DNA from: Nostoc linckia FACHB-104
GTDB lineage: Bacteria; Cyanobacteriota; Cyanobacteriia; Cyanobacteriales; Nostocaceae
Assembly: GCF_014696615.1 (NCBI RefSeq)
Contig: NZ_JACJQJ010000074.1
Span: forward strand, 1-42,515
Direction of reading: 5' to 3'
DNA: 42,515 nt
Under the pieces are notes generated by a model. It was not told where the DNA came from. It saw only the letters and a program-made list of their open reading frames with translations, and did not search any database. Within the stretch, counting starts at the first letter, position 1. The number at the start of each line of letters is the position of its first letter. A program made the translations under genes and the position numbers. Below are positions 1 to 42,515 of the stretch, piece after piece.

Positions 1-213
1 AATTACCAACTTAACCCCGGAAAGGCAATGGATTCTCCAGTTTTTTGGTGCTCCTTGTCGAAAATATTATCTTCTTTATTAACTAACCTGCGGAATGTCG
101 GATACAATACGGTTTGGATAAGTTAATGAGGCTGAGAAAGCAAGAGTATTATTGTTCCAATACTGCTCGGTTAAGGATTTTCAACTCGGAATTTGGTTTG
201 GGGAAATGGTGTA

Positions 214-255
214 CCCCTGCGGGGAAGCAAGCTACGCGTAGCGTCTCCGCAGGAG
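214..255. repeat. Palindrome-rich cyanobacterial interspersed repeat
   Basis: Three small palindromes follow one another: CCCCTGCGGGG (214-224), GCTACGCGTAGC (231-242) and CTCCGCAGGAG (245-255). The core CGCGTAGCGTC followed by a CCGCAGG block recurs at 31830-31849, which shows it is a dispersed repeat and not part of a gene. The rest of 1-406 holds no gene I can support; short frames across it run through this repeat and look unlike protein. Confidence 0.7.
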
Positions 256-406
256 AAAGGGTAAGGGTTAAAGGTTTTTTCTTGCCCCTTTTCCCCTTCC
301 CCTTTTTGGGAAAAACCTCCTACTACACTTGAGACGCGGCTGCTGAACCCCAGTCTCTTAATCTTTTCAATATTAAGGGTCTTGTTCAAGACTCCTGTAA
401 AATTTC

Positions 407-832
407 ATGCAGCCAAAAAATCTTCAACGTCTCTTGCGTGCTTTAGGACGGCAGGGTTTGAATGTCACTTATAGCGATGTCTACGACGGGCTACACCTAC
501 GCACCTATTCTGTTCGTCTTGCTAATTCTCCTGATACCCCAGCAGCAGAAGTTCTGTTACCGGAAGGCTTTCCTGTAGAAGCTAAAGCACTCAAAAAATT
601 AGCAAATCTTGCTAACGTGCGCCATCCCGCGGGTGGATGTGTTTGTCGTGCTTGTACTACCCCTGATTTTCACCCTGGCGATGCTGGCGTTGCTATTGGA
701 TCGGTGGTGGAAACTGTCGATCAAGTTATTCCTGGTGCTATCGGTTCTGACATTAACGCTCTTTCAAGAAACCGCATTTCTACTATACTTATCAGCGAAT
801 TGCTTTCAAACCTTGCATTAATTCACTTATAA
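407..832 (+). pseudogene. Truncated RtcB-like RNA ligase gene (N-terminal part only)
   Basis: The translation carries the N-terminal hallmarks of RtcB-family tRNA/RNA ligases: VRHPAGGCVCRACTTPDFHPGDAG (residues ~71-94, split here as VRHPAGGCVCRAC then TTPDFHPGDAG), AIGSVVETVDQVIPGAIGSDIN (ending at residue 117), matching the family pattern of PD-H-G, IGGV and VIP-AVG-DI. Immediately after SDIN, where the family continues with CGM and the catalytic domain, the frame changes to 24 unrelated residues and stops at 832. RtcB proteins are several hundred residues, so the metal-binding and guanylylation histidines are missing. The stretch at residues ~22-46 also looks unlike family members and may be a second rearrangement. 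I infer a gene remnant, probably non-functional as a ligase. No clear ribosome binding site precedes the ATG. Confidence 0.75.
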
Positions 833-940
833 AAATTAGTTTAGCTAATATTGTTTCATATTATTACAGATTGTATACAAATAGTCAGTTAATTGATATT
901 AGACTGCTTGACATCTGCAAAATTCGCGATATTGCACATC

Positions 941-1072
941 AAATTTGAGATTTTAGATTTTGGATTGAACATTCACAACTTAAGATTTAAAAAAGTTTGT
1001 TTGCTTCATGAAATGATTAGAGCAAGCAAGATTAATTTGTGAAATAAATCCAAAATCCAAAATCCAAAATGG
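941..1072. repeat. Inverted repeat pair with AATCCAA heptamers
   Basis: The left arm (941-966) reads as TTTGAGATTTTAGATTTTGGATT and the right arm (1046-1072) holds three perfect tandem AATCCAA heptamers (1047-1067), roughly the reverse complement of the left arm. The pair encloses about 80 bp of AT-rich DNA. This layout is typical of dispersed intergenic repeats in heterocystous cyanobacteria. The remaining gap between 833 and 1082 shows nothing else. Confidence 0.55.
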
Positions 1073-1082
1073 ATTGGTTTAG

Positions 1083-1520
1083 TTATAACCATTCTTCTGT
1101 AAAGGTGTATTCTCCTGAACTGAAAACTGGAATCGGTTGTGGTTCCTGTTTTACTGGAGTTGGTTGTTTAATCTGACAACTTTCACTAGAGTGATTCTGT
1201 TCTTGATGGTGAAGCGATGAAAAGTGAGATTCAGCGTGATGTGCTGAAGGTTGGACATCGCTTTCAACAATGTCGGATTGTGGTTGAACTAACTCAATAT
1301 TTGAGACTTGAGTATGGGAAGGTGATAAGGTAACGCGGGTAATCTTACCACCAAGGCGATTAATACCCTGAATCGTTTGAGATAGACAACTATAAGGAAT
1401 TGTCTTGATGTACTTTGCCTTCCGCATTAATGCTCGATGACAGCCCCCTGTCACTTCAATTGTCACTTGGCGATCGCTATAGTCACTAAAATCGCCAGGA
1501 TCAATTATTGTGGTTGCCAT
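1083..1520 (-). CDS. CpcD-type phycobilisome linker domain protein with long acidic/His/Gln tail
   Basis: Residues ~18-65 form a CpcD-like domain (Pfam CpcD family). The motif IPYSCLSQTIQGINRLGGKI (41-60) is the signature seen in the small rod-capping linker CpcD, in ApcC, and in the N-terminus of phycobilisome-bound FNR. The last ~75 residues are polar, rich in Ser, His, Gln and Glu, and low complexity, ending in FTEEWL. CpcD itself is ~80 residues, so this 145-residue protein is the domain plus a disordered-looking extension. I chose the ATG at 1520 because GGTGA lies 6-10 bases upstream; an in-frame start at 1553 would add 11 residues without that support. No phycobiliprotein genes are adjacent. 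A role at phycobilisomes is inferred from the domain only. Confidence 0.75.
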   Translation of the reverse strand: MATTIIDPGDFSDYSDRQVTIEVTGGCHRALMRKAKYIKTIPYSCLSQTIQGINRLGGKITRVTLSPSHTQVSNIELVQPQSDIVESDVQPSAHHAESHFSSLHHQEQNHSSESCQIKQPTPVKQEPQPIPVFSSGEYTFTEEWL

Positions 1521-1685
1521 ACAAATCACCTTGAATTTCGATGCTGTTAGCAACTTATCATCAACCTGAATCGACGGACAACCGAAGTATTAAGTAAATG
1601 AATTACATACTGTAATGAAAAGGCAACAGAGAAATCTCCATAATTAAAATTAGGGTGCAATTAAATTATGGGTTCTTAATTTTTC

Positions 1686-2165
1686 TTAATAAGGTGTGCC
1701 GTCTTTATGGGTAAACTGCCACTTACCTTCTACAAGTAAAGCTTGAATATCGTCATCGGGATATGTGCCTTCATCCCCTGGGGTGCGATCGCCTATTTCT
1801 AGGTATAAAACTTCCTCTGAGGTTTCGTTGATGAGGTTGTGTCCGTTCCCTGTCCCCGCCTGGAAGCCTGCACACATACCAGGTGAGAGTTGAGTTCGCC
1901 CTTCATCAGTTTGTAGCGTGGGGTTCCCCTGCAAAATGTAGATGAACTCGTCTTGCTTAGAGTGAGCATGACGCAGGGCAGAAATTGCATTTGGCGCTAA
2001 TCGTGTGAGGTTGACACCAAAGTTCGTTATACCAAATAAGTCGCCCAGGGGACGTTTTTCCCTACCCGCCATGCGAGAGGCGAACGGTTCTGGATAGTTT
2101 GTCGGCTTAGTACGCAGCGGTGCTTCAGTTGCGATGATAGCAATTGGATTGATCGGTGATGCCAT
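1686..2165 (-). CDS. Cupin-domain protein
   Basis: A 159-residue single-domain cupin. Cupin motif 1 is seen around residues 64-83 (LRHAHSKQDEFIYILQGNPTLQ: H66, H68, E73 as likely metal ligands), and motif 2 around residues 93-112 (PGMCAGFQAGTGNGHNLIN, with H109 as the likely last ligand). The length fits stand-alone cupins of the COG3837 type, sometimes described as transcriptional regulators or sugar-modifying enzymes; substrate cannot be told from sequence. It lies alone on the minus strand between the CpcD-domain gene and a receiver-domain remnant, with 165 bp downstream of it, so it is probably its own transcription unit. Confidence 0.8.
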   Translation of the reverse strand: MASPINPIAIIATEAPLRTKPTNYPEPFASRMAGREKRPLGDLFGITNFGVNLTRLAPNAISALRHAHSKQDEFIYILQGNPTLQTDEGRTQLSPGMCAGFQAGTGNGHNLINETSEEVLYLEIGDRTPGDEGTYPDDDIQALLVEGKWQFTHKDGTPY

Positions 2166-2285
2166 AAAAGCGCTCTAAAAACAGAAGATGAGGGCTAACA
2201 TAATTATTATGCTGAAACAAGCAACATCAAAGGCGATCGCACTTATGAAAGGAGTCAAGCGATTGCTCTATCATTCAGAGAAACG

Positions 2286-2481
2286 ATGATGCTAGATATG
2301 AATGGTATTGCTACCTTTCAGGCGCTCCAATCTGATGCTGACTGAAACTGAACAAATTCCGGTTATCCTTTTAATTGCCATAGCACAAACGGCAGAAAAG
2401 CATCAGTTTCATGATTTGGGATTCCGTGGTGTAATTACCAAACCCTTGAACTCTCTAGAACTGAAAATTTTTTATTGGTAG
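2286..2481 (+). pseudogene. Remnant of a response-regulator receiver domain
   Basis: In one frame 2286-2345 gives MMLDMNGIATFQALQSDAD then a stop; in another frame 2338-2481 gives TETEQIPVILLIAIAQTAEK, a short link, then GFRGVITKPLNSLEL and a stop. Joined, these are the second half of a CheY-like domain: MNGIATFQAL after the phosphoacceptor, IPVILLxA (beta-4) and GVITKP with the conserved Lys-Pro. The phospho-Asp region is already degraded, and a frameshift separates the halves. It ends just inside the 5' edge of the next gene, also a response regulator, so it is likely the decayed end of an upstream two-component gene. Confidence 0.7.
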
Positions 2482-2489
2482 CTGCATCC

Positions 2490-4448
2490 ATGAAAATTTT
2501 GCTTGTAGAAGATGATGACGTATTAATTAAGGTTCTGACCAAAATTTTGACAACCCAGAACTATATTGTAGATGTTGTCAAAGATGGGGAAATGGGCTGG
2601 ACTTATGGCTCCACCTTTGAGTATGACCTCATATTACTGGATATCATGCTGCCAAAGTTGGATGGCATTAGCTTATGCAAGCGTTTCCGGACACAAGGAT
2701 ACACTGTCCCGATTCTATTGCTGACAGCTCAAGATAACATTACCGCCAAAGTACAAGGGTTAGATGCAGGTGCAGATGACTATGTTGTTAAACCCTTCGA
2801 GCAGGTAGAACTCATAGCCAGGATTCGCGCATTGCTGAGACGCGGAAGTAACAATCCTTTTCCCTTGTTAACTTGGGGGGATTTACTACTTAATCCTAGT
2901 ACTTGTGAAGTGACTTACAACGGCCGCCCCCTGAACCTGACAACGATGGAATATGATTTGCTAGAACTGTTACTGCGGCAATGTCAGCATGTCTTTAGTA
3001 GTGAAGAACTTCTAGACAGGTTATGGTCTTCAGAAGATTTTCCCTCTGAGGCTACAGTACGTTCCCATATTCGGCGGCTGCGGCACAAACTAGTGGCTGC
3101 GGGTGCCCCCCATGATTTTATTGCTACCATGCATGGACGGGGCTACTACCTGAAAGCGCCTAGCACCGAAGAAGTGACCGATTTATCGGCAACACCACCA
3201 GAAAATAATTCTCAAAGCGTTTCTGTAATAGCTACATCTAGAGAAACCCAGAGCGATCGCCCACAGCATTTGATGCCGCCAGACTCGCAACAACAATACC
3301 TGGCATTTCTCAATGAGACTTGGACAAGGACTAAACCGCAAAGTCTTGACCAGATGGCTATTTTATTACAAACCGTTAGAGACTTACAAACCAATCAACT
3401 TACAGCCCAGCAACAAGCACAAGCACAACAGGTAGTTCACAAACTCGCAGGGACTTTGGGAATTTTTGGGCTAACCAAAACAATGCACATTGCACGGCAA
3501 TTGGAGTATTGGTTAGGCGGTCGAGAACCACTGCAACCAAAACACGCACCATTAATGAAAACTCTGGTAACGGCTTTGCAGCAAGATATTGACCATACCA
3601 CACTGATTCAAATGTCTCAGATTCCCGCTGGACAGTCACCGCTGTTGCTAATTATTAGTTCGGATACTGAGTTTAACCAGTCAATTGTAGCTGTAGCAGC
3701 AAGCCGAGGAATTCGCATTCAGATTGCTCCAGCCGCAGATGTGGCTCAAGCCTTGCTCACAAACAAATCTGTTTTGGATGGTTTAGGAGAAGATCCCGAT
3801 GTCATCCTGATGCGGTTACCCTCAATTCCATCTAGATCGGAAGTCATCGATCAGCCTAACCCCGAGATCAGTAACTTTTGGGAGACATTGCAGACATTCG
3901 CACAATGTTACCCTAACTTGCCAATAGTCGTCATCGGCGATCGCGGTGACATGGGCGATCGCTTGGAAGCAATGCGGCGGGGTGGAAAACTTTTTTTAGT
4001 AACGCCAACTCCAGCAGAGCAAGTGATTGATACTGTAGTCAATTTATTACGAGATCCAGAAGTTCCCAACAAGGTCATGATCCTTGATGACGATCAAGAT
4101 TGGTTACGCACTCTCCCTACCTTGCTGAAACCCTGGGGATTCAAGGTAACAACCCTTGCCGATCCACAACAATTTTGGACAGTACTCCAAGCAGTTGCTC
4201 CCGATGCTTTGGTGTTAGATGTAAATATGCCACAAATCAATGGATTTGAACTCTGCCAAATTCTCCGCAGCGATCCCCATTGGCAGCGTTTACCAGTATT
4301 ATTTCTGAGTGTGTCAACAGATTCCACTACCCAGAATCAAGCTTTTGCTGTTGGTGGTGATGATTATCTGTGTAAACCTGTTAAAGGCGTGGAATTAGCT
4401 AACCGGATTCTGCGGCGGTTACAAAGAGTGAGAGCTTGGGCAAATTGA
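2490..4448 (+). CDS. Multidomain response regulator (REC - OmpR winged helix - Hpt - degenerate REC - REC)
   Basis: Domains in order: receiver 1-115 with D8/D9, phosphoacceptor D51, T79 and K101; OmpR/PhoB winged helix ~127-222 (TMEYDLLELLL, VRSHIRRLRHKL, GRGYYL); a polar linker; an Hpt-like helical domain ~265-370 with VVHKLAGTLGIFGL, H317 being the likely phosphorylated His; a receiver-like domain ~383-505 whose phospho-Asp position reads VILMRLPS, so it cannot be phosphorylated normally; and a full C-terminal receiver ~528-640 (MILDDD, D577 in LVLDVNMP, CKPV). It thus combines DNA binding with phosphorelay input. No histidine kinase gene is adjacent, so the partner must be elsewhere. I chose the ATG at 2490; a TTG at 2475 would add MVAAS, which does not look like the family. 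The ribosome binding site is weak. Confidence 0.9.
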   Translation: MKILLVEDDDVLIKVLTKILTTQNYIVDVVKDGEMGWTYGSTFEYDLILLDIMLPKLDGISLCKRFRTQGYTVPILLLTAQDNITAKVQGLDAGADDYVVKPFEQVELIARIRALLRRGSNNPFPLLTWGDLLLNPSTCEVTYNGRPLNLTTMEYDLLELLLRQCQHVFSSEELLDRLWSSEDFPSEATVRSHIRRLRHKLVAAGAPHDFIATMHGRGYYLKAPSTEEVTDLSATPPENNSQSVSVIATSRETQSDRPQHLMPPDSQQQYLAFLNETWTRTKPQSLDQMAILLQTVRDLQTNQLTAQQQAQAQQVVHKLAGTLGIFGLTKTMHIARQLEYWLGGREPLQPKHAPLMKTLVTALQQDIDHTTLIQMSQIPAGQSPLLLIISSDTEFNQSIVAVAASRGIRIQIAPAADVAQALLTNKSVLDGLGEDPDVILMRLPSIPSRSEVIDQPNPEISNFWETLQTFAQCYPNLPIVVIGDRGDMGDRLEAMRRGGKLFLVTPTPAEQVIDTVVNLLRDPEVPNKVMILDDDQDWLRTLPTLLKPWGFKVTTLADPQQFWTVLQAVAPDALVLDVNMPQINGFELCQILRSDPHWQRLPVLFLSVSTDSTTQNQAFAVGGDDYLCKPVKGVELANRILRRLQRVRAWAN

Positions 4449-4606
4449 TTATGGGGCATTGGGCATTGGTAACAGGCCCAGGCAAAGCAGCGATAAGATG
4501 ACTGTCGGGCTTTTAGCCTGGAACAACGAGACTTGCTCAAATGCTACTCAAATCTTTTGCAAAGCGATAGCCTTGAAGGAGAATCGCTCACTTATCTTAA
4601 TTGGCT

Positions 4607-6829
4607 ATGTTGCCTACACCAAAAAGATTTTGGACACCTAAACACTGGGCTAGCTGGAAGCCATTCGGCATTGGTGAACAGTACCCAAATAACTACTGGG
4701 AAGTTTTTCGGGCAATTTGGTTGTCTCGCAAGCAGCTACCCTATGCATGGAATATTTTGAATCAGGGTGTCTGCGATGGTTGCGCTTTGGGAACCACGGG
4801 GATGAAAGACTGGACGCTGGATGGTCTGCATCTGTGCAATGTGAGGCTGCGGCTGTTACAGATGAATACTATGCCAGCTTTTGACCCAAAATTGCTGGAG
4901 GATATTTCAGCGCTGCAAACCCTAAGAAGTGCTGAATTGCGAGATTTGGGAAGGCTTCCCTACCCAATGATCCGCCAACGAGGGGATAAGGGTTTTCGCC
5001 GTGTGAGTTGGGATGAAGCGCTAAAAGTCATTGCTAGCCGGATTAGTGCTACTACACCAGACCGTCTCAGCTTTTACATTACCAGTCGCGGCACGGTAAA
5101 TGAGACTTACTACGCTACGCAAAAAGCTGTGCGGGCAATGGGCAGTAATAATATTGATAACGCTGCCCGAATTTGTCACTCTCCTAGCACCGCAGGTTTA
5201 AAGTCTACACTGGGTGCGGGGGCTACTACTTGTTCTTATAAAGACTGGATTGGTACTGATTTATTAGTCTTTATTGGCTCTAATGTGGCTAACAATCAGC
5301 CTGTTACAGTTAAATATCTCCACTATGCCAAGAAAGCTGGGACAAAAATTGTTGTAATTAACACCTACCGCGAACCGGGAATGGAACGTTACTGGGTTCC
5401 CTCAATTGTGGAAAGTGCTTTATTTGGCACCAAGTTTGCGGAAGATTTCTTTCTCGTCAGCTTGGGCGGAGATATGGCATTTATCAACGGCACAATTAAG
5501 CATATGATTGCTAACGATTGGGTAGATCAGTCGTTTATTGATAATTACACTGCTGGTTTTGCAGAACTTAAGGCAGTATTAGCAAAGCAATCTTGGGAAG
5601 AATTAGAGCAACTTTCTGGAAGCACCCGCGAGCAAATGTATAGCTTTGCCAAAATGGTTGCAGAAGCCAACAAAGCTGTATTTGTTTGGAGTATGGGAAT
5701 TACGCAACATGAATGTGGTGAAGACAATGTCCGCAGTATTATCAACTTAGCTCTTACCAAAGGTTTTGTCGGTCGGGAAGGCTGCGGTTTAATGCCAATT
5801 CGGGGTCATTCTGGGGTGCAGGGTGGTGCAGAAATGGGATGTTACGCCACGGTTTTTCCTGGGGGTAAGCCAATAACTGCGGAAAATGCTGCTGAATTAG
5901 GGGAAATTTGGGGTTTTGAAGTACCTGTAACTCAGGGTTTAATTGCGCCAGAAATGATTAATGCTGCACATCAAGGAAAATTAGATGTGTTGTTTTCTGT
6001 GGGGGGTAATTTTTTAGAAGTTCTCCCAGAACCAGATTATGTAGAAGAGGCTTTGCAGCGCATTCCTTTGCGAGTACACATGGATATTGTGCTTTCTAGT
6101 CAAATGTTAGTAGAACCAGCAGATATGGTAGTACTATTACCTGCAACAACTCGCTACGAAATCCCAAGTGGGGTAACAGAAACTAGCACTGAAAGACGGA
6201 TAATTTTCAGCCCAGAAATATCAGGGCCGCGCATTGGCGAAGCGCGTCCAGAATGGGAAGTATTTATGAATTTAGCAATACGGATAAAACCAGATTTAGC
6301 AGATAAATTATATTTTGAAAATACAGCTGCTATGCGGCAAGAAATTGCTCGAGTTGTTCCCCAATATGCAGGAATTCAACATTTACAACAGCAGGGCGAT
6401 CAGTTTCAGTATGGTGGTTCACATCTGTGCTTTGGCTGGAATTTTTATACAGCAGATGGCAAAGCGCATTTTACACCTTTATCACCACCACAAAAACAAT
6501 TATCTGTGGGTTATTTTTTAGTAGCAACTCGTCGGGGTAAACAATTTAATAGTATGGTGCAGGAACGCAAAGATGCGATTACAGGTGCAGTCAGAGAAGC
6601 CATATTTATGAATACTGCTGATGCAGCAAAATTAGGTTTAAAAGATGGAGATCAGGTAATTCTCAAAAATGATTTAGGTGAGTTCACTGGACAAGTTTAT
6701 TTAGCACCTATTCAACCAGGCAATTTACAAGTACATTGGCCAGAAGGAAATATACTTCTCGATAAAACTAAACGTTCTGTAGAAGGCGTACCAGATTATA
6801 ATGCGATCGCTCGCCTAGAAAAAATCTGA
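4607..6829 (+). CDS. YdeP/FdhF-like molybdopterin oxidoreductase alpha subunit
   Basis: A ~740-residue molybdopterin oxidoreductase of the FdhF/YdeP clade. The N-terminus has GVCDGCALG (C56, C59) and LHLC (C77), in the place of the [4Fe-4S] ligands of formate dehydrogenase H, but the usual third Cys of CxxCxxxC is a Thr. NAARICHSPSTAGL places C190 where E. coli FdhF has selenocysteine, so the Mo ligand is probably Cys. The middle carries the nucleotide-binding folds (LLVFIGSNVANNQPV, GREGCGLMPIRGHSGVQGG) and the C-terminus (~620-735) is the molydop-binding barrel. FdhD follows 42 bp downstream, which supports a sulfurated Mo cofactor. No Fe-S or cytochrome subunit is nearby. Substrate is unknown; E. 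coli YdeP is linked to acid resistance. The ATG at 4607 is preferred over TTG 4601. Confidence 0.88.
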   Translation: MLPTPKRFWTPKHWASWKPFGIGEQYPNNYWEVFRAIWLSRKQLPYAWNILNQGVCDGCALGTTGMKDWTLDGLHLCNVRLRLLQMNTMPAFDPKLLEDISALQTLRSAELRDLGRLPYPMIRQRGDKGFRRVSWDEALKVIASRISATTPDRLSFYITSRGTVNETYYATQKAVRAMGSNNIDNAARICHSPSTAGLKSTLGAGATTCSYKDWIGTDLLVFIGSNVANNQPVTVKYLHYAKKAGTKIVVINTYREPGMERYWVPSIVESALFGTKFAEDFFLVSLGGDMAFINGTIKHMIANDWVDQSFIDNYTAGFAELKAVLAKQSWEELEQLSGSTREQMYSFAKMVAEANKAVFVWSMGITQHECGEDNVRSIINLALTKGFVGREGCGLMPIRGHSGVQGGAEMGCYATVFPGGKPITAENAAELGEIWGFEVPVTQGLIAPEMINAAHQGKLDVLFSVGGNFLEVLPEPDYVEEALQRIPLRVHMDIVLSSQMLVEPADMVVLLPATTRYEIPSGVTETSTERRIIFSPEISGPRIGEARPEWEVFMNLAIRIKPDLADKLYFENTAAMRQEIARVVPQYAGIQHLQQQGDQFQYGGSHLCFGWNFYTADGKAHFTPLSPPQKQLSVGYFLVATRRGKQFNSMVQERKDAITGAVREAIFMNTADAAKLGLKDGDQVILKNDLGEFTGQVYLAPIQPGNLQVHWPEGNILLDKTKRSVEGVPDYNAIARLEKI

Positions 6830-6871
6830 ATCTAGCGATCGCACAAAGATTAACTACAGAAATTTCCAGAG

Positions 6872-7720
6872 ATGATCGCTATGAATAGGCGAATTGGCAG
6901 CAAAACTAAAGCCACAGTCAGAGTTGTAGAAAATGGCAAAATACGTACCCATATCGATCATCTCACCACAGAGGAACCTTTAGAAATTCGCTTAATTTCC
7001 CCAAACCGCACGGTAGCTATTACTATGCGAACTCCAGGAGCAGATTTTGAATTAGCTGCTGGTTTTCTTTATAATGAAGGTGCGATTAGCTGTAAGCAAG
7101 ATATTCAACGTATCAGCTATTGTGTGGATGAATCAATTGATGGCGAACAACGCTACAACATTGTGAATGTACAATTACGCTCAGGATTAATTGCAGATTT
7201 ACAACCTTTAGAACGTCATTTCTACACGAATAGCGCTTGTGGAGTTTGTGGTAAAGCTAGTTTGGAAGCTTTGCGACTCAGAGATTATCCAGTAATTTCT
7301 TCAGAGTTAAGAATCAAGCCTGAGATTATTTACAGCTTACCTGATAAATTGCGTTCTGCTCAAGGCATTTTTAGGGCTACTGGAGGTTTACACGCTGCGG
7401 CTTTATTTGACTTGCAAGGACAACTTTTAAACTTGCAAGAAGATGTGGGGCGACACAATGCATTAGATAAATTGATTGGTACAGCTTTGTTAAGTGATGA
7501 ATTACCTTTCAATCATCATATTGTGATGGTAAGCGGGCGTTCTAGCTTTGAAATTTTGCAAAAGTCCGTCGCGGCTGGTGTACCTATTGTTTGTTCTGTT
7601 TCTGCACCTAGTAATTTGGCTGTATCTGTCGCTCAAGAATTTGGCATTACCTTAATTGGATTTCTGCGTGGGCAAAAATTTAATGTGTACACTGGTTGGG
7701 AAAGAATAGACGCAGCATAA
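6872..7720 (+). CDS. fdhD: Formate dehydrogenase accessory sulfurtransferase FdhD
   Basis: FdhD transfers sulfur from a cysteine desulfurase to the bis-MGD cofactor of formate dehydrogenase-type enzymes. The 282-residue length is normal. The catalytic CxxC is visible as SACGVCGKASLEAL (C123, C126); other family blocks are EEPLEIRL, TPGADFELAAGFLYNEGAI, GGLHAAALFD and EDVGRHNALDKLIG. It begins 42 bp after the molybdopterin oxidoreductase and is almost certainly cotranscribed, with that enzyme as client. ATG 6872 and ATG 6881 (MNRRIGS) are both possible starts. The C-terminus is complete (FGITLIGFLRGQKFNVYTGW). Confidence 0.95.
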   Translation: MIAMNRRIGSKTKATVRVVENGKIRTHIDHLTTEEPLEIRLISPNRTVAITMRTPGADFELAAGFLYNEGAISCKQDIQRISYCVDESIDGEQRYNIVNVQLRSGLIADLQPLERHFYTNSACGVCGKASLEALRLRDYPVISSELRIKPEIIYSLPDKLRSAQGIFRATGGLHAAALFDLQGQLLNLQEDVGRHNALDKLIGTALLSDELPFNHHIVMVSGRSSFEILQKSVAAGVPIVCSVSAPSNLAVSVAQEFGITLIGFLRGQKFNVYTGWERIDAA

Positions 7721-7742
7721 AGCATTATTTATTTCCTCAATT

Positions 7743-7841
7743 TATTTCTACGATCCTGATGGCATTTTGCTAGAGTTTGCAGCAAATACCCGCACTTTAG
7801 GCGATCCAGTTAGGGATTTACAATATCAGCCAGCTAAATAA
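7743..7841 (+). pseudogene. C-terminal fragment of a VOC/glyoxalase-like gene
   Basis: The frame 7743-7841 reads YFYDPDGILLEFAANTRT, then LGDPVRDLQYQPAK and a stop. YDPDG-LLEF is the metal-ligand strand near the end of glyoxalase/bleomycin-resistance (VOC) domains. The rest of the gene is absent upstream, since fdhD ends at 7720. A short but recognisable relic, lying 178 bp before an intact VOC gene. The remainder of 7842-8018 is AT-rich with nothing recognisable. Confidence 0.65.
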
Positions 7842-8018
7842 ATTAAGCCTCAATCAGTCTTTAATCATGGGGATGATCGAGATAGCCAGAAATTAAATAC
7901 TAAATTGACTGCTACTTGTGAGATAATCTGTGCGGGTAACAGTCAATTTATCTTACATAATCGGTAATAAGCTGTCACACATTTAAGCTGCATAATTAAA
8001 TGTATTTTAGTTTAAATT

Positions 8019-8396
8019 ATGGTTTTTCAATATACCGATGCACTCGTTACCATAGCAACAATTAACTTTGATGATTTAGTGAGTTTTTATACCAGTCTTT
8101 TAGCACAAAAACCAACAGCATTACTGCCTAATGTTTATGCAGAGTTTCAAATTTCGGGTTTGCGCTTAGGTATTTTTCAACCAAAAAACACACATCAAAC
8201 CGAATTTGAAACTACAGCCAAAAGTAAGATAAGTTTGTGTTTAGAAGTAAGTAACTTAGAAATTGCGATCGCTCACCTTACCAATTTGGGCTATCCCCCA
8301 CCCGGAAAGATTTCCGTCGCTTCCCACGGCAGAGAAATTTACGCTTACGATCCTGATGGTAATCGCTTGATTTTACATCAAGGGATTGGGGATTAG
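8019..8396 (+). CDS. VOC-family (glyoxalase/bleomycin-resistance fold) protein
   Basis: A 125-residue single VOC domain. It opens with a beta strand and the family helix (LVTIATINFDDLVSFYTSLL), continues with YAEFQISGLRLGIFQP, and ends with GREIYAYDPDGNRLILHQ. The final strand keeps a YDPDGN turn, but the usual Glu ligand after it (LLEF) is replaced by His (LILHQ), so metal binding and activity are uncertain. Members include lyases, dioxygenases and resistance proteins; the substrate cannot be assigned. It is separated from neighbours by AT-rich DNA upstream and a repeat-filled gap downstream. Confidence 0.8.
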   Translation: MVFQYTDALVTIATINFDDLVSFYTSLLAQKPTALLPNVYAEFQISGLRLGIFQPKNTHQTEFETTAKSKISLCLEVSNLEIAIAHLTNLGYPPPGKISVASHGREIYAYDPDGNRLILHQGIGD

Positions 8397-8553
8397 GGAC
8401 TGGGAGATGAGGGAGATGAGGGAGATAAGGAAGCAGGGGGAGCAAGGGGGACAAGGAGACAAGGAGCAATTACCAATTACCCATTACCAATGCCCAATGC
8501 CCAATGCCCCATACCCTACGCCCAAATGACAAATGACAAAGGACAAATAACCA
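8397..8553. repeat. STRR-type heptamer repeat tract
   Basis: The whole gap is made of short degenerate tandem repeats: GGGATTGGGGATTAGGG and GATGAGG units, then ATTACCA/ATTACCC heptamers (8469-8489), CCAATGC/CCCAATG heptamers (8490-8510), and AATGACA heptamers (8525-8538). The same order of units recurs at 33232-33357, so the composite block itself is a repeated element. It has no coding signal. Confidence 0.75.
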
Positions 8554-9435
8554 ATGGCTTTAACTCAAAACTATAAATTAAATGTGATCCAATGGTATCC
8601 CGGTCACATTGCTAAGGCGGAAAAGAATTTAAAAGAACAGCTAAAGCGGGTAGATGTAGTACTGGAGGTACGAGATGCACGTATTCCTTTGGCGACGCAT
8701 CACCCGCAAATAGAAGAGTGGGTGGGAAGTAAAACGCGGTTATTAGTAATGAACCGCTTGGATATGATTTCTCCGCAAGTGCGATCGCTTTGGGTAGACT
8801 GGTTTAAACGCCAAGGTGAGGTAGCTTTTTTTACTAATGCCCAAAAGGGTCAAGGTGTAACAGCTGTGTTAAAAGCGGCACAAGCGGCTGGGGTAGAATT
8901 GAATAAAAGAAGACGCGATCGCGGGATGTTACCTCGTCCTGTGCGCGCTGTGGTGATTGGTTTTCCTAACGTTGGTAAATCAGCTTTAATTAATCGGCTT
9001 TTAGGAAAACGAGTAGTAGAAAGTGCAGCGCGTCCGGGGGTGACTCGTCAACTGCGGTGGGTGCGGATTTCTGACCAATTAGAATTATTGGATGCTCCTG
9101 GTGTTATCCCCCTTAAGTTGGAAAACCAAGAAGCAGCATTAAAATTAGCTATTTGTGATGATATTGGCGAAGCGTCTTACGATAATCAACTAGTAGCAGC
9201 AGAATTAGTAAATATACTGAATTACCTTCAAGATGTAGCTACAGATTTATTACCAGCTAAACCTTTGGAAGCGCGCTATGAACTTGATTCTTCGCCCCAT
9301 ACAGGGGAAGCATATTTACACGCTTTAGCAGAACATCGCTATAAAGGTGATGTCGAAAGAGCCGCTAGGCATCTTTTAACAGATTATCGTAAAGGCTTAA
9401 TGGGCGAAATTCCTTTAGAATTGCCTCCCAATTAG
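8554..9435 (+). CDS. ylqF: Ribosome biogenesis GTPase YlqF/RbgA
   Basis: A circularly permuted GTPase of the YlqF/RbgA/MTG1 family that acts late in large-subunit ribosome assembly. The N-terminal WYPGHIAKA (residues 14-22) is the family signature. G motifs appear in permuted order: G4 NRLD (67-70), G1 GFPNVGKS (136-143), G2 GVTR (162-165) and G3 DAPG (180-183). The C-terminal ~80 residues form the helical RNA-binding extension. Length 293 is typical. It stands alone on the plus strand, with repeat tracts on both sides, and no clear Shine-Dalgarno before its ATG. Confidence 0.94.
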   Translation: MALTQNYKLNVIQWYPGHIAKAEKNLKEQLKRVDVVLEVRDARIPLATHHPQIEEWVGSKTRLLVMNRLDMISPQVRSLWVDWFKRQGEVAFFTNAQKGQGVTAVLKAAQAAGVELNKRRRDRGMLPRPVRAVVIGFPNVGKSALINRLLGKRVVESAARPGVTRQLRWVRISDQLELLDAPGVIPLKLENQEAALKLAICDDIGEASYDNQLVAAELVNILNYLQDVATDLLPAKPLEARYELDSSPHTGEAYLHALAEHRYKGDVERAARHLLTDYRKGLMGEIPLELPPN

Positions 9436-9455
9436 AGAAATTTTGGATTGGGAAA

Positions 9456-9476
9456 ATGGGTAATGGGTAATGGGTA
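9456..9476. repeat. Three ATGGGTA heptamers
   Basis: Perfect tandem ATGGGTA units at 9456-9462, 9463-9469 and 9470-9476, the complement of the TTACCCAT-type units seen at 8469 and 33292. Further degenerate CCCATG/CCCCATG units occur near 9640-9655. The 9436-9659 gap otherwise holds only one HIP1 site and no gene. Confidence 0.7.
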
Positions 9477-9659
9477 ATTTTAAGCTCATCCCGCCCCTAA
9501 AAGGATACATCTTGTCAATGGGGTTATTACCTCTCACTCATACGATTTTATAGGGTTGATGACGCAATCTAAATAATGCGATCGCACCCAGAAAACCTTA
9601 TTTTCTCGTTTAATTAGGGTATGGGGCATTATTGGCTTTTCCCATGCCCCATGCCCTAA

Positions 9660-10298
9660 TTATGGAGTAGTATTTGGTGCTGCGGTGCTGGTTGAACTTC
9701 CAGGATTAATGGACTGAGCCTGTTGGTAGTGTTCTTGGAGGATGGGCAATGTTTGTGCGGCAAATGCTTTCAAGTCTGGATCTTGTCCCTCTTGAGCTTC
9801 ACGCTGATATAAAGAGACATCCTTTTCATGATCTTTAACCATGTGATTAATGTATTCGCGATCAAAGTTAGCACCAGAAAGCTTAGTTAACCGTTGTCTA
9901 ACTTGCTCATTTTCCTGATTAATAGTTTTTGGTAGCGTTACACCCTTTTGCGTTGCTAACTGTTGGAGTTGAGTATTTGCTTGGGAATGATCTTGAACCA
10001 TACGCTGTCCAAACTGTTTGACTGTATTGCTAGCGGCGCGTTCTGATGCTAGTTGTCCTAGTTGAACTTCTGCTAAACCACCTTGAGCAGCTTCTGTCAT
10101 AAACGTCCTATCAGCAGAACTGAGGTTATTTTGCCCTGCAGTAGTGGGTGATGTAGTTTCAGTTGTTTGTACAGGCTGAGTTGTACCAGACGGGGCTTCT
10201 GATGTACTTTGGTCTTGCTGGGCAGTAGGGGCACAAGCAGTAGCTAGAGATATAGAAATTGCTACTAAACCAGTAGAGAGTATTTTGTTGAGCATCAT
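9660..10298 (-). CDS. DUF4142 lipoprotein
   Basis: The N-terminus MMLNKILSTGLVAISISLATAC is a lipoprotein signal (split: MMLNKILSTGLVAI, then SISLATAC), with the lipobox Cys followed by a Thr/Gln/Ser-rich linker of ~45 residues. Residues ~60-195 are a DUF4142 domain: DRTFMTEAAQGGLAEVQLGQ, QRMVQDHSQANTQLQ, YINHMVKDHEKDVSLYQ, with the paired Asp-His helices typical of this ferritin-like fold. Such proteins are usually periplasmic or membrane-anchored; function unknown, with stress links. The ATG at 10298 has AAAGGGGAA about 8 bases upstream; a TTG further out is less likely. The C-terminus is again Ser/Thr/Pro-rich. Confidence 0.88.
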   Translation of the reverse strand: MMLNKILSTGLVAISISLATACAPTAQQDQSTSEAPSGTTQPVQTTETTSPTTAGQNNLSSADRTFMTEAAQGGLAEVQLGQLASERAASNTVKQFGQRMVQDHSQANTQLQQLATQKGVTLPKTINQENEQVRQRLTKLSGANFDREYINHMVKDHEKDVSLYQREAQEGQDPDLKAFAAQTLPILQEHYQQAQSINPGSSTSTAAPNTTP

Positions 10299-10367
10299 CA
10301 ATGTTTCCCCTTTAATCAAGCTGTAGTTTGTAGTAATGAAAGCGATCGCACTTTGAACAACCCACGA

Positions 10368-10934
10368 TTAACGTGAGCCAGATCCAGCTGGTGTAAACTG
10401 TGCAAATAGATTCAACATTTCTTGATTGAATGCGGGGATATCATCTGGTTGGCGGCTTGTCACCCAGTTTCTATCTACAACAACTTCCCGATCTAGCCAG
10501 TTACCACCTGCGTTACGGATGTCATCTTGAATTGTGTAATAACTAGTTAAGGTGCGTCCTTTTACCAAGTTGGCAGAAATTAATTCCCAAGGTGCATGAC
10601 AAATAGCAGCGAATGGCTTACCTGATTGCTGCATTTGTTGCAGAAAAGATTGCACCTTTGTCCCCATTCTTAGGGTATCTGCATTAAGCGCCCCACCAGG
10701 CAATAACACCGCATCATATTCGCTGGCTTGTGCTTCATCAATCAGGCGATCAACACTCACACTTATACCTTTATCGTGATGCCGAAACCCTTGGATTTGT
10801 CCTGATTTTGTCGAGAGAATTTCTAGTCTTGCACCAGCTTCTTTAAGCGCTCGTACAGGTTCTATGAGTTCTGGTTCTTCAAAGCCATCGGTTACTAAAA
10901 CTGCAACTCTAAAATTTGGTAATTCAGCAATCAT
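10368..10934 (-). CDS. DJ-1/PfpI-family protein (type 1 glutamine amidotransferase fold)
   Basis: A 188-residue PfpI/YhbO-like protein. VAVLVTDGFEEPELIEP (residues ~10-26) carries the conserved Glu near the active site, PGGALNADTLR is the oxyanion region, and AAICHAPWELISA places the nucleophile at C112 in the elbow, followed by H113. This subgroup has been reported variously as proteases, deglycases or stress proteins; the exact activity is disputed. AAGGTAG lies 6-12 bases before the ATG. It is followed 70 bp downstream by the DUF4142 lipoprotein on the same strand, and the two may be cotranscribed as stress genes. Confidence 0.92.
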   Translation of the reverse strand: MIAELPNFRVAVLVTDGFEEPELIEPVRALKEAGARLEILSTKSGQIQGFRHHDKGISVSVDRLIDEAQASEYDAVLLPGGALNADTLRMGTKVQSFLQQMQQSGKPFAAICHAPWELISANLVKGRTLTSYYTIQDDIRNAGGNWLDREVVVDRNWVTSRQPDDIPAFNQEMLNLFAQFTPAGSGSR

Positions 10935-11362
10935 AATGTCTACCTTTTGAGCGATGATTTCACTAGTGCGAAAGAAAATTTTGTCTTAGCAAAGAATTCT
11001 GATTTGCTAAAGTTATTTCTAAACTAGGCGCGCAATAGATAAAGCTCATGCTGTTAAATATTGATTGCACATTGTTTCTACCTGAATAGATTCAGGAGCT
11101 TCTATGCCAGACGCGCGAGGGAAATATCTTTTGAACTTTTGTGAATGGAAACCCTATTAGCTTAGATTTATCGTCCTGTTTCAACCTTTGTCTTAGGATA
11201 GATTTTATTTGCTCACGTCCAATCTATTGGAATCAAATCTAATTCTTTTAAAAATCCCAGTATCATCTAGCGTGTGTGGAGTGTAAGCCGTAAAGTACAA
11301 AAAGCTCTATCACAGGTGCTGGACTCTCGCTGCTAACGCACCCTTGAATTTTAAAAATCAAA

Positions 11363-11471
11363 TATAGCAATCCGATTTGATTTCTGAAAAAATCTCAGCT
11401 TTGGCACTGATGCTGTACTTTCGCTGCTAACGCATCCTAAATGAACTCACAACTGAAATAGGATTGCTATA
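11363..11471. mobile_element. MITE-like element, 109 bp
   Basis: Bounded by inverted TATAGCAATCC (11363-11373) and GGATTGCTATA (11461-11471); further inside, the right arm continues as TATTTCAGTTGTGA on the complement, partly matched by the left arm. It has no coding capacity. The same ends occur at 39107-39261. Just before and within it, the phrase TCGCTGCTAACGCA occurs twice (11326-11339 and 11420-11433), a second direct repeat. The surrounding gap 10935-11523 contains no gene I can support. Confidence 0.6.
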
Positions 11472-11523
11472 TATCAACATGGTAAAGGTAAAGGGTTTTA
11501 GCCCATTACCAATTACCAATTCT

Positions 11524-12399
11524 CTACTTCAAATATTTCTGCAACAACAATCCTAATTTTTCTTTTGTAGCTGTTGGTGCTTTATCCAACTGAGTTAAAA
11601 TCGCATACTTCAAAGCCGAATGTGCATCGCTAGCAGGTGGATTTTCACTTAAGCGATGTACAGTTTCTTGAATTACCTTTTGAGCATTAACTGCATTACG
11701 CTGTAAATTTCCAATCACCATTTCCACTGTGACGCTATCGTGATCGGGATGCCAACAATCATAATCTGTTACCAGTGCTAAAGTTGCATAGGCAATTTCT
11801 GCTTCCCTAGCTAACTTTGCTTCGGGTAAATTTGTCATACCAATTACTGTTGCGCCCCAACTGCGGTAAAGATTTGATTCCGCTTTGGTGGAAAATGCTG
11901 GCCCTTCCATGCATACATAAGTGCCACCGCGATGCAGAGTGACATCTGGTAAATTCAAAGATGCGATCGCATCTGCTAATACACCAGCCAAGTTATGACA
12001 AACTGGATCGCCAAAGGCAATATGAGCCACAATCCCTTCACCAAAAAACGTTGAAATCCGGTTTTTTGTTCTGTCAATAAATTGATCGGGAATTACCATA
12101 TCTAGCGGTTTAGCTTCTGCTTTGAGTGAACCCACCGCACTAGCTGAAATTAAGTACTTTACACCTAATTGCTTCATGGCATAGATATTGGCACGAAATG
12201 GCAACTCTGAGGGCAATAACGTATGATTGCGACCATGACGAGCCAAAAAAGCTACTTGAGTACCATCTAATCTTCCCAAAATTAACGCATCAGAAGGTGA
12301 ACCAAACGGCGTATCCACTTGCACTTCTTCTATATCTTTGAGTGCATCCATTTTGTAAAGACCACTGCCACCAATAATCCCAATCTGCGCTTCTGCCAT
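11524..12399 (-). CDS. mtnP: S-methyl-5'-thioadenosine phosphorylase
   Basis: Cleaves methylthioadenosine with phosphate to adenine and methylthioribose-1-phosphate in methionine salvage and polyamine metabolism. The N-terminus [10 protein letters not shown] and the blocks [30 protein letters not shown] and [17 protein letters not shown] are those of the MTAP family. [28 protein letters not shown] contains the MTAP-type base-site residues (Asp of TDYD). Length 291 is normal. AGGATAGG lies before the ATG. It stands alone, with an unrelated HAD gene divergent to it across a 250-bp gap. Confidence 0.95.
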
Positions 12400-12649
12400 G
12401 ATAATTAACCTATCCTTTCCAAAGCTGCCAAGTTATTTTACCGAAAAGGCAACTCTCATAGCAGTCAGACAATTTTGGATTTTAGATGGATTTCAAGGAT
12501 AAATCTGCTTTCTCTCTACTATCAAGGAATAATTGCTCAATAAAATAGCCACTAAAAATGGGTAATTTAACCAAGATTAAATCTAAACTTAAAAAAATCA
12601 TGTACACTATGTAAATAAACTTAACAATTATTTAAATAATACCGCAACC

Positions 12650-13336
12650 ATGCTATCTGCAATTCTCTTTGACTTAGACGGTACTATTGTAAACACTGAC
12701 CCCATACACTACCTGGCTTGGAAACAAAAGCTGGCTGATTATGGCCTAGAAATTGACGAGACTTTCTACAAATCTAGAATTAGTGGACGATTGAACCCAG
12801 AAATTGTTAAAGATATTTTGCCACAATTATCAGACGTAGAAGGACTAAAATTTGCCGATGAAAAAGAAGCGCTGTTCCGAGAACTTGCACCCAATTTGCA
12901 GCCTCTAAACGGATTTTCGGAACTCTTAGCTTGGACAGATGCACATCAATTAAAGCGTGCTTTAGTCACAAATGCGCCTAGATTAAATGCTGAATTTATG
13001 CTAGAAGTTTTAGGCATCAAACAAGCTTTTGACATAGTTGTTTTAGCAGAAGATTGTACAGCGGGTAAACCAGACCCTACACCTTATCAAGTTACTCTCA
13101 GTAAATTGGGGATTAAGCCAGATGAAGCGATCGCTTTAGAAGACTCACCCTCAGGAATTCGTTCTGCTGTCGCTGCTGATATCCGCACCCTTGGTATTGC
13201 TTCTACCCACGATCCTAAAATCTTACTAGAAGTTGGTGCTTTTATGGCAATATCAGATTTTACAAGCTTGCAACTTTGGACATTACTCAATTCAATGACC
13301 GAAGAAGATTTGAGTAGCATATCAAAATACAGTTAA
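12650..13336 (+). CDS. HAD-superfamily phosphatase / beta-phosphoglucomutase-like
   Basis: HAD motif I is FDLDGTIVNTD with D8 nucleophile and D10 acid/base; the helical cap follows (residues ~15-85); motif II is LVTNAP (~103-108); motif III and IV are GKPDPTPY and ALEDSPSGIRSA. Asp-x-Asp with a small alpha cap between motifs I and II places it in the PGMB/phosphatase subgroup (HAD IA). The substrate is unknown: sugar phosphates or phosphoglycolate are possible. The ATG has no obvious Shine-Dalgarno. It is separated from its neighbours and probably monocistronic. Confidence 0.88.
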   Translation: MLSAILFDLDGTIVNTDPIHYLAWKQKLADYGLEIDETFYKSRISGRLNPEIVKDILPQLSDVEGLKFADEKEALFRELAPNLQPLNGFSELLAWTDAHQLKRALVTNAPRLNAEFMLEVLGIKQAFDIVVLAEDCTAGKPDPTPYQVTLSKLGIKPDEAIALEDSPSGIRSAVAADIRTLGIASTHDPKILLEVGAFMAISDFTSLQLWTLLNSMTEEDLSSISKYS

Positions 13337-13407
13337 GTTAAGAAAATTAATTGATAACAAAACCAAAAAACTAGTTACTCAACAAAAAACGGAACAATCA
13401 TTTTGGA

Positions 13408-13463
13408 GGGGGTTTGGGGGACGCAACCGTCACCCAATCGGGGGTTTGGGGGAGAATCCCCCA
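13408..13463. repeat. G-rich direct repeat and hairpin
   Basis: GGGGGTTTGGGGGA occurs twice, 32 bp apart (13408-13421 and 13440-13453). The second copy forms a perfect 7-bp hairpin TGGGGGA-gaa-TCCCCCA (13447-13463). The hairpin is followed after 11 bases by a run of T, so it might also end transcripts from the HAD gene. The rest of 13337-13617 shows nothing. Confidence 0.5.
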
Positions 13464-13617
13464 ATGCTTCTAGCTTTTTTAATAACTAACAAATCAATTG
13501 CTAATGAGCTTAACCCAAGCGTATTGCAGCATATCATCTAATTTTTAACCGCAAAAAAGGGGGAAGAGGAAACAACATTTTTAGTGATTTACTTTCCCTG
13601 TCTCCATCACCAATTAT

Positions 13618-14712
13618 CTATTTCCCAATCTGGCGATCGCGGGATATAGATCTTCCTTTAACTATTAAGCCCAGTCCCATCAAAGAGGCTAACCAAGTTG
13701 TTGGTTCTGGTACATCACTTGAGTTTCTTGCATCTAGTCTTGGTGCTTCTGATTGTGGAACTGTTATTTCCTGTAAAATCCTATTCCCACTGACAGTTGG
13801 CGGATTGATGTAACTAGAACTAGTTGCTTTACCAGCACCAACAATCTGTGGTAATCCTAGTCCTGCAATTACAGAACCTAATAAAATTTCTCCTGTTCCT
13901 CCACCTCCCTCTCCTTCTCCGTCAGGTATTATGGGGGGTAATATGGCTTCTTTATCTACCTTTCTCACGGCCCATTCTTCCACTCCACCTTCAGCTTTAG
14001 TGAATTCAGAGAATAGGTAAACATATTGCGGTGCTTCCTGTTTTTTGACTTGTGCCGAAAAGAAACTTTCCTTAATATAGACAAAATAATCGTAGCTATT
14101 ATTGTCAGAGTTGATATCTTGAAGCAAAACTGAATTTTGCTCAATATCAAAAATTTTGCTAGCTTTGCCATCAAAAGTGGGATAGTTAGCCAAATTAGGT
14201 GTATTTCCTAAGAAAATTTCTAACTTTTCTAAAACAATTTTTGATAAATCTTGGTTATTATTCGGAATATTTGGCTCGTTAATTCTTAAGATAAACTCAC
14301 GATACTCTGTACCACCAATATTAACTATTGGTACATCACTTAATTTTAAAGAGTGAGAAGCTATCTCTGTACTGAGAGACTTATCTAAAAGTGCATCTGT
14401 GTTATAGCCTTGCTGGCTAGTACTAGCCGCAGAGGATTCAATCCGCAAAAATATATCAATTTCCTCTTGATCTGAGAGAATGTCATCGCTAATCTTCTGA
14501 ACGCAAGCATCCTTACCTTTAATACAGGTAGATGAACTAGGATTAATAACACTGATTTGCATAGCAGAAGTTTCATCAACCACAATGCTGACGAGGAAAA
14601 CTATCTCACAGATTGCAATCAAGCCAACTTTTTTAAGAATTGTCCAGGCTTTCGGCAAAAATATAGTTTTTGTGCTGTGTAAATATAAATGGTCGTTTAA
14701 ATACGTAGACAT
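13618..14712 (-). CDS. PEP-CTERM sorted surface protein, function unknown
   Basis: The 364-residue protein ends with a PEP-CTERM signal: DVPEPTTW (from residue ~333), a hydrophobic stretch LASLMGLGLIV and a basic tail KGRSISRDRQIGK, which exosortase systems recognise. An N-terminal hydrophobic segment (KKVGLIAICEIVFLVSIVV, ~27-45) is the export signal. The middle is Asn/Ser/Glu-rich and beta-like, with a Gly-rich hinge GEGEGGGGTGE at ~268-278. Only three Cys are present. No enzymatic motif is seen. It lies next to a large glycan gene cluster, and known PEP-CTERM proteins often associate with exopolysaccharide, so a surface or matrix role is a reasonable inference. Confidence 0.8.
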   Translation of the reverse strand: MSTYLNDHLYLHSTKTIFLPKAWTILKKVGLIAICEIVFLVSIVVDETSAMQISVINPSSSTCIKGKDACVQKISDDILSDQEEIDIFLRIESSAASTSQQGYNTDALLDKSLSTEIASHSLKLSDVPIVNIGGTEYREFILRINEPNIPNNNQDLSKIVLEKLEIFLGNTPNLANYPTFDGKASKIFDIEQNSVLLQDINSDNNSYDYFVYIKESFFSAQVKKQEAPQYVYLFSEFTKAEGGVEEWAVRKVDKEAILPPIIPDGEGEGGGGTGEILLGSVIAGLGLPQIVGAGKATSSSYINPPTVSGNRILQEITVPQSEAPRLDARNSSDVPEPTTWLASLMGLGLIVKGRSISRDRQIGK

Positions 14713-15141
14713 AACAATTCTGCCATTTTATTTTTAGGTATAATTTTTTAAGGTTTAAAGAATATTTTCAGTGAGAATGACTAAGCTAATCCAAAGATTA
14801 CCAGTATTAAAAGTCAAAAATATTATTTTTATACAATCTTTATATAAGCCACTGAAAATTATAAAATTTCTTAAAGTATCATTTAAATACTATAGATTAG
14901 TAATTATAACTAGAAATCAAGCTGTAATATAGAGCGATCGCAGCGCAGCAGTTTGATGTAGTTTGACCTAAAAACTACTTTCAATGAATGCGATCGCCTA
15001 CTAAAAAATTTGCCAACCCACGCAGTTCTGTAGCGTCTTCAAATTGGGAAACTTCCACCAGGAATAGTTTTCCCAAATAGCACTGCTTCTTTTGCTACTG
15101 ATAAAATTACCGTATTTTCTGCCTAAATACCTTATTTATCC
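14713..15141. other. Long intergenic gap, no gene seen
   Basis: The left part (14713-14930) is very AT-rich and probably contains the promoter of the PEP-CTERM gene. Two HIP1-type sites lie near 14934 and 14990. No frame in the right part resembles a known protein and I see no hairpin that would mark a terminator. Confidence 0.6.
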
Positions 15142-16311
15142 TCAATTCTGGGAATTAGGGAGGCTAGGCTTTAGCTTCTTGTCTAGTAAATTTAGAGATT
15201 TGAGATACCACAATACTACAACTAGGGGCAGAACATATTTTTCCCAAGGATAAGCTTTCAGCATAATCCCACAGTTCATTACTACCAGCCAGAAAGCCAA
15301 ATTAATCCTAGAGAAGCGCACACAACTTAGTAAAGCTAAACCGTAAAATACAGCAACTTTCAATAAATCTCCTGGTAAGAAATTAGTTAATTTATTCATC
15401 AGCCCATGAGATTGTAAGGAACTGGAAAATATTATAAATAAAGGTAGTAAACTTACGGCTATAATAAAATTTTTACGATTAAAAATATTTTGCTTTTGCA
15501 ACTTTCGCGAAAATAAAAGCCACTCAACAATTACAAAATGTAAGCCTAGCCATGATAAAAAATAAAGGCTACCATTTATGGAGAAAGACCAGGCTATTTG
15601 TTGAATTACTGGTGTGACATTCTTCTCTAAACCAGCTTGAGGGGCGAGTCCACCAAACAGCCAAATCCACACGAAAATAGATGATAGCGCAATTACAGGG
15701 GCTAATAATTGGATGCGTAGCTTTACCCCATTTTTTCTAGAAGTAAGCAACTCGTGAACAGCTATAGCTACGGGGAAAGCCAGCATATATTGGCGTGAAG
15801 CAATTGCCAAAATAAAAGCCAAACTGCTGAGAATATGATGAGAACTTGTATAGAACCAAAAACCTAGTACAACAAAAAAAATAGCAATAATATCTGTATA
15901 TAGCAGCCCACTATACATGAGATAATATGGACATAATAAAAGTCCAAATGCTGCTAGTAATCTGTATCTAATATGTTTACGGTTAGAAAATCCAATTAAG
16001 CAGATAATTGTCAAGGAAAGTAATAAATTTAATAGCCGTCCAGCAAATAAACCACCATGAAATAGATACTCAAGAATACCAAAGATAATAAACGGCAGTG
16101 GTGTGTTCAACTCAGCATAATTTTTTAACTGAGATATATCAGGAATCAAACTCTTACTAAATAAAAGACTAGTGCGCCAAAAGCTCTTTTCATCCCAAAT
16201 TGGTGGAAATTGTAGTTTGTTTAAAAATAGAAAAACTCCTAAATATAATGTAAATAAAGCTATGATAAAAAATATAGATAATTTATTTTTTTTATTATAT
16301 ATTTTGAACAC
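15142..16311 (-). CDS. Polytopic membrane protein, GT-C glycosyltransferase-like
   Basis: A 389-residue protein with about ten hydrophobic segments beginning with IFFIIALFTLYLGVFLFL. The first outer loop carries FPPIWDEKSFW and ELNTPLPFIIFG; an acidic pair just after TM1 and a Thr-Pro-rich second half of the loop are what lipid-linked-sugar GT-C enzymes (Alg10- or PMT-like) show. The C-terminus is short and basic. This is the last gene of a leftward set after a flavoprotein and a GT2, which supports a role in transferring a sugar from a polyprenyl carrier. I am not sure of the family: a non-catalytic membrane protein remains possible. Confidence 0.6.
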   Translation of the reverse strand: MFKIYNKKNKLSIFFIIALFTLYLGVFLFLNKLQFPPIWDEKSFWRTSLLFSKSLIPDISQLKNYAELNTPLPFIIFGILEYLFHGGLFAGRLLNLLLSLTIICLIGFSNRKHIRYRLLAAFGLLLCPYYLMYSGLLYTDIIAIFFVVLGFWFYTSSHHILSSLAFILAIASRQYMLAFPVAIAVHELLTSRKNGVKLRIQLLAPVIALSSIFVWIWLFGGLAPQAGLEKNVTPVIQQIAWSFSINGSLYFLSWLGLHFVIVEWLLFSRKLQKQNIFNRKNFIIAVSLLPLFIIFSSSLQSHGLMNKLTNFLPGDLLKVAVFYGLALLSCVRFSRINLAFWLVVMNCGIMLKAYPWEKYVLPLVVVLWYLKSLNLLDKKLKPSLPNSQN

Positions 16312-16454
16312 AGAGCTATGATAATAATTTCCTACAAGATTTAATTGTTATGTAATCGCGGAATCGAATATTAATAGAAAAAATTGAATTGGTAGATGAA
16401 CGCCTGGGGTAAATAATTGCTAATTGGCATTAGAGAAAAATTGGAGCTTGATAT

Positions 16455-17909
16455 TTAAAATCTTTGCACCATGAGTGCCTTAGATTTAGGCTTCAAGTCA
16501 TCTTTGGTGAATTCTTCATAGTAAGAGCGTTCAGTATTGACTTCCCACAAATTATGATTTTCACCAAGTAGATTCCTAACTGCTAACATACCTGTTAACA
16601 TCGAGTGGTCTTGATTGTTATAGCGATGCATTCCATTACGGCCAATTGTTTGCATGTTATCAAATTTTGCTAAATAATTTTGAATTACTTGCAAATGCTG
16701 ACGGTAATCACGGTCATATACTGGATAGGCTTTTGCTTGGCGTAATACTACACCATCCTCAACTATACTTTCATCAGCAAGCCCTAATTTGGCAACTTCA
16801 GATGTTGCTAAATCAAGTAATTCGCTATCAGACATAGTCCAGATTTCATCACCATCGCTACAAAAATATTCCATCCCCAAACAAGTTTTATTGGGATCGG
16901 GAACCATAGCAGCGCTCCAATTCTTAAAGTTTTGGATTCGGCCTACTTTCACCTCGGAACTATGAACATAAATCCAGTTATCGGGAAATAAATCTTTGGC
17001 ATCAATGATCAGCGATACAATGATAAAATTCCGATAATTGAGAGATTTTGCTGCCTGAATCACCTCATCTGGTGCTGGAGGATCAAGACGACTGACTAGT
17101 AGTGTTACAGGCATGGTGGAGATAAAATGTTCTCCGGTAATTTGGCGAACTTTACCATTTTCCTGAACAGTAATACTCTTAATTTCGGTTCCTTCGCGTT
17201 GAACCCGAGTGACTTTAGTATTGAGGCAAACTTCACTCCCTTTCCTTTCTACAGCTTCTTGGAAACGTTGCCACATCAAACCTGGCCCTAAAACTGGATA
17301 ATCAAATTCCTTAATTAAGGTTTTAGTATCGTTACTACCAAATAAGGCATTCAACACAGCTGACTTCAAAGATAATCCTTTAATGCGTTGTGCCGCCCAC
17401 TCTGCTTGAATTTTATTGCAGGGAATACCCCATACTTTTTCAGTATAGGTTTTGAAGAATATTTTGTAGAGGCGACTGCCAAAACGATTAGTGACCCACT
17501 GATCTAAAGTTTTTTCTTCAGGGTTAGGCCACAATTTTGCCTTGAAGTAGCTCAATAAAATCAAGACACTTTCAACAATACCAAGATTTGATAGAGCGTT
17601 GAATGCTGATAGAGGATAGTTAAAGAACTTACCCCGGTAATAAATGCGTGACAAACGAGGTACTTTAAGAAACTCTTCTCCCAAGACTTCTTGCCAAAGT
17701 TGCTTGACTTCCTCGACTTTGGTGTAAAAACGGTGACCGCCAATATCAAAGCGGTAGTCTTTATAAACTTCAGTACGAGCAATACCACCTACTTTATCAG
17801 CTTTTTCCAGCACTACAGATTTTATTCCATGCTTGAGCAGTTCGTAGGCAGCAGTCAAACCCGCTGGGCCTGCGCCAATGATTACTACAGGATGTTTTCT
17901 CAAAGTCAT
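16455..17909 (-). CDS. UDP-galactopyranose-mutase-like NAD(P)/FAD oxidoreductase
   Basis: The N-terminus VVIIGAGPAGLTAAYELLKH is a dinucleotide-binding Rossmann motif, followed by VLEKADKVGGIART and the FDIGGHRFYTK block characteristic of the UDP-galactopyranose mutase/protoporphyrinogen-oxidase-like group. Conserved pieces include YTEKVWGIPCNKI in the middle and TIGRNGMHRYNNQDHSMLTG near the C-terminus, where FAD contacts are expected. The 484-residue length is longer than bacterial Glf (~370), fitting the related family often found in sugar clusters. It lies between a GT2 (120 bp upstream) and the GT-C-like gene (143 bp downstream), all leftward. A nucleotide-sugar or lipid-linked-sugar substrate is inferred. 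Confidence 0.85.
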   Translation of the reverse strand: MTLRKHPVVIIGAGPAGLTAAYELLKHGIKSVVLEKADKVGGIARTEVYKDYRFDIGGHRFYTKVEEVKQLWQEVLGEEFLKVPRLSRIYYRGKFFNYPLSAFNALSNLGIVESVLILLSYFKAKLWPNPEEKTLDQWVTNRFGSRLYKIFFKTYTEKVWGIPCNKIQAEWAAQRIKGLSLKSAVLNALFGSNDTKTLIKEFDYPVLGPGLMWQRFQEAVERKGSEVCLNTKVTRVQREGTEIKSITVQENGKVRQITGEHFISTMPVTLLVSRLDPPAPDEVIQAAKSLNYRNFIIVSLIIDAKDLFPDNWIYVHSSEVKVGRIQNFKNWSAAMVPDPNKTCLGMEYFCSDGDEIWTMSDSELLDLATSEVAKLGLADESIVEDGVVLRQAKAYPVYDRDYRQHLQVIQNYLAKFDNMQTIGRNGMHRYNNQDHSMLTGMLAVRNLLGENHNLWEVNTERSYYEEFTKDDLKPKSKALMVQRF

Positions 17910-18029
17910 AATTTGCGAATTCTACAATCTTTATGGATTACCGAATGGAGAGAAGAAGTAAGCGGCATGATTAAGTGTTTCTCCAACTTCACGATGCTAC
18001 TGTGCAATATCACAGCCAGCCTTTAATGC

Positions 18030-19079
18030 TTAACGACTAACGAAAGAAAGCTTTTCTAACAATCCCAAAGAGGGCCAACGATTATGAAATATTTGATGAT
18101 GGATCACACCAACGGCAAATGCTAGACCACTGTAAAAGTAATACAACCAATGCCAAATAACGGTTTGCAGAGCAAACAACAAACCTCGCTTTGTGTGAAA
18201 AAATTGGTAAACAGGAGCATTAAGTATCAGCAGTATAAAGCTCAAAACCGAAGTCAGTATCAGGGAACTTGTCCACCAAAAACTTGCTCCGAGGCTAACT
18301 AGAATTGTGTAAATTAACACAATGCTAATTCGGCTTTTCAACTTCAAATTTAAGTCGTTAATCATTTGGCGATCGCGTAAGATTAACGCAGTCCAAGGAA
18401 GGGCCCGATAGAAAAATTCGGCTTTGAGTAAAGAAATTACTTCCCATCGCTTGAGATGTTTGACTTGAATGTTCTTACAGAGCTTAATTCGATGATTATT
18501 CCGCTTTAGCCGATAGCCTAACTCAATGTCTTCTACAGATGGATGACGATATTTTTCATCAAAACCACCTATTTCCCAAAAAATATCTCTGCGGATAGAG
18601 CCACAAGCGCCCCAAAAGGTAGATGCATCTTCTGATGCTGTCTGATGAGTATAGTGATGAAATAAATTCTTGTATTGAGACAAGAAATTTTTGGCTCCGG
18701 GTGCGTCATCGTAACAGCCAATTAATGCTGATATATCTGCTTCCTGCTGAAAAGTCATAGCAACTTTTTCTAAGGTGTCAGGATAAATTTCCACATCAGC
18801 GTCCACAAAAAAAAGTAACTCGCCTCGAGCCATTTTTGCACCTAAGTTACGTGCTTTGGCTGGGCCAACGGATATAGGATTTCTAATTACTGTGACTCCA
18901 AAATTCTTAGCTAGGAGCCAAGAACCATCTGTATCACCATCAGCTACTACGATTACTTCATAGTCTGGATATACAGTTTGGGAAATACTCTGAAGACATT
19001 TGTTAAAATCTTTGCCACCGTTGTAGACAGGAATAATCACAGAGATACTAGGTAAATCTTGCAATGTTGATAAAGCCAA
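18030..19079 (-). CDS. Family 2 glycosyltransferase with C-terminal membrane segments
   Basis: A GT-A fold at residues ~10-240: ISVIIPVYNGG, VVADGDTDGS, and the DXD motif in FFVDADVE (93-95). The block FWGACGSIRRDIFWEIGGFDE and the acceptor-site ED in VEDIELGYRL follow. Residues ~255-335 hold three to four hydrophobic segments (ISIVLIYTILVSLG, SLILTSVLSFILLIL, ALQTVIWHWLYYFYSGLAF), so it is anchored in the membrane. Start: TTG at 19079, supported by AGGT nine bases upstream; no ATG lies early enough to keep the first strand. It is the first gene of the leftward glycan set, divergent from the main operon across 293 bp that should hold both promoters. Confidence 0.9.
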   Translation of the reverse strand: MALSTLQDLPSISVIIPVYNGGKDFNKCLQSISQTVYPDYEVIVVADGDTDGSWLLAKNFGVTVIRNPISVGPAKARNLGAKMARGELLFFVDADVEIYPDTLEKVAMTFQQEADISALIGCYDDAPGAKNFLSQYKNLFHHYTHQTASEDASTFWGACGSIRRDIFWEIGGFDEKYRHPSVEDIELGYRLKRNNHRIKLCKNIQVKHLKRWEVISLLKAEFFYRALPWTALILRDRQMINDLNLKLKSRISIVLIYTILVSLGASFWWTSSLILTSVLSFILLILNAPVYQFFHTKRGLLFALQTVIWHWLYYFYSGLAFAVGVIHHQIFHNRWPSLGLLEKLSFVSR

Positions 19080-19372
19080 TTTCTTTTACCTAAGTAGTAA
19101 CTTGTGTGCATGTGTATTCTAACTATTTTTATTAAGAGTCATTAAAGCGGAACAGTATTCTCAGCATCTTCACGGTATCTTAAAAATCTTATGAAGTTTT
19201 CGTAAAGTATTAAAAAATACAAATTTAATGTGTTAGCCTCACTTTTTAGAGGGCAACTACCGTTGTGCACGACCTGGTCATCAAGTAGATGATTTTTTTC
19301 TTAGATAAAAAATACGTAAGTACCAGCCGTTTTGCAGTACAACTGAAAAAAAATTACATATGTACTTAGACA

Positions 19373-20512
19373 ATGGGTAGCTATCAGCCAAATCCTCAGA
19401 TTTCTTTGCTTAATTTGCCTTTAGTATCAGTGATTGTGCCTGCATATAATGCAGCGAATTTTATTCAGAAAACATTACGCTCTATTGTTTCACAGACATA
19501 TAAAAATATAGAGGTATTAGTAGTAGATGACGGTTCCCAAGATAGAACAGCCGAGATAGTGGAATCAATTGCGTTACAAGACCAACGTGTAAGATTATTA
19601 CGCCAGAAAAATGCTGGTGTAGCTGCTGCTCGCAACTTAGCAATTCAAAATTCCCAGGGCGAATTTATTGCACCAATTGATGCCGATGATATTTGGTATC
19701 CCCAAAATCTAGAAAAGCAAGTGCAATGTATCTTAGAGGCAGGTACAAATGTTGGTTTAGTCTATGGATGGTCGGTAGATATTGATGAAAATGACGTACC
19801 TACAGGCGCTTTTCGTGTTTCTCATATCGAGGGTAAGGTTTACAAAACATTGTTATGCCACTATTTTTTAGGCAATGCTAGCGCTTGTTTAATTCGTAGT
19901 ACTTGTTTAAAAGCTCTAGGTGGCTACAACGGCAATTTTCAAGCAAATAATGCCCAAGGCTGTGAAGATTGGGAACTCTCCCTACGAATAGCAGAAAATT
20001 ATCAATTTAAAGTTGTGCCGGAATTTCTGATTGGCTATCGTCAGGTTGGTAGCAGTATGTCTGGAGATTATCAGAAAATGGCGAAATCTCATAAATTAAT
20101 GTTGGATGCTGTACGCAGAAACCATCAACAAATCCCCAACTTAGTCTATGGGTTATCCAGCAGTAGTTTTTATATGTACTTAGCACGCCAAAGTAGTCAA
20201 ACTGGAAGCGATCGCAATACTCTATTCTGGCTATCTCAAGCTTTAAAATCAAATTACCTCACACCTATTTTGCATTTAAATCTATATACCTTAAGTCTTA
20301 AAACTCTGTTGAGAAGTATATCTCAGCTTTTACCGTGGCTATTTGTCTTTCAGGCAAATATCTTTGGCAGACTCAAACAGATGATCAGAAAAAATAATGT
20401 AAATCATAAATATCAATATATTAATGTTACCAACATCAATAAGTCGCAATTAAACATCCAATTAAAAATTTTATTTAGCAGTATGTTACATCGGGCGATG
20501 GCATTAATTTAG
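19373..20512 (+). CDS. Family 2 glycosyltransferase
   Basis: A GT2 domain over residues ~15-240: VSVIVPAYNAANFI, LVVDDGSQDRT, AGVAAARNLAI, and DADD (103-106) in APIDADDIWYP. GCEDWELSLRI is the catalytic-base region. About 120 C-terminal residues are helical and basic without a clear membrane segment, unlike the preceding GT2. This is the first gene of the rightward glycan operon, 11 bp before the next GT, and its sugar and acceptor are unknown. Base composition near its 3' end is more AT-rich than that of its neighbours. Confidence 0.9.
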   Translation: MGSYQPNPQISLLNLPLVSVIVPAYNAANFIQKTLRSIVSQTYKNIEVLVVDDGSQDRTAEIVESIALQDQRVRLLRQKNAGVAAARNLAIQNSQGEFIAPIDADDIWYPQNLEKQVQCILEAGTNVGLVYGWSVDIDENDVPTGAFRVSHIEGKVYKTLLCHYFLGNASACLIRSTCLKALGGYNGNFQANNAQGCEDWELSLRIAENYQFKVVPEFLIGYRQVGSSMSGDYQKMAKSHKLMLDAVRRNHQQIPNLVYGLSSSSFYMYLARQSSQTGSDRNTLFWLSQALKSNYLTPILHLNLYTLSLKTLLRSISQLLPWLFVFQANIFGRLKQMIRKNNVNHKYQYINVTNINKSQLNIQLKILFSSMLHRAMALI

Positions 20513-20523
20513 GAAATTATAAT

Positions 20524-21714
20524 ATGGCAACTGCTGTTCTTGACATTGATTTAAAGCAACTCCCCCAGGAAATTTGCGGATTAGATCGTTACCAAAAAGC
20601 ATTTATTTTAATTCGATTGCAAGGCCAACCCATTGGTAAGGCACTGCTACCAGTAACTAAAGGACGAATAAGTGGAGTTGAATTGCAAGATCAGCTCATC
20701 CATGCAGCAGGCCCATTATTGTGGGAGCGTTGGCTACACAATTACTTAGAGTGGCATGAAACAGGTACAGGTAACTCTGCACTACCAACAGCAACTGTAG
20801 CTGTTTGTACGCGCGATCGCCCCGATGACTTAAAGCGTTGTCTCGACGCACTCATGCAATTACCTGATGATGGACAAGAATTTTTAGTCATTGATAATTG
20901 CCCATCAACCGATGCCACGCGCTGTATTGTAGAGAATTATCCGCGAGTTCGCTACGTCAGAGAAGATTTTCCTGGCTCAAGTGCTGCGCGTAACCGGGCA
21001 CTACGTGAGGCAAAAAACGAAATTGTGGCATTTACAGATGATGATGCCAAACCAGATCCTAATTGGTTGAGAGCTCTCGTCCGCAACTTTCACGATCCTC
21101 GGGTAGTTTGTGTGACTGGTCAAGTCATGCCACTAGAACTAGAAAATGAAGCTCAAGAATGGTTTGAGAATTATAGCCCTTTGGGAAGAGGCTTTAAACG
21201 TCTAGTTTTTGACGGTACTACTTCTCACAGATTTCATGTAGCAAAACTCGGTGTATCAGCCAACATGGCTTTACGTCGAAACATACTTGATAGCATTGGT
21301 GCTTTTGATGAGGTACTTGGTGTTGGTACACCTACCCGTTGCGGAGAAGATCACGAATTATTCTCCCGCATTTTAGCTGGAGGTTACAAAGTTATCTATG
21401 AGCCAACTGCATTGAGCTGGCATCGCCACCGTCGGACATGGGAAGAAACACGCAAAGCACTTTATGGTTACGGAGTAGGTGTATATAGTTTCTGGGCACG
21501 CTGCTTATTAGTAGAAAGAGAGTTTGGTGTACTTTTGCTGCCTTTGGGTTGGTTTTTACACGATCAACTACCTAACTTGATCAAGTCTGTTTTCCGCTTT
21601 CCCGGTAGTAGACCATTAGATTTACTTTTAGCTGAACTGCAAGGTTGCTTGGTAGGCCCTTGGTCTTATTTCGTTTCTCGCCAACAATACAAACTCAAGA
21701 GCAAACAACTATGA
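20524..21714 (+). CDS. GT2 glycosyltransferase with an extra N-terminal module (copy A)
   Basis: The GT2 domain starts near residue 90 (TVAVCTRDRPDDLKRCLDAL) and has DNCPSTD, SSAARNRAL and the metal site TDDD at 171-174. Residues 1-85 are an added module (AVLDIDL, then YQKAFILIRLQGQPIGKALL) also present in the GT at 24092. The paired marks GVSANMALRRNIL and GVGTPTRCGEDHELF near residues 240-285 are shared with that protein as well. AGGA upstream of the ATG supports the start. The stop codon overlaps the next start as ATGA, so the two are translationally coupled. Confidence 0.9.
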   Translation: MATAVLDIDLKQLPQEICGLDRYQKAFILIRLQGQPIGKALLPVTKGRISGVELQDQLIHAAGPLLWERWLHNYLEWHETGTGNSALPTATVAVCTRDRPDDLKRCLDALMQLPDDGQEFLVIDNCPSTDATRCIVENYPRVRYVREDFPGSSAARNRALREAKNEIVAFTDDDAKPDPNWLRALVRNFHDPRVVCVTGQVMPLELENEAQEWFENYSPLGRGFKRLVFDGTTSHRFHVAKLGVSANMALRRNILDSIGAFDEVLGVGTPTRCGEDHELFSRILAGGYKVIYEPTALSWHRHRRTWEETRKALYGYGVGVYSFWARCLLVEREFGVLLLPLGWFLHDQLPNLIKSVFRFPGSRPLDLLLAELQGCLVGPWSYFVSRQQYKLKSKQL

Positions 21715-23018
21715 GTGCAAATACACCATTGATCAGCGTGATAATTCCTACTCATAACCGATGTCAATCTCTACAACGGCTCTTAAATGCACTACAGACT
21801 CAGAGTTACCCTTTAAATTGCATAGAAGTCATAGTAGTAGCTGATGGCTGTAGTGATACAACTATCGAGATGCTCAAAGAATATCAAGCGCCCTATACCT
21901 TGCGTTTTTTAGAACAACCAGGACAAGGAGCTGCTACCGCACGCAATCAAGGTGCAGTAATGGCTACAGGTAGTCTGTTGCTGTTTTTAGATGACGATAT
22001 TGAACCATCTCCGCATCTTGTTGAGGCACACATTAACGCTCACTATCTACCTAATCGGGTAGTAATTGGTTACTTACCGCCCAGTCTACAAAGCCAATCT
22101 AGCTTTTTTCATATTAGTTTATGGGCCTGGTGGGAAGAAAAGTTTCAAACTATGCGCCAAATAGGTCATCGCTATAGTTATGATGACTTGCTCAGTGGCA
22201 ACTTTTCTTTACCAGCAAAATTGTTTAAGTTAGTTGGTGGTTTTGATTCTACATTTAAGTGTCGTGAAGATTATGAATTAGGCGCACGATTAATTAAAGT
22301 TGGTAGCGACTTTATTTTTGTTCCTGATGCTTTAGGTTACCATCGTGACGAAGTTACCAATCTTGACCGCTCACTCCGACGCAAAAAACAAGAAGGGCGT
22401 GCTGATGTATTACTTGGGCAACGCCACCCTGATTTAATCTACAAATTACGCCTTTCCTACTTTGGTGATGCGCTATCTTTTATAGATCATATTTTTCTAT
22501 TTCTTGCCTTCCGCATCCCAGCAATCAGTGATTTGCTAGTGACTGGATTACGACAGGTACTGAACTTGTTAGAGTGGCTGCGTATCCGAAGTTTATGGTT
22601 AGAACTGAACAATAAGCTGCATGGATATTGGTATCTTAGGGGAATTGTCGAGCAATTGAAAACTCATAAAGCATTGACAAATTTATTGCAGAGTGGATTA
22701 ATTCGCCTTGATCGCCAAGATACAGAACTGGAATTAGATCTGCAACAAGGGCTAATAGCTGCGGAGCAACTATTGGATAAAACACGTCCTATAAGTGTGC
22801 GGATTCGCTATGGGCAACAATTTGTTGGTCTGATACCACCAAAAGCTGGTGCGGAAAGGCTTCGAGGAGTTCACCTTCGTCGTATTTTGGCAACAACTTT
22901 ATCATTCCCTTTCTTACAAGCATTAGCTTTTGATGGTGTACTCGATCAGAGAAGTGACAAAAAAGTAGAGGCACTCAAAGGCACCATCGAGCCTGTAAAA
23001 CTCATGGGAATTGTGTGA
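21711..23018 (+). CDS. Family 2 glycosyltransferase, coupled to the upstream GT
   Basis: Residues ~6-240 form a GT2 domain: LISVIIPTHNRCQSLQRLL, VVADGCSDTT, GQGAATARNQGA, and LDDDIEPS with DDD at 94-96. The remaining ~190 residues contain a hydrophobic stretch (FIDHIFLFLAFRIPAISDLL) and a polar C-terminal region of unknown role (RPISVRIRYGQQFVGLIPP). I chose ATG 21711 because it overlaps the previous stop by four bases (ATGA) and begins directly at the first GT strand; an earlier in-frame start would run inside the upstream gene. Length is then 435 residues. Confidence 0.9.
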   Translation: MSANTPLISVIIPTHNRCQSLQRLLNALQTQSYPLNCIEVIVVADGCSDTTIEMLKEYQAPYTLRFLEQPGQGAATARNQGAVMATGSLLLFLDDDIEPSPHLVEAHINAHYLPNRVVIGYLPPSLQSQSSFFHISLWAWWEEKFQTMRQIGHRYSYDDLLSGNFSLPAKLFKLVGGFDSTFKCREDYELGARLIKVGSDFIFVPDALGYHRDEVTNLDRSLRRKKQEGRADVLLGQRHPDLIYKLRLSYFGDALSFIDHIFLFLAFRIPAISDLLVTGLRQVLNLLEWLRIRSLWLELNNKLHGYWYLRGIVEQLKTHKALTNLLQSGLIRLDRQDTELELDLQQGLIAAEQLLDKTRPISVRIRYGQQFVGLIPPKAGAERLRGVHLRRILATTLSFPFLQALAFDGVLDQRSDKKVEALKGTIEPVKLMGIV

Positions 23019-23034
23019 ATCATTCTCACAAAAA

Positions 23035-23072
23035 TTTTACTTTGTTCAGCAACAAAGTAAAAAGTATTTTTT
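23035..23072 (+). terminator. Inverted repeat with T-run, possible terminator or attenuator
   Basis: TTTTACTTTGTT (23035-23046), a CAGC loop and AACAAAGTAAAA (23051-23062) form a perfect 12-bp stem, followed within a few bases by TATTTTTT. The stem is AT-rich, so termination may be partial. It lies 17 bp after a GT gene and before the methyltransferase, splitting the operon in two. Confidence 0.5.
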
Positions 23073-23135
23073 GGATATTATCCATGATTGAGTTTTTTTT
23101 GCGGTCAACTGTTGTAACGAATTGAATAAAATTTC

Positions 23136-24080
23136 ATGAATAACATAATTGGAAATACTATTAGTAAATTACCGATTGTCAAACAATTGTCTGCAGAAAT
23201 ACAACAACTACAAGGTAAAATTGTCAATCTCCAAGCTATACTTAACCAATATCAAATTGGTTGGCCACCAGGACATTTTTATTCACCTATTCCATCTATA
23301 GAAGAAGTTAAAGCCAGGGCAGAAAAAATTTTTGCTGACATCCCTAGAGAAATTTCGGGTATCAATCTCAATGAAGAGAAACAAATAGCATTATTCCATG
23401 ATCTGGCACAATATTATCATCAGCAACCTTGGAGCGATAGCAAACAAGAAGAACTGAGATTCTTTTTTGATAATCCTAATTATTCTTATGGAGAGGCAAT
23501 TATCCTCTATAGCCTCATCAGGCAAATCCAGCCTCAAAGAATTATTGAAATTGGCTCTGGCTATTCTTCGGCAGCAATTTTAGATACTAACGAGTTATTT
23601 TTTAATAATAGGGTAGATTGTACTTTTATTGAGCCTTATCCGCAATTATTAAGCTCCCTTTTGAAAGAATCTGATTTGAGTAGCATAGAGATAGTTCCTA
23701 CAACGTTACAAGAAACAGATATTAATATTTTTTCCTCTCTAGCAGCAGGAGATATCCTGTTGATTGACTCTACTCATGTTTCAAAAATAGATAGTGATGT
23801 CAACCATATTTTGTTTAGAATATTACCACGACTTGCTAGTGGAGTTTATATTCATATTCATGATATCTGTTATCCGTTTGAGTATCCCCAAACATGGATA
23901 TATCAAGGAAGAGCTTGGAATGAAGCTTATATTTTAAGAGCTTTTTTACAATATAATAGCGCTTTTGAAATCCTATTTTTTAATTCTTTTTTTGGTTACT
24001 TTCATAGCGATATATTAAAGGAAAAAATGCCTTTATGTGCTAAAAATCCTGGAACTAGTATTTGGCTGAAGAAAATATAA
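23136..24080 (+). CDS. Class I SAM-dependent methyltransferase
   Basis: A 314-residue Rossmann methyltransferase. Motif I is RIIEIGSGYSS (135-145), the acidic end of strand 2 is FIEPYPQL, and motif around strand 4 is AGDILLIDSTH. Residues ~15-40 (KQLSAEIQQLQGKIVNLQAI) form a short coiled-coil. FIEPY and IDSTH resemble methyltransferases of the Methyltransf_24-like group found in glycan clusters, which often methylate sugars or cap chains. That is consistent with the ABC exporter ATPase downstream having a chain-end recognition domain. It sits after the inverted repeat, 11 bp before the next GT. Confidence 0.85.
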   Translation: MNNIIGNTISKLPIVKQLSAEIQQLQGKIVNLQAILNQYQIGWPPGHFYSPIPSIEEVKARAEKIFADIPREISGINLNEEKQIALFHDLAQYYHQQPWSDSKQEELRFFFDNPNYSYGEAIILYSLIRQIQPQRIIEIGSGYSSAAILDTNELFFNNRVDCTFIEPYPQLLSSLLKESDLSSIEIVPTTLQETDINIFSSLAAGDILLIDSTHVSKIDSDVNHILFRILPRLASGVYIHIHDICYPFEYPQTWIYQGRAWNEAYILRAFLQYNSAFEILFFNSFFGYFHSDILKEKMPLCAKNPGTSIWLKKI

Positions 24081-24091
24081 GGTGAATATTT

Positions 24092-25336
24092 ATGCCAACA
24101 AAGGTATTAGATTTAGAGTTTTCTGAGGAGATTGAACCAATTTGGGGAGGAGAAGGTTACGATAGCCTCTGGATTTTAGTGCGCTATCATCAAGTACCAA
24201 TTGGCTGGGTTTGGGTTTCTTTTTCTAACCCAAGTATGCCAATGGTTTCTGCGGAACAGTTGCGACAGGCGATCGCACAGCAGTTAGGACAAAAAATATT
24301 GCTGGCAACAGTTGGCAGTCAATACTTAACTCAGGAACTAGAGCAGCAAACTAAAGAACCGATCAGCGTCGTTGTCTGTACTCGCGATCGCGCCGAGCAA
24401 CTTGCTGATTGTTTGCAAGGGCTGTTAGCGCTTGATTATCCAACTTATGAAATTATTGTTGTAGATAATGCGCCCAGTAACGATGATACTTACAAACTGG
24501 CTGCTAGCTTACCAGTGCGCTACGTCCGGGAAGAGCGTCCTGGGCTAGACTGGGCGCGTAACCGGGGAATCGCGGAAGCTCGCTATGGTATTGTTGCCTT
24601 CACAGACGATGATGCACGAGCTGATCGCTTTTGGTTACAAGCCATTGCTAAAGCCTTCACTGAACCAGAAGTAATGGCAGTTACTGGATTTGTCGCCCCA
24701 GCCGAACTCGAAACACCAGCCCAGTTTATTTTTGAACTCGACTATGGGGGTATGGGTCATGGATTCGGCCGTAGAATAGTCAGAACAGAAACACTGACGG
24801 AGCGAAATCTGTTGTGGGCCAGTAGCTTTGGTGTTGGTGCCAACATGGCTTTTCGTCGAGATATCTTTACTCACATCGGCAATTTTGATATTGCACTGGA
24901 TGTTGGAACTCCCAGTCATGGTGCAGGTGACATTGAGATGTTCCATCGTCTTGTTGCTCAAGGTCATACCCTAGTTTATGACCCAGCAGTAATAGTGTGG
25001 CATACCCATAGAAGGCATAAATCGGCTTTGCACCGCCAAATTTATGACAATGGTCGCAGTTTTGGCTGTTATCTCCTTACTTGTTGGCGTAATCGTACTG
25101 TTCAAGGAACCTCAATCTTGAAATTCTTTTTGTATGATTGGCTATTTAAATGGATCTTGCACAACCTCGTTCGCCCACCACGCAAGTTACCCCGCTATAT
25201 TGCAGTGATTGAGTTAGCAGGAATGCTGACAAGTCCTCTAGCTTATAGAAAATCCCAAGCTTGGGCAAAGAAAATCTCAGCTACCTATGTAGAATCAGAA
25301 ATCGAGAAAAACCAAAATCACGCAGTTATCTTATGA
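24092..25336 (+). CDS. GT2 glycosyltransferase with an extra N-terminal module (copy B)
   Basis: Colinear with the protein at 20524: an N-terminal module (KVLDLEF, then YDSLWILVRYHQVPIGWVWV; residues 1-85), a GT2 domain from ~90 (ISVVVCTRDRAEQLADCL), WARNRGIAEA, and TDDD again exactly at 171-174. GVGANMAFRRDIF and DVGTPSHGAGDIEMF mirror the other copy. The module is not part of standard GT2 proteins and is present only in these two of the four GTs. The stop overlaps the ABC permease start (ATGA), so transport and synthesis genes are coupled. GGTGA lies 8 bases before its ATG. Confidence 0.9.
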   Translation: MPTKVLDLEFSEEIEPIWGGEGYDSLWILVRYHQVPIGWVWVSFSNPSMPMVSAEQLRQAIAQQLGQKILLATVGSQYLTQELEQQTKEPISVVVCTRDRAEQLADCLQGLLALDYPTYEIIVVDNAPSNDDTYKLAASLPVRYVREERPGLDWARNRGIAEARYGIVAFTDDDARADRFWLQAIAKAFTEPEVMAVTGFVAPAELETPAQFIFELDYGGMGHGFGRRIVRTETLTERNLLWASSFGVGANMAFRRDIFTHIGNFDIALDVGTPSHGAGDIEMFHRLVAQGHTLVYDPAVIVWHTHRRHKSALHRQIYDNGRSFGCYLLTCWRNRTVQGTSILKFFLYDWLFKWILHNLVRPPRKLPRYIAVIELAGMLTSPLAYRKSQAWAKKISATYVESEIEKNQNHAVIL

Positions 25337-26124
25337 AGTCTTTTGGTCTATCGCGCTCTCATAATCAATTAGGTCAAAAATTTGATGTCCTGCGCCAATT
25401 GGTTGAGCGCGATATGAAGTTACTCTATAAAAGGTCAGTTTTAGGAGTAGCTTGGACACTAATTAATCCATTACTGCAATTGGTAGTTTTTGCCTTTGTC
25501 TTTCAAGTCATACTACCTGCGGGTATTCCTCGCTATGCCTCATTTACATTTACTGGTTTGCTAGTTTGGAACTGGTTTAGCAGTTCTTTATACCAAGCTA
25601 CAGGAGTGATCATTGCTAACCGACCACTAATTAGACAACCTGGTTTTCCCCTTGCTATCTTACCAATAGTAACTACAACCACAGGGTTAATTCACTTTTT
25701 GCTCGCATTACCTGTTTTAATTATCTTTTTACTAGTTGATGGTATTCAGCTAAAAACTGTTGTTTTATTTTTACCAATCTTACAAGCTCTACAGTTTTTA
25801 CTAACTGTTTGTTTGGCTTACTTATTAGCAGCATTAAATGTTAGTTTGCGAGATACTCAGCATACTCTTGGTGTGATATTACAACTATTATTTTATGTCA
25901 CACCAATTTTTTACGATATTAAAAATGTACCGCCTACATTTCATTTCTTTTATAATCTCAATCCGATGGTACATATTATTACTGCTTATCGGGCTGTACT
26001 CATCCAAGGAACACAACCTGATTGGCAATCTTTGGGAATCATCGCTATTATTATGTCCATTTGTTTACCAATTGGTTTGAAATTTTTTCAACGACAGAGC
26101 GATCGCTTTGTGGAGGAAATATAA
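25333..26124 (+). CDS. Polysaccharide ABC exporter permease (Wzm-like)
   Basis: A 263-residue ABC-2 type permease with about six membrane segments (GVAWTLINPLLQLVVFAFVFQ, FTGLLVWNWFSSSLYQA, FLLALPVLIIFLL, ALQFLLTVCLAYLL, ILQLLFYVTPIFYDI, IIAIIMSICLPIGL; each quoted in part). The ERDMKLLYKRSVLG N-terminus and LNPMVHIITAYR near the C-terminus are the standard marks of Wzm/TagG proteins. The start is the ATG that overlaps the preceding stop. An earlier in-frame start would lie inside the GT gene. The ATPase gene begins with no gap, preceded by GGAGG, so both subunits of the exporter are made together. Confidence 0.94.
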   Translation: MKSFGLSRSHNQLGQKFDVLRQLVERDMKLLYKRSVLGVAWTLINPLLQLVVFAFVFQVILPAGIPRYASFTFTGLLVWNWFSSSLYQATGVIIANRPLIRQPGFPLAILPIVTTTTGLIHFLLALPVLIIFLLVDGIQLKTVVLFLPILQALQFLLTVCLAYLLAALNVSLRDTQHTLGVILQLLFYVTPIFYDIKNVPPTFHFFYNLNPMVHIITAYRAVLIQGTQPDWQSLGIIAIIMSICLPIGLKFFQRQSDRFVEEI

Positions 26125-27375
26125 ATGCAAGATGCCATTATTGTGCAGGGGTTAGGAAAGCGCTACAGCCGCTATCATGCGGAAAAACCCATGACGATTA
26201 TGGAAGCAGCGCTCAAAGGTTTCCGCCAGATGAAAGCCGTGGAAAAGTTTTGGGCGTTACGAGATATTAGCTTTAATGTTGCTCCTGGCGAAATGTTAGG
26301 AATTATCGGCAAAAATGGGGCAGGTAAATCTACGCTTTTACAACTTTTGGGTGGTGTTGGTTCTCCTGATGCAGGGAAAGTGAAAGTAAAGGGTAGAATT
26401 GGTGCTTTGTTAGACTTAGGAGCTGGTTTTTCTCCTGATTTAACCGGAAGGGAAAATGTTTTTGTCTCTGGTGTGGTTGGCGGTTTAACTCGCAAAGAAG
26501 TTTCACGGCGTTTCGATACGATTGTAGAGTTTGCAGAACTCACAGATTTTATTGACAATCCTGTACGCACCTACAGCACAGGTATGCAAATGCGCCTTGC
26601 TTTTTCCATCGCTATACATACCTACCCCGAAGTGCTATTGGTCGATGAGTTTCTGTCAGTGGGAGATATTTCATTTCAAGCTAAGTGTCTAGAACGCATT
26701 ACTTATCTGAAAGAACAAGGCTGTGCCATTGTCTATATTTCTCACGATACTCAACAAATTGCAGAAATATGCGATCGCGCCTTATGGTTGCAAGGAGGAA
26801 GAATCGTAGCTTATGGGGAACCAGAATTTGTTGCTGAACAATACACGGCTGAAATGCATCAACAAACCCGCAAACGTACTCCTGCAAGGCCTGTTCGGCT
26901 GACCAACTCAGGTTTAGAACTCCGAGTCAACGAAAACCGCTTTGGCTCATTAGAAATGGAAATTACGCAAGTTAAAATGTTACCTAGCTCAGAGATTAAT
27001 AGCGGTGATGCTTTAACTCTGGAGATTGAGTACTTCTCAAATCAGCTAATTGAATTTCCTATCTTTAGCATTGATATTAGCCGCGAAAATGGTCAAGTCT
27101 GCTTTCAGACCAATACTGAAAGAACAGGGTTGACTTTCCAAAAAATTTTAGACCAAGGAAAAATTAAACTGCATATTGACCGCTTAGATTTGGCGGGAGG
27201 TAAATATTTTATCGATATAGGAGTTTATAAGCATAATTGGGAATATGCTTATGATTATCACTGGCACGCATACCCTCTAATTGTTAATTCAACTGTTAAG
27301 GGCAATAGTATTTTATGTCCCCCATTTCGCTGGGAAATCAATAGCTTACAAACTTCACAAATTAAACCTTTATAA
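26125..27375 (+). CDS. Polysaccharide ABC exporter ATPase with C-terminal recognition domain (Wzt-like)
   Basis: The nucleotide-binding domain covers residues ~1-240: Walker A GKNGAGKST (62-70), the YSTGMQMRLAF signature and Walker B LLVDEFLSVGD with the typical Glu-to-Asp context of this subfamily. Residues ~265-410 form a beta-rich Wzt-C-like domain, which in E. coli O8/O9a Wzt recognises the modified end of the glycan. Together with the permease and the methyltransferase this suggests export of a capped polysaccharide through an ABC-dependent route. It begins right after the permease stop with GGAGG at 26112-26116 as its ribosome site. It is the last gene of the operon. Confidence 0.94.
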   Translation: MQDAIIVQGLGKRYSRYHAEKPMTIMEAALKGFRQMKAVEKFWALRDISFNVAPGEMLGIIGKNGAGKSTLLQLLGGVGSPDAGKVKVKGRIGALLDLGAGFSPDLTGRENVFVSGVVGGLTRKEVSRRFDTIVEFAELTDFIDNPVRTYSTGMQMRLAFSIAIHTYPEVLLVDEFLSVGDISFQAKCLERITYLKEQGCAIVYISHDTQQIAEICDRALWLQGGRIVAYGEPEFVAEQYTAEMHQQTRKRTPARPVRLTNSGLELRVNENRFGSLEMEITQVKMLPSSEINSGDALTLEIEYFSNQLIEFPIFSIDISRENGQVCFQTNTERTGLTFQKILDQGKIKLHIDRLDLAGGKYFIDIGVYKHNWEYAYDYHWHAYPLIVNSTVKGNSILCPPFRWEINSLQTSQIKPL

Positions 27376-27633
27376 CCATCCTGACCGAATTTTTATATCG
27401 ATTTTTTGATTTGATTTTGGGATATTTTAAGTAATGTCCTCAAAAAGCTATCTGACACCCCTCTATCCAGTAGAATTTGACAGATTTTTCCTCTTCCTCT
27501 TTATTAAGAGTTTTAGGGGGATCGAATTTCATACATCTTTATAATATTGCAATAATCTAGATTTATCGCAACTTAACAGTTTAAAATTTATCTGATAAAG
27601 AGTATTCTATGGTTGCTATAAATCAAAAAGTAT

Positions 27634-28071
27634 ATGAATGCACAACTAACTCTAGACGAAATTAATTCAGTACGCAAATTACTCAAAGAATATCAACCAG
27701 CACACACAGCCATTGATGCGGTAGAACGTCACAATGGAAATCTCGAAACCTCTTTTGAGGAACTGTGGATTGAAAAACACGGACAATCGGCGATGGGAGT
27801 TAAAAAAATCTGGCAAACTACATTAGATGTGTTGCGAGATGAACTTTGCGGAGATGAAGGTTTTCGGGCGCGTTTGAGCGATTATACCAAAAGTCCAGAA
27901 AATGCTGTGTTACTTACAGCAGCAATTACATCTCTCATGGCTTTAACTGCAATTCCCCTCGATCCATCAATTGCTACTATTATTGTTCTCTACATTCTCA
28001 AAATTGGCTTGAATGTTTATTGTCAATATACCGATAAAGGTGATGGGGGAACTTTACCACCTGGCAAATAA
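27634..28071 (+). CDS. Small two-TM protein of unknown family
   Basis: A 145-residue protein I do not recognise. The N-terminal ~85 residues are helical and charged; the run IDAVERHNGNLETSFEELW resembles the last helix of UBA/CUE-type three-helix modules (Ala, Gly-Asn, Leu-Glu and Leu spacing), which is only a pattern, not a family call. Residues ~92-132 give two hydrophobic helices separated by Pro-Ser (AVLLTAAITSLMALTAI and IATIIVLYILKIGLNVY), then a short polar tail. It is convergent with the CHAT-STAND gene across a minisatellite, so the pair may be functionally related. The ATG at 27634 has no good Shine-Dalgarno. Confidence 0.6.
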   Translation: MNAQLTLDEINSVRKLLKEYQPAHTAIDAVERHNGNLETSFEELWIEKHGQSAMGVKKIWQTTLDVLRDELCGDEGFRARLSDYTKSPENAVLLTAAITSLMALTAIPLDPSIATIIVLYILKIGLNVYCQYTDKGDGGTLPPGK

Positions 28072-28085
28072 CTTCGTTAAGCTGC

Positions 28086-28358
28086 GCGATCGCACAATAA
28101 TTATTGAGGATATCATGCCAAAACGCGATCGCATCTCCACAAAACCCTGAAACGCGATCGCACAATAATTATTGAGGATATCATGCCAAAACGCGATCGC
28201 ACTCCACAAAACCCCAAAACGCGATCGCATTTCACAACCCCAAAACGCGATCGCACTCCACAACCCCAAAACGCGATCGCACTCCACAAATCCAAAAAGC
28301 GATCGCACTCCACAAATCCAAAATGCGATCGCACTCCACAAATCCAAAATGCGATCGC
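28086..28358. repeat. HIP1-based minisatellite: ten GCGATCGC sites, 26-bp period
   Basis: GCGATCGC occurs at 28086, 28125, 28154, 28193, 28221, 28247, 28273, 28299, 28325 and 28351. The last six sites are exactly 26 bp apart, with the interval mostly ACTCCACAAATCCAAAAT or a close variant. The first four come as a 39-bp unit (containing ATAATTATTGAGG) present twice, at 28086-28124 and 28154-28192. Because 26 is not a multiple of three and both flanking genes end at the array edges, it is non-coding. The array fills the convergent gap between the two-TM gene (stop at 28071) and the CHAT gene (stop at 28359). Confidence 0.9.
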
Positions 28359-31300
28359 TTACTCCTCACTAGTGATTATTGCTTCCTTCAATTCATCCAC
28401 CGTTGTCCCAAATATCTTCGCTACCTCTTTTAATAACTCTTCATCCTGCGTAGTTTGATAAAAACGGGCAAGATTACGCAGGGAAATACCCAAACCATTC
28501 TCGTCATTAAACTCATTTGTAATTACCAAATCTTGTAGGTAATTGGCTTTTGCTGACTCCAACTCTCCTAATGCTTCTGCTACTTTTCCAAGCTGGTGGT
28601 AAGTGCTAGCACAACTATAGCGATCGCCAAATTCGATTTTTATTTCCAGGGCTTGTTGATAATAATCCCGTGCCTGGTCGTATTCTCGCAACTCTTCGGC
28701 AACCCTTCCCAACTGGTGGTAAGTGCTTGCTAAACCAGACTTGATTTGTGTTGCTTCTACACCTTGGAGTTGTTGGGATAATTCGAGAATTTGCAGATAT
28801 GATTCTTTGGCTTGGGGATAATTTTGTGTTTGGAAATAACCCGTAGCCAGGCGATAAAGCGCCATTATAATTTCCAACCCTATCTCACCTGTTCTAATTT
28901 CTGGTGGATAAGCGGCTTGGGCGTTACAGACAAATTCCGACAGTTTCAAACGACTGGAAATATCATTAATTAACTTTAAGTATTCGCCCAAGCAAAAGAA
29001 AATATCAATAGTTTCTTGTTTCTCTAAGCAAATCTGCAAGGCATTATATAAATTTTCATATTCCAGCCGACAGAAGAAAATCCCGATTTTTCTTTCTTGT
29101 GCTTCCTTCGATTCCATGTAGCGATTGTAGGAACGAGCTAAACCAATATAGTGGTTTTTAAAACCCTCTCGTAATGCTTCGCGGGTAGCTGCATCTAGTT
29201 CTGCTAATTTTGCTTTGAGAAAGAAGGGAAAAACAGGTTGAATTTGTAATAACTGCGGAATCTCTTCATTAATCAGCGAGAGCAAACCCCAATTTATCGC
29301 TTCTTGAATTGCTCCATCAAACTTATCAAAATCATAATCATGAAACGGCTCTAACTTCTGTAATTTCTTAGCATAATTAGGAATATCGCTTTTATCAATA
29401 AACCCACTAAAGGGAGCCAAACACAATAATAATTTCTGAGCATCAGACGACAAATTACTATGGGAATATTCTACACATTTTAGAATACTCTGAGTTTTAT
29501 CCTCACTTCCCCTATCTAAATTAATATCTGCTGCTTGCAGCTTCCCTAAAATTTCCTGAGATGACAAATTTTTCAAATTTGCTAACACCACTTCCATCGC
29601 TAACGGATACCCCGCTAACACCTTCATCAATTTCCTAAAATCCTCATCTTCCCGAATCTTCGCTATCTTCTGCTCATCCCCAACATTCCGTTCTAAAATT
29701 TTATTAGATAACTCCGTCCTCGCTTGGGCATCTAATCCTTGCAACTTATAAACATTCTGTTGAAAAGCTCCTTTCAACCAACTTTCATCACTACGAGAAC
29801 CTAAAATTACCCGCGTTTCTCCCTCTACCAACCTTGTTAAAAAATCTTTTATTTGCTGTTGCTCATCGGATGGTAAGGTATTTTGAATCGCTAAAGCTTG
29901 TCCCGTCACCGACTCCAAATTATCCAATATCAAAACATGAGCTTCTGACCGCAATTTTGCCAGTAATTTCTGTTTCTGTACATTTAAATTCATTGCTTGA
30001 AAATTCGCAAACTCAAACTTTTTATATACCCGCTTGCCAATCTCAAACAAAATCTGTGTCAGCGTCCAAGCTTTTTCATCATACCCAAAATAAAATATCT
30101 CTGGTGCAAAGTTCGTTGTTTGCCACCAACTACGCAAATAATTTAACAGCGTAGTTTTTCCCGTCCCTCCCATTCCCTGCAACAGCAAAATATTATGGCG
30201 AAATAAAGCCTTTTCAATCTTCAATATCTCCAAATCTCGCCCAATAAATCCATATTCTGGCGGCGTATATTGATATAAATTACCCAAGTTATCAAAATAC
30301 GCTTCTTCTTCCTCAGCTATAAATTTCCGCAAATTCAAATTTACCTGTTGGTTACTATAAACCACAGGCAAAAGCCAATCTTCTAAATCAATATTGGTAT
30401 TAAAATAAGCCTTGCGCGTCTTATTATTAAATAACTCCCTTCTCCCCAACCGAATCGCTTCGGTGATTTCCTTCCCGCCAAACAAGTTTTGATAAACCTG
30501 TTCCATCATTAACCGTGCTGCGGAAACCGTCACCGAATACCCCATTGCAACTACCATTTGCATTCCCGCAGTCATCAACCGACTACCTAAACTCGTCTCC
30601 CTAGCCTCCCTTCCATCATCCCCCGTATCTCCCTGTTCTCCATTACCTCGTACCTGCTTCCCCGACTGACAAGCATTGAGAATACAAACAGGAATCCCCT
30701 TCCCCGTCAACAAATCCGCTAATTCCCCCGCTTCTACGGGATCAGCTTTTCCCTTACTTTCCCCATCCAAAAACAAAAATGCTTTTACCCCCTCATAGGG
30801 TTGAATATCTTCCCGTCCCCACCTTGCTTGATAAGTATATCGGTTGCGTTTCACCTCTGCTTGAATATCTGCATAACTCATCAACGCCCCGTGACAGTCA
30901 AAATGGATGATATGGTAATATCCTGCACCTTTTTCCTCTAAATGCCGTTCTAAACTTTCATAAGTACCCGGACGCAATAAGTCAATATTTACAGGCAATT
31001 GGCTATTTTGAATTACCTCAATTAACGGCCGGGCAATGGTACGATAACCCACATCATTTTCCTCATCCGGTCGCGCAATGACCACCAATAAGTTAATAAT
31101 TGGCGATTCCGCCATCTTCGCCGCCACTGATGCCGCTTTACCAAGGCGCTTACGTATCATTACGCAATCCACAGCCAAAGGTCGCGGCCAATCCTTATCC
31201 TGCATAGCTTCCCAGTGCAGCGCGTGAAATTCGGGACTATTACCAACTATCTCAATTTTTACCTGCTTGAGATTGCCCCGCAGTTCGCGGTAATGGCTAT

Positions 31301-31562
31301 AAGCATCAATATCAGCTTTAAAAACCTGCTCAAATAAACTTTCCCCGTAACTAGCAACACTGGTTTTCGCTGCTTCCGCTTTCCTCCCGTTCAACATCGG
31401 GTAAGTCAGCCACTCCTCAAAATACCATTCCAGTTGCTTTTCTTGCTGCGGTGTAAAAGGGTCAGTAATATTAATTGGGTATTCGCTATCACCCTCAAAA
31501 ATCAGACTTGCAGCAAAACCCTGTTCTGTTGGCTGCTGTTCCCGAATCGTAATTACTGCCAT
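28359..31562 (-). CDS. CHAT protease - STAND NTPase - TPR protein
   Basis: Three parts in 1067 residues. Residues ~1-400: CHAT peptidase (clan CD), with the catalytic pair visible as HFDCHGAL (H224) and LNACQSG (C298). Residues ~435-790: STAND/NB-ARC-like NTPase with LLLQGMGGTGKTTLL (P-loop ~465-472), Walker B VLILDNLES (~546) and the sensor-like VILGSRSDESWL, then winged-helix-like and helical parts. Residues ~840-1067: TPR-like repeats, clearest in STYHQLGRVAEELREYDQ and STYHQLGKVAEALGELES. In plants and bacteria this order means a sensor (TPR) that controls a protease through nucleotide switching, in conflict or programmed-death systems; the target is unknown here. I chose ATG 31562 over TTG 31568. 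Catalytic residues are intact. Confidence 0.9.
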   Translation of the reverse strand: MAVITIREQQPTEQGFAASLIFEGDSEYPINITDPFTPQQEKQLEWYFEEWLTYPMLNGRKAEAAKTSVASYGESLFEQVFKADIDAYSHYRELRGNLKQVKIEIVGNSPEFHALHWEAMQDKDWPRPLAVDCVMIRKRLGKAASVAAKMAESPIINLLVVIARPDEENDVGYRTIARPLIEVIQNSQLPVNIDLLRPGTYESLERHLEEKGAGYYHIIHFDCHGALMSYADIQAEVKRNRYTYQARWGREDIQPYEGVKAFLFLDGESKGKADPVEAGELADLLTGKGIPVCILNACQSGKQVRGNGEQGDTGDDGREARETSLGSRLMTAGMQMVVAMGYSVTVSAARLMMEQVYQNLFGGKEITEAIRLGRRELFNNKTRKAYFNTNIDLEDWLLPVVYSNQQVNLNLRKFIAEEEEAYFDNLGNLYQYTPPEYGFIGRDLEILKIEKALFRHNILLLQGMGGTGKTTLLNYLRSWWQTTNFAPEIFYFGYDEKAWTLTQILFEIGKRVYKKFEFANFQAMNLNVQKQKLLAKLRSEAHVLILDNLESVTGQALAIQNTLPSDEQQQIKDFLTRLVEGETRVILGSRSDESWLKGAFQQNVYKLQGLDAQARTELSNKILERNVGDEQKIAKIREDEDFRKLMKVLAGYPLAMEVVLANLKNLSSQEILGKLQAADINLDRGSEDKTQSILKCVEYSHSNLSSDAQKLLLCLAPFSGFIDKSDIPNYAKKLQKLEPFHDYDFDKFDGAIQEAINWGLLSLINEEIPQLLQIQPVFPFFLKAKLAELDAATREALREGFKNHYIGLARSYNRYMESKEAQERKIGIFFCRLEYENLYNALQICLEKQETIDIFFCLGEYLKLINDISSRLKLSEFVCNAQAAYPPEIRTGEIGLEIIMALYRLATGYFQTQNYPQAKESYLQILELSQQLQGVEATQIKSGLASTYHQLGRVAEELREYDQARDYYQQALEIKIEFGDRYSCASTYHQLGKVAEALGELESAKANYLQDLVITNEFNDENGLGISLRNLARFYQTTQDEELLKEVAKIFGTTVDELKEAIITSEE

Positions 31563-31568
31563 ACACAA

Positions 31569-32054
31569 CCTAACTCAAGGTAAATACCAGGATATATTTA
31601 GATACTTCAGTCTATCTGCAAATTTCCGGAAATTTTTCGCCAAATTACCCAAAAAAACTTCTGTTGACTGTTGATTAAACTTTTTGCATAAGTCGGGAAA
31701 AGGGTAAGGGGGAAAGGTTTTGTATTTTCCCCTTAGGGACTTCCAGAAAATAAATTATCCCATTTACTCAGATAAGATTTTTCTTTCTCCCCCTGCTCCC
31801 TGCCCCCTGCCCCCTGCCTAAGCAGCGTTCGCGTAGCGTCCCGCAGGGATGGTATATTTTTTTAGTTGGAAGTCCGTTCCCCTTTAACCTTTCCTCTTTT
31901 CCCTCTCTTGCAAAAAACACTTTTGCCAGAGGTCTACTGTCCTCATGATTGATTGTGCAACTTAAAAGCAGAATAGCTTATCTATAAGTGTCAGCATTTT
32001 GATAAGTTAGTACATAGTTTGAAACAATTACCTTAACTCGAAGAGGGGATTACG
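31569..32054. other. Intergenic gap with purine-rich tracts and one interspersed repeat
   Basis: It contains GGGTAAGGGGGAAAGG-type tracts near 31700, CCCCCTGCCCC units near 31790-31817, and at 31825-31849 the same CGCGTAGCGTC/CCGCAGG repeat seen at 214-255. The right end should hold the promoter of the ATP sulfurylase gene. No coding frame is supported. Confidence 0.6.
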
Positions 32055-33233
32055 TTGAGTCACCATCCAGAAGCCATAGCCCCGCACGGTGGACAGTTGG
32101 TTAATCGCATCGCCACACCAGAACAAAGAGAAGAATTTCTCTCAAAGGCTGAGTTTTTGCCAAGAGTGCAACTTGACGAGCGAGCCGTTTCTGATTTAGA
32201 GATGATTGCGATCGGCGGTTTTAGTCCACTCACAGGTTTTATGAACCAGGAAGACTACGATCGCGTGGTTACGGAAATGCGCCTAGCTAATGGTCTTGTT
32301 TGGTCAATTCCTATTACACTGTCGGTAACCGAAGAAGTAGCTTCCCCACTCAAGGAAGGTGGCTTAATTCGTCTGGATAACCCCAATGGTGAGTATATCG
32401 GGGTTTTACAGCTATCCCAAAAGTATAGCTACGACAAAACCCGCGAAGCTATTAATGTCTATCGCACTGATGATGCTAAACATCCAGGTGTACAAGTAGT
32501 CTATAACCAAGGGTCTGTAAATCTGGCTGGTGATGTCTGGCTATTGCAACGCGATCCCCATCCTCATTTTCCCGCCTACCAAATCGATCCTGCCGCATCT
32601 CGGCAAATGTTCAAAACCAAAGGCTGGAAAACTATCGTTGGCTTTCAAACTCGCAACCCCATCCACCGCGCCCATGAATATATTCAAAAGTGCGCGCTAG
32701 AAACCGTAGATGGTCTATTTTTGCACCCATTAGTAGGGGCAACAAAAGAAGATGACATCGCGGCTGATGTGCGGATGCGCTGCTATGAAATTTTACTGGA
32801 ACATTACTATCCTGTGGATCGGGTGATTTTGGCAATTAACCCAGCCGCTATGCGTTACGCTGGCCCCAGAGAAGCAATTTTCCATGCTTTAGTCCGCAAG
32901 AACTACGGTTGTACTCACTTTATTGTGGGACGAGATCATGCGGGCGTTGGTGATTACTATGGTACCTACGATGCTCAATACATCTTTGATGAATTTGAGC
33001 CAGGCGAATTGGGTATTGTTCCCATGAAGTTTGAACACGCGTTTTACTGTACCCGTACTAAACAAATGGCTACAACCAAAACTAGCCCCAGTAAGCCAGA
33101 AGAACGCGTTCATCTGTCAGGAACCAAAGTCAGAGAAATGCTGCGCCGGGGTGAACTACCTCCCCCAGAATTTTCTCGTCCAGAGGTAGCGGCGGAGTTA
33201 GCAAGAGCAATGAAAGTGCAAGTGTTAGCGTAG
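32055..33233 (+). CDS. sat: Sulfate adenylyltransferase (ATP sulfurylase)
   Basis: Makes adenosine-5'-phosphosulfate from ATP and sulfate, the first step of assimilatory sulfate reduction. The active-site blocks are complete: [12 protein letters not shown] (Q198, H204, H207), [14 protein letters not shown] in the form [26 protein letters not shown], and [12 protein letters not shown]. Length 392 fits the single-domain cyanobacterial/bacterial dissimilatory-like form without an APS-kinase domain. The start is TTG at 32055 ([14 protein letters not shown]), backed by GAGGGG 7-12 bases upstream and by the family N-terminus; no ATG is available before the conserved region. It stands alone between repeat tracts. 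Confidence 0.96.
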
Positions 33234-33238
33234 GGATT

Positions 33239-33356
33239 GGGGACTGGGGACTGGGGACTGGGGACTGGAGAGATGAGGGAGATATCCCAATTACCAATTA
33301 CCCATTACCTATTACCAATGCCCAATGCCCCATGCCCCATGCCCAATGCCCCATCA
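33239..33356. repeat. STRR-type heptamer repeat tract
   Basis: Four perfect GGGGACT heptamers (33239-33266), then ATTACCA/ATTACCC/ATTACCT units (33290-33318) and CAATGCC/CCATGCC heptamers (33317-33352). The order of blocks matches the tract at 8397-8553. Non-coding; 6 bp after the sat stop. Confidence 0.85.
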
Positions 33357-33453
33357 CCTTGCCATTTGCAAACAGTATCGAGTTTAACTTTACACTACAG
33401 GCTTTAGCCCTTTAAGCTGTTATGCTGATGGGCTGAGGGCTGATAGCGAATTT

Positions 33454-35574
33454 ATGAAGCGTCGGACTTTTTTACAACGGATTGGTTCAACTCTCGCAGT
33501 TTTGGGTATAACTGAAGCTGAGTGGTTGAACTGGGGAAATCGCTATTACCAAGCGTTAGCACAACCTAGTCTGCGTAAATTGGCATTATTGGTTGGCATT
33601 AATCAATACTCCCAAAATCCTGCCCTGAGTGGTTGTTTGACTGATGTCGAACTGCAAAAAGAACTGCTGATGCATCGCTTTGGCTTCCCCGCCGCTAATA
33701 TCCTCACGTTAACGGAGGAACAAGCTAATCGAGAATTTATCGAAGCAGCTTTTGTAGAACATCTGGGTAAGCAAGCGAGAACAGGTGATGTTGTGGTGTT
33801 TCACTTTAGCGGCTACGGTACTCGCATCAATGTAGAAGCCGATAAAGTGCAAAATGCTCTCATTGCAGTTAACACACAAAATAGCCAAAATAGCAATTAT
33901 TTATTAGAAGAAACTTTATTATTATTGTTGCGATCGCTTTCTACAGATCGGGTCACTGCAGTATTAGATACTAGTTACTATGCACCAAATAGTGCTGGGT
34001 TACCAGGATTAAGAGTGCGTTCCCGTCCCGAAGTAGATAGTCAGCTAGCAACTGCAGAACTGGAATTTCTGAAACAGCTGAAAACGCAAAATTCTCTGAT
34101 TAAAGGAGAAGTTACCCCACCGTTGCTATTGTCCGCTACAGGAGATTCTCAGCAAGCAGCGCGGGAAGTTTTGCTATCAGGTTTTAGCGCCGGGTTATTT
34201 ACCTACGCTTTAACGCAATATTTATGGGAAGTGACACCAACTAAGACAATTCAAGTCAGCCTTTCTCAAATAGAAACGGCGATGCATAAGCTGGGTAGCA
34301 AGCAGCAGCCAGCTTTAGTGAGTAGTAAGAAAAATCCTCAAGCGGCTTTAATTGCCGAGAATTTTGCCCCTGATATCTCAGTTGGGGGTGAAGGTGCAAT
34401 TACAGCCATAGAAGAAGATGGCAAAACCGTGAGTTTATGGTTAGCGGGATTACCACCCCAAGTATTGGAAAACTACAGTATTAACTCCCGATTGAGCTTA
34501 GTTACCGGAGAACAGCTAATATTGCGATCGCGTACTGGGTTAACAGCCAAAGCACAACTCTCAGTTCTAGATAGTACTAATCCTTTGCAAGTCGGGCAAC
34601 TAGTGCAAGAAGCGGTGCGAGTTTTACCCCGCAATATTAGTTTAATTGTGGCTCTAGACACAGCACTAGAGAGAATTGAACGAGTAGATGCTACCAGCGC
34701 CTTCGCTTCAGTCGCCCATGTTTCCGCTGTCGTGGCGGGAGAACAACCAGCAGATTATCTATTTGGCAAACTGTCGCCAACACCTACTCGCTACAGTTTA
34801 TTTTCTCTGAGTGGCGAAGCCATACCCAACATTGCAGGCGAACCCGGAGAAGCGGTAAAAATCGCAGTGCAAAGGTTAGGGCCGAAATTACCCACCTTGT
34901 TAGCTGCTAAATTATGGCGGCTTACCGAAAATGAAGGTTCTTCGCGATTAGCCATCAAAGCCAGCTTGGAAATTATTAATACTTTAGCGCCGCGTGTGAT
35001 TATGCAACGAGAAACCATGCGGACTCTGGGTAATGAAACTGCAACCAATAAATCGCCTAGTACTGGGATTGTACCCATTGGTAGTAAATTGCAATATCGC
35101 TTACAAAATTTAGGCGATCGCGCCGTATATTTAATTTTGCTGGGATTAAAGAATAACAGAAGTGCGATCGCATTTTATCCCTGGCAAACATCTTCAGAAC
35201 CCGACAGTTCCCCAAGCAAACCCTTAGTGAAACAATTAGTTATAGCCCCAGGTCAAACATTCACCTTACCACAAAGCGCTGCGGCTGCTGAATGGGTAAT
35301 TCCAGGCCCAGCTTATGAATGCGAACATCAACTAATTTTTAGCACCAGTCCCTTCAATGAAACCCTAACTACATTGGAAACCGCTAAAAATCAGACAACA
35401 GATCAACAACCCATCGGCCCATTATTAAATCCCTTAGAAGTTGCCCAAGCTTTACTACAAGATTTACATAATGCTAGTTCTGTGAAAGCAGAAATTAACG
35501 GTACTGCTGCTGATTCTTATGTATTAGATGTGAATAATTGGGCAACTCTCAGCTTTAATTTTCAAGTTGCTTAG
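33454..35574 (+). CDS. Caspase-family protein with YS-substituted active site (orthocaspase-like pseudoenzyme)
   Basis: MKRRTFLQRIGSTLAVLGI is a twin-arginine signal, so the protein should be exported by Tat. Residues ~40-310 are a caspase/peptidase C14 p20-p10 fold: KLALLVGINQY, LSGCLTDVELQKELL, FGFPAANILTLTEE. The catalytic His position (normally SGHG) reads HFSGYGTRI (Y121), and the Cys position (normally DSCHSG) reads LDTSYYAPNSAG (S174). Cyanobacterial caspase homologues with this His-Cys to Tyr-Ser change have been described, and such forms are expected to be proteolytically inactive. Residues ~315-706 include a DUF4384-like beta-rich domain (VYLILLGLKNNRSAIAFYP). It is monocistronic, 220 bp after sat. 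Confidence 0.9.
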   Translation: MKRRTFLQRIGSTLAVLGITEAEWLNWGNRYYQALAQPSLRKLALLVGINQYSQNPALSGCLTDVELQKELLMHRFGFPAANILTLTEEQANREFIEAAFVEHLGKQARTGDVVVFHFSGYGTRINVEADKVQNALIAVNTQNSQNSNYLLEETLLLLLRSLSTDRVTAVLDTSYYAPNSAGLPGLRVRSRPEVDSQLATAELEFLKQLKTQNSLIKGEVTPPLLLSATGDSQQAAREVLLSGFSAGLFTYALTQYLWEVTPTKTIQVSLSQIETAMHKLGSKQQPALVSSKKNPQAALIAENFAPDISVGGEGAITAIEEDGKTVSLWLAGLPPQVLENYSINSRLSLVTGEQLILRSRTGLTAKAQLSVLDSTNPLQVGQLVQEAVRVLPRNISLIVALDTALERIERVDATSAFASVAHVSAVVAGEQPADYLFGKLSPTPTRYSLFSLSGEAIPNIAGEPGEAVKIAVQRLGPKLPTLLAAKLWRLTENEGSSRLAIKASLEIINTLAPRVIMQRETMRTLGNETATNKSPSTGIVPIGSKLQYRLQNLGDRAVYLILLGLKNNRSAIAFYPWQTSSEPDSSPSKPLVKQLVIAPGQTFTLPQSAAAAEWVIPGPAYECEHQLIFSTSPFNETLTTLETAKNQTTDQQPIGPLLNPLEVAQALLQDLHNASSVKAEINGTAADSYVLDVNNWATLSFNFQVA

Positions 35575-35734
35575 TACAGTTTGCATGAATTTTTTTAAGC
35601 TGTTCTAATTGGTTCTTAATCACAAATTTAATATAAAAAAATTGGCATTTTGGTAGACAAATGGGTAGGGGCAAGGCAGTGCCTTGCCCTCTAGAATATT
35701 TATTGATATCTCGCAAATATTATTTTATTTGGTA

Positions 35735-36244
35735 TTATCTTGCTGAATTGGCATTATCAACAGCCAAAAAGAAGTGAACATAATTAGGATAAATATCCAT
35801 AAAATAACCATGTTCTACGTATATACCACCACCAAGTTCTAAAAATTTGATTAATGGCTCATAAGGGTCAGGAAGCTCATTTTTAGGAACTGCATCAATT
35901 TCCTTGAGACGGCACCAAGATAAATAATTATATAATCCTTGAATAACATAGCTTCTGCCACGCCAAGGTTGTATCCGGTTGCTATCTTTTAACTCTTGTA
36001 ACCATTGCACTATGAAACACGGGATTTCAATATCAGGGCGAATTTGGATAGCAAGATTTTGAAAAATATGCCTTTGCTCACTTTGCAAAAATTTTGCCCA
36101 TTGTCTAACTCGCGACAGAAATTCTACCATTAATTCTGTTAGAGCTTCGTCTTTTTCTCCCATGCCCAGCCTATCCCATTGAATAGCCTGAAGCCTTGCA
36201 AAAGCAATATTCAAATCTTCTGATGCTGAGTAATTACTAAACAT
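35735..36244 (-). CDS. Hypothetical protein, 169 residues
   Basis: I do not recognise a family. It is a soluble, mixed-charge protein with helical N-terminal half (SEDLNIAFARLQAIQWDRL, LTELMVEFLSRVRQWAKFL) and an aromatic middle (YVIQGLYNYLSWCRL). The C-terminus ends in an aromatic strand IYPNYVHFFLAVD. Charge and codon use look like a real gene. I chose ATG 36244; a TTG four codons upstream is possible. It lies 110 bp downstream of the Rieske protein on the same strand, across pyrimidine/purine-rich repeats, but no functional link is evident. Confidence 0.65.
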   Translation of the reverse strand: MFSNYSASEDLNIAFARLQAIQWDRLGMGEKDEALTELMVEFLSRVRQWAKFLQSEQRHIFQNLAIQIRPDIEIPCFIVQWLQELKDSNRIQPWRGRSYVIQGLYNYLSWCRLKEIDAVPKNELPDPYEPLIKFLELGGGIYVEHGYFMDIYPNYVHFFLAVDNANSAR

Positions 36245-36354
36245 AAAAATAATCAAATACTGATTAGTAAATAATTAAGTGAAAAAGGTAAAGGGAAAAG
36301 GCAGATAAAAACCTTTCACCCTTACCCTTTAACCTTTCCTCCAAACTATTATTT

Positions 36355-37791
36355 CTATCGCTTGCGTTCAGGTAAATTTCGCGGCGGAACTTCCCTTCCT
36401 TCGTAAAATCGTCTCTCAAACTTGCCTAAACCAAACCAGATTCCGCCACCAAGCAAAGTAGCAACGCTAGATATAGCAACAGTTATCGGAGAAACTTCAC
36501 CCTGAATCAACATAACTAAAGGCAATAAACCCCAAATCAATGCTGTGACTACCGCTAATCCCAACCGCAACCTTTGTAGGTTTTTCAAAGCAGTGCTGCA
36601 ACTGGCGCAGTGTTTGGTATGAGAATGGTATCTATCGAGTAAAACTTCTTTGGGTAGCGGTGGCGCTAAACTCTCTTCTGGGAAAGATTCAGCACTATAT
36701 TGATTCACCCAGGAACGCAACTGCGAGACAAAACTATCAGCTGTGGTTGGCAAATAGAACGCCTTGTTAAAGTTAGCGCTACCACCACGTTTTTCTAGAT
36801 ACCGTTCTTGATAATGCAAGAAAATTTGGTCATCTTCTAACACACCATTTTGACCAATGTGTGAGTACCAACGGGGTGTTAGCTTGAGGAATATTCCTGG
36901 TAATTTGGAAGAGAACTTGAAAGGAAAACGGGCAAATAGGCGACATTCTCCCTTACGAATAGGAGTTGCATACACTACTGTGAGTGTTCTGCCAAACTGC
37001 TTGGATGTCAAATCATGCCACATTAATCCCGGCGCAATAAAAGTAGTATCTTGTCGCCCTAAAGTTCCTTTGCGTGGCCCTTCTTCCCAAGTGCCTTTAA
37101 AACCCCACTTCCCAGATTCTACAACTTCTAATTCCACCGCCGAGACATTAGCGCGGTTACCGACAGTGCGGTGGTGGGTATAAGGGATATGGCTGGAGTC
37201 GAGGACGTTTTCCATCAACGTCAAGGCATCATAAGGTATGTCTCGAAAAGTATTTAGACATACCCAGCCATCAGCATCTTCTTCTAAAACATCGACAACC
37301 GGAACCTTTGTCTGTTGTGCATTTTCAGCTTTCCCTGGATAAACAAACAAAAGTCCTTGACGCACTGTGGTAGGTAGTGAAGTCGCGCAAGCACGTTGGG
37401 ATACTTCTGCTTTTCCTCCGGCTTTTTGCTGGGGAATTACCTCACACTTACCCGTTCCCGAAAAAGCCCAGCCATGATAGGGACATTCTATCCAGCCGTC
37501 TTCATTAATTCTGCCTTCGGATAGTGGCGCTAAACGGTGCGGACATTGGTCTTCAAACGCCCGCCAAGTATTTTCATTGTTATCCCACCACAACACTAAA
37601 TCTCGTTCTAGCAAAGTAAAGCGAGTTAGCTGAGATTTATCTAAATCTTCAATGTAAGCGACAGGATACCAAACTTCCTGCCAGTCAAAGCGATTGGGAT
37701 CGAGTCCACCAGCAGTCAGGTTTTGTGATACTTCGGGTTGAGAAATTAGGTTAAGAGAATTTTCCTCTGAGTGTAAAACACTTTGAGACAT
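36355..37791 (-). CDS. Rieske oxygenase, pheophorbide a oxygenase / Tic55 family, membrane-anchored
   Basis: The Rieske [2Fe-2S] ligands are CPHR (C83, H85) and CPYHGW (C103, H106). The mononuclear iron site is ENVLDSSHIPYTHH (H201, H206) with an Asp in VLEDDQIFL. Near the C-terminus HCASC (C395, C398) is the CxxC that marks the PaO/ACD1/Tic55/PTC52 group. Two hydrophobic helices follow (GLAVVTALIWGLLPLVMLI and ITVAISSVATLLGGGIWFG), as in membrane-bound relatives. In plants these act in chlorophyll breakdown or chloroplast redox functions; the cyanobacterial substrate is unknown. ATG 37791 is preferred; a TTG at 37806 would add five residues. There are 478 residues. Confidence 0.9.
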   Translation of the reverse strand: MSQSVLHSEENSLNLISQPEVSQNLTAGGLDPNRFDWQEVWYPVAYIEDLDKSQLTRFTLLERDLVLWWDNNENTWRAFEDQCPHRLAPLSEGRINEDGWIECPYHGWAFSGTGKCEVIPQQKAGGKAEVSQRACATSLPTTVRQGLLFVYPGKAENAQQTKVPVVDVLEEDADGWVCLNTFRDIPYDALTLMENVLDSSHIPYTHHRTVGNRANVSAVELEVVESGKWGFKGTWEEGPRKGTLGRQDTTFIAPGLMWHDLTSKQFGRTLTVVYATPIRKGECRLFARFPFKFSSKLPGIFLKLTPRWYSHIGQNGVLEDDQIFLHYQERYLEKRGGSANFNKAFYLPTTADSFVSQLRSWVNQYSAESFPEESLAPPLPKEVLLDRYHSHTKHCASCSTALKNLQRLRLGLAVVTALIWGLLPLVMLIQGEVSPITVAISSVATLLGGGIWFGLGKFERRFYEGREVPPRNLPERKR

Positions 37792-37850
37792 GGTGGAATC
37801 TGTCAAAAATAAAGGTATATGGGGAGTAAGGATGGTGAAACTAGGTGTTT

Positions 37851-37877
37851 GTTGACTGTTAACGGTTAACTGTCAAC
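37851..37877. repeat. Near-perfect inverted repeat
   Basis: GTTGACTGTTAAC (37851-37863), one G, then GTTAACTGTCAAC (37865-37877) form a stem with a single mismatch. Its arms contain the same GTTGACTG/CAACTGTC words as the heptamer array at 39158. It lies upstream of the Rieske gene; a promoter for it should lie here too. The rest of 37792-38122 has GGGGAAAGG tracts and no gene. Confidence 0.6.
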
Positions 37878-38122
37878 GAAATGCCATATTGCTGTACCCT
37901 TACGCCCCTTTTTCGTCAACAAAGATTTGTCTATCTATAAGAAATGTAACAATTTTTTTAACGATAATGCAGCCTAAAAATAGTAGTTCAATAGACAAAT
38001 ATTGACAGGTGTAGATTTGGGAGAGGGGAAAGGGGAAAGGGGGAAGGGTTTAAAGCTTTTACCCTCCCGCCTGTCAAAAAAACTTTGGCAGACTACTAGC
38101 AATAAGAACTTTGGGAAAAGTT

Positions 38123-38998
38123 CTAATGATCACTTTTGCGCTGGAAAATTCTGGGGGAACGATGAGCCATTTTCGGGCGGGTTAATATTCCTTGGCTGGG
38201 ACTAAATAAAAGTGCTAACAAAAATAGTACAGAAATAACTAAAACAATTGCTGCCCCTGATGGCACATTTAAATAGTAGCTAATATACATTCCAGTCACA
38301 CTACCAATCACACCAATAATTGCGCCTAATAGCATCATTTCATGCAATTCTTTGACTAATAAATAAGCTGTTATAGCTGGCCCTATTAACAGTGATACTA
38401 CCAACACCACACCTACAGCTTGCATACTAGCAATGATAGTGAGAGTAATAGCCGAAATTAAACCAATATGAATTAAATTTACAGGTAAGCCTATTGCTTG
38501 AGCCGCTAGAGAATCAAAGGTATAAAACAATAACTCTTTATAAAAAAGCTTGACACTCAATAACACAATCACTGTAATAATTAGAGTGCGCCAAACATCA
38601 GATGCGGTAACACCTAAAATATCACCAAACAAAAAGTGATGTAAATCTAGTTTGCTTTTAAGCAAAGTAATTAGCATAATACCTAATGCCAAAAAACCAG
38701 AAAATACCATCGCCATTGCTACATCAACTTTTACCCGTGACTGAGATTGAATCCAGGCAATAATTAAGGTGCTGAGTGTCCCAGAAATGAATGCACCCAG
38801 GAAAATATCGACCCCGAAAAAAAAGGCGATCGCTAATCCTGGTAAAACTGCATGAGCAATCACATCTCCCAATAAACCCATGCGTTGCACAATCAAATAA
38901 CTACCAACAACCGCACACAATACACCCAGCATCATCGCTGTAAACAATGCATTCCGCATAAACTCAAACTGCAGCGGTTCTAAAAGCAAATTCAACAT
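38123..38998 (-). CDS. znuB: Metal ABC transporter permease, ZnuB/MntB type
   Basis: A 291-residue polytopic protein of the ABC-3 permease family, with about eight to nine hydrophobic segments (ALFTAMMLGVLCAVVGSYLIV, FFFGVDIFLGAFISG, FSGFLALGIMLITLL, VGVVLVVSLLIGPAITAYLL). The family marks DVIAHAVLPG near residue 45 and GVVLVVSLLIGPAIT are seen. Zinc rather than manganese is favoured by the Zur box and His-type binding protein nearby. It is separated from the ATPase gene on the same strand by 258 bp of inserted repeat, so it may rely on read-through or its own promoter. Confidence 0.88.
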   Translation of the reverse strand: MLNLLLEPLQFEFMRNALFTAMMLGVLCAVVGSYLIVQRMGLLGDVIAHAVLPGLAIAFFFGVDIFLGAFISGTLSTLIIAWIQSQSRVKVDVAMAMVFSGFLALGIMLITLLKSKLDLHHFLFGDILGVTASDVWRTLIITVIVLLSVKLFYKELLFYTFDSLAAQAIGLPVNLIHIGLISAITLTIIASMQAVGVVLVVSLLIGPAITAYLLVKELHEMMLLGAIIGVIGSVTGMYISYYLNVPSGAAIVLVISVLFLLALLFSPSQGILTRPKMAHRSPRIFQRKSDH

Positions 38999-39106
38999 AT
39001 AGCAATATAGTTAGGGAACAGCTAAACAAGAATAAAAACATCCTGATTTTTCATTTAAATAAAATTTATATCTCAGTAATATGTAACTAAACCAATTGCT
39101 ACTTTA

Positions 39107-39261
39107 TATAGCAATCCCGAATGATTTGTGAAATATGACATCAAGGGTTGTTAACACTCAACAGTCAACAGTCAACAGTCAACTGTCAACTGTCAACTGT
39201 CAACTGTCAACAGTCAACAGTCAAAACCACTATTTTTCACAACTAAAATATGATTGCTATA
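39107..39261. mobile_element. MITE-like element, 155 bp, with internal heptamer array
   Basis: Ends are TATAGCAATC (39107-39116) and GATTGCTATA (39252-39261), with further matching inside: TTTGTGAAA on the left (39126-39134) and TTTTTCACAA on the right. The right end overlaps the last codons of znuC, and the stop TAG (39257-39259 on the complement) lies inside the terminal repeat. The interior is the TCAACWG heptamer array. A third TATAGCAAT sits at 38998-39007, at the start of znuB. No coding capacity. Confidence 0.65.
39158..39220. repeat. TCAACWG heptamer array, nine units
   Basis: Nine perfect 7-bp units in the order TCAACAG x3 (39158-39178), TCAACTG x4 (39179-39206), TCAACAG x2 (39207-39220), followed by TCAAAA. 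This is a short tandemly repeated repetitive (STRR) sequence as known from cyanobacteria, inside the MITE-like element. Confidence 0.95.
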
Positions 39262-39994
39262 CTTCATACTTCATTTCCCGCTGCATTAAAAATATCCCAT
39301 CACCATAAGCTTGTTGTAAATTTTTAGGAGTAATTACTTCCGCACTACAACCATCAGCAATAATTGTTTTATTAAGTAATAAAAATCGGTCATACCTGCG
39401 GGAAGCTTCTCCCAAATCATGACCAATTACCATTAATATTTTATTTTGATATTTGAGTTCGTTAAATACTTCAAAAAGTATCGCTTCCGTTTTTTTATCA
39501 ACGCCTACAAATGGCTCATCAAAAAAGAATAACTCAGCTTGTTGAGCAAGCGATCGCGCTAAAAATACCCGTTGCTGTTGTCCTCCCGATAATTCCCCTA
39601 TCTGACGCTTTCTCAACTCCCACATTCCAACTCGTTCTAAAGATGTTCTGACTATTTCTTGAGATTGGCGAGAATGTGAGCGAAACCACCCTGTATGGCG
39701 AGTTCTAGCCATCATGACTACATTCCCAACTGTAATAGGATAGTCCCAGTCAATTTGGCTTCTCTGCGGTACATAAGCCACTTTTGCCAAATGTCTTTTC
39801 AAAGAGGCGTTACGAAATTTTATTACCCCACTTTCACAGGGAATTAAACCCAAAATCGCCTTCAGCATCGTGCTTTTCCCAGCACCATTGGGGCCTATTA
39901 CGCCTACAATTTCTCCCGGTTGTAAGCGGAAATTGATATCAGCCAGCGCCGATACGCCTCGGTAACTGACGGCTAAATGACGAACTTCTAACAT
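39257..39994 (-). CDS. znuC: Metal ABC transporter ATPase, ZnuC type
   Basis: A 245-residue ABC ATPase of the metal-uptake group: Walker A GPNGAGKST (~34-42), Q-loop in YVPQRSQIDWDYP, which has the aromatic/acidic context typical of zinc/manganese ATPases, signature LSGGQQQR, Walker B LFFFDEPFVGVD and the switch His in VIGHDLG. The first codon lies 15 bases from a Zur box, shared with the divergent binding protein. The C-terminus ends MQREMKYEV, with its stop codon supplied by the terminal repeat of a MITE-like element, so the last residues may differ from the ancestral protein. Confidence 0.92.
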   Translation of the reverse strand: MLEVRHLAVSYRGVSALADINFRLQPGEIVGVIGPNGAGKSTMLKAILGLIPCESGVIKFRNASLKRHLAKVAYVPQRSQIDWDYPITVGNVVMMARTRHTGWFRSHSRQSQEIVRTSLERVGMWELRKRQIGELSGGQQQRVFLARSLAQQAELFFFDEPFVGVDKKTEAILFEVFNELKYQNKILMVIGHDLGEASRRYDRFLLLNKTIIADGCSAEVITPKNLQQAYGDGIFLMQREMKYEV

Positions 39995-40009
39995 TACAAG
40001 TCGTTTTTA

Positions 40010-40024
40010 TGATAATGATTATCA
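40010..40024. promoter_or_regulatory. Zur box (7-1-7 palindrome)
   Basis: TGATAATGATTATCA, a perfect 7-1-7 inverted repeat centred on 40017. It equals the Zur-box consensus described for Anabaena (TGATAATNATTATCA). It lies between the divergent znuC and znuA genes, 16 bases from one start codon and 28 from the other, so one bound repressor dimer pair can control both when zinc is plentiful. Confidence 0.85.
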
Positions 40025-40051
40025 TAACCAAAATATGAGCGAGCATCAAAA

Positions 40052-41056
40052 ATGTTGCAAAATCTACACACCAAAAGTATTGCTGTATTAGCACTGAGTC
40101 TCGGTTTGTGGGGGTGCGAGGCTACACCAACCAGCCAACAAAATCAATCCATCGATAGCGCCACTTCTATTGCCACAGCCACACCAGCAACGGAATCTAG
40201 CGAACTTCCTTTGGTAGTAGCTACCAACACAATCGTTTGTGATTTAACCAAGCAAATTGCTGCTACTACTGTGAATTTACAATGTCTAATTGAGCCAGGT
40301 TCCGATCCTCATGTTTACCAACCCAAGCCAGGCGATCGCAAAGCCATTGAACAAGCTAAGTTAATTTTGTATGGTGGCTATGACTTTGAACATGATTTGG
40401 TGAAGTTAATCACAGCCACCTCTAATCCCGCTAGCAAAGTTGCAGTTTATGAACTTGCTGTTCCCAATCCCCAAAAATTTGAGGAAGACGGCAAAACTGT
40501 CACCGATCCCCACGTTTGGCATAATGCTCAAAATGGTATAGCAATTGCCAAAGTCATTAACGAAAGCTTGAGTAAATTAAAACCCGAAAAAGCACAAATT
40601 TATAGTGAAAATACGCAAAAAGTTACCAGCGAAATTAGCCAAATAGACAATTGGATTAAATCGGAAGTAGCGACAATTCCAGAAAAATCTCGCAAGTTAG
40701 TAACTACCCATGATGCTTTAGGTTATTACGCCAAAGCCTACGCAATACCCGTAGAAGAAGCATTAGGTGGTATTAGTACCGAAGAAGCACCCACAGCCGC
40801 ACGAGTAAGTTCATTGGTGAAAGAACTCAAACAAACAGGTGTACCAACAATTTTTGCAGAAGTCACAATTAATCCCAAGCTAATTACAGCGGTTGCGAAA
40901 AGTGCAAATGTCAAAGTTGCCGACAGAGAACTGTATGCTGATGGTTTGGGAGAAAAAGGTAGTGAAGCCGAGACTTACCAAAAAATGTTGATTGCTAATA
41001 CACAATCAATTGTTGAGGGGTTGGGAGGGAAGTACACACCGTTTTCCGCAAAATGA
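40052..41056 (+). CDS. znuA: Zinc-type metal ABC transporter binding lipoprotein
   Basis: A cluster A-I (TroA/ZnuA-like) substrate-binding protein. The lipobox is GLWGC (C22). Metal ligands read DPHVYQP (H87), DPHVWHN (H154), TTHDALGYYA (H220) and LYADGLG (D297), the His-His-His-Asp set of zinc/TroA-type proteins and not the His-His-Glu-Asp set of MntC/PsaA. The His-rich flexible loop of ZnuA is nearly absent (a short EEDGK instead). Adjacent to the Zur box and divergent from the ATPase gene. Zinc is therefore the best guess; manganese or both metals are not excluded. Confidence 0.88.
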   Translation: MLQNLHTKSIAVLALSLGLWGCEATPTSQQNQSIDSATSIATATPATESSELPLVVATNTIVCDLTKQIAATTVNLQCLIEPGSDPHVYQPKPGDRKAIEQAKLILYGGYDFEHDLVKLITATSNPASKVAVYELAVPNPQKFEEDGKTVTDPHVWHNAQNGIAIAKVINESLSKLKPEKAQIYSENTQKVTSEISQIDNWIKSEVATIPEKSRKLVTTHDALGYYAKAYAIPVEEALGGISTEEAPTAARVSSLVKELKQTGVPTIFAEVTINPKLITAVAKSANVKVADRELYADGLGEKGSEAETYQKMLIANTQSIVEGLGGKYTPFSAK

Positions 41057-41117
41057 CTCGTAGTTTGTTGCGGTGGGTAAAGGGGAAAGGGTAAAGGTTA
41101 AATGGCTCTTTCCCTCA

Positions 41118-41219
41118 ATGACAAAAGAGATGGAACTGTGTGCAAAAGATATTCCCCAAGGTTTTATGATTAACAGAACTAGTGCGATCGCTCATGATGA
41201 ATATTTTGATGTTGGATGA
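41118..41219 (+). CDS. Possible 33-residue ORF or gene tail
   Basis: Starts ATGACAAAAGAG and reads MTKEMELCAKDIPQGFMINR, then TSAIAHDEYFDVG. The composition looks like protein, but it contains a HIP1 site and overlaps the next small ORF in another frame. It could be a degraded C-terminus of a lost gene. Low confidence. Confidence 0.25.
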   Translation: MTKEMELCAKDIPQGFMINRTSAIAHDEYFDVG

Positions 41220-41328
41220 CTTGCAACTTGACTTATCTAGTAATTGGCAGGAATGGGTAACTGTCTTCGGATACTTAGGTTTAACAGCCGTTGTTATCTG
41301 GGGTGTGTTTACCGCACAAAAGAAATAA
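41194..41328 (+). CDS. Small single-TM protein candidate, 44 residues
   Basis: Reads MMNILMLDDLQLDLSSNWQE, then WVTVFGYLGLTAVVIWGVFT and AQKK. An acidic N-terminus, one hydrophobic helix and a basic end are what small thylakoid or respiratory-complex subunits look like, though I recognise none. The stop lies three bases from the stop of the convergent secreted-protein gene, a compact layout that favours a real gene. No clear ribosome site; the second ATG (41197) is an alternative start. Confidence 0.45.
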   Translation: MMNILMLDDLQLDLSSNWQEWVTVFGYLGLTAVVIWGVFTAQKK

Positions 41329-41331
41329 AAA

Positions 41332-41625
41332 CTACTTCTTGAAGAAATTGCATATCAGATTACCAGGGTCTTGAGGCGCAAATGGCGCAGTTTCTCCATC
41401 TTGTAAAATTTTAACTTGAGCGCGGCAGTTATAAACTGCCATAGGCTTTTTCACACCATCCACACTAATGGTTGCTCTGTATTCCCAGTAATTTTTAGCG
41501 CTTCGTTGAATACTGAGAACGCAAATTTGATGTCCGTTGTAATTTCTGCATACAGATGCAGCTGCTGGAAAGGCTATTGACAAAAAAAGTATGAATACCG
41601 CCAAAAAAGTTATAGATCTGCTCAT
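41332..41625 (-). CDS. Secreted small Cys-containing protein, unknown function
   Basis: A 97-residue protein with a clear signal peptide: SITFLAVFILFLSIAFPAAA then S, cleaved near AAA-S. The ~73-residue mature part has four Cys (in VCRNYNGHQICVLSI, YNCRAQV and ICNFFKK), likely two disulfides, and reads as a small beta-rich domain (YWEYRATISVDGVKKPMAVY). I do not recognise the family. Export to the periplasm or outside is inferred from the signal only. Confidence 0.75.
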   Translation of the reverse strand: MSRSITFLAVFILFLSIAFPAAASVCRNYNGHQICVLSIQRSAKNYWEYRATISVDGVKKPMAVYNCRAQVKILQDGETAPFAPQDPGNLICNFFKK

Positions 41626-41825
41626 GCTGATCTCAAATGTTATTTGCGGGCAATCATATCACTTACCCAATGCTTCACCAAAAAGTATTGAGCTTAAACC
41701 GAGCCTATGTCCGGGAACTATGAGGATTTATGGCAAATTTTGTATGACTGGTAACATATTTTGCCTTTTCATGAAATTAAAGTATTAATAAAATGCGTTT
41801 TTTGCATAAAGCAGTGTTAATATGA

Positions 41826-41894
41826 CCCTAAAAAATGCGATCCTCGTGAGTGGGAATAAAGATGAACGCCCCCGGTAATTACCGGGGGCTTTTT
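41826..41894 (+). ncRNA. Candidate small RNA ending at a strong intrinsic terminator
   Basis: A TAATAT box (41818-41823) precedes about 45 bases without coding potential that end in a strong terminator at 41868-41894. No plus-strand gene ends here: the nearest upstream one stops at 41328 and reads toward a convergent gene. The -35 region is poor, so the start is a guess. Confidence 0.35.
41868..41894 (+). terminator. Strong intrinsic terminator
   Basis: GCCCCCGGTAATTACCGGGGGC is a perfect 22-base palindrome (41868-41889) followed by TTTTT. The T-run is on the plus-strand side only, so it ends rightward transcripts. Confidence 0.85.
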
Positions 41895-41928
41895 GTTTGC
41901 TGATGCAAAAGCACTACATTGAAACTAA

Positions 41929-42030
41929 TTAAGCTTTAAAAGTCAATACGGGACTTAACCTTGCAACTACATCCACCATTTCTGCCTCTACCTGCACATC
42001 AATCACAGATTGAATAGGTTTTTGACATAC
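41929..42030 (-). pseudogene. C-terminal tail of an unidentified gene, cut off by the IS element
   Basis: On the minus strand the frame runs open from the IS end to a stop at 41929-41931 and reads KPIQSVIDVQVEAEMVDVVA, then RLSPVLTFKA. It looks like the end of a real protein, but has no start in the window and begins where the IS200/IS605 end region lies. I infer a gene interrupted by the element; I do not recognise it. Confidence 0.4.
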
Positions 42031-42053
42031 TCCCCCGAATTGAATTCGGGGGA
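42031..42053. mobile_element. IS200/IS605-type right-end hairpin
   Basis: An 11-bp inverted repeat with one central base, TCCCCCGAATT-G-AATTCGGGGGA, nine bases after the tnpB stop. Subterminal hairpins of this kind mark the ends of IS200/IS605 elements and are bound by TnpA. Confidence 0.6.
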
Positions 42054-42061
42054 TTCTAGGC

Positions 42062-42424
42062 TCAAACAGCAATTGCAGGCATAGCCGGACTTACATCACC
42101 TAACCCGATGGCTGATGCCCCAACCATTTGAATATTACGTGCGGCGTTTTCGTCTCTCCCGTTAACTGACTGACAGGAAGGACAACGCCACTCTCTAACC
42201 GACAAATCAATTTTTTCTAGAATATGCCCACACTGAGAACAAGTTTTAGTGGATGGATACCACTGATCCACAAACACTATCTGTTGATGTTTCTTCTTGG
42301 CAACCCATTCTAAGATTTGGAGAAACTCACTCCTAGGCAAGTCTGATATTTTTCTTCCCCAAAGTCTTTGCATTCCCTTGAGGTTTAAAGTCTCAAAACA
42401 GAGAATATCAAACTCGAATGGCAC
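42062..42424 (-). pseudogene. 5'-truncated IS200/IS605 transposase-associated TnpB
   Basis: The C-terminal ~120 residues of a TnpB/OrfB nuclease: FDILCFETLNLKGMQRLWGRK (RuvC-like region), QWYPSTKTCSQCGH and WRCPSCQ as the four-Cys zinc finger, and NGRDENAARNI with the last catalytic Asp. The upstream frame meets a TAG at 42434-42436 and no other frame continues the protein within the remaining 80 bases. TnpB proteins are ~400 residues, so the N-terminal part is gone. The first codon in the open stretch is GTG, not a true start. Confidence 0.85.
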
Positions 42425-42515
42425 TAAGAAAAGCTATAAGCTATATGGAGTAAAGGTCACAGCTTTAATGCCCACTACCGGAGTAATGGCATGAGTCAGG
42501 CGATCGCTTAAGTCG

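Follow-up and report, generated by a model that had tools for sequence, protein, structure and literature searches.

How do ten copies of a genome-wide octamer come to stand in one short gap between two genes, and what might such an array do there? The question is raised by a locus in the window, the 42,515-nucleotide stretch of Nostoc linckia FACHB-104 DNA analysed here, in which the initial annotation claimed ten exact copies of the palindrome HIP1 (GCGATCGC) within positions 28086-28358 and in which a count finds them all. They start at 28086, 28125, 28154, 28193, 28221, 28247, 28273, 28299, 28325 and 28351, giving site-to-site gaps of 39, 29, 39 and 28 bp and then five consecutive gaps of 26 bp, so that six sites are, as claimed, exactly 26 bp apart. 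Two HIP1-headed unit types build the minisatellite, all read on the plus strand. Type A (HIP1 plus 31 bp) is present in two identical copies (28086-28124 and 28154-28192), and type B (HIP1 plus 18-21 bp) in seven, namely a 29-bp variant (28125-28153), a 28-bp variant (28193-28220) and five units of 26 bp (28221-28350); the types have HIP1 and a few bases on either side of it in common. The 39-bp units had thus rightly been seen as a pair, but they alternate with the 29- and 28-bp units and do not stand side by side. TRF describes the same stretch by a period of 68 (2.1 copies) and a period of 26 (6.6 copies). The head-to-tail units fall within the 10-100 bp class of minisatellites and VNTRs and HIP1 is present in them as the exact octamer, and since 26, 28 and 29 bp are not multiples of three a coding repeat is ruled out in the window.

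The array not only lies between two convergent genes, as had been proposed, but fills the whole gap between their stop codons (28072-28358, 287 bp; ten HIP1, nine units A-B-A-B-B-B-B-B-B and a closing HIP1). On the left it adjoins the stop codon of an open reading frame on the plus strand (27634-28071), which encodes a 145-aa protein without a Pfam family, and its closing HIP1 (28351-28358, plus strand) adjoins the stop codon of the gene on the minus strand (28359-31568), identified by ORF call and Pfam as encoding a CHAT-NACHT-TPR protein of 1069 aa, whose 3' end therefore meets the array. The 145-aa protein is encoded close to CHAT-TPR relatives in several genera, and the two proteins may work together. 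Elsewhere the window contains 10.3 copies of the heptamer AACAGTC (39153-39224), six more 7-bp repeats and one 9-bp repeat. The left border of the array (28070-28087, AACTTCGTTAAGCTGCGC) is common to a congener locus (L087) in which HIP1 is split by the border sequence, and resembles an incomplete small dispersed repeat. Three other arrays are edged by sequences of about 21-26 bp, possibly SDR5, that interrupt HIP1 behind its third base (both flanks of L086 4256-4389, the left flanks of L087 and L099). The available part of PMC4390886 describes SDR5 as splitting HIP1; in the window all ten HIP1 are intact and the units keep them whole, the partial border being the sole trace, so that the array itself lacks the insert after the third HIP1 base that marks SDR5. 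HIP1 as described in the same source is the identical octamer, likewise preserved far better than the adjacent DNA, but it is known there as dispersed, whereas in the window it heads each tandem unit, and the main text as available uses none of the words tandem, cluster and array.

How exceptional is such an array? At 0.92 HIP1 per kb (1.2 Mb from three congeners) about 0.25 would be expected in 273 bp, and ten are therefore far beyond chance. HIP1 clusters as such are unremarkable, since clusters of three sites at gaps of 10-36 were found in 111 of 194 genomes of the class and at control gaps of 110-136 in 127 of 194, so that no short-range clustering in the class was detected; of 58 relatives, 40 have three HIP1 at gaps of 10-30. 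Nor did an evenly sampled 1.2 Mb from three congeners show any enrichment of HIP1 among tandem repeats over chance, as none of 82 repeats of period 18-45 carried it where about 1.7 were expected. Arrays with at least ten HIP1 sites were found in eight relatives looked into (G001, G002, G007, G012, G015, G025, G027 and G056), with spacers that differ locus by locus; 70 of the fetched arrays have at least four sites, and an approximate reading of three near-complete congeners gives about five non-coding array loci per genome. Arrays elsewhere with 18-, 21-, 36- or 42-bp units are possibly coding and were left out of later counts. HIP1 tandem arrays are thus recurrent yet rare, and the description of the window array as unusual holds for a true array of a rare kind but not for a one-off, as such arrays recur in related genera. 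Inside genes HIP1 reaches 1.02 per kb, in intergenic DNA 0.53-0.60 per kb (60 stretches of 20 kb from G001, G002 and G007), so that intergenic arrays run counter to the general trend. HIP1-bounded modules of one unit family recur in varying order, with HIP1 as the joint, at several loci and genomes (L090, L091, L098, L106), and a second recurring family is seen at L094, L096, L102, L110, L203 and L204. By title or the start of the abstract no literature report of HIP1 tandem arrays came up, by which absence from print is not claimed.

Comparison with relatives indicates that the locus is variable. Of seven congeners, two encode the 145-aa protein at 98-99% identity, namely Calothrix membranacea FACHB-236 and Nostoc carneum NIES-2107, and both carry an array at that place. 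Since these congeners have another unit order and number at the syntenic place, A-B-A-A-B-B-A-B-B-B (10 units) in N. carneum, where 2 of 11 unit heads read ACGATCGC, and A-B-A-B-A-B (6 units) in C. membranacea as against nine units in the window, the array is a variable repeat and not an assembly artefact, which its presence in two other assemblies rules out. The copy-number differences sought by the initial annotation are accordingly there, as a comparison between species with one genome per species. A recombination hot spot had also been suggested. The changed unit orders mean that units were exchanged or duplicated, but do not by themselves establish a hot spot. In three Calothrix records (L265, L266, L268) the gap of the orthologous gene pair contains no HIP1, and in three Nostoc records (L263, L264, L269) a different sequence without an array follows the 145-aa gene; one of these, Nostoc sp. 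S13 (L269), has a single HIP1 and then the beginning of a type A unit. Because related records have the pair or the 145-aa gene without an array, the array is young, changing and dispensable for the gene pair. In its tandem units of 26-39 bp, differing in number and order among related species, it resembles bacterial minisatellites or VNTRs, from which it is set apart by two unit types joined at a frozen palindrome, by drifting spacers and by strand-specific composition.

Could all this be the work of slippage? Where chance has placed two HIP1 at a distance of 20-40 bp, they constitute an 8-bp direct repeat; slippage could duplicate the interval, and the array could then persist as a neutral minisatellite under little counter-selection. 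Both array borders in the window lie at HIP1, unit number and order vary among the three species, and S13 resembles a pre-array state, all of which this account would lead one to expect, as it would the lack of HIP1 enrichment among tandem repeats (0/82). HIP1 reportedly promotes excision, going by the title of a 1997 report by Robinson, which was also counted in its favour. We consider such a neutral origin a serious contender, although somewhat more probably wrong than right. It accounts for the array itself as well as any function does; what it leaves unaccounted for are the strand rule and the link to repeat genes, to which we return below.

Within the arrays the octamer behaves differently from what surrounds it. 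In 14 arrays, after removal of units more than 4 bp from the common length, 7 of 1152 HIP1 positions deviate from the octamer and 441 of 3612 spacer positions from the spacer consensus, a contrast that is partly ascertainment, as the arrays were found through exact HIP1. In the type B units of the two orthologues, which were found by protein, 2 of 64 HIP1 positions had changed as against 10 of 144 in the spacers. As part of the same neutral reading, and with the same probability, this constancy would be apparent only, the whole genome keeping HIP1, and in the available part of PMC6604393 HIP1 is indeed abundant and maintained genome-wide. Since the octamer is frozen while the spacers drift, a single locus suffices to measure HIP1 maintenance, and even a neutral array would be a natural experiment, with 8 bp frozen and spacers drifting about 20-fold more.

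Every HIP1 contains GATC and CGATCG, and it could be imagined that the array, densely methylated at these sites, serves as a mark on the DNA or is bound by a protein. Dense methylation is described for Synechocystis 6803 (PMC6604393, available part) in the CRISPR1 array, which holds over 50 CGATCG within 3600 bp and likewise has them regularly spaced in one place; there the site lies within a long repeat between unique spacers, whereas the window array has an 8-bp constant part and repeated spacers, which also rules it out as a CRISPR array. According to the same part of that source CRISPR1 interference is unaffected by loss of 5mC. Moreover, spacing is free to vary across non-coding arrays, from about 21 to 60 bp, and no result obtained here demands a methylation block; a role of this kind is very improbable.

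The type B units fall into a class found in several genera and defined post hoc, after inspection of the data, by the pattern HIP1-RTTTTGG...RAGT-HIP1 on one strand, with a spacer almost without C; in its strict form the pattern occurs in 16 of 145 genomes of the family and in 8 of 56 genera. On the C-poor strand, which in the window is the minus strand, an adjacent pair of HIP1 forms a predicted stem that is lengthened by the spacer ends. Measured against shuffled spacers, the mean hairpin Z is -1.19 on the C-poor strand and -0.69 on the opposite strand (16 loci, not all independent), as compared with -0.09 at 42 loci of other HIP1 arrays. Folded as a whole, the window array reaches an MFE of -121.1 kcal/mol (z -6.6) on the minus strand and of -83.3 (z -9.2) on the plus strand, z-scores that say little because so many palindrome copies must pair. 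Four terminator-like sites were predicted in 27500-28900, as against a mean of 1.3 in shuffles, and the three inside the array are all on the minus strand. Two overlapping HIP1-stem hairpins (28358-28325 and 28332-28299, together 28299-28358), each with a T-rich stretch behind it, lie on the sense strand of the CHAT-TPR gene, and a third hairpin has 20 pairs (28215-28260, minus strand). By prediction the array thus offers what defines an intrinsic terminator in sequence (a GC-rich hairpin and a U-rich stretch past the stop codon on the sense strand), with short U-stretches behind the hairpins, and also what defines a hairpin cluster, adjacent hairpins near a stop codon, with the array beginning 1 bp past that codon. 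A known RNA family was dropped as a candidate, as a search of 27000-29500 against Rfam gave no match at the gathering score and a sole sub-threshold match, to snoR28 (26.3 bits, cut-off 45), outside the array. DNA uptake sequences of Neisseria and Haemophilus double as terminators; they are likewise motifs over-represented genome-wide that pair as a terminator stem, but as single pairs and not in long arrays. Clustered hairpins have been proposed as terminators (PMC8355165, available part), and the array resembles intrinsic terminators and such clusters in having several GC-stem hairpins near a stop codon with T-rich sequence behind them on the sense strand; it differs in that all stems come from one palindrome, common throughout the genome and repeated here up to about ten times, and its hairpins are known here from prediction.

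Does the C-poor strand follow the genes? Among 37 class loci examined with codon-model gene calls, three of them without a callable upstream gene, the upstream gene lies on the C-poor strand of the unit in 29 of 34 (24 of 29 with orthologues collapsed), the five exceptions being L188, the first array of L190, the second of L193 and both of L256. As the 18 convergent loci agree and the 2 divergent ones disagree by construction, the co-directional loci are the informative ones, and 11 of 13 agree (one-sided p 0.011). With a cruder ORF caller 11 of 16 co-directional loci agree, and 9 of 11 with ORFs of at least 150 aa (own tally). Class loci are also more often convergent than divergent, 13:2 with orthologues collapsed as against 21:39 for all intergenic HIP1 of the 1.2-Mb sample (p 4e-4). 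Other HIP1 arrays show 14:9 (own tally; p 0.047 versus intergenic HIP1), and the convergent excess does not differ significantly between the class and other arrays (p 0.14). A C-poor sense strand as a generic property of repeats is ruled out, as HIP1-free tandem repeats show no strand preference (C-poor strand equal to gene strand 43:42 and 30:26). Loss of C from the sense strand through transcription is a conceivable cause of the C-poor spacers. In other unit families obedience to the strand rule is not clear, and a single rule for all HIP1 arrays, tried by T count after HIP1, had a mixed outcome. HIP1 pairs as terminators throughout the genome are likewise unsupported, with 8 close extragenic pairs in 1.2 Mb, 2 of them convergent and 2 divergent. 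Neutrality alone does not predict the strand rule (11/13).

These observations are best explained, with a probability that we put at roughly 45%, by the array being a HIP1-maintained repeat that provides clustered terminator-like hairpins at the 3' end of the CHAT-TPR gene. Briefly, tandem duplication and recombination between HIP1-bounded units would alter copy number and order, and the process that keeps HIP1 genome-wide would preserve the octamers of the array. On the minus strand, the CHAT-TPR sense strand, neighbouring palindromes would pair as GC-rich stems, to which the C-poor spacers would contribute pairs of the U-A and G-U kind, leaving every stem followed by a U-rich stretch. Since the sense strand gives such stems and stretches, the CHAT-TPR message would end in a row of intrinsic-terminator-like hairpins, which may act as a clustered terminator, as a barrier to 3' exonucleases or as both, in bacteria without Rho; termination or RNA protection, like the mode of copy-number change, we infer from these patterns. 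For this explanation speak the constancy of HIP1 (7/1152), the hairpin Z (-1.19 versus -0.09), the co-directional loci (11/13) and arrays with other units at the same gene end in other genera (L195 and L257, below); against it speak the cruder caller (11/16), the opposite strand (Z -0.69), the plus-strand z of -9.2, the short U-stretches and the array-free Calothrix pairs. An effect on the transcript ends of both genes had been suggested, and a transcript-end effect is indeed the best-supported function, although the strand-specific RNA signal favours the CHAT gene and not both genes equally.

Which genes have such an array at their 3' end? Among genes of at least 150 aa with the 3' end facing a HIP1 array, 17 of 49 contain internal tandem repeats, as compared with 20 of 400 controls (p 9e-9), or 14 of 44 with orthologues collapsed (p 4e-7), the control genes coming from three congeners and the arrays from more genomes. 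A second count by other rules gave 18 of 62 versus 5 of 109 for 3'-facing genes, and 1 of 24 versus 5 of 135 for 5'-facing genes. Counted by locus, 25 of 75 HIP1 arrays and 16 of 255 random intergenic points have a tandem-repeat gene on a flank. At HIP1-free repeats (13/276) and at intergenic HIP1 (3/81) such genes are few, and neutrality does not predict the 3'-side excess. The contrast is weakest when non-adjacent genes at these loci serve as the comparison (22/248, p 1.3e-5), some of them being neighbours of shorter arrays, and the 17 genes make up about five related groups. HIP1 density in tandem-repeat genes is not raised (0.89 versus 1.03 per kb) and hence does not explain the link, for which no paper was found, though no search was aimed at it by name.

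The array-facing repeat genes encode TPR, WD40 and pentapeptide repeats, several together with nSTAND1 and the one in the window with CHAT and NACHT, while two repeat families (L090/L106; L097) had no Pfam match; next to arrays, a sensor kinase (L245) and an Mrr-type protein (L254) depart from this pattern. In two other genera an array of other units stands at the same gene end, in L195 (G015) behind a homologue of the window CHAT-TPR gene that is truncated where the locus ends, and in L257 (G267) behind a TPR gene, and in each locus the 145-aa protein has a relative, too. In L195 that relative is separated from the array by two small genes (110 and 111 aa; 2400-3064), which we take to resemble a nucleotidyltransferase/HEPN toxin-antitoxin pair. 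In the TPR-coding part of some CHAT-TPR orthologues HIP1 occurs every ~120 bp, once per 40-aa repeat (L262 7036-7634, L264 8445-9165, L261 6919-7159); that of the window contains a single HIP1 (28620).

It could also be imagined that a HIP1 array is a mark or a driver of tandem duplication and recombination at the 3' end of its repeat gene, array and coding repeats expanding and contracting together. The 3'-facing excess and its lack on the 5' side would fit, as would the near-identity of many coding repeats in array-facing genes (self-identity 0.6-0.97) and the varying length of the CHAT-TPR orthologues, 1069 aa in the window with longest ORFs of 1395 (L268), 1305 (L264) and 1244 (L266), together with the 120-bp rhythm of HIP1 in some of them. 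L268, however, has the longest ORF and zero HIP1 in the examined stretch, and the unraised HIP1 density, the smaller contrast with non-adjacent genes and the few families behind the 17 genes also tell against a shared turnover, which is improbable.

Returning to hairpins at the end of the message, what would the array mean for the family? The purpose of HIP1 and the ending of transcription in cyanobacteria without Rho are open questions on which it bears. In Synechococcus elongatus, which has no Rho, 22% of transcription units fit canonical intrinsic termination (PMC13289151, available part), and HIP1 shows an enrichment of RNA polymerase peaks, yet at 41 of 7,402 sites (PMC3219970, available part). 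In the widest form of the explanation, which is attractive but doubtful, STAND/CHAT-type repeat genes of Nostocaceae that diversify rapidly (TPR, WD40, pentapeptide) would recurrently carry HIP1 arrays as a 3' module, in which palindromes kept by the genome are reused as sense-strand hairpin stems that end or protect the message, with copy number as the tuner. If this were true, clustered HIP1 would have a concrete use, and bacteria without Rho a non-canonical type of terminator.
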